Of a stretch of DNA of 64,000 bases, positions 1 to 64,000 are shown one piece after another; the stretch's first letter is position 1, and each line of letters begins with the position of its first letter. The notes beneath the pieces are model-generated. The model was not told the origin of the DNA. It was given only the letters and a program-made list of their open reading frames with translations, and searched no databases. A program made the translations under genes and the position numbers. This DNA comes from Bacteroidota bacterium (GTDB lineage Bacteria > Bacteroidota > Bacteroidia > Flavobacteriales_D > Crocinitomicaceae), in NCBI GenBank assembly GCA_016192075.1, contig JACPUU010000012.1:744001-808000 (forward strand), in the 5' to 3' direction.

Positions 1-780
1 CAGTTCATTTCCCAGTTCAGCCGGTGAGGGATCAATGCAAAAACCAGCGTGCGCTGAGAAAAAGGGAGCTTTTACTTTTGCTGAAAGTTCAATGCCACGA
101 ATGCAATGCTGAATGGATTGTTGCCTGATGGTTTCATTTCTGCTGGCTAAATTCAGTACAAACGGAATTTCAGGTGCCGGAAAATAATTATGTGCAAAAC
201 GTTGTACCGGGGCAGTGATAAAATAGTCTTCCATTTTTTCATGGTAGGGCAACCCTGAACTGAATTCGAGCGCATAGTCAGCCGCCACTGAAATTGAAAT
301 TATTTCATCAATTGGTTTGCCCATGAATGCAAGCGTACTTACCAGCACCAGGAGCTGTTTTTTTACATCATACCGGTAAAAACTTATGGTCTCCTTTTTC
401 TCCAGCAGGCGAAACCCCAGGCCTGTATATAATGCAATGGCTGCGGTATTGATATTGTCTACCGATAAGCGGATGTGATCAACTTGTTTTTGCCGGGCAA
501 CTTCAAGCAGTTGCTCCATCATTTGTTTACCAAAGCCCCTGCCCGTATTTTCCTGCGCTACGGCAATGCCCAGCCAGGTAATTCCATTTTCCTGATCCAG
601 GTGACCGTAAGCTACCGGTGTTCCTTCATCATCAACCAGCAATGTTGTGTAGAGATGGTTTTCAAGACACTTCAGCTCTCTGGACTTAAAATACCGGAAA
701 CTGTCCAGGGAATTGCCTGCACGTTGAAGAAACGCTGTCAGCAGTTTAGTCTCAGGATATTTTACAGCTACAAATTTCAC
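1..780 (-). CDS. GNAT acetyltransferase fused to a sugar-phosphate isomerase-like TIM barrel (partial)
   Basis: The gene begins at a GTG (780-778) and runs off the left edge, so about 260 codons are visible. An in-frame stop at 796-798 leaves the GTG as the only credible start. Residues 1 to about 150 form a GNAT domain: the acetyl-CoA loop reads ENTGRGFGKQMM and the end of the fold reads NTAAIALYTGLGF. From about residue 160 the sequence looks like an AP-endonuclease-2 type TIM barrel (FVLNLASRNETIRQ, then FFSAHAGFC), the fold of sugar isomerases and epimerases. It starts 23 bp after the NeuB-like gene on the same strand, so it is probably cotranscribed and acts in making or acetylating a nonulosonic or related surface sugar. 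The substrate cannot be told. The fusion is seen directly; the pathway is inferred. Confidence 0.75.
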   Translation of the reverse strand, partial: MKFVAVKYPETKLLTAFLQRAGNSLDSFRYFKSRELKCLENHLYTTLLVDDEGTPVAYGHLDQENGITWLGIAVAQENTGRGFGKQMMEQLLEVARQKQVDHIRLSVDNINTAAIALYTGLGFRLLEKKETISFYRYDVKKQLLVLVSTLAFMGKPIDEIISISVAADYALEFSSGLPYHEKMEDYFITAPVQRFAHNYFPAPEIPFVLNLASRNETIRQQSIQHCIRGIELSAKVKAPFFSAHAGFCIDPSPAELGNEL

Positions 781-803
781 GTTAAAACGGCTTACTCATT
801 CTT

Positions 804-1826
804 CTATACATTATACAGCAGCACATCCATTGTAAATGCCTCATCCTGCTGCATATCCCTGTTTATTTTTTTTCCAATCAAAAAATCAGCATGTTTTGGA
901 GCCAGGCCGTTTGCAGGCCTTTTAAAACCCAGGTGGCTTGCGTCTATAACGGTTCCCTTAGGTAAAAAAGTATTGGCAACAATACTGCGGCGCATGCCAA
1001 ACGTATTCTTTTTTTCAGCTGCACCAGGTGTTTTAATTCCGCTGCCCAACGATTTTTCCACATTCCTGATTCCGGAAATCAGCTCCTGGAATTCGGCTGG
1101 CTCCAGTGAGCAGGAATGATCAGGACCCGGGAGATTTTTATCAAGCGTAAAATGCTTTTCAATAACTTCAGCCCCAAGCGCTACTGCCGCATAGCAGGCA
1201 TAATTGTTGGGAACATGATCTGAATAACCAACACGCACCCCAAGGGCATCACGCATGGTTTGCATGGCCAGAATATTGGAATCTTCAATAGCCGACGGAT
1301 AATCAGTGTTGCATTGCAATACAATAATATCTGTGTTTCCGGTACTTTTAATAGCCTCTAACGCTTCATAAACTTCAGCTATAGTTGCCATACCGGTAGA
1401 TATAATCATTTGCTTGCCAAAAGAAGCCACGTATTTTAAAAAGCCGGGCTCTACAAGCTGACCTGAGGCTATTTTAAATGCATCTACCCCCAGTTCATGC
1501 AACAAATCAGCATCTTCATGATTGTATGGTGTAGACAAAAAACGAATTTGTATTTTTTCACAATGGGCTTTGATCTTTCTGAAATCTTCTTTGGAAAGTT
1601 CCAGTTTTTTCAGCATCTCAAACTGGCTTTCAGCAGCATCTGTTACCTTCAACTGGTAGTTGGCCTTGGGTGAGGCATTGGTCACAATTTTTTCAGCCCT
1701 GAATGTTTGAAACTTGACACAATCAGCGCCAATTTTTTTGGCCATATCAGCCAGCTCAAGGGCCTTTTGCAGGTCACCGTTGTGATTGACACCGGCCTCA
1801 GCAATTATAAAAACATGTTGACTCAT
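804..1826 (-). CDS. neuB: N-acetylneuraminate synthase family protein (NeuB/LegI-like)
   Basis: This enzyme class condenses phosphoenolpyruvate with an N-acetylated hexosamine or its 2,4-diacetamido derivative to give a nine-carbon nonulosonic acid (sialic, legionaminic or pseudaminic) in the cytoplasm. The N-terminus carries the signature IIAEAGVNHNGD followed by GADCVKFQTF. The TIM barrel covers about residues 1-270, and a C-terminal SAF (antifreeze-like) domain includes RRSIVANTFLPKGTVI and KRPANGLAP. I start at the ATG at 1826 because homology begins there; the ORF could extend 9 codons upstream to 1853. At 340 residues the length is normal. Its neighbour at 780 (GNAT/TIM barrel) supports a glycan role. 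Sequence alone does not separate the sialic from the legionaminic type, so the symbol is a family-level name. Confidence 0.88.
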   Translation of the reverse strand: MSQHVFIIAEAGVNHNGDLQKALELADMAKKIGADCVKFQTFRAEKIVTNASPKANYQLKVTDAAESQFEMLKKLELSKEDFRKIKAHCEKIQIRFLSTPYNHEDADLLHELGVDAFKIASGQLVEPGFLKYVASFGKQMIISTGMATIAEVYEALEAIKSTGNTDIIVLQCNTDYPSAIEDSNILAMQTMRDALGVRVGYSDHVPNNYACYAAVALGAEVIEKHFTLDKNLPGPDHSCSLEPAEFQELISGIRNVEKSLGSGIKTPGAAEKKNTFGMRRSIVANTFLPKGTVIDASHLGFKRPANGLAPKHADFLIGKKINRDMQQDEAFTMDVLLYNV

Positions 1827-1938
1827 CAGGTAAATCTTGCCCGGGGTATCCAAAAATCAGGTGCATGTGCCGGGTAAAATTACCCTGACCGCTCCTGTTT
1901 CGTTCCCCGTGGTTTTGTACAAAAAACTAAGAAGTAAA

Positions 1939-1968
1939 GGTAACTATTATTTTGGTAAAATAATTACC
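1939..1968. repeat. AT-rich inverted repeat between glycan genes
   Basis: The arms GGTAACTATTATTTT and AAAATAATTACC surround a GGT loop and pair with a two-base bulge. The structure sits in the 323-bp gap between the glycosyltransferase gene (ends 2150) and the NeuB gene (starts 1826). It could be an operator or a weak terminator. The rest of the gap shows no ORF or RNA that I recognise. Confidence 0.4.
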
Positions 1969-2149
1969 TGAGCCTGTTGCCGGCATGTTATTTAAGTAAT
2001 CTGTCAATGTATGGCCAAACGGCTGATTTTTAGTCAAGGAATCAGGAGACCACAATAACCATGAAGGGTTTTAATAACCTGCTCCCCACAACCTTGCTAT
2101 GCTGTATTTGCGCACAACGTTGATGTTGGTGAATCACACCATCACCGCC

Positions 2150-3472
2150 TCATTGATTAAGCCGTGCTCTCAGAATTTCAGCAAGCTGACCAGTGAGATT
2201 TTTTCTTGAAAAAAGATCGGCCCCGGCAGAAGTAAAATCTTCTGTCGAACCAGAGAGCCACCCTTTTACGAGATCATTCATATAAGTGTGTAAGCCTGTT
2301 TCATCGGTATACCCGAAAATACCGCCGTTTCCGGCAGTGCGAATAATAGCAGCTGCATCACCATCGGTTGGCCCCACAAATACAACCGGCTTTTTAACCG
2401 CGAGGTATTCAAACAATTTGCCGGTTAAAATACCGCGGTTGTTGGGTACATCCGGTATAACCAGGAACAACGCATCAGCCTGTTTCATGTATGCCACAGC
2501 CTGTTTGTGTGGTACGTAGCCCATGAGGGTAACATTAGCTTCTATTTTTTCAGCTTTAAAAAGATCCAGAATATGTGCAGATACCTGGCCTACGAGTATC
2601 AAGCGTATTTTAACAGCGGCATAATCACGTGAAAGTTTTGCCAATGCTTTTGCCAGTGTCTCTAACCGGTAATTATCAGACAGGTTGCCTACATAACTGA
2701 TCACCCATTCATCCGCTTTTTTTGGCTCCGGAACAATTCCTTCAAAATCGGATGTATCATAGCCGTTGGGAATGACATAAATCTTGTCCGGATCAACAGC
2801 AGCTGACTTGGCCGCAAAAAGCTCCTTCAATCCTTCACTAACGGTAATGATACCGGTTGCCTGTTCCAGAACCGACCGCTCATAACGTGCATCTTTTTTA
2901 AGCGCCCATTGGGTGTGCTTCAGCTCTTTGTAATAATAGATATCTGTCCAGGGGTCACGCATGTCAGCGATCCAATTTACCCCTTTTGTGTTTTTTAACC
3001 TGAGTCCTACCAGGTGCGTAGAATGTGGCGGACCGGTTGTAATAACAAAGCTGATTTGCTCTGAATCAATAAGCTTCTCAGCAGTGTGGTAAGCATATTT
3101 GTTCCATCCACGGCGCGGATCAGGAATAAAAAAATTGCCGCGGATAAATCTGAAAACACGGTCCTTCAAACCCGGTTTTTGTTCACTTGAAAAGCCGGAA
3201 TGAGGTAATTTTTTTTTACCGCTGATGCGACGGTAAACGTTAAATGGTTCCCTGCTTTTGGTTTTGTGAACAGGCACACCGGGAATCACATCCGCCAACA
3301 ACGTTTCATCCATCAACGGATAGGAGGCATACGTTTCATCTACCGTAATAACCACCGGATCAAAACCAAACTGCGGGAGGTATTTGACAAATTTCAGCCA
3401 ACGCTGTACACCTGATCCCCCGCTGGGTGGCCAGTAATAGGTAATGATGAGAATTTTTTTTCGCTCCCCCAC
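2150..3472 (-). CDS. GT-B glycosyltransferase (family 4-like)
   Basis: The 440-residue protein has the two Rossmann-like halves of a GT-B enzyme. The N-terminal acceptor domain opens with ITYYWPPSGGSGVQRWLKF. The C-terminal donor half contains YVGNLSDNYRLETLAKAL, LMGYVPHKQAVAYMKQADAL and GKLFEYLAVKKPVVFVG, where the EYLA-KKPV segment is typical of sugar-nucleotide binding in group-1 transferases. The start is GTG (3472); no ATG lies nearby in frame. It begins 4 bp after the YfhO-like gene stops, so the two form an operon. Together with the NeuB genes downstream this suggests assembly of a surface polysaccharide or glycoprotein glycan. Donor and acceptor sugars are unknown. Confidence 0.85.
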   Translation of the reverse strand: MGERKKILIITYYWPPSGGSGVQRWLKFVKYLPQFGFDPVVITVDETYASYPLMDETLLADVIPGVPVHKTKSREPFNVYRRISGKKKLPHSGFSSEQKPGLKDRVFRFIRGNFFIPDPRRGWNKYAYHTAEKLIDSEQISFVITTGPPHSTHLVGLRLKNTKGVNWIADMRDPWTDIYYYKELKHTQWALKKDARYERSVLEQATGIITVSEGLKELFAAKSAAVDPDKIYVIPNGYDTSDFEGIVPEPKKADEWVISYVGNLSDNYRLETLAKALAKLSRDYAAVKIRLILVGQVSAHILDLFKAEKIEANVTLMGYVPHKQAVAYMKQADALFLVIPDVPNNRGILTGKLFEYLAVKKPVVFVGPTDGDAAAIIRTAGNGGIFGYTDETGLHTYMNDLVKGWLSGSTEDFTSAGADLFSRKNLTGQLAEILRARLNQ

Positions 3473-3476
3473 GTTA

Positions 3477-6400
3477 TTAAACGGTTTCTGAGCCCTCAGT
3501 CGTATCTTTTTTTACTGCAATAAAAATTCCAAATGCGAGCAGTAAAAGAATTCCAACTGACCCTGCATTGGCAATCATACCTGATTTTTTATACGACTCT
3601 AACTCATAAACAAACTCAATTTTATGTTCACCCGCAGTTAATTCAATGGCGCGCAAAACATAATTTACCCGCAGAACAGGAACCTCTGTGCCGTCTACAT
3701 AAGCCTTCCACCCCTCAGGATAATAAATTTCAGAAAAAACGGCAAGCTGCTTATCCGGCGAATTTGAGGTGTAAACCAGTTTATCAGGACTGTATGAAAC
3801 CATCTCAATAGTACCTGCAGCGGTATAGCTTTCTGCTGACACTTTATCCATAAACCGTTTGTCTACAATTGTCTCTTCTGCCGGATTCCATCCGGCCCTT
3901 CCCGCACTTTTTAATTTGAAAATTTTACTCACCAGGGAATCAGGCACCACATCATACATCCAGTTCAGTCCGGCTGAATCAGCAATGAGCGCTAGGGCTT
4001 CCTCCCCCACTGCCTCATAAGGCATTTGCTCAATAGCCATAGGCTCAGCCATACCCGGGAGAAGAATTTCTACTTTTTCACGGCCGGTGAGTATTTTGGT
4101 TTCTACCGGTGTACCGTCAATTCTAACCTCAACACCTTTCATGGCCGTAATTTCATACGTATTGCTTGCAGCCAATGCCACAATTTCTTCATCCGCATTG
4201 TTCACTGTTGTTATCTTTTTTGAAAACCAGGCATTGCCCAAAGCGGTTGTATTTTTACGCGTCAGAGCAGTGTTAACAACAACGCCGCTATTATCATACT
4301 GCGGCCGCAGGTAATACTTCACATTAAGCATATCAATTACTGACGGGTTGTTTTGTGATAAATGGAATTCAATAAGTTCCTGATACCTGCGCAACTTGGC
4401 ACCGTGATAACCACCAACCGATTTGTTGAAATACGATGTATAGGAACTGTTGAATGGATTACCTTCTTCAAAAACCCTGAAGTTTGAATTGCGGTTCAAC
4501 ATGCGGAAAGTCAGGTAATCTCTTTTCAATTCTTTTTCTCTGGCCACTGCTTTATCGTCTTTCAATTCTTTCTCCAAAACTGTTAATGCAGAATCAATAG
4601 CGAACTGAATGGACGGGTTAGCCTGAATTTCCAGTGCCAGAATCTGCTTTTCACCGTCACCGGCTTTAAATGGATAATCACGGTTATAAGTCTCTGTCCA
4701 CTGATCGTATTTTTTTCCGGTACCATCGGTATTCAGGTAACGCATATCTACAAAAAGCAGGTCAAATAAAACCAATGAGCCTAACACTCCAAGGAATGCA
4801 TATTTTGAAAAACTGGTACGCACAAATGCAAAAACCAAAGCACCACCCAGCACCAGGAAAACGAATGACCGCAGCACATCTTTTCTGAAAATTTCAATTC
4901 GTACATTTTCAAGCGAGGTAAAAAAATCAGCATACTGATCATACGTTGCAGGGTCTGAAATTCCCTGGAGATAATTAATTTCCTGGGCGCTCAAAAAGGT
5001 ATTAAAAGCAGAAGGTGCAACTAAAAATGCCAGCATAATAATTGCCATTCCGCCTGATACGCTATAGAATCCTTTCAGGTTCTTTTGAATTTCATCTTTT
5101 GCGGTTATAAGCTGCTGAAGGAAAAGAACAGCCAGCAGTGGTATGCACAATTCCGCTACCGATAAAACAATGGTAACAGCTCTGAACTTATTATACCCCG
5201 GCAGCACATCGAGGAAAAAATCTGTCAGACTGTGGGCAACAATCACATCACCTGCCAGAATAACAAGAAACAAAAGAGCGGTGTTTGCAAGTGAAAAAAC
5301 GAGTTGCTTTTTTTCATCCAGAAACATATTCACCATGTATAAAAGTATTGGCAGAATTACCAGCACAGAAACAAAGTTTTTACCCCAGCTCATAGCTACA
5401 ACAAGTAATGTAATGGTGAGTAGTGCCCATTTGTATTTATCTTTTACATAAACCACTGCCAGAAAGGCCAAAAACACAACAATGACCCCTAAATAAACAG
5501 GGCCTGAAGTACCAGGCTGATCACCCCAATACTGGTAATTTTCAGCCAGTACACTGCGGTATGCAGGGTCAGCATTTTTTAGTATATTTTTATTGGCTTC
5601 ATTTGAACCCAGCCGGATACTTTGTCCGCCTTTAAAATTTGGCACAATGAATGAAAAAGTTTCTGATCTGCCATAGCTCCAGGCAGTCACATAATCACGG
5701 TCAAGCCCTTCTGTCTTAATCTCTTTATTTGATTCGCCGGTTGGTGTTACGGTAAGCTCTGTGCCGCCACGAATGGTATTAGCAGCATATTCCATGGTTC
5801 CAAAAATATTACCGTAGTTAACCATTATTGCCAGTACGTACCCTACCAGCAAAAGACCTGTGATTTTGAAAAACTTCAGTAATTCACTTTTCTGCACATA
5901 ACGCACCAGTTCTACAATGCCAATCAATAGCAAAATAAACATCATGTAATAGGTAATCTGAATGTGGTTTGCTGCCAGCTCAATCATCATAAATACGCTG
6001 GATAGCGCAACGCCCAGGATCCAGTTTTTGAAGCGGTATGCCATTATAAACCCGGCTACCATAAATGCCGCAAAACCTATAGCCAAAGCTTTGGAATTGT
6101 GACCTACCTCCAGTATAATAATGGAATAAGATGAAAGCCCGAAAGCAATTGACCCGATAACACCGATCAGCGGCTTAATTCTCAAACTCTGACTCAGCAC
6201 ATAAAACCCCAGAAAATAAACCAGCAGACAAAAAACAGGGAACGGAAACCAAAGCCCTGCCGCTTTTACCAGAAAACGTGACAGCCAGGTACCTTCATAA
6301 ATTACGGATATTTGAGTAGCCGGCATACCCGAAAACATGGAGTTGGTCCATAAAACCTGGTCTCCGTCATTTTCTCTGTAATCCTGTATTTCACGGGATG

Positions 6401-6548
6401 AACCTGTAAAATTTACAATATCACTTTGCTTTAAACTATACCCCTGCAACGCCGGATAAAAATAAGCACATGAAATAAGCAGGAATATACCAATAGCTGC
6501 CAGGTGCCAGAGGTTTGATTTTTTTAAAAGTTTTTCTTTTAAGGTCAT
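3477..6548 (-). CDS. YfhO-family multi-pass membrane protein
   Basis: This 1023-residue protein starts with a hydrophobic helix (about residues 14-32, before YFYPALQGYSLKQSDIVNF), followed by roughly ten more membrane segments up to about residue 600. A periplasmic region follows (about 620-970), and one last helix near the end is followed by a basic tail. The layout and the early motif match the YfhO family, GT-C-like membrane proteins linked to glycosylation of cell-surface polymers such as teichoic acids in Firmicutes. Bacteroidota members are common but poorly characterised. The downstream glycosyltransferase starts 4 bp after the stop. A role in transferring sugars from a lipid carrier is an inference. 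Confidence 0.85.
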   Translation of the reverse strand: MTLKEKLLKKSNLWHLAAIGIFLLISCAYFYPALQGYSLKQSDIVNFTGSSREIQDYRENDGDQVLWTNSMFSGMPATQISVIYEGTWLSRFLVKAAGLWFPFPVFCLLVYFLGFYVLSQSLRIKPLIGVIGSIAFGLSSYSIIILEVGHNSKALAIGFAAFMVAGFIMAYRFKNWILGVALSSVFMMIELAANHIQITYYMMFILLLIGIVELVRYVQKSELLKFFKITGLLLVGYVLAIMVNYGNIFGTMEYAANTIRGGTELTVTPTGESNKEIKTEGLDRDYVTAWSYGRSETFSFIVPNFKGGQSIRLGSNEANKNILKNADPAYRSVLAENYQYWGDQPGTSGPVYLGVIVVFLAFLAVVYVKDKYKWALLTITLLVVAMSWGKNFVSVLVILPILLYMVNMFLDEKKQLVFSLANTALLFLVILAGDVIVAHSLTDFFLDVLPGYNKFRAVTIVLSVAELCIPLLAVLFLQQLITAKDEIQKNLKGFYSVSGGMAIIMLAFLVAPSAFNTFLSAQEINYLQGISDPATYDQYADFFTSLENVRIEIFRKDVLRSFVFLVLGGALVFAFVRTSFSKYAFLGVLGSLVLFDLLFVDMRYLNTDGTGKKYDQWTETYNRDYPFKAGDGEKQILALEIQANPSIQFAIDSALTVLEKELKDDKAVAREKELKRDYLTFRMLNRNSNFRVFEEGNPFNSSYTSYFNKSVGGYHGAKLRRYQELIEFHLSQNNPSVIDMLNVKYYLRPQYDNSGVVVNTALTRKNTTALGNAWFSKKITTVNNADEEIVALAASNTYEITAMKGVEVRIDGTPVETKILTGREKVEILLPGMAEPMAIEQMPYEAVGEEALALIADSAGLNWMYDVVPDSLVSKIFKLKSAGRAGWNPAEETIVDKRFMDKVSAESYTAAGTIEMVSYSPDKLVYTSNSPDKQLAVFSEIYYPEGWKAYVDGTEVPVLRVNYVLRAIELTAGEHKIEFVYELESYKKSGMIANAGSVGILLLLAFGIFIAVKKDTTEGSETV

Positions 6549-6607
6549 ATTGCCGATGAAATTTGTTTTGAGTTTAGTGTTATGCTTTTTTTAATTTCTT
6601 TAAATAA

Positions 6608-6615
6608 CAAGTATA
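6608..6615 (-). promoter_or_regulatory. Putative -7 element for the YfhO operon
   Basis: On the minus strand the sequence reads TATACTTG, a one-mismatch match to the Bacteroidota -7 consensus TAnnTTTG. It lies about 60 bases upstream of the YfhO-like start. I see no convincing -33 element. Confidence 0.35.
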
Positions 6616-6800
6616 AAAATCAGGTCTTCACACATCTGATTTTTCATTTATCAACCCGAACTTCTGCTGCATGCTGCTTCAAAAAATCCGGATTTAAAGT
6701 TAAAAATATCTTTTATATCCGTGGCAGTCTGTTTTACTTCGTTCAAATAGTGATCTGATAAGATAAATTAACACGTTGAGGGCGCGCACTAAATCACGTC

Positions 6801-7058
6801 TTATTTCACTTCTTCAAAATCAGTGAACTCAGCATTATCAAGTGATTTACGGTCAACTTTACCAATGGTTGTTTTTCCAAAATTGCGTTTGGTTTCTGCA
6901 GCCAGATGTTCATTTTCACGCTGCCGGCGAAGCATTTCTTTTTCTTCATCCAGGTTGCGTTTGGCAATCATCATACGCCCCACAACCCGCAGCACTACAA
7001 TAATACCAATAATAATCAGTACCGTTCTGAATACCGTTGTAATGGCTAAAAGTGTCAT
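6801..7058 (-). CDS. DUF4834 family small membrane protein
   Basis: The 85-residue protein has one N-terminal membrane helix (about residues 3-26), then a basic stretch and a charged, probably coiled segment (NLDEEKEMLRRQREN). It ends in an acidic tail, EFTDFEEVK. This is the plan of DUF4834, a Bacteroidota family of unknown function. Its ATG directly follows the carB stop codon with no gap, which implies translational coupling. The protein probably sits in the inner membrane with its tail in the cytoplasm. The link to pyrimidine or arginine synthesis is positional only. Confidence 0.8.
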   Translation of the reverse strand: MTLLAITTVFRTVLIIIGIIVVLRVVGRMMIAKRNLDEEKEMLRRQRENEHLAAETKRNFGKTTIGKVDRKSLDNAEFTDFEEVK

Positions 7059-9875
7059 CTACTTGCTGAGATAGAGATTTCGTTCACTGTAAATTTTCTG
7101 GAAATAACTGTCTCTGAGTGTATCAATAAAACGAATGGCTTCACCGGTAGACTTCATTTCAGGCCCCAGCTCTTTGTTTACATCGGGGAATTTTTCATAC
7201 GAAAACACCGGTACTTTGATAGCATATCCTTTTTTAACCGGCGCAAATTTGAAATCTTTGACCTTTTTTTCACCCAGCATTACTTTGGCGGCATAGTTGA
7301 CATAAGGTTCCTGGTAGGCTTTGGCAATAAACGGCACGGTGCGTGAAGCCCGCGGATTTGCTTCTATCACATATACCTTATCGTCTTTTATGGCAAACTG
7401 TATATTAATCAGACCAACTGTTCTGAGCGCAACAGCAATTTTGTTGGTTATTTCCTCAATCTGGTGCATCACCAGGTCTCCCAGGTTGTAAGGCGGCAAC
7501 ACGGCATACGAGTCGCCGGAATGGATACCCGCCGGCTCAATGTGCTGCATAATACCAATAATGTAAACGTCTTTTCCGTCACAAATGGCATCGGCTTCAG
7601 CCTCAATGGCGCCGGTTAAAAAATGATCCAGCAAAATCTGGTTTTCAGGCATTTCATTGAGAATGTCAACCACATGGTGTTCCAGATCTTCTTTATTGAT
7701 CACAATTTTCATCTTTTGACCACCCAGTACGTATGACGGGCGAACCAGTAACGGAAAGCCCAGATCAGTGGCCAGTTCAAGTGCCTGCTCAGCACTTTCA
7801 ACCACACCAAATTTCGGGTATGGAATTCCCAGTTCTTTCAACAGGTTCGAAAAACGTCCGCGGTCTTCAGCAAGATCCAATGCGTCAAACGATGTTCCTA
7901 AAATTCTGATACCGTAACGATCAAGCTTTTGTGCCAGTTTCAAGGCCGTTTGTCCGCCCAGCTGAACAATGACACCAACCGGTTTTTCATGCTGAATAAT
8001 GTCATAAATATGCTCCCAGAAAACCGGTTCAAAATACAATTTGTCGGCCGTGTCAAAATCAGTTGAAACCGTTTCAGGGTTGCAGTTAATCATAATGGTT
8101 TCATAACCGCATTCTTTGGCTGCAAGCACACCGTGCACGCAGGAATAATCGAATTCAATTCCCTGACCAATGCGGTTTGGACCAGAACCCAATACCACAA
8201 TTTTTTTCTTGGGTGTAACAACTGATTCATTTTCTGCCTCAAAGGTTGAATAATAATAAGGTGTCTGAGCTTCAAATTCGGCTGCACAGGTATCTACCAG
8301 CTTATACACCCGGCGAATTCCCATTTCGGTGCGTTTGTTATAAACCTCTGATTCCAGGCAGCGCAAAAGATGCGCAATCTGACGATCAGCATACCCTTTT
8401 TGTTTGGCCTCAAACATCAGGTCTTTTGGAATATCATCAATGCGGTATTTTTCAATAACACGTTCCAGCTTGATCAGCTCCTCAATCTGGCGCAAAAACC
8501 AGTCGTCAATTTTGGTTTTTTCTTTGATGGTTTTAAACGGAATTCCCAGTTTAATGGCATCGTAAATATGGAACAACCGGTCCCAGCTTGGATTGCCTAA
8601 ACTGTATAATAACTTGTTCTGATCAGTGACTTCTCTTCCATCTGCGCCCAGACCATTTCTTCCAATTTCCAGTGACTGACAGGCTTTTTGCAGGGCCTCC
8701 TGAAAACTGCGGCCAATTCCCATTACTTCACCTACTGATTTCATTTGCAAACCAAGGCGGGTATCAGTGCCCGGGAATTTACCAAAATTCCAGCGCGGTA
8801 TTTTAACAATCACATAATCCAGCGTTGGTTCAAAAAGCGCTGATGTGGTTTTGGTTATTTGATTTTTTAATTCGTCAAGGTTGTATCCGATAGCCAGTTT
8901 GGATGCAATTTTTGCAATGGGGTAACCGGTTGCTTTGGACGCCAGGGCTGATGAGCGGGATACACGCGGGTTAATTTCAATGGCAATGATGTCTTCTTTT
9001 TCATCGGGACTTACAGCAAACTGCACGTTGCAGCCACCTGCGAAATTACCAATGGCACGCATCATTTTAATGGCCATGTCCCGCATTTTCTGAAAAGTGG
9101 TATCAGACAACGTCATGGCCGGCGCAACGGTTATAGAGTCACCGGTATGAATGCCCATTGGGTCAAAATTTTCGATTGAGCAGATAATGACCACATTGTC
9201 GTTGTTATCTCGCAGCAATTCCAGCTCATATTCTTTCCACCCCATCAGGGCTTTGTCAAGCATTACTTCGTGAATGGGAGAAAGATGCAGGCCGCGGTCA
9301 AGTAGTTTGTCAAAATCAGCCTCTTCATAAACAATAGCTGCACCTGAGCCGCCCAAAGTATATGATGGCCGGATGCAAAGCGGATAACCAAAATCCTGGG
9401 CAATGCCTTTCCCTTCCAGAAAAGATTTGGCGGTTGCCTGCGGCGCCATGGGAACACCAATCTCTTCCATCAGTTTGCGGAACGATTCACGGTTCTCTGT
9501 AATTTCAATAGCCGCAATGTCTACGCCAATAATTTTTACACCATATTCTTTCCATATCCCCAGCTCATCACATTTAATGGCCAGGTTGAGTGCTGTTTGT
9601 CCGCCCATGGTGGGTAAAACGGCATCAATTTTATGTTTTTTCAGAATCAGTTCAATAGACTCTACCTCTAGCGGCAGCAGGTATACATTGTGCGCCATCG
9701 TGGGATCTGTCATGATGGTTGCCGGATTGCTGTTGATCAGGGTTACTTCAATCCCTTCTTCACGAAGAGATCTCGCAGCCTGGGACCCCGAATAATCAAA
9801 TTCGCAGGCCTGACCGATAACAATGGGTCCGCTTCCGATAATTAAAACTGATTTTAGGCTGTTGTCTTTTGGCAT
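7059..9875 (-). CDS. carB: Carbamoyl-phosphate synthase large subunit, lacking the allosteric domain
   Basis: CarB makes carbamoyl phosphate from bicarbonate, ATP and the ammonia supplied by CarA, feeding pyrimidine and arginine synthesis. Both synthetase halves are intact. Half one has GSGPIVIGQACEFDYSG (from residue 13), GGQTALNLA, PSYTLGGSGAAIV and EINPRVSRSSALASKATG. Half two has GSGPNRIGQGIEFDYS, GGQTALKLA, PSYVLGGQKMKIV and EANPRASRTVPFIAKA. The protein is 938 residues and stops shortly after MKSTGEAIRFI, which is where the second ATP-grasp unit ends in the roughly 1073-residue E. coli enzyme. The C-terminal MGS-like allosteric domain (UMP and ornithine binding) is absent. From memory, Flavobacteriales CarB proteins are often this short, so this is probably a lineage trait and not a truncation. 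carA is not in the window. Confidence 0.97.
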   Translation of the reverse strand: MPKDNSLKSVLIIGSGPIVIGQACEFDYSGSQAARSLREEGIEVTLINSNPATIMTDPTMAHNVYLLPLEVESIELILKKHKIDAVLPTMGGQTALNLAIKCDELGIWKEYGVKIIGVDIAAIEITENRESFRKLMEEIGVPMAPQATAKSFLEGKGIAQDFGYPLCIRPSYTLGGSGAAIVYEEADFDKLLDRGLHLSPIHEVMLDKALMGWKEYELELLRDNNDNVVIICSIENFDPMGIHTGDSITVAPAMTLSDTTFQKMRDMAIKMMRAIGNFAGGCNVQFAVSPDEKEDIIAIEINPRVSRSSALASKATGYPIAKIASKLAIGYNLDELKNQITKTTSALFEPTLDYVIVKIPRWNFGKFPGTDTRLGLQMKSVGEVMGIGRSFQEALQKACQSLEIGRNGLGADGREVTDQNKLLYSLGNPSWDRLFHIYDAIKLGIPFKTIKEKTKIDDWFLRQIEELIKLERVIEKYRIDDIPKDLMFEAKQKGYADRQIAHLLRCLESEVYNKRTEMGIRRVYKLVDTCAAEFEAQTPYYYSTFEAENESVVTPKKKIVVLGSGPNRIGQGIEFDYSCVHGVLAAKECGYETIMINCNPETVSTDFDTADKLYFEPVFWEHIYDIIQHEKPVGVIVQLGGQTALKLAQKLDRYGIRILGTSFDALDLAEDRGRFSNLLKELGIPYPKFGVVESAEQALELATDLGFPLLVRPSYVLGGQKMKIVINKEDLEHHVVDILNEMPENQILLDHFLTGAIEAEADAICDGKDVYIIGIMQHIEPAGIHSGDSYAVLPPYNLGDLVMHQIEEITNKIAVALRTVGLINIQFAIKDDKVYVIEANPRASRTVPFIAKAYQEPYVNYAAKVMLGEKKVKDFKFAPVKKGYAIKVPVFSYEKFPDVNKELGPEMKSTGEAIRFIDTLRDSYFQKIYSERNLYLSK

Positions 9876-9903
9876 GACGGGGTTGGAATGTGATAAATTG
9901 GCG

Positions 9904-9911
9904 CGAATTTA
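9904..9911 (-). promoter_or_regulatory. Putative -7 element for carB
   Basis: The minus strand reads TAAATTCG, one mismatch from TAnnTTTG, and would place a transcription start about 20 bases before the carB ATG. A TTG lies farther upstream at a longer spacing than usual. Confidence 0.35.
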
Positions 9912-10057
9912 GGGAGAATTATCCGCTGGCTAATTAACAAAAGGTAAATGTTATTCACAGGATATATTTGCCAGAACGTATTATCGCATTATCACTATGG
10001 GCACAGGACATCTGATCAATCAGAAAAAATGACGTTGTGTTATGAAAATAAGTGAGC

Positions 10058-10879
10058 TTAATTTCTTCGGCGCGATCTGACGGGGAAACCATATTCAAGG
10101 CTTAGCCCCAGGTAGTTTATACCCTGTGAAAGTGTTCCCTGACTGAGATAACCAAGGTTTGTAAACGAGTACCACCCATGAAGGCGCTGCTTTGGCGACA
10201 AATTCAAAACTGCGTTTAGTTGTAAATAACGTTGATCAGAGAGTTTAAAGCGGATACCGGATTCAGCTTTAAGCCCAATGTTGATTTCATTGTTTGTTGT
10301 ATCCCTGATTGTTGTACTAAACAAATTAACCAGGTTTGTATTATTTGAATCAATATAAATTCCGGTTCCAAGATTGATATCTGCCTGATCGTAGTAAAAC
10401 CAGTACAATTTACAACCCAGGGAAAAATAAATCTCTGTTTTAGGCTTTAAAGGAATATAACCATTCACTGCCGGAGCCACAGAGAAATAAAGATTCGGAA
10501 TGATATACTCACGGTTGTGTTGGTCAAACACAAGCTTTTCAGGGTTGTTTTTCTGAAAAACGCTGGAGTCAGGAGCAGCAAAATTATACCCAATACTTAT
10601 TGGTATAATTCCTACCGAAAGATCAACGCTCCATCCTAAAAATTTACCAGGTTTGTTTCTGTAGCCTAAATTAATTTCAGCTGTTGGAAGTCTTTTTGAA
10701 AAAGCATGTGAAACGCCTTCGTTTGAAAGATGCAACTTATTATAACTGATAAAACTTAAACCTGAATAAAAATAATTTGCACAGGCAGTATCTTTTGAAA
10801 TCAGCGAATCGGTTTTAAAAGCAAAACCAACCCGCGGTAATGTCAGAAAAAATAAACCTGCGCAAATTACTCTTATCAT
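10058..10879 (-). CDS. Hypothetical outer-membrane beta-barrel-like protein
   Basis: I do not recognise a family for this 273-residue protein. It starts with a signal peptide (residues 1 to about 20, ending VGFA). The rest alternates hydrophobic and polar residues in strands rich in Tyr, Leu and Gly (WSVDLSVGIIPISIGYNF, YLQLNAVLNLSP, YLGLSLEYGF), the look of a small outer-membrane barrel. It starts 15 bp after the lipoprotein gene upstream on the same strand, so the pair probably forms an operon. A barrel location is inferred from composition only. Confidence 0.6.
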   Translation of the reverse strand: MIRVICAGLFFLTLPRVGFAFKTDSLISKDTACANYFYSGLSFISYNKLHLSNEGVSHAFSKRLPTAEINLGYRNKPGKFLGWSVDLSVGIIPISIGYNFAAPDSSVFQKNNPEKLVFDQHNREYIIPNLYFSVAPAVNGYIPLKPKTEIYFSLGCKLYWFYYDQADINLGTGIYIDSNNTNLVNLFSTTIRDTTNNEINIGLKAESGIRFKLSDQRYLQLNAVLNLSPKQRLHGWYSFTNLGYLSQGTLSQGINYLGLSLEYGFPVRSRRRN

Positions 10880-10894
10880 ATAATGACAAATATA

Positions 10895-11977
10895 CTACCA
10901 GTTCAGTATACTTGTGTATGTAATTGCCGGTGAATGATAGCCGTAGTGGTATCCTTTTACCCAGCCAGTTTTGGTTTTTGTCTCAACAAAAACCTTATGT
11001 GACCATTCTTTTACATTGTCATGATCACTGTAAACTCCTCCCGGCGTATTAAACTCAAGTTGTGTATCGCAATCAGCAGTTTTATTCCCTTGTGGATCAT
11101 AAACAACTCCTGAAATATGCCCGTAAGCTCTTGAAAGCGTATATGTTCTGATTTTGTCCCAGCCACTGTTTTTCTTTTTGTAATTGGTAGTATTTGCTAA
11201 CACATAACGATTCCAAGGCCAGGTTTGATGTGATATCTGCGCTTTGATACGGCGGGTCAGTGATGAGTTATATGCATCATATGAGTCAAACTGCATAGAA
11301 TTGCAACCGGCAACACGATCATTATTCAGCTCACCCTCAATAAGTACATTTTGCATTGTCAGTGCTTCATTCAAATCGCGTCTTAACAATTCTAACTTTA
11401 GAATGTCCCCATCTAAAATAATCACATATCCTCCGTTAAAAAAACGATAATACTGGTTCGCAATTTTCATTTCACAGAATGTGTTCAGAATAGTTCTAAT
11501 TGGTTTTTCAATTACAAAATGATTATCCGGATCATCTTCTGAATTCAAGACTTCATTATTTTCCAACCAAGCTGTTTCCAAAGTCTGAATCGAAGAACGC
11601 AAGGAACTGAACCCCAATGTACTTTCAAATGTTTCGTAAGGCAGATATTCCCTGAATCCAACTGTATTCTCTAATTCGGTCAGCTGTTCTCCGGTTAAAC
11701 CTATGTTTGCTGTTAGGAAATCTTCCTGATGCGATAAATATTGAGACTCCAGAGCTTCCAATGTAATCCTGACGCTTTCCATATCTTCAAAGGAAAGAAT
11801 TCCATTTTCGAGTCTGATGGACGCATATGGTACATCCAGAGAACTGGTCTTGAATTGATTGTTGACCTCAGCAGTTTGTCCCTTTTCTGTTGTTGACTGA
11901 AGTGTGGTATCTTTTTCACAAGAGCATACCAATAAGCCTATTAAAGCTATGCTAAAAATTATTTTTTTCATACTCAT
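10895..11977 (-). CDS. Hypothetical lipoprotein
   Basis: The 360-residue protein begins with a lipoprotein signal (KKIIFSIALIGLLVCSC) with the lipobox Cys at about residue 20, followed by EKDTTLQ. The middle is helical and acidic. The C-terminal third is Tyr-, Trp- and His-rich (SHQTWPWNRYVLAN, KGYHYGYHSPAITY). I recognise no named domain. ATGs at 11977 and 11971 are both possible starts. It lies just upstream of a barrel-like protein gene in the same operon, so the two may work together in the outer membrane. Confidence 0.6.
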   Translation of the reverse strand: MSMKKIIFSIALIGLLVCSCEKDTTLQSTTEKGQTAEVNNQFKTSSLDVPYASIRLENGILSFEDMESVRITLEALESQYLSHQEDFLTANIGLTGEQLTELENTVGFREYLPYETFESTLGFSSLRSSIQTLETAWLENNEVLNSEDDPDNHFVIEKPIRTILNTFCEMKIANQYYRFFNGGYVIILDGDILKLELLRRDLNEALTMQNVLIEGELNNDRVAGCNSMQFDSYDAYNSSLTRRIKAQISHQTWPWNRYVLANTTNYKKKNSGWDKIRTYTLSRAYGHISGVVYDPQGNKTADCDTQLEFNTPGGVYSDHDNVKEWSHKVFVETKTKTGWVKGYHYGYHSPAITYTSILNW

Positions 11978-12261
11978 TATTAAGTAAATTTCAATCCTAC
12001 TCTTTCGATTTTCAGATACTCGGCGACATGAGTTATTTCAATTCGGATTCGCTTCCACATATTCCGAATGGGAAGGCTTGTTGACCTTTTTCATAAGTTT
12101 GGGTACACAAGAGTATTGAAATTTATATCGAAAAAAAACGGTATAAAGTCGTAATTTCATTATTTCCTGGTACGTCTAAGTACCTATCTCCGGAATCCAG
12201 GACCCTATCCGGTGATTTAAGTTACACCTTATGAGACTTACTTAAATCTCAAAGTCTATTG
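11978..12261. other. Intergenic region between divergent genes
   Basis: This gap separates the minus-strand lipoprotein gene (starts 11977) from the plus-strand phosphoribosyltransferase gene. I see no ORF, tRNA or strong hairpin. The only recognisable element is the promoter at its right end (12262-12269). Confidence 0.5.
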
Positions 12262-12269
12262 TATCTTTG
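12262..12269 (+). promoter_or_regulatory. Promoter -7 element for the PyrR-like gene
   Basis: TATCTTTG is an exact match to TAnnTTTG. It places the transcription start near 12276 and the ATG at 12291. The element overlaps a possible upstream TTG start at 12267, which argues that the TTG is not used. Confidence 0.65.
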
Positions 12270-12290
12270 AACCGAAAATCATGCGACCTG

Positions 12291-12791
12291 ATGAAAACCA
12301 AATCCATTGTTCTTGACCGCCGGCAAATTGAACAAAAAACCGAACGTATTGCCTTTGAAATAATTGAAAACACCTTTGAAACTCCCGTCATTTATGTAGG
12401 CGGAATTTCAGGTAATGGTTTTTTGTTTGCCGAACGCCTGGTAAAACAGCTTGCCAAAATTACAAAGCAGGAGGTGCGTTTGTTTGAAATTACGGTTAAT
12501 AAAGACGCACCGGCCAAGAGTTCGGTTTCGTTGTCAATTGAAGCAAAAGAACTGAATGGTGCAACCGTTATTCTGGTAGACGATGTGATCAATTCAGGCC
12601 GCACACTGATTTATGCCGTTGGCAAATTAATGGATCACGAGGTGCATGTTTTAAAGGTTGCCACGCTGGTAAACCGCACCCACCGGCGTTATCCGGTTCA
12701 TGCTGATTTTGTGGGACTTAATATTGCAACTACCCTGAAAGACAATATTATGGTATCACTTGGCACCGAAGAAATGGCTTATCTCGAGTAA
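12291..12791 (+). CDS. pyrR: PyrR-like phosphoribosyltransferase
   Basis: The type-I phosphoribosyltransferase fold is clear. The PRPP-binding loop reads ATVILVDDVINSGRTL (about residues 94-109), and further on LVNRTHRRYPVHADFVG matches the conserved segment of PyrR proteins. PyrR members bind UMP and PRPP; some regulate pyr genes by mRNA binding and most have uracil phosphoribosyltransferase activity. The start at 12291 fits the promoter at 12262-12269. Its stop is 4 bp before the next gene, so the two are cotranscribed. No pyr gene with a visible attenuator lies nearby, so a catalytic or salvage role is as likely as regulation. The family call is firm; the symbol is a best guess. Confidence 0.8.
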   Translation: MKTKSIVLDRRQIEQKTERIAFEIIENTFETPVIYVGGISGNGFLFAERLVKQLAKITKQEVRLFEITVNKDAPAKSSVSLSIEAKELNGATVILVDDVINSGRTLIYAVGKLMDHEVHVLKVATLVNRTHRRYPVHADFVGLNIATTLKDNIMVSLGTEEMAYLE

Positions 12792-12795
12792 TCGT

Positions 12796-13224
12796 ATGAT
12801 GAAACAACAATGGACCGGGACATACTCCTATGAAGCAACCGGTATCGAAGAAATTACTGAAACTGCAGTGCCTTTTGAATTACACCTGGAGGTGGATGAT
12901 GAGGGAGGTATAACCGGTTATCTGGTTGACAGCATTTATTTTGGGCTCACAGAAGCAGAGGTTCCGGTGCGTGGTTTCAGAGAAGACGACTTTTTGAGCC
13001 TGGTTGCCCACTATCCTTTTAAAATGTACAAAAATCCAAACGGTATGTTTGTGCTTGATAAAGAAGCCATTGACCACGAGGTGCCTTTTTATGGCGAAAT
13101 CAGTGAAGACAAAATGGAAATGACAGGCACCTGCGAGGAAACAGAAAACACCTTTTCGGCCGGCGGTTATGTGAGTGATAAGCTGAAAGTTGGCTTTTTC
13201 AGACTCCGGTTGGCTAATTCCTGA
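12796..13224 (+). CDS. Hypothetical protein cotranscribed with the PyrR-like gene
   Basis: This protein of about 142 residues starts at ATG 12796 (or 12799), right after the preceding stop. A longer reading would overlap the phosphoribosyltransferase and is unlikely. It is acidic and beta-rich, without a signal peptide or membrane segment: WTGTYSYEATG near the start, then short strands such as FELHLEVDDEGGITGYL and KMEMTGTCEETENTFSAGGY. The pattern suggests a lipocalin-like or META-like small beta barrel in the cytoplasm, but I assign no family. Spacing shows it shares its promoter with the PyrR-like gene. Confidence 0.6.
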   Translation: MMKQQWTGTYSYEATGIEEITETAVPFELHLEVDDEGGITGYLVDSIYFGLTEAEVPVRGFREDDFLSLVAHYPFKMYKNPNGMFVLDKEAIDHEVPFYGEISEDKMEMTGTCEETENTFSAGGYVSDKLKVGFFRLRLANS

Positions 13225-13366
13225 AACACCCTGGCTATAAAGGCGAGCAGTAAATTGGGCCCCCTCCAAATTTCCATTTATCTAACTAAATTCTTTGAAA
13301 TTGTAATTTCTTTCACACTAATTCAGGATTATTACTACATTGGGGTAGATCAAAATAATCACCGCG

Positions 13367-13960
13367 ATGGAGTTGAAAATTACCTACGTTGAAGGACAGA
13401 ACCAGTTGAATGAAGAAGAATTGAATGGTCTCAAACTTACTGAGCTCACAACGTATGCTGAAATCTGCACCGCAGAGGAAAGAGGCATTGCCAAAACCAC
13501 CGCCTGGGTAGAAAAAAACTATTTCAAAGCTGAGAAAATTTTTACCGAAGCTTTTCTGAAAGAAATTCATAAACGAATGCTCAGTGAGGTTTGGCTTTGG
13601 GCTGGTAAGTTCAGGCTGCATAACAAAAACCTGGGGGTTGACAAAATCAAAATCTCGTCTGAATTAAAACAGCTGATGAGCAATACGCGTTTCTGGATTG
13701 AAGATGAGAGCTATACAATGGATGAAATTGCACTGCGTTTTGCGCATCGCCTGATGCAGATACAACCGTTCCCTGACGGCAATGCCCGTCATGCCAAAAT
13801 TATGGCCAATGTCATATTGGAACATCTTTTAAACAGTGAAATTTTTACCTGGGGAGAATCTATTACCAACCCTGAAAAGAACCGCGAGGCCTTTTTAGAC
13901 GCACTGCGCAAAGCGGATAAGGGTAAGATGGATGATCTTTTGAAGTTTGCGCGGTCCTGA
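13367..13960 (+). CDS. Fic-fold protein, mobile mystery protein B-like, with altered active-site motif
   Basis: The 197-residue protein fits the mobile mystery protein B branch of the Fic/DOC superfamily: IHKRMLSEVWLWAGKFR, then the Fic core near residues 127-144 and a C-terminal helix bundle. Active Fic proteins transfer AMP or another nucleotide to targets using the motif HPFx(D/N)GNGRxxR. Here the motif reads IQPFPDGNARHAK: Gln133 replaces the catalytic His, Ala140 replaces the second Gly, and the last Arg is Lys. The codons are CAA and GCC, so two separate changes are needed. Catalysis is probably lost. The usual HTH partner (mobile mystery protein A) is absent upstream, where only about 140 non-coding bases lie. 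A repeat element begins right after the stop. Confidence 0.8.
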   Translation: MELKITYVEGQNQLNEEELNGLKLTELTTYAEICTAEERGIAKTTAWVEKNYFKAEKIFTEAFLKEIHKRMLSEVWLWAGKFRLHNKNLGVDKIKISSELKQLMSNTRFWIEDESYTMDEIALRFAHRLMQIQPFPDGNARHAKIMANVILEHLLNSEIFTWGESITNPEKNREAFLDALRKADKGKMDDLLKFARS

Positions 13961-14134
13961 CCTTCTCCCCTTGAGGGGAGACCGAGAGGTCTTGCGCCGC
14001 TGAAGCTTTGCGAAGGCGAGGGTGACAGTACGAGTCAAAAACTATGTCACTCCATTCAAATTTGGGGGCGGTCACCCTCTTCGCTTTCGCATAGCTTCAG
14101 CGTAGCAAAGCCTTAATCCTCCCTCAAGGGAGGA
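13961..14134. repeat. Solo inverted-repeat element with palindromic ends (no gene)
   Basis: The left end holds the palindrome CTCCCCTTGAGGGGAG (13965-13980) and the right end CCTCCCTCAAGGGAGG (14118-14133). Inside these, the left arm runs to GAGGGTGAC (about 14025) and the right arm starts at GTCACCCTC (about 14070). The arms are imperfect inverted copies sharing GCTGAAGCT, TGCGAA and AGGGTGAC. About 45 unrelated bases separate them. The same arms flank a DUF559 gene at 49842-50228, so this looks like a gene-less derivative of that element. Confidence 0.7.
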
Positions 14135-14137
14135 AAC

Positions 14138-14172
14138 AAAAAAAAAAGCCCGACTTGCGTCAGGCTTTTTAA
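14138..14172 (-). terminator. Rho-independent terminator of rpsF-rpsR-rplI
   Basis: The stem GCCCGAC/GTCAGGC (one G-U pair, loop TTGC) is followed on the minus strand by a long U tract, 22 bases after the rplI stop. A shorter T run on the other side may also stop plus-strand transcripts. Confidence 0.8.
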
Positions 14173-14193
14173 TAGGATTCAAAACCTTAATTC

Positions 14194-14640
14194 TTAGTCA
14201 GCAACAACTTCGAATTTGAAATTTTGTTTTACGTCTTTGTGAAGAATTGCAATGGCTTCGAAAGTACCCAAATCTCTGATAGGCTCGTTAACGATTTTCA
14301 GTGATTTACGTTCAATTTCAACACCTGCAGCTTTCAAAGCATCTGACAACTGAACGGTTGTAACCGATCCGAAAATTTTTCCATTTTCACCTGCTTTAGC
14401 AGCAACTTTCAATGAAAGACCTTCAAGTTTAGTGGCAATTGCCTGAGCTTCTTCTTTAATTTTTGCGTCTTTGTGTGAACGCTGTTTCATCATTTCAGCG
14501 TGCGCTTTTTTTGCAGATTCTGTAGCCAGTTCTGCATATCCCTGAGGAATAAGGAAATTTCTTCCATACCCCGGTCTTACTGTCACAACTTCATCTTTGA
14601 AGCCGAGTTTATCTACGTTTTTCTTTAAAATCAATTCCAT
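14194..14640 (-). CDS. rplI: 50S ribosomal protein L9
   Basis: bL9 binds 23S rRNA at the base of the L1 stalk. The 148-residue protein has the standard N-terminal domain with LGFKDEVVTVRPGYGRNFL and IPQGYAELAT, the long connecting helix (about residues 42-75, rich in Lys and Ala), and the C-terminal domain with GKIFGSVTTVQLSDAL. It is the last gene of the rpsF-rpsR-rplI operon and is followed by a terminator. Confidence 0.97.
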   Translation of the reverse strand: MELILKKNVDKLGFKDEVVTVRPGYGRNFLIPQGYAELATESAKKAHAEMMKQRSHKDAKIKEEAQAIATKLEGLSLKVAAKAGENGKIFGSVTTVQLSDALKAAGVEIERKSLKIVNEPIRDLGTFEAIAILHKDVKQNFKFEVVAD

Positions 14641-14678
14641 GTCCGTGAATGTTTTTGTTCAACAATAATTCCCTTTGA

Positions 14679-14942
14679 CTATTTCATCAAGTCAGCTACA
14701 TACGGCAGAATGGCAATGTGTCTTGCACGTTTTACTGCGGTATTTACACGTTTCTGATATTTAGCCGATGTTCCGGTAATGCGGCGTGGAAGAATTTTTC
14801 CTTGCTCGTTGATGAACTTCAATAAAAAATCAGGGTTTTTATAGTCTACATATTTAATACCACTCTTTTTAAAACGGCAGTATTTTTCTTTTTTAACTTC
14901 GATGTTGATCGGGGTCAAATATCTGATATCTGATTGTTCCAT
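14679..14942 (-). CDS. rpsR: 30S ribosomal protein S18
   Basis: bS18 pairs with S6 on the small-subunit platform. The 87-residue sequence carries the family core: [19 protein letters not shown], then [17 protein letters not shown] and ending AIKRARH-type residues followed by [11 protein letters not shown]. Only one Cys remains near the N-terminus, so no zinc site is implied. It lies between rpsF and rplI with 33- and 38-bp gaps. Confidence 0.97.
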
Positions 14943-14975
14943 GTCTTTCTAAATGTTTAGATTAATAATTGGGTA

Positions 14976-15311
14976 CTAAGCAGTTGCTTTCGCTTTTCTG
15001 GTTTTCTCTGCAAAAGCCACATGATCCTTCTCCATTTTAACGGTGAGGAAACGGATGATGCGCTCATCACGTTTATACTCAGTCTCCAGTTTTGCAACCA
15101 AAGTACCGTCGTTTTCGAATTCAACCAGGTTGTAAAAACCAGTTGATTTCTTTTGGATCTGGTAAGCCAGCTTTTTCAGGCCCCAAAATTCGTGATGAGT
15201 TATTTTACCACCATTCTTAGTAATAAAATCCTCAAACACTTTTACTGCTTCCTTTGCCTGCTCTTCAGACAAAACGGGAGTTAAAATGAAAACAGTTTCG
15301 TATCTATTCAT
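14976..15311 (-). CDS. rpsF: 30S ribosomal protein S6
   Basis: bS6 is the first gene of the operon. The 111-residue protein begins NRYETVFILTPVLSEEQ, followed by the conserved WGLKKLAYQIQKKSTGFYNL and KRDERIIRFLTVKMEKDH. An unusually good promoter lies 27 bases upstream (15338-15345). The operon lacks the ssb or priB gene found between rpsF and rpsR in other phyla, which is usual for Bacteroidota. Confidence 0.97.
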   Translation of the reverse strand: MNRYETVFILTPVLSEEQAKEAVKVFEDFITKNGGKITHHEFWGLKKLAYQIQKKSTGFYNLVEFENDGTLVAKLETEYKRDERIIRFLTVKMEKDHVAFAEKTRKAKATA

Positions 15312-15337
15312 TGTGTTAAGAATTATAAATTAGGGCG

Positions 15338-15345
15338 CAAAGATA
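15338..15345 (-). promoter_or_regulatory. Promoter of the rpsF operon
   Basis: On the minus strand TATCTTTG matches TAnnTTTG exactly, and a TTG -33 element lies 19 bases upstream, within the usual 17-23 range. This is the best complete Bacteroidota-type promoter in the window. Confidence 0.75.
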
Positions 15346-15534
15346 GCCAGATAAATTGAATCTGCAAGGAATGGGAGGGAATTTTCATTGGTTTCCGCTT
15401 CAAGGGCTTTAAGAGAATAATGAATAACGATTAACGAATAACGATTTAAGAAGTTAAACTATTGAAAAACAAACGATTAAATACTAAATTTCATCATTTG
15501 CTAATCATTATTCAGTGTTCACTATTTATTCCGA

Positions 15535-15757
15535 TGGCTTTCCTCCCTTGACCGCGTGTCGCTGTACGCCTATACTGACCTTGCTATGCCGTGAGCCTAT
15601 GCTGACCTTGCTATGCCGTAGCGGCTGCGCGAAGGCAACGAGCTCCGGCGTAAGCAGTGCGCGAAAACGAAGAGGGTGACAGCAAAAAGTCCACCCGGGA
15701 TATAACTATCAGGCTTAGACTGTCATCCCCCTCGATCCCCCTTCAAAGGGGGAAGGA
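15535..15757. repeat. Degenerate inverted-repeat element with internal 27-bp tandem repeat
   Basis: The left end, TGGCTTTCCTCCCTTGACCG (from 15535), matches the end seen at 49469. The arm closes with CGAAGAGGGTGACAGC at about 15668-15683. The right arm is TGTCATCCCCC...CCTTCAAAGGGGG (about 15720-15753). A tandem repeat of period 27 (15568-15621) with core TGACCTTGCTATGCCGT lies inside the left arm. The 189 bases to its left (15346-15534) are AT-rich with AATAACGATTAACG repeats and hold no gene. Confidence 0.55.
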
Positions 15758-15820
15758 CGATACTTAATATTTTACCACCAATGTTAATAAAATGCCTTAA
15801 GCATTCCCCTTCCTTTCAAC

Positions 15821-15828
15821 TATCTTTG
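15821..15828 (+). promoter_or_regulatory. Promoter -7 element for dnaX
   Basis: TATCTTTG is an exact TAnnTTTG match, 17 bases before the dnaX ATG, giving a leader of about 10 bases. Confidence 0.65.
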
Positions 15829-15844
15829 TTTTTCACGCATAATT

Positions 15845-16963
15845 ATGGGCAATTTTGTTGTTTCAGCGCGCAAATACAGGCCGCAAACATTTGAATCAGT
15901 TGTAGGACAGGGATCCGTTACGGTGACCCTGAAGAATGCAATTAAAAACAAACATTTAGCGCAGGCTTTCCTGTTTTTTGGAGGCCGCGGGGTTGGAAAA
16001 ACCACCACCGCGCGGATTCTGGCAAAAACCATCAACTGCCTGAATTTATCAGCCGATGTAGAACCCTGCAACCAGTGCGAATCGTGCAAATCATTTAACG
16101 AAGGGCATTCATTCAATATCCTGGAACTTGATGCGGCCTCTAACAACTCCGTCGATGATATCCGGAACCTGATTGACCAGGTACGCATTGCCCCGCAGAT
16201 TGGAAATCACAAAATCTTCATCATTGATGAGGTTCACATGTTGTCATCCCAGGCGTTTAATGCCTTTTTGAAAACGCTGGAAGAGCCGCCTGCACATGCT
16301 GTTTTTATTTTGGCTACAACTGAGAAACACAAAATTCTGCCAACGATTTTATCACGCTGCCAGATTTTTGATTTTCACCGCATCCAGATCAATGACATTG
16401 TCGGTCAGTTGAAACGCATTGCTGAAAAAGAAAACATCAAAACCGACGACCGTGCCCTGCACATTATTGCCCAAAAAGCAGACGGTGCCATGCGTGATGC
16501 CCTTTCTATTTTTGACCAGATTGTATCATTCAGCAACAGCAACGTAACGTATGAAGCGGTGCTTGAAAACCTGAACGTACTCGATTACGACTATTACTTC
16601 AAAGTCACTGACAGCGCACTTTCAGGCAACATTCCGGCAAACCTGCTTGCATACAATGACATTCTTTCCAAGGGTTTTGACGGCGGACAATTTTTGATCG
16701 GGCTGGCTGAACATTTACGCAATCTGCTTGTTTGCAAAGACGATAAAACAGTTTCATTACTTGAAGTGCCGGCCGATATTAAAACAAAATACCAGCAACA
16801 GGCCGCACAGGCTGACCAGGAATTTATACTGGTAGGACTTGATTTGCTGCGCGACGCCGAGATTCAGTTTAAGTCGGCCAAAAACAAACGGCTGATTGTC
16901 GAAATTTCCCTGATGAAATTTACATCCATTGTTTCATCACTTAAAAAACAGGCCGTATCTTAA
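15845..16963 (+). CDS. dnaX: DNA polymerase III clamp-loader subunit DnaX, gamma-like part
   Basis: DnaX is the ATPase of the clamp loader. This frame gives 372 residues covering domains I-III: Walker A in GGRGVGKTTTAR, four zinc-binding cysteines (CLNL...PCNQCESCK), Walker B in IFIIDEVHML, the SRC motif in ILSRCQIFDFHRI and sensor-2 GAMRDALSIFDQ. It ends QAVS-stop only four codons after an A6 run (16943-16948). The normal tau C-terminus is present downstream in the -1 frame. So either a one-base A deletion broke the gene (true mutation or assembly error), or slippage on A6 yields both a short gamma and a long tau of about 592 residues. Confidence 0.93.
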   Translation: MGNFVVSARKYRPQTFESVVGQGSVTVTLKNAIKNKHLAQAFLFFGGRGVGKTTTARILAKTINCLNLSADVEPCNQCESCKSFNEGHSFNILELDAASNNSVDDIRNLIDQVRIAPQIGNHKIFIIDEVHMLSSQAFNAFLKTLEEPPAHAVFILATTEKHKILPTILSRCQIFDFHRIQINDIVGQLKRIAEKENIKTDDRALHIIAQKADGAMRDALSIFDQIVSFSNSNVTYEAVLENLNVLDYDYYFKVTDSALSGNIPANLLAYNDILSKGFDGGQFLIGLAEHLRNLLVCKDDKTVSLLEVPADIKTKYQQQAAQADQEFILVGLDLLRDAEIQFKSAKNKRLIVEISLMKFTSIVSSLKKQAVS

Positions 16964-17622
16964 GCTATAAAGAAATACAGATTCTGCCATTTGACGGGCA
17001 AACCTCGCAACAAAGTGCGGCGGTAAAGCAAGCCCCTGTTCAAAAAGCGGCCGTGGCCTCCTCCCCTGTTTCAAATGCAGCGGTGACCGTCAATCCCACT
17101 ACAACAGTGAAAGCCACGGTACCGGTTGAACGCAAAAAAATTGCCCAGCCGGGCCTTAAAATTGTCACCAAAAATGTAGGCATCAAAAGCATTCTCGATC
17201 CGCCCAAAAATGCGCAGATGGAAAACGAAAATGCCCTGCTGCCTGATCTGGCTGAGAACTTTACCCACAGTGAATTGATGGCAGTTTGGAAAAACTATGC
17301 CATGAACCTGCAGCGCGAAAAAAAGACCAGCCTTGCAACTACCTTAATGAGCTCTGAACCCATTGTAAGTTCTGACTTTCAAATTACGCTCGAAATCGCA
17401 AACAGTTCACAGGCCAGTGATCTTGAAATTGAAAAATCAACCTTGCTGGGGCATTTACGCAGCAAGCTGAGAAATTACCAGATTGGCTTTAATTACAAAG
17501 TCTCTGAGAAAAAACAAGCACTCTCTACCTCTGACACCAAAGCCACATTCGAAAAACTAGCCGAGGATAATCCATCACTGCATAAGTTCAGGAAACTGTT
17601 TAATCTGGATATTGATTTTTAG
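16945..17622 (+). CDS. dnaX: dnaX, tau-type C-terminal part in the -1 frame
   Basis: This frame is open from just inside the A6 run (a TAA sits at 16942-16944) to the stop at 17622. It encodes a Pro/Ala/Val-rich linker (SNAAVTVNPTTTVKAT) and then a compact conserved end: FTHSELMAVWKNYAMNLQR, EKSTLLGHLRSKLRNYQIGF and a final KLFNLDIDF. This resembles tau domain IV/V regions of Bacteroidota DnaX. It has no start of its own near the junction; the first usable internal start is much later. It is therefore best read as the continuation of dnaX after a frameshift. Confidence 0.8.
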   Translation, partial: KTGRILSYKEIQILPFDGQTSQQSAAVKQAPVQKAAVASSPVSNAAVTVNPTTTVKATVPVERKKIAQPGLKIVTKNVGIKSILDPPKNAQMENENALLPDLAENFTHSELMAVWKNYAMNLQREKKTSLATTLMSSEPIVSSDFQITLEIANSSQASDLEIEKSTLLGHLRSKLRNYQIGFNYKVSEKKQALSTSDTKATFEKLAEDNPSLHKFRKLFNLDIDF

Positions 17623-17626
17623 GGGG

Positions 17627-18259
17627 GTGACATTTGAAAGGAATTATATAGGTTTTTTCCGGAGAATTGGGCTCAAAGAATATATACTCGCTATTTTTAC
17701 AATCTACTTTCTTTTTTTACTGGCAAGGATTATCATAAATGGATACTCACTATTGGTTGTGGCTTGTTTCTCGCTAATTCCTGTCACGGCAATTCTCCTT
17801 TTAATTCAATGGGTATTGAAAAACAGATACTTTGTTACAAAACTCATTTTTCTGGAAGCAGAGAAACTGATTACCATAGATTATTATTCCCTGGGAAAGT
17901 TTAGCACCCTAACTTGCCCTCAGGATCAAGTAATCGTTCAACTCAAACAAAATAACCATGTTCGTAATACAAAATTCTGTCTATACTTCATATTCAAAAA
18001 CAAAAGAATAAACGTTGAGCAAAACCAGGGATTTTTGAGTCAGGAAGACTACTGGAGCATGGAAATGCTCTGGGTTATTTACTCGTATTGCAAGTATTAT
18101 TTTCATGGAGAGACACTCATTAAATTAGACCTGGCAGACGAGAAGGATTATGTGTGGAACAGAGACCTGTTCGAAAATAAGGATGTTCATTTTTTTTGCA
18201 AAACAAAAACATCCGATTTTCTGAAAGAATTAAGGGAATTCAGAAAGAATACTTTTTAA
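17627..18259 (+). CDS. Hypothetical membrane protein
   Basis: I recognise no family. Two hydrophobic helices (about residues 20-40 and 43-65, ILAIFTIYFLFLLARIII and LLVVACFSLIPVTAILLLI) are followed by a soluble domain of about 140 residues rich in Lys, Tyr and Phe, probably cytoplasmic. The start is unclear: TTG 17612 would overlap dnaX by 11 bases, and GTG 17627 follows an AGGGGG run directly. I chose GTG. It is more AT-rich than its neighbours. Confidence 0.55.
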   Translation: MTFERNYIGFFRRIGLKEYILAIFTIYFLFLLARIIINGYSLLVVACFSLIPVTAILLLIQWVLKNRYFVTKLIFLEAEKLITIDYYSLGKFSTLTCPQDQVIVQLKQNNHVRNTKFCLYFIFKNKRINVEQNQGFLSQEDYWSMEMLWVIYSYCKYYFHGETLIKLDLADEKDYVWNRDLFENKDVHFFCKTKTSDFLKELREFRKNTF

Positions 18260-18364
18260 CTTAACGTCAATTGATTTAAAGCCAGAATCAGAGCATGAAT
18301 ATTAGAATTTTACCTTTTAAGAGAAAAAAATAAATTCAATCCCTTTAACAGTGTCCCCCCCATT

Positions 18365-19228
18365 TTGAAAATATCATTCTCACACGTTGGATTTTTTGTT
18401 TTAGCCTTACTGATGTTTGCGTGTACAAATGCAGACGACATCAACGATGCTGAAAAACGGAATTCAAATTGGGTTTGGTTTGTAGATGAATCCGGTAATG
18501 GAAAATGGATCAAATGCAAAGGCGGCGGAAGCAAAGAACTAACCGGAGAGATTACTTTTTTTTACGACAATGGTAAAATTGACCAAAAGGCCCACGTATT
18601 TGAGGGTAAATACGTAGATACCAGCTTCAATTATAATCCTGATGGTAGGTTATTCAGTTTGCTCATCTATGAGGAAGATTCAAATCACATGGTTTATCTG
18701 ATTGACGGACCTTACGAATTATATTTCGGAAACATGGAATTGAAGGAATCCGGAGAAATTAAAAATGGGAAAAAGCACGGAACTGTTACCAGCTATAGTG
18801 AATACGGAAAACTTATCGAACTGAGAAATTACAACGAAGGAATATTTGACGGAAAGCAATCCTATTTTTATGAAAATGGAGGCAAAAAACGAATTAGTAA
18901 CTATAAGAACGGTATTCGCCACGGCGCATACAATTCATGGTACGAAGATGGGACAACCGATACTGAACAATTTTATGAAGAAGGCAAATGGGAGGGTGAA
19001 CAGCGTTGGTTTTATCCAAACGGAAATCCGGAATATGTTTCCAATTACAAAGCGGGTGTGCGTGAAGGACCTTTATCAAAGTACTATGAAAATGGCCGGC
19101 TTGAATTTGTCAATAACTATGTAAATGGTGTCAGACAAGGTGAATGTATTGGCTATTCCGCCGATGGAAGAGAAAAAACCATTTACCTCTATCAGGACGG
19201 AAAAATAATTTTAGAAGCAAAACAATAA
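18365..19228 (+). CDS. YwqK-like lipoprotein with MORN-variant repeats
   Basis: The 287-residue product appears to start at TTG (18365); no ATG is available before the signal peptide. A lipobox (LLMFAC) places the lipid Cys near residue 20. From about residue 60 come repeated units of the MORN-variant type found in YwqK-family proteins, such as NGKKHGTVTSYSEYGKL, NGIRHGAYNSWYEDG, KWEGEQRWFYPNG, GVREGPLSKYYENGRLE and NGVRQGECIGYSADGRE. Databases often label this family an antitoxin, but no toxin partner is adjacent. A surface or periplasmic scaffold role fits the lipoprotein signal better. Confidence 0.75.
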   Translation: MKISFSHVGFFVLALLMFACTNADDINDAEKRNSNWVWFVDESGNGKWIKCKGGGSKELTGEITFFYDNGKIDQKAHVFEGKYVDTSFNYNPDGRLFSLLIYEEDSNHMVYLIDGPYELYFGNMELKESGEIKNGKKHGTVTSYSEYGKLIELRNYNEGIFDGKQSYFYENGGKKRISNYKNGIRHGAYNSWYEDGTTDTEQFYEEGKWEGEQRWFYPNGNPEYVSNYKAGVREGPLSKYYENGRLEFVNNYVNGVRQGECIGYSADGREKTIYLYQDGKIILEAKQ

Positions 19229-19233
19229 TTGAC

Positions 19234-19307
19234 CGCTGCGCTGGACTTGCAGTCCCGCGCTAACCGCAAATCTTGCGGATTTGTAATCCGCTAACGCAAA
19301 ACAAAAG
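19234..19307. repeat. REP-like repeat, copy 1
   Basis: It contains the palindromic pieces GGACTTGCAGTCC and GCGGATTTGTAATCCGC, followed by TAACGCAAAACAAAAG. A second copy in the same orientation lies at 19599-19684. The two flank a small membrane protein gene. Confidence 0.7.
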
Positions 19308-19347
19308 TAATTGTGAATCTTTGTCGAAAATACAAACAACCGAAACT

Positions 19348-19572
19348 ATGATACCCACCCGCGGATCGTTATCATGGACATTTCTACTATTTTCAGCATT
19401 GATTGTGATTTTCTATACGTTGCAGCTCATTGGAAAGATAGAAAACCCCCATCAAAAGAATCTCACCTATGATGAATTCATGATAGCGGGTGTCTTTGTT
19501 TTTCTGATTGTACTGGCAGATATTCTGGTTATTATTCGTATGATCAGGCATTCTAAAAAGAAACAGCAATAA
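19348..19572 (+). CDS. Small hypothetical membrane protein between two REP-like repeats
   Basis: I take ATG 19348 as the start, because the 25 codons upstream lie in the repeat. The 74-residue product has two membrane helices (about residues 8-27, TFLLFSALIVIFYTLQLI, and 43-63, IAGVFVFLIVLADILVII) joined by a short polar loop, and a basic C-terminus (RHSKKKQQ), suggesting both ends are in the cytoplasm. I recognise no family. The flanking direct repeats suggest the locus may have moved or been copied with them. Confidence 0.5.
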   Translation: MIPTRGSLSWTFLLFSALIVIFYTLQLIGKIENPHQKNLTYDEFMIAGVFVFLIVLADILVIIRMIRHSKKKQQ

Positions 19573-19598
19573 ATGAAAAAGCTAAAATTTAGTATACC

Positions 19599-19684
19599 AC
19601 TGCGCCGGACCTATAGTCCTGCGCTATCGCGAAATTTCGCGACCAAATCTTGCGGATTTGTAATCCGCTAACGCAAAACAAAAG
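19599..19684. repeat. REP-like repeat, copy 2
   Basis: This is a direct copy of 19234-19307: TGCGCCGGAC, AGTCCTGCGC, then a 3' half identical from AAATCTTGCGGATTTG through the next 20 bases. It carries an extra self-complementary insert, TCGCGAAATTTCGCGA. The remaining bases to 19781 hold no gene. Confidence 0.65.
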
Positions 19685-19781
19685 CCAGAACGGCGTGACA
19701 CCCTAAAAGTAAAACCAACACACCCAATCCCCCATTTAGCTCCACCTCAAAAATTTAATTTCCAAAAGAAAAACTTCTAAC

Positions 19782-19789
19782 TAAATTTG
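19782..19789 (+). promoter_or_regulatory. Promoter -7 element for the ureohydrolase gene
   Basis: TAAATTTG matches TAnnTTTG exactly, 20 bases before the ATG. Confidence 0.6.
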
Positions 19790-19808
19790 GGGTGTTAATT
19801 TTCAAACC

Positions 19809-20837
19809 ATGTCAAAAGACTTCAACCCCAATTCAGCCGCGCAGGATGACGCCGGTATTTTTGGTTTGCCCTTTTCAGCAGACGAATCACAAATTATCAT
19901 TATTCCCGTTCCGTGGGAAGTTACCGTGAGCTATGGCGGCGGTACAGCTGCAGGGCCCGCTGCTGTTTTTGACGCGTCTATGCAGGTAGATTTGTATCAT
20001 CATGATTTTCCTGAACTCTGGAAAAAGGGAATTTACATGGACAAAATTCCGGATGAACTGTTAAAACTCAGTGAAAGTCTGCGTCCCGAGGCAGAAAAAA
20101 TCATTGAAGCCATTCAGCAGGGCGTTGATGCCGCGCAGGACCTGGGACTAAAAGTGTCTTACAAAGCCGTAAACCAGGGCTGTGAAAAAATGGTTGCCTG
20201 GGTAAAAGCGCGCGCGGCGTACTGGAAATCAAAAGGTAAAATAGTTGGTTTGCTTGGCGGAGACCACAGTACACCGCTGGGATACATGCAATACCTGGGT
20301 GAGCAGCACAGTGATTACGGTGTGCTGGTTTTAGACGCTCACTACGATTTGCGCAACGCCTACGAAGGTTTTAAATACTCCCATGCTTCTATTTTTTACA
20401 ATGTGCTGGAAACAGTACCGCAGATCAGTAAATTGATCCAGGTAGGAATTCGCGATTATTGTGAAGAAGAAAAAAATTATGCACTGAGCAAGGGCCCACG
20501 TGTACAAACCTATTTTGACCGGGAAATACGCAAAAGCCAGTTCAAAGGGCAAACGTGGGACCAGATCTGCCATGAAATTGTAAATGCATTGCCCCAAAAA
20601 GTGTACATCTCAGTAGACATTGACGGCTTTGATCCAAAACTCTGCCCCAATACCGGTACACCGGTTGCAGGCGGACTGGAATATGAAGAAGGCATGCACC
20701 TTTTTAATGTACTGAAAGCAAGCGGTAAAGAAATTATTGGATTTGACCTCAATGAAGTTTCGCCGGGTGATACCGACTGGGATGGTAACGTGGGTGCACG
20801 TGTGCTGTTTCATTTGTGCGGCCTGGCGGCAAAGTAA
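19809..20837 (+). CDS. Ureohydrolase family enzyme (arginase/agmatinase/formiminoglutamase superfamily)
   Basis: These Mn2+ enzymes hydrolyse the guanidino or formimino group of arginine, agmatine or a related compound. All ligand motifs are present in the 342-residue protein: GGDHSTPLG, DAHYDLR, then SVDIDGFDP and the following TGTPVAGGL. YSHASIF stands where substrate-side residues lie. The N-terminal part (VPWEVTVSYGGGTAAGP) is typical of agmatinase-like Bacteroidota proteins. No arginine, polyamine or histidine genes are adjacent, so the true substrate is open; agmatinase-like is my first guess. It has its own promoter. Confidence 0.88.
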   Translation: MSKDFNPNSAAQDDAGIFGLPFSADESQIIIIPVPWEVTVSYGGGTAAGPAAVFDASMQVDLYHHDFPELWKKGIYMDKIPDELLKLSESLRPEAEKIIEAIQQGVDAAQDLGLKVSYKAVNQGCEKMVAWVKARAAYWKSKGKIVGLLGGDHSTPLGYMQYLGEQHSDYGVLVLDAHYDLRNAYEGFKYSHASIFYNVLETVPQISKLIQVGIRDYCEEEKNYALSKGPRVQTYFDREIRKSQFKGQTWDQICHEIVNALPQKVYISVDIDGFDPKLCPNTGTPVAGGLEYEEGMHLFNVLKASGKEIIGFDLNEVSPGDTDWDGNVGARVLFHLCGLAAK

Positions 20838-20937
20838 ACACAAAACCACGTGGGTGATTGTGCATTAACCGGATGAAATTCTTCGTTGCACTCAGAATGA
20901 CTGGCCCTTGGTTTTCGTTTTGTATTTCTGAATTTGC

Positions 20938-20945
20938 TATTTTTG
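20938..20945 (+). promoter_or_regulatory. Promoter -7 element for the MORN gene
   Basis: TATTTTTG matches TAnnTTTG, 16 bases before the ATG. A TTTG sits 15 bases upstream as a possible -33 element. Confidence 0.5.
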
Positions 20946-20961
20946 ATCTATTGAACGTATT

Positions 20962-21783
20962 ATGAAACAAATAGCCCTCTTACTTACTGTCACCCTGCTG
21001 ACAAATTTTTCACGCGCCTACATTGATACCATTTACTATGACAACGGTGACGTATACATGGGGGCCTTCGCCGATGGCATGTACGACGGTTACGGTGTAC
21101 TCATCTGGGCAAATGGTGATAAATACGAAGGAAACTGGAAAGCCAATAACCAGGAGGGGCACGGTGTGCTTACCTGGGCTGACGGATCATACTACGACGG
21201 CGCCTGGGTAAAAGGTGATCAGTCAGGCTATGGAAAATACGTCTGGATATCCGGCAACGTATACGAAGGCGGCTGGAAAGCGGGAGACCGCAACGGCAGG
21301 GGAATCAATACCTGGCCCAACGGAGATAAATTTGACGGGGAATGGAAAGATGATAAAATGTGCGGCACCGGAAAATACGTTTGGGCTGACGGTGATTCAT
21401 TTGTGGGTCAGTGGGCAGATGACAACCGCAACGGCAAAGGCACCATGATATGGACCGATGGCGTCAAATATTACGGTGACTGGGTTAACAGCATTCGTGA
21501 AGGAAAAGGAACTACGGAATGGCCCAGTGGTGATAAATACGTGGGACACTATCACAACGACTTAAAACACGGTAAAGGCAAATACTGGTGGGCAAACGGC
21601 GACTTTTATTCCGGCGAGTGGTTCAACGATGCACGCACCGGAAAAGGTAAAATGAAATGGCCTGACGGTGAAAAATACAAAGGTGATTTTCGCAACGGAC
21701 AGTGCCACGGATATGGTACACTCAAAAAAGCCAACGGTGAAAAATTCAAAGGCCGCTGGGAAGACAATGCTTTTGTAAATTAA
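20962..21783 (+). CDS. Secreted MORN-repeat protein
   Basis: After a signal peptide (residues 1-20, KQIALLLTVTLLTNFSRA) the whole 273-residue protein consists of MORN repeats of 23 residues: ten full units and one partial. A typical unit is ANGDKYEGNWKANNQEGHG followed by a strand ending in Trp. MORN arrays form elongated beta-sheet rods. Bacterial secreted ones lack a known catalytic role and may act as scaffolds or bind lipid or peptide. Repeats are regular with no degenerate unit, which suggests active function. It is unrelated by sequence to the MORN-variant protein at 18365. Confidence 0.85.
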   Translation: MKQIALLLTVTLLTNFSRAYIDTIYYDNGDVYMGAFADGMYDGYGVLIWANGDKYEGNWKANNQEGHGVLTWADGSYYDGAWVKGDQSGYGKYVWISGNVYEGGWKAGDRNGRGINTWPNGDKFDGEWKDDKMCGTGKYVWADGDSFVGQWADDNRNGKGTMIWTDGVKYYGDWVNSIREGKGTTEWPSGDKYVGHYHNDLKHGKGKYWWANGDFYSGEWFNDARTGKGKMKWPDGEKYKGDFRNGQCHGYGTLKKANGEKFKGRWEDNAFVN

Positions 21784-21890
21784 CCGCAGGCGCTGCAAAA
21801 CGGGCATTTTAGCCAGCATTGACGCCTGTATTTTAACGCTTTCCCCTAAGCATAGAATTATTCTTTATCTTAGTCCGTCGTCAGCGTACT

Positions 21891-24104
21891 ATGTTTCATT
21901 CTGTTTTTTTATCCTGCTTTTTGGTTTTAGCGTTTCAGCTGAGTTTAACCGCTTTTTCTGCATCGCGTGAGGCTGATTCACTGGAACTGCTATTGCAGCA
22001 TACCACAGACCCAAAAGAAAAAATCAGGATACTCAACAACCTTTTTCTGGAATATGAATTCGCTGATCAGCAACTGGCAACCCGCTATTTGAACGAGGCT
22101 TTTGAACTGGCTGTTAATTCCCCCCATCAGAAAGAGCTGGCCACGGTATACACCCACCAGGGCTATTTTGCAGAAGATACCGGTAACTATAAAGCAGCCG
22201 AAGAAAATTACCTGCATGCGCTGGAAATTTCAACGGATTTGAATGATATAGCCGGTATTTTTGCCGGATACAACCACATGGGCGTTACCTACAAATACCA
22301 GGGTGATTTTCCCAGGTCCTTATCCTATTACCTGAAAGCGCTGAAATTGCTTGAAAAATGGGAAAAATATGTTTACCGGAGTGGCACTGAAAAAGAAATA
22401 AGGCAACTGAAAAAAGGTTTTTCAACCATCTACAACAATATTGGAAACCTGCATTACAACCAGGCTGATTACCGCGAATCAGAACCTTATTTTCTGAAAG
22501 CAGTGCTGCTGGACAAGGCTCTTGAAAATGAAAGCGGCCTGGCGATTGATTACAACAACCTGGCACTGCTCTACTGGCGCCTCGATGATTTTCCAAAATC
22601 ACTGGCATACAGTGACAGCTGTATTCAGATTAATCTGAAAAATGAGTTTATACCCGGTGTTGCTGACGGGCTCATGAATAAGGGAATTACGCTGAAATAC
22701 ATGGCAGCCCTGGCACGTGATAAAGGCGATTTGAAATTGGCCGATTCATTGATCAATTGTGTGATCAGCGATAATTTCAGGGTTATTGAAATGAAAGCTC
22801 AATCAGGCGATAAACTGGGAATAGCCAACACGTATCATAACCTGGGCATAATTTATTACGATGCCGGAGATTACAGGCAGGCGCGGACATTTTTTAACAC
22901 CGCCCGCACCATGCTTGAAGAGATCAATAACAAAGCAACACTCGTAAACACCTACAAAACCCTTTACCGGTTAGACAGTGCTGAGCATCAGTGGCAATCA
23001 GCTTTTGACAATTACGGACGTTATGTACGGCTCAAAGATTTACTGATCAATGAAGAAAACACCAAAAAAATTGTTGAGATGGAAATGAACCATCTTTTTG
23101 ACCAGGAACGGGCACAGGATAGCCTGATGCATGTTGAATCAGACAAAATAAAAGATGCGCAGATTGCAGCCCAGGAGGCAACCATACTGCAGGAGAAAAC
23201 ATTTAAAATAGCCCTATTCGGAGGGCTTGCCATGCTGGCGTTGTTTGCCTTTTTCATTTTTAACCGGCTGCGGGTAACACGCCGGCAAAAAAACATCATT
23301 GAATTTCAGAAACAGGAAGTTGAAATTCAGAAAGAGGCACTTGAAGAAAAAAACAAAGAAATACTGGATTCAATTAACTATGCCAAACGTATCCAGGATG
23401 CCATTTTACCGCCTCTTAGTCAATTGTCTGACTTCATTCCTGATTCATTCATTTTATACTTGCCCAAAGACATTGTTGCCGGTGATTTTTACTGGATGGA
23501 AAAAAGAGAAAGCCGGTTTTGTTTTGCTGTGGCAGACTGCACCGGGCACGGTGTGCCGGGAGCTATGGTTAGTGTACTTTGCAGCAATGCGCTGACCAAA
23601 TGTATCCGTGAATTGAATATTTCAGAACCTGCCGGCATTCTTGATAAAACAACTGAAATTCTGCAGCACAGTTTTGAAAAAAGCACAAATGCCATGAATG
23701 ACGGAATGGACATTGCACTCACCGTCATTGACCTGGACCAAAAAACACTGGCCTTTGCCGGTGCCAACAATTCACTTTACCTGGTGCGTTCAGGTGAGTT
23801 AATTGAAATCAAAGCAGACAAACAGCCCGTTGGAAAATTTGATAACCGCAAACCCTTCTCAGAAAAGCGGATAGAACTGCTGAAAGGTGATTGTTTTTTC
23901 CTGTTTACAGATGGTTACGCTGACCAGTTTGGTGGTAAAGACGGGAAAAAATTCAAGGATAAAAATCTGAAAAAACTGCTGGTTGAAAATGCGCACCTTG
24001 AAATGAAACAACTGCGTGTGGTGCTTGAATCTAATTTTAAAGCCTGGCGCGGATCACTGGAACAGATTGACGATATCTGCATAGCCGGTATCCGCATTCA
24101 ATAA
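21891..24104 (+). CDS. TPR-containing membrane PP2C/SpoIIE-type phosphatase
   Basis: The 737-residue signalling protein has, in order: a signal peptide (1 to about 24), periplasmic TPR repeats (about 30-375, for example NNIGNLHYNQADYRESEPYF and NLGIIYYDAGDYRQARTFF), a membrane helix (about 437-457), a coiled coil (460-495, EFQKQEVEIQKEALEEKNKE), and a cytoplasmic SpoIIE/PP2C domain (about 500-737). The phosphatase domain begins YAKRIQDAILPP and has DIVAGDFYW, VADCTGHGVPGAMVS and FFLFTDGYADQFGG, with metal-binding Asp residues kept. Such proteins dephosphorylate partner-switch antagonists in response to a periplasmic signal. No anti-sigma or STAS gene is nearby, so the partner lies elsewhere. 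Confidence 0.93.
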   Translation: MFHSVFLSCFLVLAFQLSLTAFSASREADSLELLLQHTTDPKEKIRILNNLFLEYEFADQQLATRYLNEAFELAVNSPHQKELATVYTHQGYFAEDTGNYKAAEENYLHALEISTDLNDIAGIFAGYNHMGVTYKYQGDFPRSLSYYLKALKLLEKWEKYVYRSGTEKEIRQLKKGFSTIYNNIGNLHYNQADYRESEPYFLKAVLLDKALENESGLAIDYNNLALLYWRLDDFPKSLAYSDSCIQINLKNEFIPGVADGLMNKGITLKYMAALARDKGDLKLADSLINCVISDNFRVIEMKAQSGDKLGIANTYHNLGIIYYDAGDYRQARTFFNTARTMLEEINNKATLVNTYKTLYRLDSAEHQWQSAFDNYGRYVRLKDLLINEENTKKIVEMEMNHLFDQERAQDSLMHVESDKIKDAQIAAQEATILQEKTFKIALFGGLAMLALFAFFIFNRLRVTRRQKNIIEFQKQEVEIQKEALEEKNKEILDSINYAKRIQDAILPPLSQLSDFIPDSFILYLPKDIVAGDFYWMEKRESRFCFAVADCTGHGVPGAMVSVLCSNALTKCIRELNISEPAGILDKTTEILQHSFEKSTNAMNDGMDIALTVIDLDQKTLAFAGANNSLYLVRSGELIEIKADKQPVGKFDNRKPFSEKRIELLKGDCFFLFTDGYADQFGGKDGKKFKDKNLKKLLVENAHLEMKQLRVVLESNFKAWRGSLEQIDDICIAGIRIQ

Positions 24105-24186
24105 AAAAAGCCCGTCGCCGGGTGTGATGCCAAAGCAATTCCGTATTTTCGGAACAGCACGACATCATACCAGGCAACGGGCTTAG
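24105..24186 (-). terminator. Long stem-loop between convergent genes, terminator of the yajC operon
   Basis: Arms 24109-24129 and 24163-24183 (AGCCCGT...TGATG with CATCA...ACGGGCT) pair over 21 positions with two mismatches. The 33-base loop contains a second hairpin, TTCCG/CGGAA. On the minus strand the stem is followed by a T7 tract, as expected for a terminator of yajC. On the plus strand there is no clear U tract. Confidence 0.7.
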
Positions 24187-24199
24187 TATACTTAACGAA

Positions 24200-24526
24200 T
24201 TATTTTTTCTGGTTCGCCAGCTGATCTTCAGGGTTCATCACAATTGAGTTTTTCTCCAAACGCAGTTTGGTTCCCTCAGAGTTAATAAGAACGGTAGTAT
24301 CGTTTACTTCCAATACTTTTCCATGAATTCCGCCGGCGGTGATAACTTTATCTCCAACAGCAAGTGCTTCACGAAATTTGCGGGTTTCTTTGTTCCGTTT
24401 CATTTGTGGACGAATCATGAAGAAATAAAACACCAGTGCTATTAAACCAAACATGATAAGTGTTTGAATGCCGCCTCCCTGTTGTTGCGCCGCAGCGTCT
24501 TGCAATAAAATGATTGATTGATTCAT
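24200..24526 (-). CDS. yajC: Preprotein translocase auxiliary subunit YajC
   Basis: YajC accompanies SecDF in the Sec translocase. The 108-residue protein has one membrane helix (about residues 19-40, IQTLIMFGLIALVFYFFMI), the conserved RPQMKRNKE just after it, and the small cytoplasmic domain VGDKVITAGGIHGKV and INSEGTKLRLEKNSI. It is the last gene of a four-gene operon, 22 bp after the DUF1573 gene. Confidence 0.95.
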   Translation of the reverse strand: MNQSIILLQDAAAQQQGGGIQTLIMFGLIALVFYFFMIRPQMKRNKETRKFREALAVGDKVITAGGIHGKVLEVNDTTVLINSEGTKLRLEKNSIVMNPEDQLANQKK

Positions 24527-24548
24527 TGGATATGATTGATTGTTTAAA

Positions 24549-24980
24549 TTACTCGGTTACCTGACCAGTGATAGTCAGTATAGACATGGTTGGATTGGTG
24601 TTTGCCTCTACACGTACATTTTTACGCACTTGTCCTACACGTCCGCTTGAATTAAATTCCACTTTTATTTCACCTGTGCCGCCTGGTTCAATAGGATATT
24701 CAGGCCATTCTTCAGGCACTGTGCAGCCGCATGAACCGGTTACATTAATCAGCACCAGCGTTTTGTCACCGGTGTTTTTAAATTTGAATGTATGCTTTAC
24801 AATTTCACCGTCTTTTACCGTTCCAAAATCATAATTCATTTCTTCAAATGAAATCTCTGTCGGGTTGTCAATGAACGAAGCATATTCGATTTTACGCTCT
24901 TCTGAATTGGCTTCACTTTGCCCGGTGTTGCAGGCGCCTAAAAATGCTGCTGCCGAAAGCAGTATAAATACGTGTTTCAT
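24549..24980 (-). CDS. DUF1573 lipoprotein
   Basis: The 143-residue protein has a lipobox (AFLGAC, Cys about residue 17) and one DUF1573 domain, an immunoglobulin-like fold related to ASPM/SPD-2/hydin domains: NYDFGTVKDGEIVKHTFKF, GDKTLVLINVTGSCGC and VEFNSSGRVGQVRKNVRV. Its function is unknown; it is a very common Bacteroidota envelope protein. It is placed between nusB and yajC with 7- and 22-bp gaps, an arrangement I recall from related genomes. Confidence 0.9.
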   Translation of the reverse strand: MKHVFILLSAAAFLGACNTGQSEANSEERKIEYASFIDNPTEISFEEMNYDFGTVKDGEIVKHTFKFKNTGDKTLVLINVTGSCGCTVPEEWPEYPIEPGGTGEIKVEFNSSGRVGQVRKNVRVEANTNPTMSILTITGQVTE

Positions 24981-24987
24981 ACCTGTA

Positions 24988-25941
24988 TTAATTTATTAAA
25001 CCTCTTCCTGTTTTTTTTACTTTACCATCTTTATCAAGCATTTCTACCGCTTTGTCCAGAATTCCATTAATGAAAACCTGGCTTTTGGGTGTGCTGTAAA
25101 ACTTGGATATTTCAATGTATTCATTCAGCGTTACCTTTTTGGGAACCGATGTAAGTGCTGTGAACTCAGTCAACGCCATTTTGAGTAAAATAATGTCCAT
25201 TTTGGCAATGCGGTCAAGCTCCCAGTTATCTGTCAACTGCTGAATCAGTTTATCATTCTTCTCATCGTCCTGCACAGTTTTGCGGAAAAGCGTCTCGGTA
25301 AAAGCACGCTCATCTGCTTCGTCTTTGTACAGTGTCAGAATTGGCATGTTGATGTCGCCGTTTTCCGGAATCAGTTTAATGGTTTTAAGAACCATAGAAC
25401 ATACCAGGTCAATATCATCTAACCAATAAATACTTTTGTTCTCAAAGAAATCATGCAGCAACTCAAAATTGGCAATTTCGGTTTTAAAAATAGAAACCGC
25501 AAACTGGCGGTCATCTTCAAAACTGTTTTGGCCATTGCCCATGTAAGTGGTATAAATTTCTGACTCAGAAAGGTACAAGAACAGCTTTTTCATCAGATCA
25601 TTCTCTACCGCACCCACCCAATTGATTTTGTGAAACTCTGACTGCCGTTTCAAATCTACATTAAGTGTCAGATGCTTAAAAATGCGGTTATCAGCAAATT
25701 TGCGGTTTGGGTTCAAATCATCCTGCGTGGGCCGGACTTTGTTTTGCCGCTCTTCAATGCGTTTTTCAGCAAAGCGGACCTGCTCTTCAAACACCAGCAA
25801 ATAAAACAGGTAAAGCTCATACATTTTCTCAATTGAACGCATCAGTTCTTTTTCAGAACGATACGCATCCCGATCTTCAGTTTGAAAATAGGCGTAAAGA
25901 ATTTGAAGAACTTTTATTCGAAGGTGACGGCGGTTGAGCAT
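24988..25941 (-). CDS. nusB: Transcription antitermination factor NusB (long form)
   Basis: NusB binds boxA RNA with S10 (NusE) to prevent termination in rRNA operons. The family core lies in the C-terminal half (about residues 180-305): MVLKTIKLIPENG, FTETLFRKTVQDDEKNDKL, NWELDRIAKMDIILLKMALTEF and TLNEYIEISKFYSTPKSQVF with FINGILDK. The protein is 317 residues, about twice the E. coli length. The N-terminal extension starts NRRHLRIKVLQILYAY, itself the usual NusB beginning, so the helical insert sits between the first helix and the core. This long form is typical of Bacteroidota. It starts 4 bp after the dehydrogenase gene. Confidence 0.92.
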   Translation of the reverse strand: MLNRRHLRIKVLQILYAYFQTEDRDAYRSEKELMRSIEKMYELYLFYLLVFEEQVRFAEKRIEERQNKVRPTQDDLNPNRKFADNRIFKHLTLNVDLKRQSEFHKINWVGAVENDLMKKLFLYLSESEIYTTYMGNGQNSFEDDRQFAVSIFKTEIANFELLHDFFENKSIYWLDDIDLVCSMVLKTIKLIPENGDINMPILTLYKDEADERAFTETLFRKTVQDDEKNDKLIQQLTDNWELDRIAKMDIILLKMALTEFTALTSVPKKVTLNEYIEISKFYSTPKSQVFINGILDKAVEMLDKDGKVKKTGRGLIN

Positions 25942-25945
25942 CTGG

Positions 25946-27043
25946 TTACATCGGTAGTTTTATGTTACCGATAGCGTTTATACGCTCTTCGGCCATTGTG
26001 TTTGCAATTTTATAGGTTGGTATGTTACTCTCTTTAGAGCGGTTAATGATGCTGATGGTGCGGTTGTAAATTTCTTCAGCCTTACTCATAGCCCAATCAG
26101 CTGTAAAGCCTTTTACCTCAGCATAACAATTAATAACACCACCGGCATTCAGCATAAAATCAGGCACATAAATAATGCCTTTGTCACGCACCACTTCACC
26201 GTGAACCACTTCATTTTTCAACTGGTTATTTGCGGCACCGGCAATAATTGAACATTTCAGTTTTGCCAGCGTATCGTCATTAACGGTAGCACCCAATGCG
26301 CAAGGTGCGTAAATATCCATGTCTACATCGTAAATTTCATCAAGGCCAACTACTGTTGCTTTGTTGGCAGATGCAACACGTTTCAGTGTTTCTTCATGAA
26401 TATCGGTAACAAAAATTTGTGCGCCTTCTTTTGCAAGATGTGAAACAAGGTAGCCACCTACGTGACCAACACCCTGCACCGCAATTTTTTTACCGCTGAG
26501 TGAATCAGAACCAAACTGCAGTTTAGCTGCTGCCTTCATGCCCATGTACACCCCGTAAGCTGTTACCGGCGAAGGGTCACCGCTTTTACCCGGAAGACCA
26601 ACAACGTGATTTGTTTCCATATTTACCCAGCTCATATCTGCTGTAGAAATTCCAACATCTTCAGCTGTAATGTATTTACCGCCAAGGCTGTTTACAAATT
26701 TTCCAAAACGACGCATTAGTGCTTCATTTTTATGTTTGCGTGCATCACCAATAATTACAGCTTTTCCACCGCCCAGGTTCAACCCTGAAATGGAATTTTT
26801 ATAGGTCATACCACGTGAAAGGCGCAGCACATCCGTCAGGGCTTCCAGTTCACTGTTATATGCCCACATACGGGTTCCGCCAAGTGCAGGCCCCAGTACA
26901 GTGTTGTGAACAGCAATAATTGCCCTTAAACCCGTTGCGTTGTCATTGCAGAAAAGAAGTTGCTCATGATTGTATTGTGACATTCTTTCAACAATCGGAT
27001 TTTCTGCAAGCGCTGTTTCACGGATATCTTTTACTTCAAACAT
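25946..27043 (-). CDS. Leucine dehydrogenase-type amino-acid dehydrogenase
   Basis: The enzyme oxidatively deaminates branched-chain amino acids with NAD+. The 365 residues match the leucine/valine/phenylalanine branch: GGTRMWAY, the catalytic Lys in GLNLGGGKAVIIGDAR, ITAEDVGISTADM, the substrate segment SGDPSPVTAYGVYMGM and the NAD fold IAVQGVGHVGGYLVSHLAKEG. The end of the catalytic region reads IYVPDFMLNAGGVINCY. It is the first gene of the operon with nusB, the DUF1573 gene and yajC, and its promoter (27113-27120) faces away from the ABC transporter gene. Leucine dehydrogenase is the likeliest assignment by length and the SGDPSPVTAYG motif. Confidence 0.9.
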   Translation of the reverse strand: MFEVKDIRETALAENPIVERMSQYNHEQLLFCNDNATGLRAIIAVHNTVLGPALGGTRMWAYNSELEALTDVLRLSRGMTYKNSISGLNLGGGKAVIIGDARKHKNEALMRRFGKFVNSLGGKYITAEDVGISTADMSWVNMETNHVVGLPGKSGDPSPVTAYGVYMGMKAAAKLQFGSDSLSGKKIAVQGVGHVGGYLVSHLAKEGAQIFVTDIHEETLKRVASANKATVVGLDEIYDVDMDIYAPCALGATVNDDTLAKLKCSIIAGAANNQLKNEVVHGEVVRDKGIIYVPDFMLNAGGVINCYAEVKGFTADWAMSKAEEIYNRTISIINRSKESNIPTYKIANTMAEERINAIGNIKLPM

Positions 27044-27085
27044 AATGCGGGAATTTTTATTTATCCTTATAATGAATCTTAATAC

Positions 27086-27093
27086 TAACTTTG
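27086..27093 (+). promoter_or_regulatory. Promoter -7 element for the ABC exporter operon
   Basis: TAACTTTG matches TAnnTTTG, 38 bases before the ATG at 27131. It lies within the leader expected from the opposing promoter at 27113-27120, so the two transcripts overlap. Confidence 0.55.
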
Positions 27094-27112
27094 CCCCTGT
27101 TTTGAGCGCTAC

Positions 27113-27120
27113 AAAAGTAC
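27113..27120 (-). promoter_or_regulatory. Promoter -7 element for the dehydrogenase-nusB-yajC operon
   Basis: On the minus strand TACTTTTG matches TAnnTTTG exactly and would give a leader of about 60 bases. Confidence 0.5.
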
Positions 27121-27130
27121 GAATTTTTAA

Positions 27131-28921
27131 ATGTCTGCTTTATTCTATCTAAATAAATATTTGGCCAGATACAAATGGCGTTTGCTGCTTGGATCACTCT
27201 TCCTGCTGCTGAAAAATATTTTTCAGATCGAAACCCCGCTTGTTGTTAAAGACACCATTAATGAAATTATCCGCATTTCTGAAGGCGGACTGACCGCTAA
27301 CCTGGATTCATTGATGAAGCTGGGGCTCATTGCTGCCGGGCTGTATATTATCTTCTCTGTCATTTCTGGTTTCTTTTTGTTTTTGACGCGGCAAACCATC
27401 ATCATTATGTCACGCCTGATTGAATACGATCTTAAAAATGAAATTTACCGGCATTACCAGAAACTGAGTTTCAATTTCTACAAAAAAAACGCTACCGGAG
27501 ATTTGATGAACCGTATCAGCGAAGATGTGTCACAAGTGAGAATGTACCTGGGCCCGGGCATTATGTATACGGTAGATTTGTTTTTCCTGTTCGGGTTGCT
27601 TTTGTACCGGATGCTGAGCACAAATCCTGAACTGACCCTTTATGTATTGTTGCCGCTGCCGCTGATGTCACTGCTGATTTATTTTGTAAGCAGTAAACTG
27701 AACCGGCAGAGCGCGCGTGTTCAAAAAAGCCAGTCACGTTTATCTACCATTGTGCAGGAATCGTTTTCGGGCATTCGTTTAATCAAATCGTACGCCCGTG
27801 AAAAAGAGGCTGAAAAGCGCTTTGACAAAGAGGCCGTGAATTACCAGGAAGAGTCTATGGGCCTGGCGCGGACCAACTCTTTTTTTATGCCTACCATCAT
27901 TCTGCTGATTGGTATCAGCACCATTCTGACCATTTACGTAGGCGGGGTGCAGGCGCAGCGCGGACAAATTAACCCCGGTGAAATTGCTGAATTTGTGATT
28001 TATGTAAACATGCTCACCTGGCCTTTTGCATCGGTAGGCTGGGTTACATCTATCATTCAGCGGGCAGCTGCATCGCAGGAACGTATCAATGAATTTCTGA
28101 AAGAAAAACCGGATATTGTATCAATATCAACCGAACCGGTAACGTTTGAGAAAACTATTGAATTCAGCCATGTGGGCATAACCTATGAAAATACCGGCGT
28201 TACTGCGCTGAACGATGTTTCATTTATAGTGCCAAAGGGCAAAACCATTGGTGTTATTGGACGAACCGGTGCCGGAAAATCATCACTGGCCTACCTGGTT
28301 ATGCGTTTGCTTGATCCAACCACCGGAAAAATACTGGTTGACGAAAAGCCGCTGACAGCTATTAACCTGAAAAGCTGGCGCGGGAAAATAGGCTATGTAC
28401 CGCAGGAACATTTTTTATTTTCAGACAGTATTAAAAACAACATTTTATTTGGGCTTGATGCTGAAATAGACAGCGATAAACTGTCTGCCGACCAGGAAGC
28501 ACAGATGATCAAAGCGGCCATGGATGCCGGTATTCACGATTCTATTATCACCTTTCCTGAAGGCTATGATACCCTGCTGGGTGAGCGCGGCATTAACCTG
28601 TCAGGCGGACAAAAACAACGCGTTTCCATTGCACGGGCACTCATGAAAAATCCTGAAATACTGGTGCTCGATGATTGCCTGTCAGCCGTTGATAATGAAA
28701 CAGAAGAGCACATTCTTCAGGCACTGAAAAAAGGACTGGTTAATAAAACAGCGTTGATAATCAGTCACCGCATTTCATCTATTAAATACGCTGATTCAAT
28801 CCTGGTTTTTGAAGATGGAAAAATTGCTGAATCAGGTACGCATGACGAATTGCTGGCTAAAAACGGAGTTTATGCTGAAATTCACCGCAAACAGCAGTTA
28901 CAGCAGGACCAGCAGGTATGA
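27131..28921 (+). CDS. ABC exporter, fused permease and ATPase
   Basis: The 596-residue half-transporter has a six-helix type-I exporter domain (about residues 1-315) and an ATPase domain. Motifs are Walker A GRTGAGKSSL (about 378), Q-loop in VPQEHFLF, signature LSGGQKQRVSIARALM (about 494), Walker B ILVLDDCLSAVD and H-loop LIISHRISSIK. The Walker B Glu is Asp (DD), as in MdlA-type exporters, so it may be slower at hydrolysis or pair with another subunit. The cargo (lipid, drug or peptide) is not predictable. The stop overlaps the next start (ATGA), so it leads an operon with a tRNA/rRNA methylase and ttcA. Confidence 0.92.
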   Translation: MSALFYLNKYLARYKWRLLLGSLFLLLKNIFQIETPLVVKDTINEIIRISEGGLTANLDSLMKLGLIAAGLYIIFSVISGFFLFLTRQTIIIMSRLIEYDLKNEIYRHYQKLSFNFYKKNATGDLMNRISEDVSQVRMYLGPGIMYTVDLFFLFGLLLYRMLSTNPELTLYVLLPLPLMSLLIYFVSSKLNRQSARVQKSQSRLSTIVQESFSGIRLIKSYAREKEAEKRFDKEAVNYQEESMGLARTNSFFMPTIILLIGISTILTIYVGGVQAQRGQINPGEIAEFVIYVNMLTWPFASVGWVTSIIQRAAASQERINEFLKEKPDIVSISTEPVTFEKTIEFSHVGITYENTGVTALNDVSFIVPKGKTIGVIGRTGAGKSSLAYLVMRLLDPTTGKILVDEKPLTAINLKSWRGKIGYVPQEHFLFSDSIKNNILFGLDAEIDSDKLSADQEAQMIKAAMDAGIHDSIITFPEGYDTLLGERGINLSGGQKQRVSIARALMKNPEILVLDDCLSAVDNETEEHILQALKKGLVNKTALIISHRISSIKYADSILVFEDGKIAESGTHDELLAKNGVYAEIHRKQQLQQDQQV

Positions 28922-29385
28922 AACAAAAATGGAACCGCACCGAAGAGCGTTTTTTTGGCATTGGAATTTACCAGCCAAAAACAGAGCATAACATAGGTAC
29001 TTTATGGCGCTCAGCCCTGATACTGGGGGCAAAATTCATCTTTATTGTAGATGGCAAATACAATGGCCAGACATCGGATACACTCAAAACCTGGTCTAAA
29101 ATTCCCTTTTACCGGTATGACGATTTTGAGCATTTATACAAGTCACTGCCCTACTCTACACAACTGGTTGGTGTTGAAATGAATGAAAATTCAACTCCAA
29201 TTAGTACCTTTGTGCATCCGCACCGGGCTGTTTATTTGCTTGGGGCAGAGAATAACGGAATGCCGTCCAAAGTGATTTCTCAATGTCATCACCTGGTTCG
29301 CCTTCCGGGCGAAACTTCGCTCAATGTCTCTGTTTGCGGTAGTATTGTGATGTATGACCGATTGGCAAAAACAGAATTAAAATGA
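28918..29385 (+). CDS. SpoU/TrmH-family RNA 2'-O-methyltransferase
   Basis: This is a 155-residue, minimal SPOUT-fold methylase using S-adenosylmethionine. The three SpoU motifs are visible: motif 1 [17 protein letters not shown], motif 2 [16 protein letters not shown] and motif 3 [20 protein letters not shown]. It lacks an RNA-binding N-terminal domain, like TrmL. It overlaps its neighbours by 4 bp on both sides, so it is translationally coupled with the exporter and with ttcA. Linkage to ttcA (also tRNA wobble-region modification) makes tRNA a reasonable target, but this is inference. Confidence 0.88.
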
Positions 29386-30248
29386 GTGAGGATTTGGTGA
29401 AAGAGAATCAGACAGAAACTGAAATTGACCTGGCAGATGCAGAAGAAAAACTGAACCGCAAGATCAAAAAAACAGTGTGGAATGCCATCAACGAATTCAA
29501 TATGATTGAAGACGGTGATCGCATTATGGTATGCCTTTCAGGAGGAAAAGACAGTTACACCATGCTGGATATTCTGATGCAGATTCAAAAGGCATCTGTC
29601 TTTAATTTTGAAATTATTGCCGTTAACCTTGATCAGAAACAACCAGGCTTTCCCGAACATATTTTGCCGGAATACCTGACTAAAGTGGGCGCCAATTTTC
29701 ACATTGCCGAGCGTGATACTTACAGCATTGTCAAAGAAAAAACGCCCGAAGGTAAAACTACCTGCAGCATGTGCTCACGCCTGCGCCGCGGAACGCTTTA
29801 TGAAACTGCAGAAAAACTGGGGTGTAATAAACTCGCGCTGGGCCATCACCGTGAAGATATTCTGGAAACATTCTTCCTAAACCTGTTTTTTGCCGGTAAA
29901 ATTGAAACCATGCCTGCCAAATACATAACCAATGACAATCGTTTTGTTGTGCTGCGGCCCCTGGCATTTGTGAAAGAATCAGAAATTATTGAACTGGCAT
30001 CGTACCGCAACTACCCTATTATACCTTGCAACCTGTGCGGCTCACAGCCCAACCTGCAGCGCGTGGTGGTAAAAAAAATGATGGAAAAATGGAACGAAAC
30101 CTACCCCGGCCGTTCTGAAATTATGTTTGCTGCGCTCAAAAACATATCGCCCACCCACATGTTTGATACAGACCTGTATGATTTCAAAAACCTGCAATCA
30201 AAACTGATTGGTGATATGAAAGCCGGCCAGGAATTTGAAATGCTTTAG
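29382..30248 (+). CDS. ttcA: tRNA-cytidine(32) 2-sulfurtransferase
   Basis: TtcA thiolates C32 of certain tRNAs using an iron-sulfur cluster and ATP. The 288-residue protein has the PP-loop [17 protein letters not shown], the cluster cysteines in [15 protein letters not shown], the following [18 protein letters not shown] and the C-terminal [14 protein letters not shown], all diagnostic of TtcA. An N-terminal helix (about residues 1-30) precedes the core. It is last in the operon with the exporter and the SpoU methylase. Eight bases after its stop begins the left arm of a DUF559 repeat element. Confidence 0.95.
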
Positions 30249-30256
30249 ATTCCCCT

Positions 30257-30289
30257 CCTCCCTAAATTCCTCCAAAGGAGGGACTTTTA
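30257..30289. repeat. Left terminal inverted repeat of DUF559 element 1
   Basis: The 33-bp arm begins CCTCCCTAAATTCC and includes the palindrome CCTCCAAAGGAGG (30269-30281). Its imperfect inverted copy is at 30771-30803. Together they enclose exactly one gene. Confidence 0.75.
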
Positions 30290-30342
30290 TTTTACGGTAA
30301 CGAAACGACTATTTGCGTTTTAAGACGATTAAATTTTGTTTT

Positions 30343-30765
30343 GTGATTAATACTGAAAAATCTGAGCGATCAGATATAGAAAACACCAGGCCCGGATACC
30401 AAACAGCCAACCTTTCCAAATACGGTATTCTGAAAAGTTTTCAGAAAGAGTTGAAAAAGAATCAGACACCTGCGGAAAAGGCTTTATGGAAGGAACTTCA
30501 GAATAAAAAAACAGGTTTCAAATTCAGAAGGCAACATGTCATTGCTGATCATATTGTTGATTTTGTTTGCCTCAGACAAAAACCGGTTGTTGAAGTTGAT
30601 GGTAAAATTCATCTGAATCAAATTGACAAAGACATGGCCAGAACCGAAAGACTTGCTGTAAAAGGATTTCGTGTTATCCGATTTACGAATGAAGAAGTAT
30701 TAGCGAATACAGCCAATGTCGTTTATAAAATAAAGGCATTTATTGAGTCCAATACAATAAAATAG
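30343..30765 (+). CDS. DUF559 endonuclease-like protein, element 1
   Basis: DUF559 is a PD-(D/E)XK-type nuclease family related to Vsr mismatch endonucleases. The protein (about 140 residues) has the family opening KNQTPAEKALWKEL, then TGFKFRRQHVIADHIVDFVC with the catalytic Asp, VVEVDGKIH with the acidic pair and His, and GFRVIRFTNEEVL. The core residues all appear intact. The start is uncertain: TTG 30313 or GTG 30343; the first in-frame ATG is internal. It sits alone between 33-bp inverted repeats, 6 bases before the right arm. No partner toxin, methylase or transposase is linked. Its role is unknown; the context suggests mobility. Confidence 0.85.
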   Translation: MINTEKSERSDIENTRPGYQTANLSKYGILKSFQKELKKNQTPAEKALWKELQNKKTGFKFRRQHVIADHIVDFVCLRQKPVVEVDGKIHLNQIDKDMARTERLAVKGFRVIRFTNEEVLANTANVVYKIKAFIESNTIK

Positions 30766-30770
30766 TGGTG

Positions 30771-30803
30771 GTTTAGTCCCTCCCCCGGCGGGATTTAGGG
30801 AGG
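30771..30803. repeat. Right terminal inverted repeat of DUF559 element 1
   Basis: Read on the minus strand it begins CCTCCCTAAATCCC, ends GGGAGGGACTAAAC, and matches the left arm (30257-30289) along its length with a few differences near the centre (CCGCCGGGG instead of CCTCCAAAGG). Confidence 0.75.
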
Positions 30804-30941
30804 CTAAAACGCCAGACTCATTACGGAATCAAGTCATTACATTTGACAAACACCCCGATTCTTCTTTATTTTTCTTCTTTTGAATTGCCCATTTCTGAAT
30901 ATGAGCTAACTTTAACACGATTTTTTACAGTCATCAGCACG

Positions 30942-31022
30942 ATGTCAAATCAAAAAGACCGTTTCAATGTCCGGTCAAAACATAAACCAGTTGCAGATTT
31001 TACAAAAATCTGTCTAAGCTAA
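30942..31022 (+). CDS. Possible 26-codon leader ORF upstream of ktrB
   Basis: An ATG ORF of 26 codons (begins MSNQKDRFNVRSKHK, ends KICLS) stops 2 bases before the ktrB ATG. The peptide is basic (several Lys and Arg). Its position suits translational coupling, but the length is compatible with chance. A weak TAACTTTA at 30907-30914 could be a promoter. No other gene is visible in 30804-30941. Confidence 0.3.
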   Translation: MSNQKDRFNVRSKHKPVADFTKICLS

Positions 31023-31024
31023 AG

Positions 31025-32761
31025 ATGGGAACTCTTCTGCTTAAAAAAATTCCCTTCTGGGTTAGCCTGCTAGCTATAGGTGCAATCATCTACGATCTTG
31101 GATTCGACCAGAGTGACTGGTCATGCCGCATGCTCACCATCACTTACGGCACCAATTTTTCCCTGGCACTGATAAGTTTGGTCATTCATTATTTTTCAAA
31201 AGAAAACCGGCCCCGCCTCAAAGTATGGGTCTTTGATTTTGTCTATATTTTCTTTGTGTTTTTTGCCCTGAGGGTGGCACTTGGTTTTCAGATTCCGTTT
31301 TTTCCACATCCCAATACGTGGATGTACCTGACTACCATCTTTGTTTTTGTAAGGGAATTTTCAGCCCTGAGAATTAATTTTAACCGTCAGTACCTCAACC
31401 CAGCACAGCTGTTCATTGCCAGTTTCCTGTTCATCATTATTGCGGGTATGCTGATGCTGATGCTGCCCCGGGCTACTTATGGCGGCATTCAACCCATTGA
31501 CGCCCTGTTTACCTCTACCAGTGCCGTATGCGTAACCGGGCTGGCTGTTGTTGACACCGGAACGTATTTTACAACCTTTGGGCAAATCATCATTATTATT
31601 CTGATCCAGATTGGCGGTATCGGCATTATGACTTTTACCAGCTATTTCAGTTATTTTTTCCGCGGAGGCTCTTCGTATGAAAACCAGATTATGCTGCGCG
31701 AAATGACCAATTCAGAAAAAATTGCTGAAGTTTTTGGTACCTTAAAAAAGATTCTTTTACTCACTTTTTTTATTGAATTTACCGGGGCCATCTTCGTATT
31801 CTCTTCACTCGACACAACTTTGATACCAAGCTTTTTAGACCGCATTTATTTTGCCGGATTTCATACCGTATCGGCATTTAACAACGCCGGTTTTTCGACC
31901 TTATCTGCGGGTTTTTATGACATTGGTTACCGGTTCAATTACCCTATTCAGATTTACGTTTCGGTTCTCATTATTATGGGTGGTATTGGTTTCCCTATTC
32001 TCTTTAACTTTCTCTCGTATTTCAAACACCTGGTGGTAAACAGTATTAAATCTATTGGTAAAGCCAATTCGTATATTTACAAACCCTGGCTGATCAATTT
32101 GAATACCCGCATTGTAATGATTACCACCGGTATTTTGTTAGTGATTGGTACATCAGCATTCTACTGGCTTGAGTATGAAAACACACTTTCAGAGCACTCT
32201 GATTTTGGAAAAATTGTGGTCTCCTTTTTTAATGCAGTTACACCCCGTACAGCCGGTTTTAACAATGTTGACATGTCTGCACTGACTTTTGGCACCACCA
32301 TGATTATTATCTTTTTAATGTGGGTGGGTGCCTCACCGGGTGGTACCGGAGGTGGTATCAAAACCAGTACACTGGCCATTGCTACGCTCAATTTTTTCAG
32401 CCTTGCAAGAGGCAAAGACCGGGTAGAAATTTTTAAGCGGGAAATAGCTGACAATACCATTAAACGGGCCTTTGCAACCATAGCTCTTTCACTCATCGTC
32501 ATTGGAATAGCCGTTTTTTCAATTACCATTTTTGACCGCAAAACAGGCCTTTTGGAAATAGCCTTTGAATGCTTTTCGGCCTACACCACTACCGGACTGA
32601 GTTTAGGAATTACCGGCGGATTAACACCTGAAAGCAAAGCTGTGCTGATTGCCTGTATGTTTATTGGACGGGTAAGTATGCTTACCCTGCTTATTGCTTT
32701 TTTCAGACAGGTTAAAAACATGAAGTATCGTTACCCTTCAGAAGAAATATCAATTAACTAA
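31025..32761 (+). CDS. ktrB: K+ uptake channel subunit (TrkH/KtrB family)
   Basis: This is the pore subunit of a Trk/Ktr potassium transporter in the inner membrane. The 578-residue protein has an N-terminal block of four hydrophobic helices (about residues 10-130), then the four-fold M1-P-M2 channel repeats. Selectivity-filter segments are seen as TSTSAVCVTGLAVVDTG, HTVSAFNNAGFSTLS, VTPRTAGFNNVDMSAL and SAYTTTGLSLGITGG. The conserved WVGASPGGTGGGIKTSTL follows repeat three. The partner gating protein gene lies 12 bp downstream. The extra N-terminal helices make it longer than a typical 450-residue KtrB. Confidence 0.93.
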   Translation: MGTLLLKKIPFWVSLLAIGAIIYDLGFDQSDWSCRMLTITYGTNFSLALISLVIHYFSKENRPRLKVWVFDFVYIFFVFFALRVALGFQIPFFPHPNTWMYLTTIFVFVREFSALRINFNRQYLNPAQLFIASFLFIIIAGMLMLMLPRATYGGIQPIDALFTSTSAVCVTGLAVVDTGTYFTTFGQIIIIILIQIGGIGIMTFTSYFSYFFRGGSSYENQIMLREMTNSEKIAEVFGTLKKILLLTFFIEFTGAIFVFSSLDTTLIPSFLDRIYFAGFHTVSAFNNAGFSTLSAGFYDIGYRFNYPIQIYVSVLIIMGGIGFPILFNFLSYFKHLVVNSIKSIGKANSYIYKPWLINLNTRIVMITTGILLVIGTSAFYWLEYENTLSEHSDFGKIVVSFFNAVTPRTAGFNNVDMSALTFGTTMIIIFLMWVGASPGGTGGGIKTSTLAIATLNFFSLARGKDRVEIFKREIADNTIKRAFATIALSLIVIGIAVFSITIFDRKTGLLEIAFECFSAYTTTGLSLGITGGLTPESKAVLIACMFIGRVSMLTLLIAFFRQVKNMKYRYPSEEISIN

Positions 32762-32773
32762 TTTGATTGTATC

Positions 32774-33457
32774 ATGAAATACATTATTGTAGGATTGGGA
32801 AATTTTGGTTCATCACTGGCTGAACGCCTTACCCGCAAAGGACATGAAGTGATTGGTGTTGACAGCAAAATGGACAAGGTAGAAGCCTTGAAAGAACGAA
32901 TCACCCACACCATTTGCCTTGATTGTACTGATCCGCAAGCTGTTTCACACTTACCGTTTGGTGATACGGATATTGTCTTTGTAGCAATTGGTGAAAATGA
33001 GGGCGCCAATATTATGGCTACTGCTTTGATGAAACAGCTCAAAGTGAACCGGCTCATCAGCCGCGCAATTTCTCCCCTCCACCAAACCGTGCTGGAAGCC
33101 ATGGGGGTTGATGAAATTGTTCACCCTGAAGAAGAAACGGCCGAACGGTGGGCTAAAAAACTCAACATGCGGGGCGTTGTTGACTCGTTTGAACTAACCA
33201 CCAATTACAACATTATTGAGGCAACCACCCCCAAAGTATTTGTTGGCAAAACCATCCAGGAAATTGCGTTCAGAAAAAACTACAACATTGTTTTGCTCAC
33301 CATTATCAAAATGGTAGAACAAAAAAGCATTTTTGGAACCTCTAAAAAAGAGCAGCAGGTTCAGGGAGTGGTTTCTACCCGAACAGTGGTTGAAGAGGGC
33401 GACATTCTGGTGCTTTACGGAAACATCAAAGACATACAAAGCGTGCTAAAAGCCTGA
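32774..33457 (+). CDS. ktrA: K+ channel regulatory subunit (TrkA/KtrA family)
   Basis: KtrA-type RCK rings bind nucleotides on the cytoplasmic side of the KtrB pore and gate it. The 227-residue protein has an N-terminal Rossmann domain, IIVGLGNFGSSLAERLTRKG with Asp at the end of beta-2 (GVDSKMD), and VAIGENEGANIMATALMK. A TrkA_C ligand domain covers about residues 140-227 (GKTIQEIAFRKNYNIVLL, EEGDILVLYG). It follows ktrB by 12 bp, so the two are a functional pair. Confidence 0.93.
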   Translation: MKYIIVGLGNFGSSLAERLTRKGHEVIGVDSKMDKVEALKERITHTICLDCTDPQAVSHLPFGDTDIVFVAIGENEGANIMATALMKQLKVNRLISRAISPLHQTVLEAMGVDEIVHPEEETAERWAKKLNMRGVVDSFELTTNYNIIEATTPKVFVGKTIQEIAFRKNYNIVLLTIIKMVEQKSIFGTSKKEQQVQGVVSTRTVVEEGDILVLYGNIKDIQSVLKA

Positions 33458-33505
33458 CGGGAAGTGATGGCACACTATTTGTGCATTCCATTCAAAAAAA
33501 AACCA

Positions 33506-34120
33506 ATGAGAAGCTCATTCTTTATCCTGTTGTTGTTCATTGCCGGAAACCTTGTTCAGGCCCAGGTAATTCTGCACGACGAATTCAATGACAACTCCAA
33601 TCACTGGCAGCAAGGTGTAACCGCCGTATCTGATGTAAAAGTAGATACCCGCAGGAGCATGTATCATATTGAGCATAAATCAAAGGTCAGCACTGACGCC
33701 TGGACAGTCTGGACGGAAGTTGACCTGAACGAATCCAAAAATTTTCGCATTACGGCACAGCTCTACAAAGAAAAAGGAGTAAAAAACTACGGGTATGGTT
33801 TGCTGTGGGGCGGTACTGAAAACAACTACTATTCTTTTTTGGTTTCACCCGGCGGATTCTACTGTGTAGGCAAGGTTGTAGATGGTGACTGGCAGGATAT
33901 TACGCCCGAAGGCTGGATTGAAACATCTACCGTGTCATGCGGCAATCATGCGTTTAATAAATTAACCATCAGTAAAATTGGTGACACCTATCATTTTGAG
34001 GTCAATGATCTGAAAGTGGCAACCATGAAATGCGGGCCCTTTTTCGGAAACAAACTGGGGTTTAATGTCAATAACAAACAGCGCATTATGGTTGACTGGA
34101 TTAAAGTTGAATACATCTAG
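33506..34120 (+). CDS. Secreted hypothetical protein (concanavalin-like fold suspected)
   Basis: I use ATG 33506, where a signal peptide starts (RSSFFILLLFIAGNLVQA); the reading frame is open 14 codons further. The mature part of about 185 residues is beta-rich: DEFNDNSNHWQQG, NYGYGLLWGGTENNYYSFLV and FNKLTISKIGDTYHFEVND, followed by GNKLGFNVNNKQRIMVDWI. This pattern resembles LamG or DUF1080-type jelly-roll domains, in which the segment ending in FEVND supplies a central strand. It follows ktrA closely but its function looks unrelated. No catalytic motif is evident. Confidence 0.65.
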   Translation: MRSSFFILLLFIAGNLVQAQVILHDEFNDNSNHWQQGVTAVSDVKVDTRRSMYHIEHKSKVSTDAWTVWTEVDLNESKNFRITAQLYKEKGVKNYGYGLLWGGTENNYYSFLVSPGGFYCVGKVVDGDWQDITPEGWIETSTVSCGNHAFNKLTISKIGDTYHFEVNDLKVATMKCGPFFGNKLGFNVNNKQRIMVDWIKVEYI

Positions 34121-34501
34121 CCAGACAAGAAGATTACCTGTTTATTTCTGTTCGCGTATTGCTGCGATTCAGAATAAGATTAGTTCTCAGCATCTATTCA
34201 AACAAAATCAATGCCACTGTGTGTTTTTTACCGCAGAGATCTGCTGAACTGTATGTGTCAAAGTTTTTCTCCGCGTTGCCTCAGCGCCTTCCCGGCGGCC
34301 CTCTGCGGTTACGAAATTAGTTACCATCAATGCCATTGTGCGTTTTTTACCGCAGAGATTTGCGCGGAGAACCGCTGAGTTGTAGTGTAAAAATGTTCTC
34401 TGTGTAATCTTAAACAGAAAAAACTTGTGATCAGAAAAAACTACGGACTTGTTAGCTGGCAGACAAACGGGTTTTCACAGAATTGGATTGCGATAAAATT
34501 A
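34121..34501. repeat. Non-coding region with CCGCAGAG repeats
   Basis: This 381-bp gap between convergent genes contains two direct copies of TTTTTTACCGCAGAGAT (34226-34242 and about 34346-34362), each preceded by a CAATGCCA-type segment, plus the complementary CTCTGCGGT near 34301. The pieces can form long hairpins. I see no ORF of coding quality and no RNA family I know. Confidence 0.5.
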
Positions 34502-34792
34502 TTAATCAACAGTTGACCGAAACGAAAGTAACACGCTGATTACCGTTAACAAAAGCATCGTTGTGCCCTGGATATAATGCCCCACCTCATGCTGAAAGCA
34601 AAGTACTGAAAATGCCAGGGGAACAATGCCATAATACCTTAAAAAGGCTTGATAGCCGGCTTTTCTTCGCACCAGCCCGACAAGTATAAAAATGAGTTGA
34701 AGAAAAATGACTACTCCAAAAAAGACCGTTGTTTTTAGTTCAATGTCTGACGCTGCCCTGCCTATTGCTGATCCCAGATCCAATAAAATCAT
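34502..34792 (-). CDS. Small hypothetical membrane protein
   Basis: I start at ATG 34792 (ILLDLGSAIG), 14 bases after the metallophosphatase stop; the longer reading to 34849 would overlap that gene. The 96-residue product has three hydrophobic segments: TVFFGVVIFLQLIFILVGL, FLRYYGIVPLAFSVLCF and GTTMLLLTVISVLLSF. HEVGHYI between the last two looks like a zinc motif (HExGH), but the protein is too small for a metalloprotease and no other ligand is evident. It is last in the minus-strand nucleotidase operon. Function unknown. Confidence 0.55.
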   Translation of the reverse strand: MILLDLGSAIGRAASDIELKTTVFFGVVIFLQLIFILVGLVRRKAGYQAFLRYYGIVPLAFSVLCFQHEVGHYIQGTTMLLLTVISVLLSFRSTVD

Positions 34793-34806
34793 ACCGTACC
34801 TTTTAA

Positions 34807-35724
34807 TTAACCAACGACCTCGTTTTTTCCAGAGCCGTAACAGGCCCATTCATTGGGGTTACCCTCTTTATCAAAATAGAAATCAATGCGGCCAAGCATA
34901 AGTCCTGCCCAGCCTACCTGGTTAATGAGTACTTTTTTACCGGCTTTGTTTTTATGCTCTTCCGGCTTTTCCATAAACGTGTGCGAATGTCCGCCAATAA
35001 TCAGGTTTATATTTTCTGTTTCAGCCGCCAAAACAGGGTCACACATTTTATTCAGTTTGGGTTTATGCCCCAGGTGTGACAAGCAAATAATCAAATCACA
35101 GCCATGCTCATATTTCAGTTCATCAGCTACCGTCTGCGCTACTTTGATTGGATCAAGGTACACCGTATCACCGTATAATTTTTCAGGCACAAGGCCACTC
35201 AGTTCAACCCCAACTCCAAAAACACCTATTTTCAAATCACCTTTGTAAAAGATCATGTGATGCGTTGTTTTGCCATCGAGTAGGGTGTTTTCAAACCTGT
35301 AATTGGAACACAAAAACGGAAAACCGGCAAACGGTAGTGCTTTGGCAAAGCCTTCCAATCCACCGTCAAAATCATGATTACCCATTGTTGCAGCGTCATA
35401 CTGCATGGCGGTCATCATTTTAAATTCAATTTCACCGCCGTATAAATTGAAATAGGGTGTTCCCTGAAAAATGTCTCCGGCATCCAGCAGCAGTACATGC
35501 TCTTCTTCAGCCCTTATTTTTTCAATCAGCGTCATGCGCCTGCTTACACCCGCCAGCCCGGGAAATTTAGCATCATCCGCCGGAAAAGGATCAATTCTCG
35601 AATGGGTATCGTTGGTATGAAGAATGGTGATTTTCTGCTGCCTTTTTCCGCCGCCGAACGAAGACAGCGCTATTAAACCAGCTGTTCCGCCGGCAAGATG
35701 ATAGATAAATTTGCGCCTGTTCAT
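34807..35724 (-). CDS. 5'-nucleotidase family metallophosphatase (N-terminal half of a split enzyme)
   Basis: The 305-residue protein carries the calcineurin-like metallophosphatase domain of 5'-nucleotidases: ILHTNDTHSRI, LLDAGDIFQGTPYF, TMGNHDFDGG, CLSHLGH and IIGGHSHTF, so all metal ligands are present. The N-terminus MNRRKFIYHLAGGTAGL looks like a twin-arginine signal, suggesting folded export. The C-terminal substrate domain of the family is missing here but is encoded by the gene just upstream (35727-36470, 2-bp gap). The two polypeptides probably form one periplasmic or surface nucleotidase that frees phosphate from nucleotides. Confidence 0.9.
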   Translation of the reverse strand: MNRRKFIYHLAGGTAGLIALSSFGGGKRQQKITILHTNDTHSRIDPFPADDAKFPGLAGVSRRMTLIEKIRAEEEHVLLLDAGDIFQGTPYFNLYGGEIEFKMMTAMQYDAATMGNHDFDGGLEGFAKALPFAGFPFLCSNYRFENTLLDGKTTHHMIFYKGDLKIGVFGVGVELSGLVPEKLYGDTVYLDPIKVAQTVADELKYEHGCDLIICLSHLGHKPKLNKMCDPVLAAETENINLIIGGHSHTFMEKPEEHKNKAGKKVLINQVGWAGLMLGRIDFYFDKEGNPNEWACYGSGKNEVVG

Positions 35725-35726
35725 GG

Positions 35727-36470
35727 TTACGGAAAATACATTCTGCCCTCTGCAGGATAATACGGTATCACCTTCTCTTTTTTGACATACGCAATCAGTA
35801 CATCACGAATCAAAATGCCGGTGTTCCAGAACTGAACCGGATCTTTCAAAAAATTCATTTTATCACCGCCGCCGGCCAGGTAATCCGATGTAATAACATA
35901 ATACACCTCACGGTCTGACACGTTTTGAGGACCAACCTGAAACCCTTGCTGTGACGGGCTCAGGGTAAACTGTGCATTTGAAACGGGCTGGCCTTTCATG
36001 GTAACCAGGTAAGTGACCAGCGAATCCATTTTGTCACGTGTTATACCAACAATTACCAGAACATTGTCAAAGGGCATTAATTCATAAATATCTCCAAGTG
36101 TTATGGACCCTTTATTGACAGATGTACGCAGTCCGCCAAAATTCAGCAGGCTGAAAACCGCATTGGAGTCTGAACAAATTCCGTTTTCTGCAGCGTACTG
36201 AAAACCTGTTTCAAAAACCACATCTGCGGCAAAATTTCCAAGCGGACTTTCTGGTGTATACGCAAGTAATGACGAATCAGCATAACCAATCACCTCAGCC
36301 ATTTCAGCCATCATTTTTTCACGGTAAGGTTGTATTACTGAATCAATGGCATGATCAGCAAGTGTTGATTTTACTGGTTGATTGAATGCTGTGTAAGAAG
36401 ACAGGTTGGGGTTACTGCAGCCACTCCCGAAAATGAGGAATACAAGACCGGTGCCCCAGCGGAATTTCAT
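35727..36470 (-). CDS. 5'-nucleotidase C-terminal domain lipoprotein (other half of the split enzyme)
   Basis: The 247-residue lipoprotein (lipobox FGSGC, Cys about residue 18) matches the C-terminal nucleotide-binding domain of 5'-nucleotidases: ESPLGNFAADVVFETG, FSLLNFGGLRTSVNKGSI, DIYELMPFDNVLVIVGI and VITSDYLAGGGDKM. The GGLR and FDN segments bind substrate in the family. It lies directly after the endonuclease/phosphatase gene (1 bp) and 2 bp before the metallophosphatase half. The split arrangement is one I recall from other Bacteroidota, so it is not a fresh mutation. Confidence 0.9.
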   Translation of the reverse strand: MKFRWGTGLVFLIFGSGCSNPNLSSYTAFNQPVKSTLADHAIDSVIQPYREKMMAEMAEVIGYADSSLLAYTPESPLGNFAADVVFETGFQYAAENGICSDSNAVFSLLNFGGLRTSVNKGSITLGDIYELMPFDNVLVIVGITRDKMDSLVTYLVTMKGQPVSNAQFTLSPSQQGFQVGPQNVSDREVYYVITSDYLAGGGDKMNFLKDPVQFWNTGILIRDVLIAYVKKEKVIPYYPAEGRMYFP

Positions 36471-37520
36471 TTAGTTTGCCTCTTTTTTTAAGACCATATA
36501 TACCGGAAAGTGGTCTGAATATCCGTTCAGGTAAACTCCGCCTGCATGTGTGCGTTTTGGATAGCCTGCGTAATTTCCATCCTGCTGTTTGATGTATTCT
36601 TTGTTATAAACAAATGACCGGTGAAACACATAGGTAGCAGCATCGGTTGAAACAAAAGACTCACTCACAATCATCTGATCAAAGAGGTTCCAGGCATCGT
36701 TCCAGGCCAGTGTTCCATTCCCTGATTTGTAATGATCATACATGACATTGTACATGTCACCCGCATTCATTTTGCTGAGTTTTCCCTTTGCCCTGATGTA
36801 TTCCATAACGCTTGTGTTGATAGGATCATCATTCAAATCACCCATCAGAATAATTTTGGCAGAAGGATTGTCGGCAAGTAACGAATCAATGATATGCCGC
36901 CCCAGTTTGGCTGCCTCAATGCGGTTAGGTTCTGATGCAGCCTGTCCTCCACGGCGCGATGGCCAGTGCGCCACAATAACACTTACCTCTTCTCCATCCA
37001 TCTCTCCGGTTGCAACAAGCTGATCGCGGGTAAAATAATCCGGATCATCCGGAAAAACCAACCGGTATGAATCGCTTTTTTTCAGTTTAAAATACTTCTC
37101 CTGGTAGAGCATACCCACATCCACACCACGTCGGTCGGGTGAATCATAATGAACAATCTGGTATCCTCTTTTTGCAAGTAAGGGCATCGCAACGAGGTCT
37201 TCCAGCACCTTGCGGTTTTCAATTTCTGCAACACCTAAAACAGCAAGTCCGTCAGGCGAAATTTCAGTTGCAATGTCTGCAATAACCGTTGACATGTTCA
37301 GCAGTTTGTTGGCATACTTAACCGAGTCCCATTTGTTTGCTCCATCAGGCAGGTATTCAGCATCATTCGTTAGCGGATCATCATCAATATCAAATAGATT
37401 TTCAAGGTTGTAAAATCCAACACAGGCAATTTTATAATTGACCTTTTCCTGTGAAAAAACAAAAGACTGGACAATGAAAAAAAAGACTGCGGTTAACGAA
37501 TAAAAACGGATAAACTTCAT
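36471..37520 (-). CDS. Secreted endonuclease/exonuclease/phosphatase family protein
   Basis: From ATG 37520 the protein is 349 residues with a signal peptide (KFIRFYSLTAVFFFIVQSFVFS). The DNase I-like fold is shown by FYNLENLFDIDDDP, VLGVAEIENRKVLEDL, HYDSPDRRGVDVGMLY, VIVAHWPSRRGGQ, ILMGDLNDDPIN and NGYSDHFPVYMVL, which contain the metal-binding Glu, Asp, Asn and His. Secreted members of this group degrade DNA or RNA. It is the first gene of the minus-strand operon with the split 5'-nucleotidase and is divergent from the TonB receptor gene. Confidence 0.9.
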   Translation of the reverse strand: MKFIRFYSLTAVFFFIVQSFVFSQEKVNYKIACVGFYNLENLFDIDDDPLTNDAEYLPDGANKWDSVKYANKLLNMSTVIADIATEISPDGLAVLGVAEIENRKVLEDLVAMPLLAKRGYQIVHYDSPDRRGVDVGMLYQEKYFKLKKSDSYRLVFPDDPDYFTRDQLVATGEMDGEEVSVIVAHWPSRRGGQAASEPNRIEAAKLGRHIIDSLLADNPSAKIILMGDLNDDPINTSVMEYIRAKGKLSKMNAGDMYNVMYDHYKSGNGTLAWNDAWNLFDQMIVSESFVSTDAATYVFHRSFVYNKEYIKQQDGNYAGYPKRTHAGGVYLNGYSDHFPVYMVLKKEAN

Positions 37521-37656
37521 GCAATAGGGATTAAGCTGAGCAAATTTAGAGAGAATAATCAAAAACCACGCCGTGCTTGGATCAGCAGAATGTTAACAAA
37601 AGATCAAGTTATCCACAAATCGTTCAAAATACGTTTTTCGCTCAAGCTAATTTGCG

Positions 37657-37664
37657 TAGCTTTG
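37657..37664 (+). promoter_or_regulatory. Promoter -7 element for the TonB receptor operon
   Basis: TAGCTTTG matches TAnnTTTG. The transcript would start near 37671, about 50 bases before the ATG at 37721, ruling out the upstream start at 37577. Confidence 0.55.
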
Positions 37665-37720
37665 TCGGGCTTTTTTTTAAAGTTAACTGTTTAACCATTC
37701 ATTTTTTGAACCATCTTATA

Positions 37721-40252
37721 ATGATCCGTACCCTCTGTATTTCTTCGCTTTTAGCGGGCTTCACAAGTCTGGCAACTGCGCAGGTAACAACTGAAAATGA
37801 AACCAAACAAGACAGTCTTGCACCCAATGAGGCCGTGTTTATCACCTCGCTGGATGAGTTGGATAATAACGGAGGCGATCAAAATACATCTGGTTTGTTA
37901 CAATCTTCACGCGATGTTTTCGCTTCGGCTGCCGGATTTAATTTCAGCGCCGCCCGGTTTAAAATTCGCGGCTATAATTCAGATCAGACAGCTATTCTGA
38001 TTAACGGTATGCCAATCAACGACCCTGAAAGCGGCTGGGGTGAATGGTATTTGTGGGGTGGTTTGAATGATGTAACCCGCTATTCAGAAACCAAAAACTG
38101 GCTTACCAACAACCCCTATCATTTTGGCGGTATAGGCGGTTACTCCAACGTAAACATGCGCGCAACCAATATCCGCGCCGGATCACGCCTTTCATACGCC
38201 ATGACCAACCGCGCTTACCGTCACCGCCTGATGTACACCTACGGCACCGGTATGCAAAGCAATGGCTGGGCTTTTGCACTTTCTGTTTCAGCCCGCTATG
38301 CCTATGAAGGTTATATTGAGGGAACATTTTACGAAGCATTCAGCTACTACCTGGCAGCAGAAAAAAAAATCAATGAAAATCATTCCCTCGCTTTTTCAGT
38401 AATTGGTGCACCAACCCGCCAGGGCAAACAAAGTATTTCTACGCAGGAAACCTATGACCTTTCCGGAGACATCTATTACAACTCTTACTGGGGTTACCAG
38501 ACTCTTGCTGACGGAACACGGATCAAACGGAATTCACGCGTTCAGAACACACACATGCCGGTTGTTATTTTAACGCATGACTGGAAAATTGATGACAAAT
38601 CAAAATTGTCTTCGTCGGTTTACGCCACCTTTGGAAAATCTGGTCAGACAGCACTGAACTGGAATGATGACAAAGACCCTAGACCTGATTATTACAAGTA
38701 CCTCCCATCCTACTATTCCGCCACCGGCGACACTATTAACGAAGCCATTATGTACAACAACTGGCAGTCAGTTGACGGCCGGCAGGTAGACTGGGATCAG
38801 CTTTATTTTGCCAACAGCAAAAACCTGTACACGGCAAAAGATGTAGATGGTATTGCAGGGAATAACGTGGAAGGAATGCGCTCAAAATACATTGTGGAAA
38901 ATCAGTGGAACAATCAAATCTGTGGTGGAATAGGATCAACCTACAACCGCAAAATGGACAAACTTAATTTTACCGCCGGCCTTTTTGCACAAATGCAGCG
39001 CAATCATTATTTCAAAACGCTGGAAGATTTATTGGGTGGTGATTTCTGGCTTAACGTTGATCAGTTTGCTGAGCAGGCTTTTGTAGACCCAAGTGCGGCT
39101 GAAAACGATTTGCAAAATCCAAACCGCTTAATTCGTGAAGGTGATATTTTCGGGTACAATTATTACATCATGAATACCAAAGCAGAGCTTTTTGCGCAAG
39201 CTGAATATTCCATTGATAAATTTGATTTTTACCTGGCGGCAGAACTTTCTGACAAACTGTTTTACCGCGATGGTCTTTACCAAACCGGACGTTTCCCTGA
39301 CAACTCACTGGGCAAATCAGCAACACATAACTTTTTCAATTATGCGTTCAAAGGCGGGGCTGTTTATAAATTGAGCGGGCGCCAGTTTATTACTGTAAAC
39401 GGTGCTTACCTGACACAGGCCCCTTCATCACGCAACGCTTACATTTCACCGCGTACCCGCGACTTTGTGGCAGACAACCTGCAAAACGAAACCATTTACA
39501 CCGGTGATGTCAATTACATTTTGCGTTACCCTAAACTGAAAATGCGTTTAACCTACTATTACACCGAGCGCAAAAATGCCATTCTGCTGCGCCAGTTTTA
39601 TCATGAAGATTATAACGCCATGGTCAACTACATGATGCAGGGGGTTAATTATTTAGACCAGGGTATTGAGTTTGGAATTGACGCCATACTTTTTGGCGGA
39701 CTGTCAGCAAATGCAGTTGCCGCCTATGGGCAGCACCTATACAATTCACGCCCTACAGCAACCGTTTCTATTGATAACTCAGCCGAAGTACTTGCAACTG
39801 ATAAATTGATTTACCTGCAGAATTACAAAGTGGGTGGTATGCCGCAATCAGCTTACTCAGTAGGCTTAAAATATTCAGGCAAAAAATACTGGTTTGCGGG
39901 TGCCAATTTTAATTACTATGCTGACATTTACCTGGACCCAAATCCGGACCGCAGAACAGAAGAGGCCCTGGCAGGTTTTGTAGAAACAGATCCGCAGGTT
40001 TCTGAAATTCTGGATCAAACCAAACTGGATGACGGCTATTCAGTTAGTTTATTTGCCGGAAAGTCCTTCAAAATTTCCAACTACTTTTTGAACGTCAACG
40101 TCAATATCAATAACCTGACCAACAATCAGAAATTTGTTACCGGCGGTTTTGAGCAATTACGTTACGACACGCAAAACATTGGCAAGTTTCCGCCAAAACT
40201 CGGATACATGTATGGCCTGAATTATTTTGTAATGGCCACTTTACGCTTTTAA
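37721..40252 (+). CDS. TonB-dependent outer-membrane receptor
   Basis: Counting from ATG 37721 the receptor has 843 residues with a signal peptide (IRTLCISSLLAGFTSLATAQ). A plug domain follows (FKIRGYNSDQTAILINGMPI, residues about 75-95), then a large beta-barrel ending in Phe (FVMATLRF), as needed for BAM insertion. It has no N-terminal carboxypeptidase-like domain and no SusD partner. Two DUF5689-like lipoproteins and a T9SS protein follow with 12-, 15- and 69-bp gaps, and the divergent operon encodes secreted nucleases. The substrate is therefore inferred to be a nucleic-acid product, nucleoside or associated metal. Confidence 0.9.
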   Translation: MIRTLCISSLLAGFTSLATAQVTTENETKQDSLAPNEAVFITSLDELDNNGGDQNTSGLLQSSRDVFASAAGFNFSAARFKIRGYNSDQTAILINGMPINDPESGWGEWYLWGGLNDVTRYSETKNWLTNNPYHFGGIGGYSNVNMRATNIRAGSRLSYAMTNRAYRHRLMYTYGTGMQSNGWAFALSVSARYAYEGYIEGTFYEAFSYYLAAEKKINENHSLAFSVIGAPTRQGKQSISTQETYDLSGDIYYNSYWGYQTLADGTRIKRNSRVQNTHMPVVILTHDWKIDDKSKLSSSVYATFGKSGQTALNWNDDKDPRPDYYKYLPSYYSATGDTINEAIMYNNWQSVDGRQVDWDQLYFANSKNLYTAKDVDGIAGNNVEGMRSKYIVENQWNNQICGGIGSTYNRKMDKLNFTAGLFAQMQRNHYFKTLEDLLGGDFWLNVDQFAEQAFVDPSAAENDLQNPNRLIREGDIFGYNYYIMNTKAELFAQAEYSIDKFDFYLAAELSDKLFYRDGLYQTGRFPDNSLGKSATHNFFNYAFKGGAVYKLSGRQFITVNGAYLTQAPSSRNAYISPRTRDFVADNLQNETIYTGDVNYILRYPKLKMRLTYYYTERKNAILLRQFYHEDYNAMVNYMMQGVNYLDQGIEFGIDAILFGGLSANAVAAYGQHLYNSRPTATVSIDNSAEVLATDKLIYLQNYKVGGMPQSAYSVGLKYSGKKYWFAGANFNYYADIYLDPNPDRRTEEALAGFVETDPQVSEILDQTKLDDGYSVSLFAGKSFKISNYFLNVNVNINNLTNNQKFVTGGFEQLRYDTQNIGKFPPKLGYMYGLNYFVMATLRF

Positions 40253-40264
40253 TGCTTTAGAACA

Positions 40265-41479
40265 ATGAAAAAGACAATCATACTTTTCAGTGCTTCCGTT
40301 TTAGCTGTGACAGCCTGTGAAAAAGAACCGGACTCACCGCCAATCGGTTCGTTGCTGCCGGCACAGATTATTACCATTGACAGCCTGCGCAATTGGGAAA
40401 CCACAACAGGTCCGGTATCAATTCAGGAAGATCTTTCTGTTTATGGAATTATTACCATGGATGAGTCAAGCGGAAACATCTACAAGCAACTTTATGTGCA
40501 GGACCAGACGGCTGCCATCCAGGTGAGGCTGACGGCCTCCTGCGATTTTAAAGTAGGTGATTCGGTTCGCATTGATCTGAACGGGGCATACCTTTCTGAC
40601 TATGCAGGTGTCATTCAGCTTGATTCCATTGATCCGGCCAAAGACATTATCCGCCAGTCTTCAGACAATACAGTGAATCCCGCAGTGAAAACCATTGACC
40701 AGATTACACTGGCGGATGAAGCCATGCTGGTAAAACTTGAAAATGTACAGTTTCAGTACGGCGAACTTTCAAACACATTTGCTGATGCAGCCAATCAATC
40801 ATCTGAAAACCGCATTATTGAAGATTGCAGCGGAAATACCATTATTGTGCGCACCAGCGGATATGCCAGCTTTGCCGGTACTGATTTACCAACCGGTAAC
40901 GGATCAATTGTTTGTATTGTGAACCAGTTTAACGGCGAACTTCAGCTGATTGTGCGTTCATTCAATGAAGTAAAACTAAGTGGTACACGCTGCCCGGGAC
41001 AGTTGCTGCTCAAAGATTTTGACGACAACAGTGTTACCTCAGGCGGCTGGATTGTACAGCAGGTTATTGGAGTAGAAACTTGGACAACCAGCACAGCCGG
41101 TGGTGCGCCAGAACCTTACGGCGTAATTGATAACTACAATGGTGGCAATACCCAAACAGAAAGCTGGTTGATTTCTCCGGCGCTGGACCTGAGCAATTCC
41201 ACGGCTGCTGATATGACCTTTGAAAATGCCTGCAATTACACGGGTGACGCATTACAATTACTTATCTCTACAAACTATTCCGGCTCGGGTGACCCTAACG
41301 GGGCTGCCTGGACAGCACTCACTGCCAACTGGTCAGCCGGAAGCTGGGCCTGGGTTAATGCCGGCACCATTGATCTGTCAGCCTATTTGCAAAGCAACGT
41401 ACGCATTGCGTTCAAATACACAGGGTCAAACGCCGACGGAAAAACCTGGGAAATTGATGACATTATTATTAACGGTTAA
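40265..41479 (+). CDS. DUF5689-like (OB-fold) surface lipoprotein with jelly-roll C-terminus, copy 1
   Basis: This 404-residue lipoprotein has Cys at about residue 18 (VTACEKEPDSPP); acidic residues next to the Cys resemble the surface-export signal described in Bacteroidota lipoproteins. Residues about 35-230 form the DUF5689/OB-fold-like domain: ITIDSLRNWETTTG, LSVYGIITMDESSGNIYKQL, VQDQTAAIQVRL, KLENVQFQYGEL and IVRTSGYASFAG. The C-terminal part (about 245-404) looks like a choice-of-anchor J jelly roll: DFDDNSVTSGGW, ESWLISPALDL and FKYTGSNADGKTWEIDDI. OB folds of this kind often accompany secreted nucleases, so it may bind DNA and hand it to the receptor. Confidence 0.82.
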   Translation: MKKTIILFSASVLAVTACEKEPDSPPIGSLLPAQIITIDSLRNWETTTGPVSIQEDLSVYGIITMDESSGNIYKQLYVQDQTAAIQVRLTASCDFKVGDSVRIDLNGAYLSDYAGVIQLDSIDPAKDIIRQSSDNTVNPAVKTIDQITLADEAMLVKLENVQFQYGELSNTFADAANQSSENRIIEDCSGNTIIVRTSGYASFAGTDLPTGNGSIVCIVNQFNGELQLIVRSFNEVKLSGTRCPGQLLLKDFDDNSVTSGGWIVQQVIGVETWTTSTAGGAPEPYGVIDNYNGGNTQTESWLISPALDLSNSTAADMTFENACNYTGDALQLLISTNYSGSGDPNGAAWTALTANWSAGSWAWVNAGTIDLSAYLQSNVRIAFKYTGSNADGKTWEIDDIIING

Positions 41480-41494
41480 TTCAAAGAAAACCGC

Positions 41495-42712
41495 ATGAAA
41501 AAAATTGGAATACTAGCCGGAATTTTAGTGGTGTTTGCATCGTGCAAAAAAGAGTACGACACACCACCGCTTACTGCCATACCTGAAACACCTGTAATCA
41601 CCATTGACAGTTTGCGCAACTGGCAGGAATCTGTTAACGGAAAAATTTCTATTACAGAAGAACTTTCAGTTCACGGTGTTATAACCATGGATGAAACAGA
41701 CGGCAACATCTACAAAAATGTTTACATGCAGGATGCCTCCGGTGCTATCAATGTTCGTATTCTGAGCGGCGGCGGACTTTACCAGGGCGATTCTGTACGT
41801 ATTTACCTGAAAGGAACAGTGCTGAACAAATACAACGGAGTACTGCAGCTTGATTCAGTAAACGTTGACAACAACGTGGTTAAACTGGACAGCGATGTTG
41901 ACTTTGCGCCGCTTGTAACAACCATTGACCAGATAACACCTGCGCTTGAATCAAAACTGATTAAACTGGAAAATGTACAGTTTGTAGCGTATGAAGTGGG
42001 TAACACCTATGCTGATAAAGTTGGGCTACAATCTGTCAACATTCTGCTCGAAGATTGTTCAGGAAACACCATCATTGTGAGAACAAGCGGCTACGCCAGT
42101 TTTGCCGGTGAGCTTATTGCAGCCGGAAACGGAAGTATTACCTGTATTGTGAGTCATTTTAACTCCACTGAACTTCAATTGTACATTCGCTCGTACGATG
42201 AAATAGACATGGCCGGCACTCGATGCCCGGGAATTGTGCAAATCAAAAATTTTGACGACGATCAGTTGCTTTCCGGCGGCTGGTCTGAGGTTAAGGTAAT
42301 TGGTGCAACCGCCTGGGAAACCTCTACCGCGGGCGGAGCAGCAACACCGTATGCTTCTATTTCAAACTGGAATGGATCGGCCAACGTTGCAACTGAAAAC
42401 TGGCTGATTTCGCCCTCTATTGATTTAACGCCGTATGCAGCGCCGTCGCTTTCGTTTGATAACGCCAAAAATTATACCGGCGCTCTTATTGAAGTGCTGG
42501 TTTCAACCGATTATGTAAGCGGTGATCCAACAGCCGCAACATGGACCGCATTGTCACCTGTCTTATCATCCGGTGCATGGGCCTGGATCAATTCCGGAGA
42601 GCTGCCTTTGACCTCTTATATTCAATCAAATGTACACGTTGCGTTCAAGTATACCGGCTCCACGTCAGACGGCAGTACATGGGAACTCGACAACATTAAA
42701 ATAAAAGGATAA
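41495..42712 (+). CDS. DUF5689-like (OB-fold) surface lipoprotein with jelly-roll C-terminus, copy 2
   Basis: This is a tandem paralogue of the preceding gene with the same order of parts: lipobox and Cys (VFASCKKEYDTPP), ITIDSLRNWQESVNG, LSVHGVITMDETDGNIYKNV, the near-identical IIVRTSGYASFAGEL, then NFDDDQLLSGGW, ENWLISPSIDLTPY and FKYTGSTSDGSTWELDNI. The copies are clearly diverged, so the duplication is old and both are probably kept by selection. The pair may form a heteromer at the cell surface on top of the TonB receptor. Confidence 0.82.
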   Translation: MKKIGILAGILVVFASCKKEYDTPPLTAIPETPVITIDSLRNWQESVNGKISITEELSVHGVITMDETDGNIYKNVYMQDASGAINVRILSGGGLYQGDSVRIYLKGTVLNKYNGVLQLDSVNVDNNVVKLDSDVDFAPLVTTIDQITPALESKLIKLENVQFVAYEVGNTYADKVGLQSVNILLEDCSGNTIIVRTSGYASFAGELIAAGNGSITCIVSHFNSTELQLYIRSYDEIDMAGTRCPGIVQIKNFDDDQLLSGGWSEVKVIGATAWETSTAGGAATPYASISNWNGSANVATENWLISPSIDLTPYAAPSLSFDNAKNYTGALIEVLVSTDYVSGDPTAATWTALSPVLSSGAWAWINSGELPLTSYIQSNVHVAFKYTGSTSDGSTWELDNIKIKG

Positions 42713-42781
42713 TTTAACCGCTTTTTATTGACTTCTTAAAAAGTAAACTGTAATTTTAATACGAACAAAAACCAAATCAAT

Positions 42782-44146
42782 ATGAAAAAAATTTTTACTC
42801 TTCTAAGTATTCTCACCGTTGGATCAGCCTCCTTTTCCCAGGTGGTTTTCCAAAGTGATCTCAGCTCCTGGGCAGCGGGTGATCCGACTGACTGGATGGG
42901 ATCAGCAACCAGCATTACAGGCGCCAATGTGGTAGAACAAACAGCCGTAAGTAATTACGGGCTGAGTGACGCCTCCTTAATCAACACAACTGCCAGCCAC
43001 GTTCGTTTCACGACTCAGAACGTAACTGTGGTTCCGGGCGAAACCTACCAGATTGAAATGTGGGTTGCAGCATCACAAGGTTCACTGAGAACCGGATTTT
43101 ACGATGCCACCAACAGTGTTTACACAACCTACAATACATACTTTGACATGGCTGTTGAATCTGCCGGCAACCAGGTTCTGCTGACGCAGCAAGTTACTGT
43201 ACCGGCAACATGCACCAGCGGACAATTCATTCTGTCATTACACAGCACTGATCCGGCTACTGCAGGATCACCTTTTTTTATTGGAATTATTGTTGATTCA
43301 GTAGCGGTATCTGCTACCACCCCAACACCACCAACTGTTACGTCTATTTACAACATCCAGTATACTGCAGATATTTCAGGTGATTCACCTGAAAACGGAA
43401 ACGTTGTAACCACGTACGGTATCGTAACAGGCGTAATTGGTTTTGGCGCTGATATCGATCGTTTCTTTATTCAGGATGGTAACGGACCATGGACCGGAAT
43501 TTATGTTTATGATAACACGCACCCGGTAACACTTGGTGACAGCGTTTCTGTAACAGGAACTGTAAGTGAATATTTTGGGTTGACCGAATTGTCATCGGTT
43601 ACCGATGTTACAATTGTCAATTCAGGTAATGCACAACCAACCCCGGCAGCAATTAATACCGGTGACGCCGCACAGGAACAATATGAGTGTGTGCTGGTTC
43701 AGGTAACTGATGCGCTTTGCAACAATCAGGATGCCGGCTTTGGTCAGTTCATTGTCAATGACGGATCAGGTGATCGTTTAATTGATGACCAGATTTATCA
43801 GCACGTTGCTACCTTGAACAACGTGTATGAAATTACCGGTGTTACATTCCTTTCTTTTGGTGAGGTAAAAATTTTCCCTAGAATTCCGGCTGACATTAAC
43901 ATTCTGGCATACGCAGGCATTGAAGAGAATAATGACTTTACCATTTATCCAAACCCGGCCAACGACCTGCTTGTATTAAATGTATTGCCAACGGCTTTGG
44001 TTCAGATTTACAGCATCAGCGGCTCTTTGGTTTATGAAGCAAACGGAAAAACCACATTGGATATTTCTGCTCTTGAGCCAGGAATCTACATGGTAAACGT
44101 ACTTCAGAATGAAACTGTTTCAACCCAAAAACTGGTGGTGGAATAA
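42782..44146 (+). CDS. T9SS-secreted protein with carbohydrate-binding-like and OB-fold domains
   Basis: The 454-residue protein has a signal peptide (KKIFTLLSILTVGSASFSQ), an N-terminal jelly-roll domain (residues about 22-180, with SSWAAGDPTDWMGSATS), an OB-fold-like domain (about 190-375, GIVTGVIGFGADIDRFFIQD, GIYVYDNTHPVTLGDSV, VQVTDALCNNQDAGFGQF) and a C-terminal type-A sorting domain (FTIYPNPANDLLVLNV, SISGSLVYE, LEPGIYMVNV, TQKLVVE). The last directs export through the type IX system and attachment or release at the surface. It ends the receptor operon and is followed by a strong terminator. No nuclease active site is seen. Confidence 0.88.
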   Translation: MKKIFTLLSILTVGSASFSQVVFQSDLSSWAAGDPTDWMGSATSITGANVVEQTAVSNYGLSDASLINTTASHVRFTTQNVTVVPGETYQIEMWVAASQGSLRTGFYDATNSVYTTYNTYFDMAVESAGNQVLLTQQVTVPATCTSGQFILSLHSTDPATAGSPFFIGIIVDSVAVSATTPTPPTVTSIYNIQYTADISGDSPENGNVVTTYGIVTGVIGFGADIDRFFIQDGNGPWTGIYVYDNTHPVTLGDSVSVTGTVSEYFGLTELSSVTDVTIVNSGNAQPTPAAINTGDAAQEQYECVLVQVTDALCNNQDAGFGQFIVNDGSGDRLIDDQIYQHVATLNNVYEITGVTFLSFGEVKIFPRIPADINILAYAGIEENNDFTIYPNPANDLLVLNVLPTALVQIYSISGSLVYEANGKTTLDISALEPGIYMVNVLQNETVSTQKLVVE

Positions 44147-44163
44147 TTCAACCTCATTTATAT

Positions 44164-44208
44164 AAAACAAACGAGCCCCGGACTTAAATCCGGGGCTCGT
44201 TTGTTTTT
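44164..44208. terminator. Bidirectional terminator
   Basis: A perfect hairpin of about 18 bp (ACGAGCCCCGGA/TCCGGGGCTCGT plus an A/T-rich base) has T runs on both strands. It serves the T9SS gene on the plus strand and the convergent helicase gene on the minus strand. Confidence 0.9.
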
Positions 44209-44216
44209 ATTGGTTT

Positions 44217-45731
44217 TTATTCAGCGGCAAGTTCAGCCCGAATGCGCTGACTCAATTGACGATTGTACGTTTCTTTCAGCCAACTCAGATAAGAATCGGT
44301 GGTTTTGGTGATGCACTTGGTATAATGCTTCAGCCTGCGTTCTACATCCTCCTGCAACTCTTCCAGCAGCAAAATACCGTCATACATATCGGCTGAATTT
44401 TCAGCAATAACTTCAAAGTGATTATTCAGTGAAATATCAACGGCATCTTTTCCCTTACGGCCTGTTGCAATACAATCCAGGTAGATATCACGCATTGAGA
44501 ATCCCTCCAGCTTGGACGGATCTTTTAATTTATCTTTCAGGTTGCGCGGCAGTTCATACTCTGCCTCAAACATCATGTCATCTTCTTCACTCAACCGTGA
44601 TTCCAGGAATCTGTCGGGAAAATTGAAGGCATCATTCCAGTCAATATAATCCTGCCAGTAACCAAAGCGGCGCACATTGTTTCCAAGGTCAATTACCTGA
44701 AAAGAATCTTTGTTCGAAAGTCTGCGTGATCCACGGCCAATCATTTGGTGATAGAGCGTTAAAGAACGTGTTGCCCGGTTAAGAATAATGGTTTCAACGG
44801 TTGGTTCATCAAAACCGGTGGTCAGAATTCCAACCGAGGTCAAAACAGAACCCGGGGTATGTTTAAACCATTCCAGAATGTCTTTGCGGTCACTTTCACT
44901 GAAGGTACTGTCCAGGTGCCGCACCGGATAATGGTGCTTTTTAAACAACTCATAAACCGCACGGGATGACTCAATACCACTGTTAAAAATCAATGTTTTA
45001 CGGCCAATAGCAATCTCTTCATAAGCAAAAAGAAGTTTCTCCTGCATAAAGTAATTGCTGTATAGCTTATCAGACGAGCTCACGGTAAAATCACCGTTTA
45101 CCCCTATTTTCAACCCATGCAGGTTTACATCATAGGTGTAGGTATCTGCATTTGAGAGGTAACCACCCTCAATGAGTGATTTAATGCTTTCACCCACAAT
45201 GAGCTTGTCGTAGTTATCTTTTAGTGGCAATGATTTGTTAGAGCTCAGCGGCGTAGCCGTTACCCCAAGAATATTAATCTCTTTGAAATACTGAAAGATT
45301 TTGCGAAACGAGTTGTTGTGGGCCTCATCAACAACTACAAGCCCAATGTTTTCAATAAAACTGCTGTTTTCCTGCAAACGGTTGTTCAGTGTTTCCACCA
45401 TGGCAGTAAAAGATTGAAATTCGCCCTGGTCTTCAAGCAATTTAACAACACTGTTTACCACTTTATTTGCCACCCCAAGTGCAGTCAGTTGTTTAGAGGT
45501 TTGTACACAAAGCTCAATACGGTGCGTCAAAATCAGCACTTTTTTACCTGTTTTTTGCAGGTACTGTTTGGCTATGTTGGAAAAGATGACTGTCTTGCCA
45601 CCGCCCGTAGGCAGCTGGAAAAGCAGGTTAAAATTCTGGCCGTTGTTCAGGATTTCCTCAATGATTTGCTTGACGACTTTGTCCTGAAACGGATAGAGTT
45701 CTTTTTTCTTAAAGAGACTTTCGTCTATCAT
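44217..45731 (-). CDS. DEAD/DEAH-box superfamily-2 helicase
   Basis: From ATG 45731 the protein has 504 residues with the motifs LYPFQDKVVKQI (Q-like), LPTGGGKTVIFS (I), ILTHRIELC (Ia), VVVDEAHNNSF (II), LGVTATPLS (III), LTSVGILTTGFDEPTVET (V) and LYHQMIGRGSRR (VI). The family is the SSL2/type-III restriction-like group of DNA or RNA translocases. The C-terminal 120 residues are acidic and helical with no recognised domain. The start at 45731 agrees with a promoter at 45754-45761. It stands alone, so its pathway (repair, RNA or defence) is open. Confidence 0.87.
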   Translation of the reverse strand: MIDESLFKKKELYPFQDKVVKQIIEEILNNGQNFNLLFQLPTGGGKTVIFSNIAKQYLQKTGKKVLILTHRIELCVQTSKQLTALGVANKVVNSVVKLLEDQGEFQSFTAMVETLNNRLQENSSFIENIGLVVVDEAHNNSFRKIFQYFKEINILGVTATPLSSNKSLPLKDNYDKLIVGESIKSLIEGGYLSNADTYTYDVNLHGLKIGVNGDFTVSSSDKLYSNYFMQEKLLFAYEEIAIGRKTLIFNSGIESSRAVYELFKKHHYPVRHLDSTFSESDRKDILEWFKHTPGSVLTSVGILTTGFDEPTVETIILNRATRSLTLYHQMIGRGSRRLSNKDSFQVIDLGNNVRRFGYWQDYIDWNDAFNFPDRFLESRLSEEDDMMFEAEYELPRNLKDKLKDPSKLEGFSMRDIYLDCIATGRKGKDAVDISLNNHFEVIAENSADMYDGILLLEELQEDVERRLKHYTKCITKTTDSYLSWLKETYNRQLSQRIRAELAAE

Positions 45732-45753
45732 TGATGGCCCGAATAAATTTTTG

Positions 45754-45761
45754 CAAAAATA
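45754..45761 (-). promoter_or_regulatory. Promoter -7 element for the helicase gene
   Basis: The minus strand reads TATTTTTG, an exact TAnnTTTG match, giving a leader of about 15 bases. Confidence 0.55.
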
Positions 45762-45888
45762 CACTCTTTAAATTGATTTACGGCTAATACAGGTGTCAAA
45801 GTTTTTGTTATGCCTGGTTATAAATGATTTCAATCAGGACATAGATATTTATCATAGCCCCGGCTGAATGAAAGTTAGAGATTCAGTA

Positions 45889-45896
45889 TATCTTTG
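45889..45896 (+). promoter_or_regulatory. Promoter -7 element for trxB
   Basis: TATCTTTG is an exact match. It lies downstream of a possible upstream ATG at 45868, which therefore cannot be the start; ATG 45922 is used. Confidence 0.65.
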
Positions 45897-45921
45897 GCAT
45901 TCTAAAAAAATTAATACCCAC

Positions 45922-46875
45922 ATGTCAGAAAACATTGAACACATCAGATGCCTGATTATTGGATCAGGTCCGGCCGGTTATACAGCAGCCATTTATGCCG
46001 CACGCGCCAATATGAATCCTGTTCTTTACCAGGGGCTTCAACCCGGCGGCCAGCTTACTACAACCAATGAGGTGGAAAACTTTCCCGGTTATCCGGATGG
46101 TGTTACCGGCCCTGAAATGATGATTCAGTTAGAACAACAGGCAAAGCGTTTTAATGCTGATATACGCACCGGCTGGGTTACAAAAGTAGATTTTACCGGT
46201 CCGGTTCATAAAGTATGGGTTGACAATACCAAAGAAATTCATGCTGACACGGTGATTATAGCAACCGGGGCCTCAGCCAAATACTTAGGAATACCATCTG
46301 AACAAAAATATTTGTTGAGCGGGGGCGGTGTATCAGCCTGCGCCATTTGTGACGGATTTTTTTACCGCAACCAGGAAGTGCTTATTGTTGGTGCCGGTGA
46401 TTCAGCCTGTGAAGAGGCTACTTACCTGGCCAATATCTGCGCAAAAGTGACCATGCTGGTTCGTACAGATAAATTCAGAGCCTCTGTCATTATGGAAAAC
46501 CGCGTACGTTCAAACAGCAAAATCAACCTGCTGATGAATTCAGAGATTGATGAAGTGCTGGGTGATGACAACGTAGTCACCGGTGTTCGTATCAAAAACA
46601 ACAAAACCGGCTCAACGCATGAAATTGCGGTAACCGGTGTTTTTATTGCCATTGGGCATACTCCAAATACAGCCGTTTTCAAAGATTACATTCAGTGTGA
46701 TGAAACCGGATACATCAAAAATGTACCGGGTACATCAAAAACCAATGTTGAAGGCGTATTTGTGTGCGGCGATGCTGCCGACCGTGTTTACCGTCAGGCC
46801 ATTACCGCAGCCGGAACGGGTTGTATGGCCGCACTTGATGCTGAGCGTTACCTGACCGCCAAAGGCATTCATTAA
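45922..46875 (+). CDS. trxB: Thioredoxin-disulfide reductase
   Basis: TrxB is a cytoplasmic FAD enzyme that reduces thioredoxin with NADPH. The 317-residue protein has the FAD motif LIIGSGPAGYTAAIYAARA, PGGQLTTTNEVENFPGYP, the redox-active pair in SACAICDGFFYRNQ (CAIC), the NADPH motif VLIVGAGDSACEEATYL and the C-terminal GVFVCGDAADRVYRQAI. All features are standard. The thioredoxin gene is at 59175 on the other strand, not linked. A strong terminator follows. Confidence 0.96.
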   Translation: MSENIEHIRCLIIGSGPAGYTAAIYAARANMNPVLYQGLQPGGQLTTTNEVENFPGYPDGVTGPEMMIQLEQQAKRFNADIRTGWVTKVDFTGPVHKVWVDNTKEIHADTVIIATGASAKYLGIPSEQKYLLSGGGVSACAICDGFFYRNQEVLIVGAGDSACEEATYLANICAKVTMLVRTDKFRASVIMENRVRSNSKINLLMNSEIDEVLGDDNVVTGVRIKNNKTGSTHEIAVTGVFIAIGHTPNTAVFKDYIQCDETGYIKNVPGTSKTNVEGVFVCGDAADRVYRQAITAAGTGCMAALDAERYLTAKGIH

Positions 46876-46896
46876 AAAGTTTATTTCACACTATTG

Positions 46897-46946
46897 AAAA
46901 TCCCGCTGCTATCCTGAATTTATTCAGTACAGCGGGATTTTTTTTT
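46897..46946 (+). terminator. Terminator of trxB
   Basis: The stem AATCCCGCTG/CAGCGGGATT has a long apical region that itself pairs (CTGAAT/ATTCAG) and is followed by T9. The 130 bases after it hold no gene. Confidence 0.85.
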
Positions 46947-47079
46947 ATGACTTATTGAAACGAAACACCTGCTATTTGGCGCACCGATGCGTTGTTCGAA
47001 ATGACAATCATCAAAAAGTACTTCTGGAAATTTTAGTTATTTGCTCAGGGCCGGGTAAAGCCATGGCATTGCTCCCGCT

Positions 47080-47700
47080 CTACCGTTTCACCGGTGCAAG
47101 GTCAAACGGCGTACGGTTTACAATTGAACGGCCCAATGTCAGTTCATCTGTATAATGAAGTTCGGTTCCAACAGAAACACCGCGGGAAAGTGTGGTGATG
47201 GTTACGTCCAGATCAACCAGTTTGCGGTACAGGTAAAAATTGGTGGTATCTCCCTCCATGGTTGCGTTCAGGGCCAGAATTACTTCTTCCACATCCCCTT
47301 CTTTAACACGTTCAATCAGGGGACTAATGTTCAGATCATTGGGGCCAATGCCCTCCATGGGTGAAATAACACCACCCAACACATGGTAAACACCAAAGTA
47401 CTGCTGTGTATTTTCAATAGCCATAATGTCCCTGATATCTTCTACCACACAAACGAGGTTTTGATTCCGGCTGTGTTGTGAACAAATACTGCATATTTCG
47501 GCATCAGAAAGGTTGCCGCATTTTTTGCAGGAACAGATTTTGGTTTTTATCTCGCCCAGCGATTTGGAAAAAGCTTCAATTTCTTCTTCTTTTCGTTTCA
47601 GCAGATTCAGTACCAACCGGAGTGCCGTTTTTCGTCCAATACCAGGCAGGGAGGCAAAATGCTCTACCAAATCTTCAACATACCGGGAGGGAATATTCAT
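47080..47700 (-). CDS. recR: Recombination mediator RecR
   Basis: RecR loads RecA with RecO/RecF at gaps. The 206-residue protein has the N-terminal helix-hairpin-helix ([16 protein letters not shown]), a C4 zinc finger ([18 protein letters not shown], starting about residue 57), a Toprim domain ([47 protein letters not shown]) and the C-terminal Walker B-like [16 protein letters not shown]. It is of normal length and convergent with trxB. Confidence 0.96.
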
Positions 47701-47705
47701 GAACT

Positions 47706-47713
47706 CAAAATTA
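47706..47713 (-). promoter_or_regulatory. Possible promoter giving a near-leaderless recR transcript
   Basis: The minus strand reads TAATTTTG (TAnnTTTG) only 5 bases before the recR ATG, so transcription would begin at or next to the start codon. No TTG lies at the usual -33 spacing. Confidence 0.35.
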
Positions 47714-47859
47714 GCAGAAAGTTAAGTCGGTTTGGGATGTTTGTCAAGATTATTTTAACAATCAAACGGTAATAAAGCACAATTAGCCCCTTCGTTTTAC
47801 AAAACCAAATGGTTAAAGCGCTAATTTTACAATCATAACCTGATTTAACCCTGAAACTC

Positions 47860-48297
47860 ATGAAAAAGTTCATACTACTATTCGCTTTACTTACCGCCGC
47901 ATTTACCAGCCAGGCTAAAACCATGGAAACGGTTGAAGAAACGGAAGCATTGTCAGTGCAAGTCACTACTATGTTTAAAGACCAGCTCTTTCATGAGGCA
48001 TTTGGGCTGCTTGCAAAATACTGGCCTATTCCTCAAAACGAAATTGACCTGCTGGAAGAAAAAACCATTAAAGCATTCAATATGGTGAAAGATCGCTATG
48101 GAGACGTTATTGATTATGTGAGAGTGCGCAAAGAGGTCATCGCCGGTGATTTAGCAACACGAGAAACATATTTATTACGGTTCGAAAACATTGCCTTGCG
48201 TTTAATATTCACGTATTATCGCAACGATAAGGGATGGATAGTGAATGCATTTAAATGGGACGATTCATTCGATGAAGAATTTCGCACGGTAGAATAA
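47860..48297 (+). CDS. Secreted hypothetical protein
   Basis: The 145-residue protein has a signal peptide (KKFILLFALLTAAFTSQA). The mature part has the pattern of an NTF2-like alpha+beta cone, first helical (MFKDQLFHEAFGLLAKYW, KTIKAFNMVKDRYGDVIDY), then strands ending YLLRFENIALRLIFTYYRND and KGWIVNAFKWDDSFDEEF. The final Gly-Trp-X-Val-Asn-X-Phe-X-Trp is typical of small periplasmic DUF3887/DUF4019-like proteins, but I do not assign a family. It precedes menC by 44 bp on the same strand. Confidence 0.65.
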   Translation: MKKFILLFALLTAAFTSQAKTMETVEETEALSVQVTTMFKDQLFHEAFGLLAKYWPIPQNEIDLLEEKTIKAFNMVKDRYGDVIDYVRVRKEVIAGDLATRETYLLRFENIALRLIFTYYRNDKGWIVNAFKWDDSFDEEFRTVE

Positions 48298-48341
48298 TCT
48301 CACTGTTAATACAACCCTGGTTCTGAAAGACATACCTTTTG

Positions 48342-49364
48342 ATGCTTCACGCTAAAATCCATAAACACACCCTTATCTTCAAACAGGCCAGTGGTACCTC
48401 CCGTGGGGTATTGCACACAAAAAATTCGTGGATTATTGAGCTGTCTGATGACACTGCCCCTGGCATTGTAGGAAAAGGCGAGGCCTCCATTATTGAAAAT
48501 TTATCGCCGGACTGGAATGGAGCGTATGAAACCAAACTGGCTGAAATCTGTGAACATGTAAATCATTACGTCCCTCAAAAACTGGAAGAACTTTGCAACG
48601 TTCCTTCTATTCGTTTTGCACTGGAGGCTGCTTTGCTTGATTTGAAAAACGGTGGTTGTGAAATTTATTTTCCGTCTGAATTTACAACCGGCAAAAAATC
48701 CATTCCCATCAACGGCCTGATCTGGATGGGCAGCAAAGAATTTATGCAGCAGCAAATCCAGGAGAAAATTGAAGCTGGCTATCGTTGTCTAAAATTAAAA
48801 ATTGGTGCCATTGATTTTGAAACGGAGTTAGAATTACTCAAATCCATCCGCCAGAAATTTTCAAAAAACGAAATTGAATTGCGGGTAGATGCCAACGGTG
48901 CCTTTTCAGCAGAAGATGCGCTGTCTAAATTAGATCAACTGGCAAAATTTGATTTACATTCCATTGAACAACCTATCCGGCAGGGGCAACATGAAGCCAT
49001 GCAAAAATTGTGTGCCTCCACCCCACTCCCCATTGCCCTGGACGAAGAACTTATTGGGGTAACTGACCCTGAAAAAAAAGCAGCACTGCTCACATTTATT
49101 GTTCCTCAATATATCATTCTGAAACCAAGTCTGGTGGGTGGATTTCAAAGTTCAGACGAGTGGATTTCACTGGCTGAAAAAAATAACATTGGCTGGTGGA
49201 TTACCTCTGCCCTCGAAAGTAATATCGGGCTGAATGCCATAGCGCAATATACCTTCACTAAAAACAATTCCATGCCGCAGGGTTTAGGAACGGGGCAGCT
49301 TTATACGAATAATTTTCCGTCGGGGTTGACCATTGAAAAAGGGAGATTGAGTCTTCTTTGTTGA
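48342..49364 (+). CDS. menC: o-Succinylbenzoate synthase (enolase superfamily)
   Basis: MenC dehydrates SHCHC to o-succinylbenzoate in menaquinone synthesis. From ATG 48342 (a TTG lies just before) the protein has 340 residues. The barrel residues of the muconate-lactonising-enzyme branch are present: two lysines in CLKLKIG (about 151-153), metal ligands in RVDANGAF, SIEQPI and ALDEEL, and the second catalytic Lys in IILKPSLVGG (about 262), then SALESNIGLNAIAQ. The members of this branch with KPS-GG are usually OSBS; dipeptide epimerase is a less likely alternative. The last seven codons are part of a tandem duplication downstream. No other men gene is adjacent. Confidence 0.85.
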   Translation: MLHAKIHKHTLIFKQASGTSRGVLHTKNSWIIELSDDTAPGIVGKGEASIIENLSPDWNGAYETKLAEICEHVNHYVPQKLEELCNVPSIRFALEAALLDLKNGGCEIYFPSEFTTGKKSIPINGLIWMGSKEFMQQQIQEKIEAGYRCLKLKIGAIDFETELELLKSIRQKFSKNEIELRVDANGAFSAEDALSKLDQLAKFDLHSIEQPIRQGQHEAMQKLCASTPLPIALDEELIGVTDPEKKAALLTFIVPQYIILKPSLVGGFQSSDEWISLAEKNNIGWWITSALESNIGLNAIAQYTFTKNNSMPQGLGTGQLYTNNFPSGLTIEKGRLSLLC

Positions 49365-49648
49365 AGTAAGAACAAGGATTAACGATTTAAGATTTTTGAT
49401 TTCTTTTCTAATTGCATAACCGATGTTCTGCCAATACGAATTAAAGGTTCATTTTAGATTCTTTGTACTGGCTTTCCTCCCCTTGACCGCTTGTCGGATT
49501 GAGTCTTCTTTGTTGAAGTAAGAACACGGATTAACGATTTAAGATTTTTGATTTCTTTTCTAATTGCATAAGCGATGTTCTGCCAATACAAATTAAAGGT
49601 TCATTTTAGATTCTTTGTACTGGCTTTCCTCCCTTGAGGGAGGACTAA
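49345..49648. repeat. 152-bp tandem duplication including the menC 3' end
   Basis: Unit 1 (49345-49496) and unit 2 (49497-49648) share about the first 130 bases with only a handful of changes, for example AACAAGG/AACACGG and ATAACCG/ATAAGCG. Unit 1 starts inside menC (ATTGAGTCTTCTTTG codes its last residues). Each unit ends in a repeat-element end (TGGCTTTCCTCC...). Unit 1 ends in a variant, CCTTGACCGCTTGTC, like the element at 15535; unit 2 continues into the full palindrome. Confidence 0.85.
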
Positions 49649-49800
49649 GGAGGGTGACTGCAAACACCCTTAAAAACTAAAACCACCTATCATTGAATTA
49701 CTGTTACTGTCACCCTCGCCTCCGCTAAAGCTTTAGCGGAGGCGCAGGGAGGACTAAGGCTTTGCTACGCTGAAGCTATGCGAAAGCGAAGAGGGTGACC
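49628..49800. repeat. Left composite arm of DUF559 element 2
   Basis: It begins with the palindrome CCTCCCTTGAGGGAGG (49628-49643) and ACTAAGGAGGGTGAC, then about 50 unrelated bases, GTCACCCTCGCC, a perfect 26-base palindrome (49718-49743, centre AAAGCTTT), GCAGGGAGGACTAAGG and a second inner arm ending GCGAAGAGGGTGACC. It therefore looks like a gene-less element placed directly beside the arm that borders the DUF559 gene. Confidence 0.75.
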
Positions 49801-49841
49801 GCAAAGGTTCACGATTACCAAACATTTTGTATTTTCAACGG

Positions 49842-50228
49842 ATGACTTTCGACAACAATTTTTACAACCCTAGCCTTAAAGCGTATGCCCGGGAGTTGAG
49901 AACAGAAACAGTCTCCAGGGCTGAAAAAATTCTTTGGAAGGCTATTTTATCCCGAAAACAAACCGGACAACGATTTCTGCGTCAACGTCCAATTGATCAC
50001 TTCATTGTTGATTTTTTCTGCCCAGAACTTAGGCTCATTGTAGAAATTGACGGCAATTCACACTTTCACAAACCAGAATATGACGCATGGAGACAAAATA
50101 AGTTAGAAGCATTGGGATACCAGATGCTTAGATTTAATGAAGGTGCTGTAATTAATCAACTGGATGATGTTTCACGACAAATTGATCATGCGATTTATTG
50201 TTTAAAATCAGGGGCCAGGATTGGCTAA
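49842..50228 (+). CDS. DUF559 endonuclease-like protein, element 2
   Basis: From ATG 49842 the protein has 128 residues with the DUF559 plan: YNPSLKAYARELRTETVSRA, AEKILWKAILSRKQTG, FLRQRPIDHFIVDFFCPELR (catalytic Asp), LIVEIDGNSHF (acidic pair and His) and GYQMLRFNEGAVINQL. It is clearly diverged from the copy at 30343, so the two are separate acquisitions. Its stop is 3 bases before the right arm, and its start lies about 40 bases after the left arm. No other gene lies between the arms. The active-site residues appear intact, so it may still cut DNA. Confidence 0.88.
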   Translation: MTFDNNFYNPSLKAYARELRTETVSRAEKILWKAILSRKQTGQRFLRQRPIDHFIVDFFCPELRLIVEIDGNSHFHKPEYDAWRQNKLEALGYQMLRFNEGAVINQLDDVSRQIDHAIYCLKSGARIG

Positions 50229-50230
50229 TA

Positions 50231-50263
50231 CTGTCACCCCTCTGTGTCTCCCCTCAAGGGGAG
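50231..50263. repeat. Right arm of DUF559 element 2
   Basis: CTGTCACCCCTCTGTG followed by the palindrome CTCCCCTCAAGGGGAG (50248-50263) is the inverted counterpart of the outer and inner pieces of the left arm. Bases 50264-50340 hold no gene. Confidence 0.75.
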
Positions 50264-50340
50264 AAAACTGGTGTATCTGTTCTTTCTCTAACGCAAAATG
50301 TACGAATTCAAGATCGTTGTACTTTGCTTCTTCCCCTCAA

Positions 50341-50682
50341 TCAGGAAAACATGTGTGTGCCATAAGCAGCGCCTATCAGAAAGGCGGCAAGGCCTGCAAG
50401 AACGCCAATCCAACCGGCTTTTTGTTTTTTAATCACCGGCATTACACCCAGCAACAAGGCCAAAATACCGCTAAACATGACAATGATACCAAGATCTGTT
50501 TTGAGATCCATTTGCGCAAGCAAACTGAGGTGTTCGGTTGATCCGTAAAAACTTTCAGGGTGTTCACCAAAAAGCAATGTTTCGGCACCATCTGCTGCTG
50601 GGGCAGCAACAAACATCAAATACAATGCGGCTGCTATAGCAGCAACACCAAAAAAAGCACTGATATACGAGAAAACTTTCAT
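50341..50682 (-). CDS. Small hypothetical membrane protein
   Basis: I choose ATG 50682; the reading to 50736 would add an unlikely leader. The 113-residue product has three hydrophobic helices: residues about 3-25 (FSYISAFFGVAAIAAALYLMF), 62-80 (LGIIVMFSGILALLLGVMPV) and 85-105 (AGWIGVLAGLAAFLIGAAYG). A periplasmic loop between the first two is acidic. No family is recognised. It stands alone between an element and the archaemetzincin gene. Confidence 0.55.
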   Translation of the reverse strand: MKVFSYISAFFGVAAIAAALYLMFVAAPAADGAETLLFGEHPESFYGSTEHLSLLAQMDLKTDLGIIVMFSGILALLLGVMPVIKKQKAGWIGVLAGLAAFLIGAAYGTHMFS

Positions 50683-50791
50683 GATACGGGTTATTTTAGT
50701 TGTACCTAAATATACAATTTTTTGCCGTGTGCGCACATTGTATTAAACAGAAAAGCAGAAACCGGGTTTTCTAAGGGGGCAGATAGAATGA

Positions 50792-51463
50792 TTACTCTAT
50801 TTTATTCCGGCAGTCACTGCAAAGTTCACCGTTGCTGCTATCAATCGTTTTGATTGACTCATTGGCATCGTTCATCAGGCAGTTTTCATTGGGACAATGA
50901 TGAAGGCCCATAACATGCCCCACTTCATGACAGGCAATGCGTGTTAACCGGGTGTAAAAAACCTGTTCAGAAACATTTTTGGAAAGCCGGTTGGATGAAA
51001 CAACACAAACCTCTCCTCCCACTCTGCCCAACCCAAAAATGCCAAAATCTTTATACTGCCATTCCGGTTCCTTGATCTGCGTTTGTGACGCGTCAGTGTA
51101 TTTGGTAATGGAAATATCCTGTGTGGTTAACCCAATCACCATATCCACGGTATCGTATGTACGCTGTGACATCCACTCCAGCAGCGAATCTGCCCGGTAA
51201 CGCGGGTATCGGATCTCGGTATACGCCATGTCGGGCAAATCTGCTTTTTCAAGAATGACAACCTCTTTCCCATAAAATTTTTCAAGCGATGTTTTTACCG
51301 AATCAAGGTCCCGTTGTGGAAAATCATCAAAAGGTAAAATGCCGATGGTGATTTTTTTGTCTCCAAAAAGAATGGACGAACTACCTTGCTTATAATCACA
51401 CAGAGTAATGAGATTAAGAAGGACTAGAAAAGTAATTGTGACGTAGAGGTACTTGTATTTCAT
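50792..51463 (-). CDS. Archaemetzincin-like zinc metalloprotease
   Basis: The 223-residue protein has the extended metzincin motif [12 protein letters not shown] (His179, His183, His189, Glu180) followed by [10 protein letters not shown] and LCSDCRNKI. The four cysteines (190, 195, 215, 218) form the second zinc site that defines archaemetzincins. An N-terminal hydrophobic helix (about residues 6-21) suggests export or membrane anchoring, unlike the cytoplasmic archaeal forms. The start overlaps the folD stop by 4 bp, so translation is coupled. Targets of this family in bacteria are unknown to me; the folD link may be only transcriptional. Confidence 0.87.
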
Positions 51464-52335
51464 TCACGCATTTCAACCGCCTGAAGCGTGTTGAGCATGA
51501 GCGAAGCAATTGTCATGGGGCCAACACCACCGGGCACTGGAGTAATGTACGAACATTTTGGAGCGACCTCATCGAATTTAACATCTCCTAACAATTTAAA
51601 GCCTGATTTTTTGGTTGGATCATCTACGCGGGTAATACCCACATCTACCACTACAGCCCCTTGCTTCACCATGTCACCGGTCAGGAATTCAGGTTTGCCC
51701 AATGCAGCAATTATAATGTCAGCCTGCTGGCAAAGTTCTTTCAGATTTTTTGTTTTGGAGTGCGTTAAGGTTACGGTGCAGTTTCCTACTTTGCTGTTGC
51801 GTGCCATCAGAATACTCATGGGAGAGCCCACAATATGGCTGCGCCCGACCACCACGCATGACTTGCCGGATGTTTCTATATTGTAACGATCCAGTAACTG
51901 AAGAATTCCGGCTGGTGTTGCCGGCAAAAAACAAGGCAGATTCAAAACCATTCTCCCCAGGTTTTCCGGGTGAAACCCGTCTACATCCTTGGCAGGCGAA
52001 ACAGCCAGCGTTACCTTATGTTCATCAATGTGTTTGGGTAATGGAAGCTGAACAATGTAACCGTCAATTTTCGGATCATTGTTTAATTCTGCAATTTTTT
52101 GCAGCAATTCATTTTCAGTAATTGTTTCAGGCAGCGCAACCAGCGATGATTCAAACCCCACCTTTTCACATGCCTTTACTTTTGCATTCACATACGTAAG
52201 ACTGGCTCCGTTATTCCCAACAATCACTGCTGCCAGATGCGGTACTTTCTTACCCTTTGCCTTTCGTTCTTCTACACGCTGCGCAATTTCCAATTTAATG
52301 TCATCTGAAGTTTTGTTGCCGTCAAGCAAAATCAT
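51460..52335 (-). CDS. folD: Methylenetetrahydrofolate dehydrogenase/cyclohydrolase
   Basis: FolD interconverts 5,10-methylene- and 10-formyl-tetrahydrofolate with NADP+. The 291-residue protein has the family signatures [16 protein letters not shown] with the catalytic Lys, [58 protein letters not shown] and [17 protein letters not shown]. Its stop overlaps the archaemetzincin start. A good promoter lies at 52361-52368. Confidence 0.97.
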
Positions 52336-52360
52336 AAGCGAAGGTATTTGAGGTTTCCTT

Positions 52361-52368
52361 CAAAGCTA
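52361..52368 (-). promoter_or_regulatory. Promoter of folD
   Basis: The minus strand reads TAGCTTTG, an exact TAnnTTTG match, with a TTG 21 bases upstream. The predicted leader is about 20 bases. Confidence 0.65.
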
Positions 52369-52506
52369 AACAAAAAAATTCACTCTTTTCAACTGTAGGC
52401 ATCCCTGCCTGTGCCTGCACATTGGTAGACTGGAACTACACTCAGTTACTGGCCTGACATTCAAAATTAGGGTACTGAGCGTAGCCGAAGTGCCCGGTTC
52501 AATCCG

Positions 52507-52926
52507 CTATCGCTGTGCCTTTACCTCTTCCAATGTCACTTCACCGCCTTTATTTCCCCATGAATTGAGAATGTAATTCATCACATCCCTGATTTCTTTA
52601 TCTGAAATGGGTTGCGGCGGCATAATGGAATTGTAGGTTTCACCATTTACGATCATTTCACCGCCTGATCCGTTTATGATTTGTTTAATGGCTCTGTTTT
52701 TATCAGCCAGCAGGTAATCAGAACCGGCCAAAGGCGGAAAAGCACCTTTAACACCTTCACCCTGCGCCTGGTGACATGCCACGCAGGTGCTCTGATAAAC
52801 CGCTTCACCAGCGGCATATTTTTTTTCATTTTCGTCACTTCCTGCGACGTCATTAACAGCATCCTGGTCGCCTGATGAACAGGAAAACAGGAATGCAAAA
52901 CAGATAAGAGCTCCTGAAGTCTTCAT
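52507..52926 (-). CDS. Monohaem cytochrome c lipoprotein
   Basis: The 139-residue protein has a lipoprotein signal (ALICFAFLFSCSSGD, Cys about residue 16), an acidic linker and a class-I cytochrome c domain. The haem site reads STCVACHQAQGEG, and the distal Met ligand is in NSIMPPQPISDKEI. FPPLAGSDYLL is typical of oxidase-associated cytochromes c. It probably carries electrons at the outer face of the inner membrane. No oxidase genes are adjacent. The promoter at 52947 and a divergent gene at 53001 suggest a free-standing unit. Confidence 0.9.
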   Translation of the reverse strand: MKTSGALICFAFLFSCSSGDQDAVNDVAGSDENEKKYAAGEAVYQSTCVACHQAQGEGVKGAFPPLAGSDYLLADKNRAIKQIINGSGGEMIVNGETYNSIMPPQPISDKEIRDVMNYILNSWGNKGGEVTLEEVKAQR

Positions 52927-52946
52927 AGAAAAAGAGATTTATGAAC

Positions 52947-52954
52947 CAAAATTA
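52947..52954 (-). promoter_or_regulatory. Promoter of the cytochrome c gene
   Basis: The minus strand reads TAATTTTG, with a TTG 22 bases upstream and the ATG 20 bases downstream. Confidence 0.6.
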
Positions 52955-53000
52955 ATTGTAATTTCAACCTGTAACTCAATTCTTGCTTTTATATCAGCAC

Positions 53001-53459
53001 ATGATTTTTATCAGAATTCCTGGATATTTGCTGAGGGTATTGCTAATAGCTTTAACTACAACTGTTTTGGGATGCCAGCAGGATAAAACACCCTTTGCAG
53101 ATGTTTATGCCGTTTTTGAATACGACGGGGCTAAAATTGATACAACCACCACTGAAAAAGATCAGCTCATTTTCAGAAATGTAGATGGCACCCCGCCGGT
53201 TTATGTGCCAACCTATTCAGGTAATCTTTGTGATGACAAAATTTTTATAGGGACGTATCCGCTCAATGATACATTGGAATGGCATTTGCGGCTGGTTGAT
53301 CCGGACGGTGACCCGGCTAATTTTAAAGCCTATTTCAATGAAAACCGCGATCTTATTTTACTGAACGAAACATTGCATTTTGTTTTACCAACGGCGCATG
53401 ATTTTTCTGTCAGAACAGAACAGTGTAAAAAGGATGCATTTATAGTCATTGGCAACTAA
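53001..53459 (+). CDS. Hypothetical lipoprotein
   Basis: I start at ATG 53001. The 152-residue protein has a lipobox (TTTVLGC, Cys about 24) followed by QQDKTPFAD. The mature part is beta-rich with DVYAVFEYDGAKIDTTTT and EWHLRLVDPDGDPANFKAYF, resembling small immunoglobulin-like envelope domains. No family is assigned. It is convergent with the next gene (9-bp gap). Confidence 0.6.
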   Translation: MIFIRIPGYLLRVLLIALTTTVLGCQQDKTPFADVYAVFEYDGAKIDTTTTEKDQLIFRNVDGTPPVYVPTYSGNLCDDKIFIGTYPLNDTLEWHLRLVDPDGDPANFKAYFNENRDLILLNETLHFVLPTAHDFSVRTEQCKKDAFIVIGN

Positions 53460-53468
53460 AAAGAATTA

Positions 53469-53855
53469 TCAGGGTTCAACATAGCACCCTTTATCCGTTC
53501 TGATAAAACGTTTTCCGGCTTTCAGGGTGTCAAACAATTCAATACTTTGTGAGGGGCTCACTACAGGAAAATCAATTACCTCATACAGTTCCCCGTTCAG
53601 TGCCATTTTTCCAAAATAAATGGTATTGTCTTTCATGTACCAGGTGCGGACTTTGGAGTCTTTATAAAGTTCGTTGTTGGTGTACCATTCCATTTTTCCC
53701 TGGCTGTCAGCATAAATGTAAATGATATGCCACGCATCAGCAGCTGAATAATGTTTCCAGGTCCCGACCAGTGAAGGGGCTGCGGTATGTACGGTTTCTT
53801 TTTTACAGGAACAGAAAAGAAGCGATGTGCAAAGAATGAAGATTAACGTTCGCAT
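53469..53855 (-). CDS. Hypothetical lipoprotein (lipocalin-like)
   Basis: The 128-residue protein has a lipobox (SLLFCSC, Cys about 17) and then LVGTWKHYSAADAWHIIYIY, KMEWYTNNELYKD and RTWYMKDNTIYFGKMALNG. The GTW start and repeated strands suggest a lipocalin-like domain (DUF4488/DUF5640 style), but I do not assign a family. It is probably an outer-membrane lipoprotein. Confidence 0.6.
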   Translation of the reverse strand: MRTLIFILCTSLLFCSCKKETVHTAAPSLVGTWKHYSAADAWHIIYIYADSQGKMEWYTNNELYKDSKVRTWYMKDNTIYFGKMALNGELYEVIDFPVVSPSQSIELFDTLKAGKRFIRTDKGCYVEP

Positions 53856-54175
53856 TGTTTCAAAGATAAAAAAATGAGGTAATGATCACCCATGGTTTCA
53901 GTCTGCCTGAAAAATCTACCGTTAAAACGCCTCAATTCACCATTTCAAGAAATAAAAGCAAATTGGTCTACTTGCCTAGAGAGCGCGACTGGGTTAATTT
54001 AGAAACGGGTTCAATACTTACAAGATATACACCAACATCAAAGCATCAAATGATGATGGAAAATATAGATAGAGAATCTAGTTAACTCTCTTTAGAAGCC
54101 TATTGTGTTTTTTCGGTTGCTCTTTTGTAAAGATTTATACATTAGATTTTTGCTTCAGTCAAATACACCATGAGG
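53856..54175. other. Gap with one doubtful small ORF
   Basis: An ATG ORF on the plus strand (53882-54085, 67 codons, containing KLVYLPRERDWVNLETG) is the only coding-like stretch. It has no promoter, no similarity I recognise and could be a gene remnant. The rest of the gap is AT-rich without repeats or hairpins. AT content rises here and stays high through the next gene. Confidence 0.35.
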
Positions 54176-55228
54176 TTATTCTCCTTTAAAGAACAATTCT
54201 GATTGCAACATTCCTTTATGCTCATTGACAAAAAGTAGCAACATCGTTTCTAAATTAGTTACATAGGTTAAATGGTGATAATTTATTTCTGGCATTTTAT
54301 ATAATAATTTTGTCCAAATTTCATTGCTCAATTTACTTGCATGATTATTAAGATTTTCGATATGTCCTATTGAGAGAATAAAATTGTAAATATTTAAGTC
54401 AATTACGCTAACAGTCCATTTACGCAAGTCACCATTAAAACTTGCAACCTGATATGCGATCATTACTATTATCATATAATATTGCTCTAAATAAAGGTCA
54501 TTGAGCACACGTGCTGAAGGAAAGTCTTTTTCCTTTGTTCTTATTGAAGCATTTAAAAGTGACCTCGCATTTTTCAAGGCTATTTCAACTTCAGCTATTA
54601 ACCTTTGTTCTGGATATATTTCAGGGAAAACTTTTTTCGCCTCAAGCAATGCAAAATTAATCGCTCGTTCTTGGTAAAATTTAATATACTCAAAATGATT
54701 TTTTTCATTCTTTAAATTCTGAACTATATTGAATAAGTCTAACGGACTTGATTGAATTTTAGAAATTTCACTAAAGTTGCTTTCTGAAATTGTTGCACAA
54801 AGTGCTACCTGTAAAGAAGCTTCCCAGTCAGAATGGTATTTACCTTCTTTATCTCCAAAATCAACGATACTTAAAATAACAATATTCTCTATACTCTCTA
54901 TTTTTAGCGAAAAATCGGCATATTTATTCTTTCCCTTCAAAACAGCTCCTTTTCTCCAATCTTTCAGCCATCCTTCTGCCTGATTTAAATTATGATTTAT
55001 TTTTTTTTCAAATTTTTTATCTTGGATATCACTAGGCTTATTAGAATGGTCATTTTGAACTCCAGTCATGTAAAAGAGGATAATACTGTTACCTGCTATC
55101 CATACGAGATCAGCAGGCTCTAATTCTTTTCCATTAGGTTTTCTATGTTTATCGGGAAAAAATATGTAGGGTGCGCCTAATGAATTAGCACATAAATCAT
55201 GTATTATTTTTTCCTGAGCGCTGTTCAC
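54176..55228 (-). CDS. Hypothetical protein with a possible degenerate nuclease-like N-terminus
   Basis: I recognise no family for this 350-residue protein. The first 120 residues read [20 protein letters not shown], then [18 protein letters not shown] and later [17 protein letters not shown]. This recalls the opening of restriction-endonuclease-like proteins (an E/D-L-hydrophobic-strand-G-N-hydrophobic-strand), but the acidic/Lys catalytic pair expected after the second strand is missing (FYMTG). The remaining 200 residues are helical. Codon use is visibly more AT-rich than in flanking genes, and the gene lies just beyond the tRNA-Ser 3' end. Both facts suggest horizontal acquisition. Confidence 0.6.
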
Positions 55229-55290
55229 TTAATTATGCTAATTTAATTATTGCACAAAACCAATTGAATTGTCAACTATATTGTCAACCA

Positions 55291-55331
55291 AAAAAGAAAG
55301 ACCCTGTAAACCAGAAGCTTACAGGGTCTTT
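55291..55331 (-). terminator. Terminator of tRNA-Ser
   Basis: The stem AAGACCCTGTAA/TTACAGGGTCTT (loop about 10 bases) is followed on the minus strand by a T-rich run. It begins directly after the tRNA 3' end. Confidence 0.8.
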
Positions 55332-55333
55332 AG

Positions 55334-55418
55334 CGGAGAAAGAGGGATTCGAACCCCCGGTACCTTGCAGTACAACAGTTTTCAAGACTGCCGCATTCGA
55401 CCGCTCTGCCATTTCTCC
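55334..55418 (-). tRNA. tRNA-Ser (anticodon TGA)
   Basis: The minus-strand sequence folds as a class-II tRNA. The acceptor is GGAGAAA/TTTCTCC with discriminator G, the D arm region GCAGAGCGGTCGAAT, the anticodon stem-loop CAGTCTTGAAAACTG with TGA, a long variable arm (GTACTGCAAGGTAC), and the T arm GGGGGTTCGAATCCC. CCA is not encoded. It reads UCA and, with wobble, other UCN codons. Confidence 0.96.
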
Positions 55419-55579
55419 GCTGCAAAAGTAGCTATATTTTCTTATTTACAAATTTTTGAAGCACTTTTTTGGAACCAACCATCATTTCAGGCCATTCAAT
55501 CAATCATAATTCCCTTTAACTCAAATGTCAGGGACTATTAAATCAGATTTTGTAACTTTACACTACAATCAAGTGCCCT

Positions 55580-57025
55580 ATGCGTTTTGTGTTAACAACC
55601 CTGTTTGCCGTTATTTTTACCAGTCTGCTGGCTGCTCCTCAGGCCTTTTTCAATTATAAAATCTTCTACACCCCTGATCAGCAACCCTATGTGGTTACAA
55701 GCCTGCAGTTTTCAGGCGGAACCTTCAAATACAAAAATGACGGCGCCGGACTACAGGCCAATGTTGAGATAACCCAAATTTTCAGATGGAAAGACAGCAT
55801 TGTTTTTGTTGACAAATACCTGCTCACCTCCCCACTTATGGCTGATTCAATTGTGGATGACTTCTATGATGTGCAGAGCTATGGCATTGGGCCGGGCATT
55901 TACAATTATGAACTCATCATAACAGATGTTATTTCAGGTGAAACGGTGTCTGGTCAGCAATCTATCACCATCAGTGAGTTTAGGCCAAAAGAGGTCTTTA
56001 TTTCTGACATTGACTTTATTGAAGACGCTTACAAAACAGATGTGCAAAACAATTTTGTCAAAAATGGCTTCTTCATGTTGCCTTATCTCACCAATTATTT
56101 TCCGCCGGATGTCACCAAAATTGCATTCTACTTTGAAATTTACAACGCTGAAAAAATTTTGGGTGCCGCTGAACAATACCTGATTACCTACTCCATTGCC
56201 GGATATACCACCGGTGAACCGGTAGAAGGCATTTTTAAATTCCAGCGCCAGCAGACACAGGCCGTTACCCCGGTTATTGCGTATTTGCCTATTGAAACGC
56301 TGCCCTCGGGTGAATATGATCTGCTGATCAACATCATTGATAAAAACAACGATACGCTGCTGTCCCGAAATGTTTATTTTCAGCGGAGAAATTACGAGCA
56401 GGAATTAACAGCGCTATCACTTGAAACCATTCAAATTGACAAATCGTTTCAAAATTCCATTTCCCGCGACTCTATTCCCTATTTCCTGGGAAGTATAATG
56501 CCAATTTCACCGGGTTTTGAGTATGAAACCATTCGTACAATGCTAAAGGGAACCGATACCACCCTGATGGAAAAATATTTTTACGCGTTCTGGCTTAAAA
56601 CAGATGCTGCTCATCCTTACGACGCCTGGCTGAAATACAAAAAGCAGGTCTATTATTGCGAAGCCATGTTTGGTACCCAGATAAAAACCGGTTATGAAAC
56701 AGACCGGGGCAGGATCTGGCTGAAATACGGAGCCCCGGATGCGGTAATGGACCGCCCCAACGAACCAAGTGCTTACCCCTATCAAATCTGGCAATATTAC
56801 CGGATCGGGCAGCGATCCAACATTCGTTTTGTATTCTACAACCCTGACCTGGTTACCAATGATTACCCGCTGCTTCATTCTGAAATGCAGGGAGAACTGC
56901 AAAACTACCGTTGGGAACACGATCTTCACAAGCGTGACTCGCCATTTACCAACATAGACGACGGTAATGACGGCAATACAATTCACTACGGCGGCAACAG
57001 TGGCACATATTACATAAATCCTTAG
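55580..57025 (+). CDS. GWxTD domain-containing secreted protein
   Basis: The 481-residue protein has a signal peptide (RFVLTTLFAVIFTSLLAA) and a beta-rich N-terminal two-thirds. The C-terminal GWxTD domain reads YETDRGRIWLKYGAPDAVMD, then PYQIWQYY and NIRFVFYNPDLVTNDYPLLH. GWxTD proteins are common in Bacteroidota and Acidobacteriota; their biochemical role is unknown and they probably lie in the periplasm or outer membrane. The glycosyltransferase gene follows by 22 bp, suggesting joint expression. Confidence 0.88.
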   Translation: MRFVLTTLFAVIFTSLLAAPQAFFNYKIFYTPDQQPYVVTSLQFSGGTFKYKNDGAGLQANVEITQIFRWKDSIVFVDKYLLTSPLMADSIVDDFYDVQSYGIGPGIYNYELIITDVISGETVSGQQSITISEFRPKEVFISDIDFIEDAYKTDVQNNFVKNGFFMLPYLTNYFPPDVTKIAFYFEIYNAEKILGAAEQYLITYSIAGYTTGEPVEGIFKFQRQQTQAVTPVIAYLPIETLPSGEYDLLINIIDKNNDTLLSRNVYFQRRNYEQELTALSLETIQIDKSFQNSISRDSIPYFLGSIMPISPGFEYETIRTMLKGTDTTLMEKYFYAFWLKTDAAHPYDAWLKYKKQVYYCEAMFGTQIKTGYETDRGRIWLKYGAPDAVMDRPNEPSAYPYQIWQYYRIGQRSNIRFVFYNPDLVTNDYPLLHSEMQGELQNYRWEHDLHKRDSPFTNIDDGNDGNTIHYGGNSGTYYINP

Positions 57026-57047
57026 TATTTTCGCCGGGATTTATTAA

Positions 57048-58070
57048 ATGAAAATTGCAGTTGTCATTCTAAACTATAACGGAAAAGGTTTTCTTGAAAG
57101 ATTTTTGCCCGGTGTAATTGCCAATTCTGGCGATGCTGGAATTTTTGTGGCTGACAACAACTCAACAGACGATTCTGTTTCTTTTCTGAAAACCAATTTT
57201 CCGCAGGTTAACCTTGTTATCAATGATCAGAACGGTGGCTTTGCCAAAGGATACAACGATGCGCTCAAAAAAATAACGGCAGAATATTACGTGCTGCTGA
57301 ATTCAGACATTGAAGTCACCCCCAATTGGATTGGTCCCTGCCTTGATCTGCTTGAAAAAAACAAGACCATTGTTGCCGTGCAGCCAAAAGTATTGGCATG
57401 GCACAACAAAACCAGGTTTGAACACGCCGGCGCAGCAGGCGGATTCCTGGACAAAAATTTTTACCCTTTCTGCCAGGGCCGAATCTTTGAAAATACGGAA
57501 GAAGATAAAGGCCAGTACAACAGTGCCCGTGAAATTTTCTGGGCCACCGGTGCCTGTATGTTTATAAGGTCTGAAGCATATCACAGTGCCGGCGGACTGG
57601 ATGACGCTTTTTTTGCACACATGGAAGAAATTGATTTGTGCTGGCGTTTAAAATCACGCGGACACAAATTGTATTATTGCCCTGATTCAGTAATTTATCA
57701 CGTTGGCGGCGGCACACTCAACTACATGAACCCCAAAAAAACGTACCTGAATTTCAGGAATAGTTTGTACATGATTGCCAAAAATTACGAGGGACCACTG
57801 TTCATTAAAATGCTTCAACGGTTATGTTTGGATGGTATTGCCGCCAACCTGTTCCTGGTTAAATTTCAATTCCGCCATTTTTGGGCAGTTTTCAGAGCAC
57901 ACCTGAGTTTTTACGGGCATCTTTCTGTACTTCTTAAACAACGAAAAGAGCTAAAAAAACAAGCCACAAACTTTAACAAAGCCGGGCTGTATAAACGAAA
58001 CATTGTTTTTCAGAAATTTCTGGGGGGTGTAAACACATTTACAGATCTCAAACCAGAAGATTTTTATTAA
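57048..58070 (+). CDS. Family 2 glycosyltransferase
   Basis: The 340-residue GT-A enzyme has VVILNYNGKGFLERFLPGVI, the nucleotide-binding DNNSTDDSVSFLK, the metal-binding DxD-like LLNSDIEV, the acceptor segment FWATGACMFIRSEAYHSAGG, FFAHMEEIDLCWRLKSRGH with the catalytic base region EEIDL, and YHVGGGTL. The closest general group is rhamnosyl- and related transferases (WcaA/RfbF-like). The C-terminal 80 residues are basic and amphipathic, suited to membrane contact. It starts a run of short-gap genes (GNAT, then the GldL-like gene). Its acceptor is unknown. Confidence 0.9.
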   Translation: MKIAVVILNYNGKGFLERFLPGVIANSGDAGIFVADNNSTDDSVSFLKTNFPQVNLVINDQNGGFAKGYNDALKKITAEYYVLLNSDIEVTPNWIGPCLDLLEKNKTIVAVQPKVLAWHNKTRFEHAGAAGGFLDKNFYPFCQGRIFENTEEDKGQYNSAREIFWATGACMFIRSEAYHSAGGLDDAFFAHMEEIDLCWRLKSRGHKLYYCPDSVIYHVGGGTLNYMNPKKTYLNFRNSLYMIAKNYEGPLFIKMLQRLCLDGIAANLFLVKFQFRHFWAVFRAHLSFYGHLSVLLKQRKELKKQATNFNKAGLYKRNIVFQKFLGGVNTFTDLKPEDFY

Positions 58071-58078
58071 AAGCATTC

Positions 58079-58507
58079 ATGATAACCATTCGGCCTGCTC
58101 AAAAAGAAGACTTCAAAACAGTCTATGATTTTATCAACCTGCTTGAAAATGATCATTTTCAAGAGACGAATCAGCAGCTTATTTTTGAGCGGAACCTCGA
58201 GAATAACAGCATTCTATACCTGGTGGCCTTTGTAGGTTCAGAGCCTGCCGGTTTCATTTCATGCCATGCGCAATGGCTGCTGCATCACAGCGCACTGATT
58301 GGTGAAATTCAGGAAATGATTGTTGCTGAAAAATTCCGCTCACAGGGCATTGGTAAACTATTGATGGCTGAATTAATACAGTACGCTCAACGCAGAGGAA
58401 TTGTTCAGCTGGAGGTAACATCCAGCAAAAAAAGGAAAGAGGCACACCGGTTTTATACGCGGGAAGGATTTGTTGAGAGTCATTTCAAGTTTACCCGGAA
58501 CTTATGA
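58079..58507 (+). CDS. GNAT N-acetyltransferase
   Basis: The 142-residue protein has the GNAT fold: TIRPAQKEDFKTVYDFINLL at the start, then EIQEMIVAEKFRSQGIGKLL containing the acetyl-CoA loop RSQGIG, and EVTSSKKRKEAHRFYTREGF at the end. It acetylates a small molecule or protein amine using acetyl-CoA. Its stop overlaps the next start (ATGA). The target is unknown. Confidence 0.9.
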   Translation: MITIRPAQKEDFKTVYDFINLLENDHFQETNQQLIFERNLENNSILYLVAFVGSEPAGFISCHAQWLLHHSALIGEIQEMIVAEKFRSQGIGKLLMAELIQYAQRRGIVQLEVTSSKKRKEAHRFYTREGFVESHFKFTRNL

Positions 58508-59025
58508 CGCGGCCCATTGAAAAATGGCTGGCCGTGTTGATCAGGCTATGCATTCCTTTTCTGATTATTGGATTCATGTTCAAAATTATGCACTGGCCGG
58601 GCGCCAAGGCTATTCTGGTCTCCACACTTACTCTGCTAAGCATCTTTTCTATATTGGCATTTGGTGTTACCCGTGCACGAAAAACAACCGATTATATAAA
58701 ACTTTTTCTCAGGCTTTCTTTTGCAGCCTATCTCATTCTTCAAACACTTCACTGGCCCGGAAAAATTGGTGCCGGAATTGTTTTACTTGCATCATTTGCG
58801 ATGTGGATATGGTATGATGGATTTGCACTCAATAAGGGTATCGGGAATCAAAATAGCGGCATTCGCAAAAAAATTCCAAATACCTTGTTAATTGTCGGTG
58901 GATTGACAACACTAATTGGTATACTACTTAAAATCATGCACTGGCCAGGCGCCGGCATTATGCTGATTTTTGGAATAGGCTGTGTTGCGGTTTCATTTTT
59001 TTCGGGAGCCTTGAACGATGAGTAG
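58504..59025 (+). CDS. Membrane protein with three GldL-like HWPG motifs
   Basis: The 173-residue protein has about six hydrophobic segments. Three of them carry the same motif: FKIMHWPGA (residues 26-34), LQTLHWPGK (79-87) and LKIMHWPGA (142-150). FKIMHWPGA is the hallmark of the first membrane helix of GldL, the type IX secretion and gliding motor protein, where it occurs once. Here it recurs as an internal three-fold repeat with no GldL periplasmic or coiled part. The cluster may be a structural or motor-related relative, but no gld gene is adjacent. The motif is seen directly; function is inference. Confidence 0.7.
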   Translation: MTRPIEKWLAVLIRLCIPFLIIGFMFKIMHWPGAKAILVSTLTLLSIFSILAFGVTRARKTTDYIKLFLRLSFAAYLILQTLHWPGKIGAGIVLLASFAMWIWYDGFALNKGIGNQNSGIRKKIPNTLLIVGGLTTLIGILLKIMHWPGAGIMLIFGIGCVAVSFFSGALNDE

Positions 59026-59120
59026 GTAAAAAACTTCAACTACCCCAACCGTTTACCCAATTCTGAATCCGGTTCAGAATGATGACAAATGCCAACAATC
59101 AGTTCATTTTATTCCACCAT

Positions 59121-59155
59121 AAAAAAAGCCACCACAAAACTGTGATGGCTTTTCT
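59121..59155 (-). terminator. Terminator of trxA
   Basis: The stem AGCCACCACA/TGTGATGGCT (one mismatch) with a short AAAC loop is followed by T7 on the minus strand, 20 bases after the trxA stop. Confidence 0.85.
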
Positions 59156-59174
59156 ATCAAAAGAAAATCAATTG

Positions 59175-59492
59175 TTACAAAATTGCATCGAGTTTAGCAG
59201 TCAATTGTGCTTTTGGAACTGCACCAACTGATTTGTCAACCACTTGTCCGTTTTTAATAAATGCAATGGTAGGTATGTTTCTGATACCAAATTTACCGGC
59301 AATGCCCGGGTTGTTATCGACATCTACTTTTCCAATAATTGCTTTTCCGGCATACTCATTGTACATTTCATCAATCAATGGTCCAACCATGCGGCAAGGT
59401 CCGCACCACGCTGCCCAAAAATCCAATACAACCGGTTTGTCTGCTTTACCTACCAACTCTTCGTAGTTAGCATCTGTGATTTCTACTGCCAT
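59175..59492 (-). CDS. trxA: Thioredoxin
   Basis: This is a 105-residue cytoplasmic thioredoxin with the redox motif FWAAWCGPCRMVGPLIDEM, the buried Asp in VVLDFW, the cis-Pro in IRNIPTIAFIKNGQ, and the final helix KAQLTAKLDAIL. It is a substrate of the reductase encoded at 45922. Monocistronic with its own terminator. Confidence 0.96.
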   Translation of the reverse strand: MAVEITDANYEELVGKADKPVVLDFWAAWCGPCRMVGPLIDEMYNEYAGKAIIGKVDVDNNPGIAGKFGIRNIPTIAFIKNGQVVDKSVGAVPKAQLTAKLDAIL

Positions 59493-59804
59493 AGTTTACT
59501 TTATTTATTTTATTCTTTTTATTAAGCTTCTCAAGAAGGATACCAGTTTGTTTTCACTGCCAGTCTGACATTCACGTCCTGTCCTTTTGTTTTGTCTTTA
59601 CAAATTTGATGATAATTTTTTAATCTGACTTTCCCGTAACCGTCAAAATTTGGAAGGCTATCACGAGACATTACAGCCCGCGGGAGATTGCATGACACTC
59701 ACTGTGCAAACATTGTTAATTCATTTCAAACAAGTACATTCTTGAAATGCTGAATATGGCTTTTCTTTGTATTGTATTTTTTGATAATACGATAGAAAAA
59801 AACT
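59493..59804. other. Intergenic region between divergent trxA and symporter genes
   Basis: No ORF or RNA gene is evident in this 312-bp stretch. A small inverted repeat, GTATT...AATAC (about 59770-59790), lies just before the symporter gene and could be an operator. CTTCTCAAGAAG near 59527 is a short palindrome upstream of trxA. Confidence 0.4.
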
Positions 59805-61307
59805 ATGAGTCCGGCCGTTATTATTATTAGCATTCTCTGCTATTTTTCATTGCTGCTTTTTATTGCCGCCATTACGTCGCGCAATGCAGGCAATGAGGCC
59901 TATTTTCTGGGGAATAAAAAATCACCCTGGTACGCCGTAGCGTTTGGAATGATTGGTGACTCGCTGTCAGGCGTGACATTTATTTCATTGCCCGGCACCG
60001 TAGAAAAAGCTCAGTTCTCCTACATGCAGCTGGTGCTGGGGTATTTGCTCGGCTACTTTTTTATTGCACGGGTTTTGCTGCCGCTGTATTACAGGCTAAA
60101 CCTGACTTCTATTTACGGCTACCTGCTTTCACGCTTTGGAAGAAACGCACAGATTACCGGCTCATTCTATTTTTTGATTTCAAGGTTAATTGGTGCTGCA
60201 CTAAGGCTCTACCTGGCCGCCGCGGTGCTGCAACTATTTGTGTTTGATCATTACGGTGTGCCCTTTTCACTTACAGTAGCTATTATTATTACGCTGATGA
60301 TGATTTACACCTATCGTGGCGGAATCAAAACCCTGGTGTGGACCGATACGCTTCAGTCAGGCCTTTTGCTTTTAGGCGTCATTCTGTCAATTACAGCCAT
60401 CTTGTCACAGCTTCACTGGGGTTTTGAAGAGGCTGTTGCTAAAATAAGTGATTCTGATTTTTCTAAAATTTTCTTTTGGGAATGGAAAGAAAAATCTTTT
60501 TTCCCCAAACAATTTCTGAGCGGAGCATTAATTGCCATTGTAATGACCGGGCTTGACCAAAACATGATGCAAAAAAGTTTATCCTGCCCCAAAGTAGGTG
60601 ACGCACAAAAAAATCTGTACTGGTTTAGTGTAATTCTTGTTTTTGTGAATTTACTTTTTGTAGCGCTGGGCGCACTGCTCTATCTTTATGCCAGTCAAAC
60701 AGGCACGGTACTGCCTGCTGATCCGGTCAGCGGACAAACCATTACCGACCAGGTATTCCCGTTTCTGGCATTAAATAATCTTGGAACATTTGCCGCGGTG
60801 GTTTTTATTGTAGGTCTTACGGCTGCAACATTCTCCAGCGCAGATTCTGTTTTGACAACGCTCACTACGTCTTTCTGTCTTGATTTTTTACAAATAGATC
60901 AAAACAAAAAATATACCGAAACCCGGAAGAAAAATGTGCGCCACATCGTTCATATTTCGTTTGCAGCACTGCTGCTGCTTACCATTCTTGCCAGTGAACT
61001 GCTCCCTAAAACGGCGGTACTTGACCTCATTTTCACAACAGCGGCTTATACCTACGGCCCTTTGCTGGGACTTTTTGCTTTTGGATTATTTACCAAACGC
61101 ACCGTCATTGACGCAGCTGTACCGGGTATTTCCATAGCAGCCATTCTACTCACCGTTTTGTTAAACCTCTATTCTGAAACCTGGTTTGGCGGCTACAAAT
61201 TCGGGTATGAACTTTTACTGCCTAACGGACTTTTTACGTTTACAGGGCTTTGGATAGCATCGCATAAATCAACAAAAAAAACGACTCCTCAGGATATTTT
61301 AGTATGA
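59805..61307 (+). CDS. Sodium:solute symporter
   Basis: The 500-residue protein has about 13 membrane helices of the SSS (LeuT-like) fold. Motifs include GMIGDSLSGVTFISLPGTV in the broken helix TM1-like segment, YRGGIKTLVWTDTLQSGLLL, GLDQNMMQKSLSCPK and LTAATFSSADSVLTTLTTSF, the last carrying the Ser/Thr Na+-site residues. Substrates of the family range from sugars to amino acids and choline. Its stop overlaps the next start by 4 bp (ATGA), so it is coupled with a PLP decarboxylase, which makes an amino acid or its amine the likeliest substrate. That is inference. Confidence 0.9.
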   Translation: MSPAVIIISILCYFSLLLFIAAITSRNAGNEAYFLGNKKSPWYAVAFGMIGDSLSGVTFISLPGTVEKAQFSYMQLVLGYLLGYFFIARVLLPLYYRLNLTSIYGYLLSRFGRNAQITGSFYFLISRLIGAALRLYLAAAVLQLFVFDHYGVPFSLTVAIIITLMMIYTYRGGIKTLVWTDTLQSGLLLLGVILSITAILSQLHWGFEEAVAKISDSDFSKIFFWEWKEKSFFPKQFLSGALIAIVMTGLDQNMMQKSLSCPKVGDAQKNLYWFSVILVFVNLLFVALGALLYLYASQTGTVLPADPVSGQTITDQVFPFLALNNLGTFAAVVFIVGLTAATFSSADSVLTTLTTSFCLDFLQIDQNKKYTETRKKNVRHIVHISFAALLLLTILASELLPKTAVLDLIFTTAAYTYGPLLGLFAFGLFTKRTVIDAAVPGISIAAILLTVLLNLYSETWFGGYKFGYELLLPNGLFTFTGLWIASHKSTKKTTPQDILV

Positions 61308-62752
61308 GTGATCTTCTGAAAAAAATAAATGAACTTGCAAAGCAATCAGCAGCGCTTGAACCCACAGCCGCTGAGCGCGAAAACTATTTGCACCAGCTTG
61401 GAAACTACACCGGATCATTCATTGATTCACTGGCTGAACGCACTACTTTTTCAAACACACCGGCCAATGCTGACAAGCTGAAAATTGACGGTGTCAGAAA
61501 AAAATTTCCCGAACTGCTGAATCTTTACACCAGTGAAGTGATTGACCATGGCTTGATTCCCTCATCAGGCGGACACATTGGCTATATACCCGGAGGCGGT
61601 ATTTTTCTATCAGCCATTGGTGATTTTCTGGCAGACGTTTCAAACGAATATGCCGGCATGTACTTTGGCTCTCCAGGGGCGGTGACCATTGAAAATGAGC
61701 TCATCAACTGGATGAAACAGGTATTCCGCTTTCCGGATTCTGCAGTTGGAAATCTGACCTCGGGTGGTTCTATTGCCAATTTAATTGCCCTTACCGCTGC
61801 GCGTGATAAATACGGAATTAAAAATGACCGCATTGAACAATCGGTTATCTATTTAAGTCCGCAGGTACACCATTGCATTCACAAAGCATTGCGCATTATT
61901 GGGCTGGAAGATGTTGTGATTCGGGAACTTGAATTGGATGAACATTCACGCATCCGGCCCGACCTGCTGAAAAAACACCTGGAAGTAGATAAAATTGCCG
62001 GACTTGATCCGTTTATGATTATTGCATCAGCCGGCACTACAGATACTGGGGCTGTTGACCCGCTTGATGAAATAGGCGACATTGCCAAAGCTCATGAAAT
62101 GTGGTATCACATTGATGGCGCCTACGGCGGATTTTTTATTCTGACTGAACGCGCCAGGGACAAATTCAAAGGAATTGAAAAGGCCGATTCACTGGTCATT
62201 GATCCGCACAAGGGGTTGTTTTTACCGTATGGATTAGGAGCCGTTTTAGTCAAAGACAAAGAGGCGCTTTTTCATTCACATCACTACACCGCCAATTACA
62301 TGCAGGATGCCAACAATCCGGACCTGCCTCTGAATCCTGCAGACGTTTCACCTGAGCTGACCAAACATTTCAGAGGCCTGCGCCTGTGGCTGCCACTTCA
62401 GATTTTGGGTATTGCCCCTTTTGTTGCCTGCCTGGAAGAGAAACTTTACCTGACTGATTATTTCCGCGCTGAACTTGAGGCCCGGGGTTTCAGGCTTGGT
62501 CCAAAACCAGACCTTTCAGTGAGTTATTTCTGGTATCCATCTAAGAGCACCGATGAAAATACCTTTAACCAAAAGCTGATGGAAGTTATTCATGAAGATG
62601 GCCGGATTTTTCTAAGTTCCACTAAAATTAGTGGTAAACAAGTTATACGCATGGCCATTTTATCATTCCGCACAAAAAAAGAAACCATTGATGTATGTGT
62701 TGAAATGATTGAACGGTGTTTGAAAAAAACAGAAGCGTTTTTTCAGAAATAA
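61304..62752 (+). CDS. PLP-dependent amino-acid decarboxylase (group II)
   Basis: This 482-residue enzyme matches group-II decarboxylases (aromatic-amino-acid, glutamate and related): PSSGGHIGYIPGGGIF, PGAVTIENELINWM, LTSGGSIANLIALTAARDKY, VHHCIHKALRIIG with the His that stacks on PLP, ASAGTTDTGAVDPLDEI, HIDGAYGGFF and the PLP lysine in VIDPHKGLFLPYG (Lys303). It is cotranslated with the sodium symporter. Which amino acid is used cannot be told; the large N-terminal segment favours an aromatic-type enzyme. Confidence 0.9.
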   Translation: MSDLLKKINELAKQSAALEPTAAERENYLHQLGNYTGSFIDSLAERTTFSNTPANADKLKIDGVRKKFPELLNLYTSEVIDHGLIPSSGGHIGYIPGGGIFLSAIGDFLADVSNEYAGMYFGSPGAVTIENELINWMKQVFRFPDSAVGNLTSGGSIANLIALTAARDKYGIKNDRIEQSVIYLSPQVHHCIHKALRIIGLEDVVIRELELDEHSRIRPDLLKKHLEVDKIAGLDPFMIIASAGTTDTGAVDPLDEIGDIAKAHEMWYHIDGAYGGFFILTERARDKFKGIEKADSLVIDPHKGLFLPYGLGAVLVKDKEALFHSHHYTANYMQDANNPDLPLNPADVSPELTKHFRGLRLWLPLQILGIAPFVACLEEKLYLTDYFRAELEARGFRLGPKPDLSVSYFWYPSKSTDENTFNQKLMEVIHEDGRIFLSSTKISGKQVIRMAILSFRTKKETIDVCVEMIERCLKKTEAFFQK

Positions 62753-62909
62753 ATCAGCATCGTGAAACACATCGCTATTAAAAATCAGTTGTGATAAAAA
62801 ACGCTCATGATCACAAAATGAAGACATCTGTTTTTACCTGAAAAACAACTGGCTTTCTGAGTAAATTGGTCTATTCTTCAGGTGCTGAAAACCACTGCGC
62901 AACGCAGAT

Positions 62910-63479
62910 TTATTTGTTGCTAAATCCCTGAAAACGGTTATCGTCATCTATTTGCCAAACACCGGCAACATTGCGCACAAAACACGACGTATAAATTGTT
63001 GCGTCCGGATCAGGACCGTACGTTGGGTTAAGCGGATAAAACACTGTTTTTACCGGGTTTACCACCTGAAATTTAATTTCATAATAGGTTGAGAAATCAG
63101 TGACATCAAGCACCACAATTGAATCACACGTCATTGTTTTTACAACGGTTTGCGCGCCCAATTCATTCGTATAGACATCTGTCACAAAAACCTGTGATGC
63201 GGGTAAGAACGTAAGCCCATACGTACTGCAGCAGTAACTTGAGTCTACCAGGACCATAGACACATACCCATTAGCCTCCAGGTCACGAAACGTGTTATAG
63301 GTTCGGATATTGGCTTCATCTATCAGCATTACGTGCGGCGAGGTCAGAAACATTTGATTCCTGGTACCGAACCCGTCTTCAGCCAGAAACTGTGCAACTT
63401 CGGGAGTAAGCGTATCCTGCGAAAAACCAACGTTCAGCAGGTGAAAAAAACAAACTGTAAAAGATATTTTTTTTAGCAT
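62910..63479 (-). CDS. Hypothetical secreted protein
   Basis: I recognise no family. The 189-residue protein has a signal peptide (LKKISFTVCFFHLLNVGFS) and starts QDTLTPEVAQFLAEDGFGTR. Pairs of cysteines (YCCSTYG, TCDSI, SCFVRN) may form disulfides. YEIKFQVVNPVKTVFYPLNP suggests strands. It follows the CoA-binding gene by 13 bp on the same strand. Confidence 0.6.
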   Translation of the reverse strand: MLKKISFTVCFFHLLNVGFSQDTLTPEVAQFLAEDGFGTRNQMFLTSPHVMLIDEANIRTYNTFRDLEANGYVSMVLVDSSYCCSTYGLTFLPASQVFVTDVYTNELGAQTVVKTMTCDSIVVLDVTDFSTYYEIKFQVVNPVKTVFYPLNPTYGPDPDATIYTSCFVRNVAGVWQIDDDNRFQGFSNK

Positions 63480-63492
63480 GTATCTGACTCTG

Positions 63493-63879
63493 TTAACTCA
63501 AAAAATGACCGGTATTCAAAAGAACCAGTGTGCAGGCCTCTTCAAATTCAATGCCATTTTCAGCCAGTAATTTTTCCAGTTCCGGATTCTCAGCCCCGGG
63601 ATTAAAAATAACGCGTTTTGGTTTTAGGGACACAATATAATCGTAATATGATTTTTGATTTGCTGCTCCCAGGTACATGGTAACCGTATGCACGTTTTCA
63701 AAGGGCACCATTCCCTTTTGAATAGATACCGATTCTACCTTGCCCTCCCGGTTACCGAGTGCCACCACCTCAAAATTATACTGCAGCAATAATTTTATAG
63801 CACGGTTTGAGTAGCGCCCTACATTCTCACTGGCACCCATTACCAGCACTTTATAATCCTTTGCATTTGAATAGTCCAT
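63493..63879 (-). CDS. CoA-binding Rossmann-fold protein (YccU-like)
   Basis: The 128-residue protein is a single CoA_binding domain: YKVLVMGASENVGRYSNRAI, NFEVVALGNREG, TMYLGAANQKSYYDYIVSL, RVIFNPGAENPELEKLLAE and a final CTLVLLNTGHF. Such proteins resemble the nucleotide part of acyl-CoA synthetases but are not themselves enzymes as far as is known. It leads a two-gene operon and is divergent from the outer-membrane gene at 63930. Confidence 0.88.
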   Translation of the reverse strand: MDYSNAKDYKVLVMGASENVGRYSNRAIKLLLQYNFEVVALGNREGKVESVSIQKGMVPFENVHTVTMYLGAANQKSYYDYIVSLKPKRVIFNPGAENPELEKLLAENGIEFEEACTLVLLNTGHFLS

Positions 63880-63929
63880 GAATACCCTTTCATTTTTTTT
63901 ACTAATTTAGTCCAAACTCAACGCATTCC

Positions 63930-64000
63930 ATGAAAAAACTTTACAGTCTTTTGCTGATCGCCGGGTCAGCTACAGCCTTTGCCGGTGGATTTCAACTAAA
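63930..64000 (+). CDS. Start of an outer-membrane protein (FadL/OmpP1-like), partial
   Basis: Only 23 codons are visible before the window ends. They encode a signal peptide (KKLYSLLLIAGSATAFA) and the mature start GGFQL, which is typical of FadL/OmpP1 transport proteins of Bacteroidota. The region upstream contains TAATTTAG (63903-63910), a near match to the -7 consensus. Confidence 0.5.
   Translation, partial: MKKLYSLLLIAGSATAFAGGFQL

Follow-up and report, generated by a model that had tools for sequence, protein, structure and literature searches.

A DUF559 gene lying between inverted, related repeats raises the question of whether gene and repeats form one unit, and of what kind this unit would be. 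Such a gene was found in a 64-kb stretch of DNA from a Bacteroidota genome, here called the window and 64,000 nucleotides long. The original prediction described it as the second and diverged DUF559 gene of the window, bordered by palindromic arms, and argued for a real partnership of nuclease and repeat with co-evolved arms. The features of this locus are as follows.

49842..50228, plus strand: DUF559 gene of the RFLRQR ('FL') type, ATG start (the open reading frame list starts at TTG 49827)
49627..49658, plus strand: outer left arm, intact and pointing to the gene, TCCTCCC ttga GGGAGGA cta AGGAGGG followed by the tag TGAC; stem and mirror third tract perfect
50233..50264, minus strand: right arm, intact and pointing to the gene, TCTCCCC ttga GGGGAGA cac AGAGGGG followed by the tag TGAC; stem and mirror third tract perfect
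49705..49801, plus strand: inner left region, with an inverted partner relic (GTCACCCTC...), a decayed inward arm (CAGGGAGGACTAAGG...AAGAGGGTGACC) and other palindromes lodged inside (49717-49744 perfect)
49345..49648, plus strand: 152-bp tandem duplication left of the element, 98% identity over 137 nt at a spacing of 152; the arm ends each copy, the first truncated after TTGA

The gene product of 128 residues matched DUF559 (PF04480, E 5e-30) with 103.9 bits, above the Pfam membership cut-off of 20.6, and was 35% identical in alignment to the product of the DUF559 gene at 30343; the description as a second, diverged member was therefore confirmed. Three DUF559 matches exist in the window genome in all. 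In an alignment, E28, D57, E68, D70 and H74 were found invariant among 25 relatives. The AlphaFold model (pLDDT 88.4) had its best PDB match by Foldseek with the DUF559 structure NGO0050 (3hrl, E 1.6e-6); weaker matches were I-Bth0305I (3r3p, 0.009), PvuRts1I (0.03) and Vsr (1vsr, 0.12), and unrelated mitoribosomal chains also appeared. By the modelled fold and the invariant E, D, ExD and H, the protein is a Vsr-like PD-(D/E)XK nuclease of predicted activity. Vsr and the EDxHD homing endonucleases, to which the Foldseek matches are weak, have the nuclease fold in common with it, but we know of no triplex motifs flanking them, and the window element was seen to contain neither intron nor intein. 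In the open-licence PMC literature we found no report of DUF559 activity on such arms.

Read toward the gene, an arm consists of a pyrimidine stem, a short loop, a purine stem, a gap (usually of 3 bases), a third purine tract and a short tag, and the third tract repeats the purine stem in mirror order. The palindrome noticed in the original prediction is present, but it makes up only part of this arm. The inverted relation of the borders was also borne out: the best inverted pair around the gene is 49625-49658 with 50233-50266, 34 nt long and 76% complementary. The left border had been placed at an arm ending AAGAGGGTGACC. This arm exists near 49800, with the ATG at 49842 about 40 bases further on, but it is the decayed inner one, and beyond it lie the partner relic, which begins at about 49709, and the intact outer arm, also matched by the genome-wide pattern (G000:C12:793627). 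On the right the arm does adjoin the gene, and with its tag it begins 4 bases past the stop codon. The tag end AAGAGGGTGAC occurs three times in the window, against 0.02 expected. The two arms of this one gene have different stem patterns (AGGGAGGA and AGGGGAGA) and both obey the mirror rule, so the stem pattern is not protein-specific.

We searched the 64-kb window with a detector for a hairpin plus mirror third tract, and obtained five motifs, four of which flank the two DUF559 genes. First-order Markov controls of the window contained 0.32 motifs per 64 kb (maximum 3 in 60 controls), and no motif in the 60 controls reached the score of 14 that both arms of the 49842 gene have. The tandem duplication at the left side includes the end of the upstream gene (48339-49364), and could have arisen when replication stalled or switched template at the arm. 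Other GC-rich palindromes (e.g. GCCTCCGCTAAAGCTTTAGCGGAGGC) were seen lodged in the hairpin loop or gap of arms (49717-49744, 15555-15670, L215 and L223); it looks as if structured loops are tolerated, and a second palindrome family may be riding in the arms.

The mirror rule was examined in 100 genomes of the window's family by a pattern that fixed only purine or pyrimidine at the variable tract positions. Among the matches listed, 145 of 150 were perfect mirrors, while shuffling the third tracts among the matches gave 54.6 on average and at most 73. The rule holds in six stem patterns, and the control pattern, read backwards, had no match in the 100 family genomes. A looser scan, in which both strands of each palindrome are mixed, gave a weaker mirror excess (mean 0.62 versus 0.57 when permuted, permuted maximum 0.58). 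Neither duplex recognition nor hairpin formation gives mirror symmetry an evident purpose, but an antiparallel purine-motif triplex requires it, as described in the introduction of PMC4666352. Judged from sequence, the arm has the characteristic anatomy of a class II (purine) antiparallel intrastrand triplex, with Y stem, R stem and mirroring third tract, and this is the fold predicted for it. A G-quadruplex would need neither the paired pyrimidine stem nor the mirror order, and some stem patterns are without four G-runs.

Among the closest known systems are the TM/TMECO (PIT) motifs of Holder et al. 2015 (PMC4666352), which also have a hairpin and a purine third tract of the class II purine motif. 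The Bacteroidota arms differ from TMECO by shorter stems and by tags matching the protein type; the 9-nt TMECO sub-type stem CCCTCNCCC is absent from the window stems TCCTCCC(T) and TCTCCCC(T). According to the same source, the triplex was stable for single strands only, neither in duplex nor in vivo by DMS; folding in single-stranded form has been demonstrated for TMECO only (discussion of PMC4666352). Inverted motif pairs are described there in five cases, with copy numbers uneven among related strains. Holder et al. state that mobility functions were never found near TMECO, and the main text has no words starting with nuclease, endonuclease or DUF (PMC4666352).

Two further loci of the window bear motifs of this kind.

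30343..30765, plus strand: second DUF559 gene, KFRRQH (YcjD-like) class, GTG start, PF04480 E 3e-33
30257..30283, minus strand: left triplex-like motif of this gene, pointing away; one stem and one mirror mismatch, low score of 8
30777..30803, plus strand: right triplex-like motif of this gene, pointing away; one stem and one mirror mismatch, low score of 8
15538..15755, no strand assigned: gene-less inward pair of a decayed arm (TTTCCTCCCTTGA...AAGAGGGTGAC) and an intact arm at 15722-15753 on the minus strand with tag TGAC

The two DUF559 loci had been thought to share the same plan. Flanking motifs are indeed found at both, but the orientation differs, the arms of the 30343 gene pointing outward. 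Arm orientation varies with protein class: it is outward in the YcjD-like gene of the window, the leuS inserts, E. coli (one side) and Deinococcus, and mostly inward in the FL and FK types (variation seen at 30257-30803; L001, L114; L140, L210; L113). No open reading frame of at least 60 aa covers the pair at 15538-15755 in the list for 15500-15980. In the window genome the pattern matched nine intact TG motifs. Two flank the 49842 gene, and five of the other seven head gene-less inward pairs (L215, L220 and L223 by pattern; L216 and L217 by eye), one of them being 15538-15755. The partner arm or its relic lies within about 110 bp, which is too close for a gene between and gives the pairs a MITE-like form.

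The association of motifs with DUF559 genes was then counted over 75 of 80 loci, near-copies included, five truncated loci (L082-L084, L090, L091) being dropped. In the first 250 bp beside the gene there were 3.8 motifs per kb; the density dropped to 0.7 per kb between 250 and 500 bp, and to about 0.03 at distances over 1.5 kb. A motif lay within 250 bp at 27 of 28 RFLRQR loci, 12 of 14 KFKRQR loci, all four KFNRQR loci and none of the seven DFHRQK loci. Several domains of the DFHRQK class (L093, L094, L096, L105) belong to open frames about 500 residues long and again lack a motif in that range; the class may be a separate subfamily that does not move. When arms up to 400 bp away are considered, the one closest to the gene points to it on 86 of 109 gene sides, and both arms point inward in 28 of the 39 loci having arms on both sides; counting all arms in this range, 106 face the gene and 69 face away. 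Local alignment of left against right flanks, with 18 duplicates dropped, recovered the arms, but mixed with long direct repeats at many loci.

The original prediction proposed that the arm type should follow the protein clade. A protein tree of 89 loci was built, five truncated loci being left out; its alignment is short and the tree weakly resolved. The majority tag was TG-type (TGAC-like) at 28 loci of the RFLRQR clade (none at 2) and GGA at 26 loci of the KFKRQR-and-like clade (none at 4), so that within the two main clades the tag agrees with the clade wherever there is a tag, at 54 of 54 loci. A GGA arm is present in addition at one RFLRQR locus (L051). The co-evolution claimed for the arms therefore applies to the majority tag behind the third tract, but not to the stem. 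Over the whole tree GGA and TG exchange three times, and a single change suffices between the two main clades; the agreement of trees that had been anticipated was thus obtained, but taken alone it is weak, and for this reason the copies were tested genome-wide.

For this test, 100 family genomes were typed by 52 loci; weak or broken matches (e.g. G016, G027, G044, G086) were left untyped, and two loci were scored '?'. With the arms beside DUF559 genes included in the counts, TG arms occurred in all 15 genomes with an FL protein (mean 18.9) versus 12 of 85 without (mean 0.66), and GGA arms were present in 19 of the 20 FK-bearing genomes (mean 6.8) versus 26 of 80 without an FK protein (mean 1.4). 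We permuted types within genera (20,000 permutations, floor p 5e-5), genus strata being the phylogenetic control. The TG-FL pairing gave the floor value of 5e-5, the same after subtracting two arms per carrier, and the GGA-FK pairing gave 5e-5, also the floor, and 5e-4 after the subtraction. Of the mismatched pairs, TG with FK gave p 0.85 overall and 0.60 within genera; GGA arms were commoner with FL (p 0.006 overall), weakly so within genera (p 0.02), a value that stands because the two-arm subtraction is proper for matched pairs only. Of the 67 family genomes lacking both FL and FK proteins, 23 still had intact arms, so the arms outlive or do without a resident gene. The nuclease-repeat partnership is hence strongly supported, by motif density near the genes, arm facing, agreement of tag and clade, and genome-wide enrichment of copies.

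Sites with and without the element could be compared in leuS, a site chosen because DUF559 genes lay there and not at random. The loop concerned lies before the motif VFTTRPDT; of the 21 family genomes with a match, 18 carry no intact motif in this loop. A single GGA-type motif was found there in G013 and a single TG-type motif in G010. In the window's genome the loop holds a motif-DUF559-motif unit in frame, within an open frame of 1276 aa without stops; in the insert the invariant acidic residues and the His are conserved, and no other leuS match was found in this draft genome. Intact single motifs occur in the same loop in 4 of 13 genomes of the genus of G010 (two per tag type), three more looking decayed, and Aureibaculum flavum again has motif-DUF559-motif in frame. 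By these comparisons, the leuS loop is occupied in some species and empty in others, a pattern by which mobile elements are recognised. Two other genes, a metH and a TPR-SpoIIE gene, likewise contain DUF559 in frame. In the leuS of the window's genome (L001, contig C19), short repeats encoding QGSLRSEEEQ-like peptides precede the DUF559 insert, and the loop region is 256 residues long versus about 32 in relatives. Another in-frame repeat expansion, SDSEQ-like, was observed in the same loop of genome G109 (L198), so inserts may favour this loop in general. Rickettsia palindromic elements are likewise short palindromic DNA inserted in frame in protein genes, a feature in common with the window family; we know of no partner nuclease for them.

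Outside Bacteroidota we examined 17 DUF559 loci, E. coli K-12 and 16 of 43 plasmid records, of which eight were chosen for taxonomic spread (seven with a motif near) and eight were added later (four with one). A motif lay within 300 bp at 12 of the 17 loci, compared with 0 of 340 shuffles that keep base content only, and five loci had no motif within this distance. Density was 1.7 per kb near and 0.14 far. Two Deinococcus loci have perfect motifs on both sides of the DUF559 gene. YcjD of E. coli is a DUF559 protein with a TMECO motif 3' of ycjD, which by coordinates is no. 9 in the table of PMC4666352. Queried with the K-12 ycjD locus, 3362 of 5426 E. coli genomes covered at least 80% of it in one place, and at least 14 genomes (H26-H39) retain only 123 bases on the fabI side. 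A clean empty site was not seen in two E. coli strains without ycjD, where other genes adjoin fabI. At the adk-hemH TMECO site the strain difference is a replacement and not a clean insertion. The pstB-pstA site of E. coli has a polymorphic 92-bp unit with the 8-bp repeat AACCGTGT at both ends, fitting either insertion with duplication or repeat-mediated deletion.

We consider it likely that the window holds a copy of a mobile-element family, in which a gene of a DUF559 (Vsr-like PD-(D/E)XK) nuclease lies between inverted ends that would form triplexes. The anatomy, the mirror rule, the association, the type matching and the occupied and empty sites between species were all demonstrated in sequence, and mobilisation by the nuclease is what we infer. 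The purine strand, when single-stranded in lagging-strand synthesis or repair, would fold at the end into a hairpin and then into an antiparallel R.R:Y triplex. The nuclease would read the folded end together with its tag, TGAC-like for RFLRQR proteins and GGA for KFKRQR proteins, and nick beside it; through host repair, the nicked strand may then be released or be copied to new sites. The nuclease would serve its own gene in cis and the gene-less copies in trans. To our knowledge, a PD-(D/E)XK enzyme alone does not join strands, so host repair would complete the move or the enzyme would only start it. RAYT and the REP/BIME repeats follow the same plan, in which inverted palindromic repeats enclose one small nuclease gene and the genome has many further copies that lack it, and in this the two families are alike. 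They differ in that the RAYT enzyme is an HUH Y1 enzyme and its repeats have a GTAG-type head, whereas the window enzyme is Vsr-like and its ends have a mirror third tract; the gene between the window repeats encodes DUF559 and not a Y1 HUH transposase.

Other readings of the same data need to be weighed. DUF559 might instead clear structures, cutting triplex or hairpin blocks in repair or processing, with motifs multiplying by replication slippage and template switching and staying beside the gene for regulation or by chance survival. The Vsr-like fold (a weak match), the persistence of arms in genomes without the gene, and the tandem duplication ending at the arm, which resembles a stall footprint, would suit this, as would VsrA, a Caulobacter DUF559 protein linked to DNA damage, for which action on T:G mismatches in mismatch repair has been proposed (PMC12907096). 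Such a role does not readily explain the type-matched tags, the paired inverted ends around the gene, or the single motifs and whole motif-gene-motif units in one leuS loop, and as a full account we regard it as unlikely; DUF559 could still have it as a second role beside mobilisation. We hold it quite improbable that the gene is a free-standing homing endonuclease, copied in by break repair after cutting its target, with the arms as passenger structure. I-Bth0305I is the second-best PDB match, though a weak one (E 0.009), and lodging in frame in leuS and metH resembles intein-like sites. The host sites, however, are many and unrelated, gene-less motifs also sit in the leuS of several species, and in the leuS and metH frames Pfam at E 0.001 recognised nothing besides host domains, DUF559 and MTES_1575, and no intein domain; a self-splicing host element was found neither there nor, as an intron, by Rfam in 30200-50400.

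It is very improbable that DUF559 is a bystander, the arms being ordinary REP-like repeats which a Y1 (HUH) transposase such as RAYT moves in trans. Y1_Tnp matches occur in 69 of 100 family genomes (six matches in the window genome) and GGA arms are commoner in Y1-positive genomes (p 0.009), but TG arms do not track Y1 (p 0.13), six FL/FK genomes without a Y1 match carry matched arms (G035, G043, G067, G072, G073, G089), and a match of tag to protein type would not be expected. We give still less credence to bidirectional terminators or regulatory RNA hairpins of the gene. Palindromes do lie near both gene ends; nevertheless the mirror tract would serve no ordinary RNA pairing, a motif stands in frame inside leuS, and no Rfam family reached the gathering score within 30200-50400.

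Beyond the window family, there is about an even chance in our judgement that intrastrand triplex repeats across bacteria have in DUF559 proteins the partner enzymes so far missing, TMECO and YcjD of E. coli included, with ends read as folded triplexes, protein and tag co-specific, and in-frame lodging in essential genes. Among the papers listed from the open-licence PMC literature, none joins DUF559 to triplex repeats by title and abstract start. Triplex-forming repeats are abundant in bacterial genomes, and the papers considered here name no enzyme for their origin or spread. A tag-matched nuclease offers a direct handle on this question, with one protein, one oligonucleotide and one mirror-tract mutation. 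If the reading as a mobile element is true, the element would be one whose DNA is recognised by its triplex shape, and DUF559, annotated as of unknown function, would gain a role. Strain differences in the number of triplex motifs could then be explained, and the leuS insert would add to the cases in which an essential enzyme tolerates selfish DNA in its reading frame.
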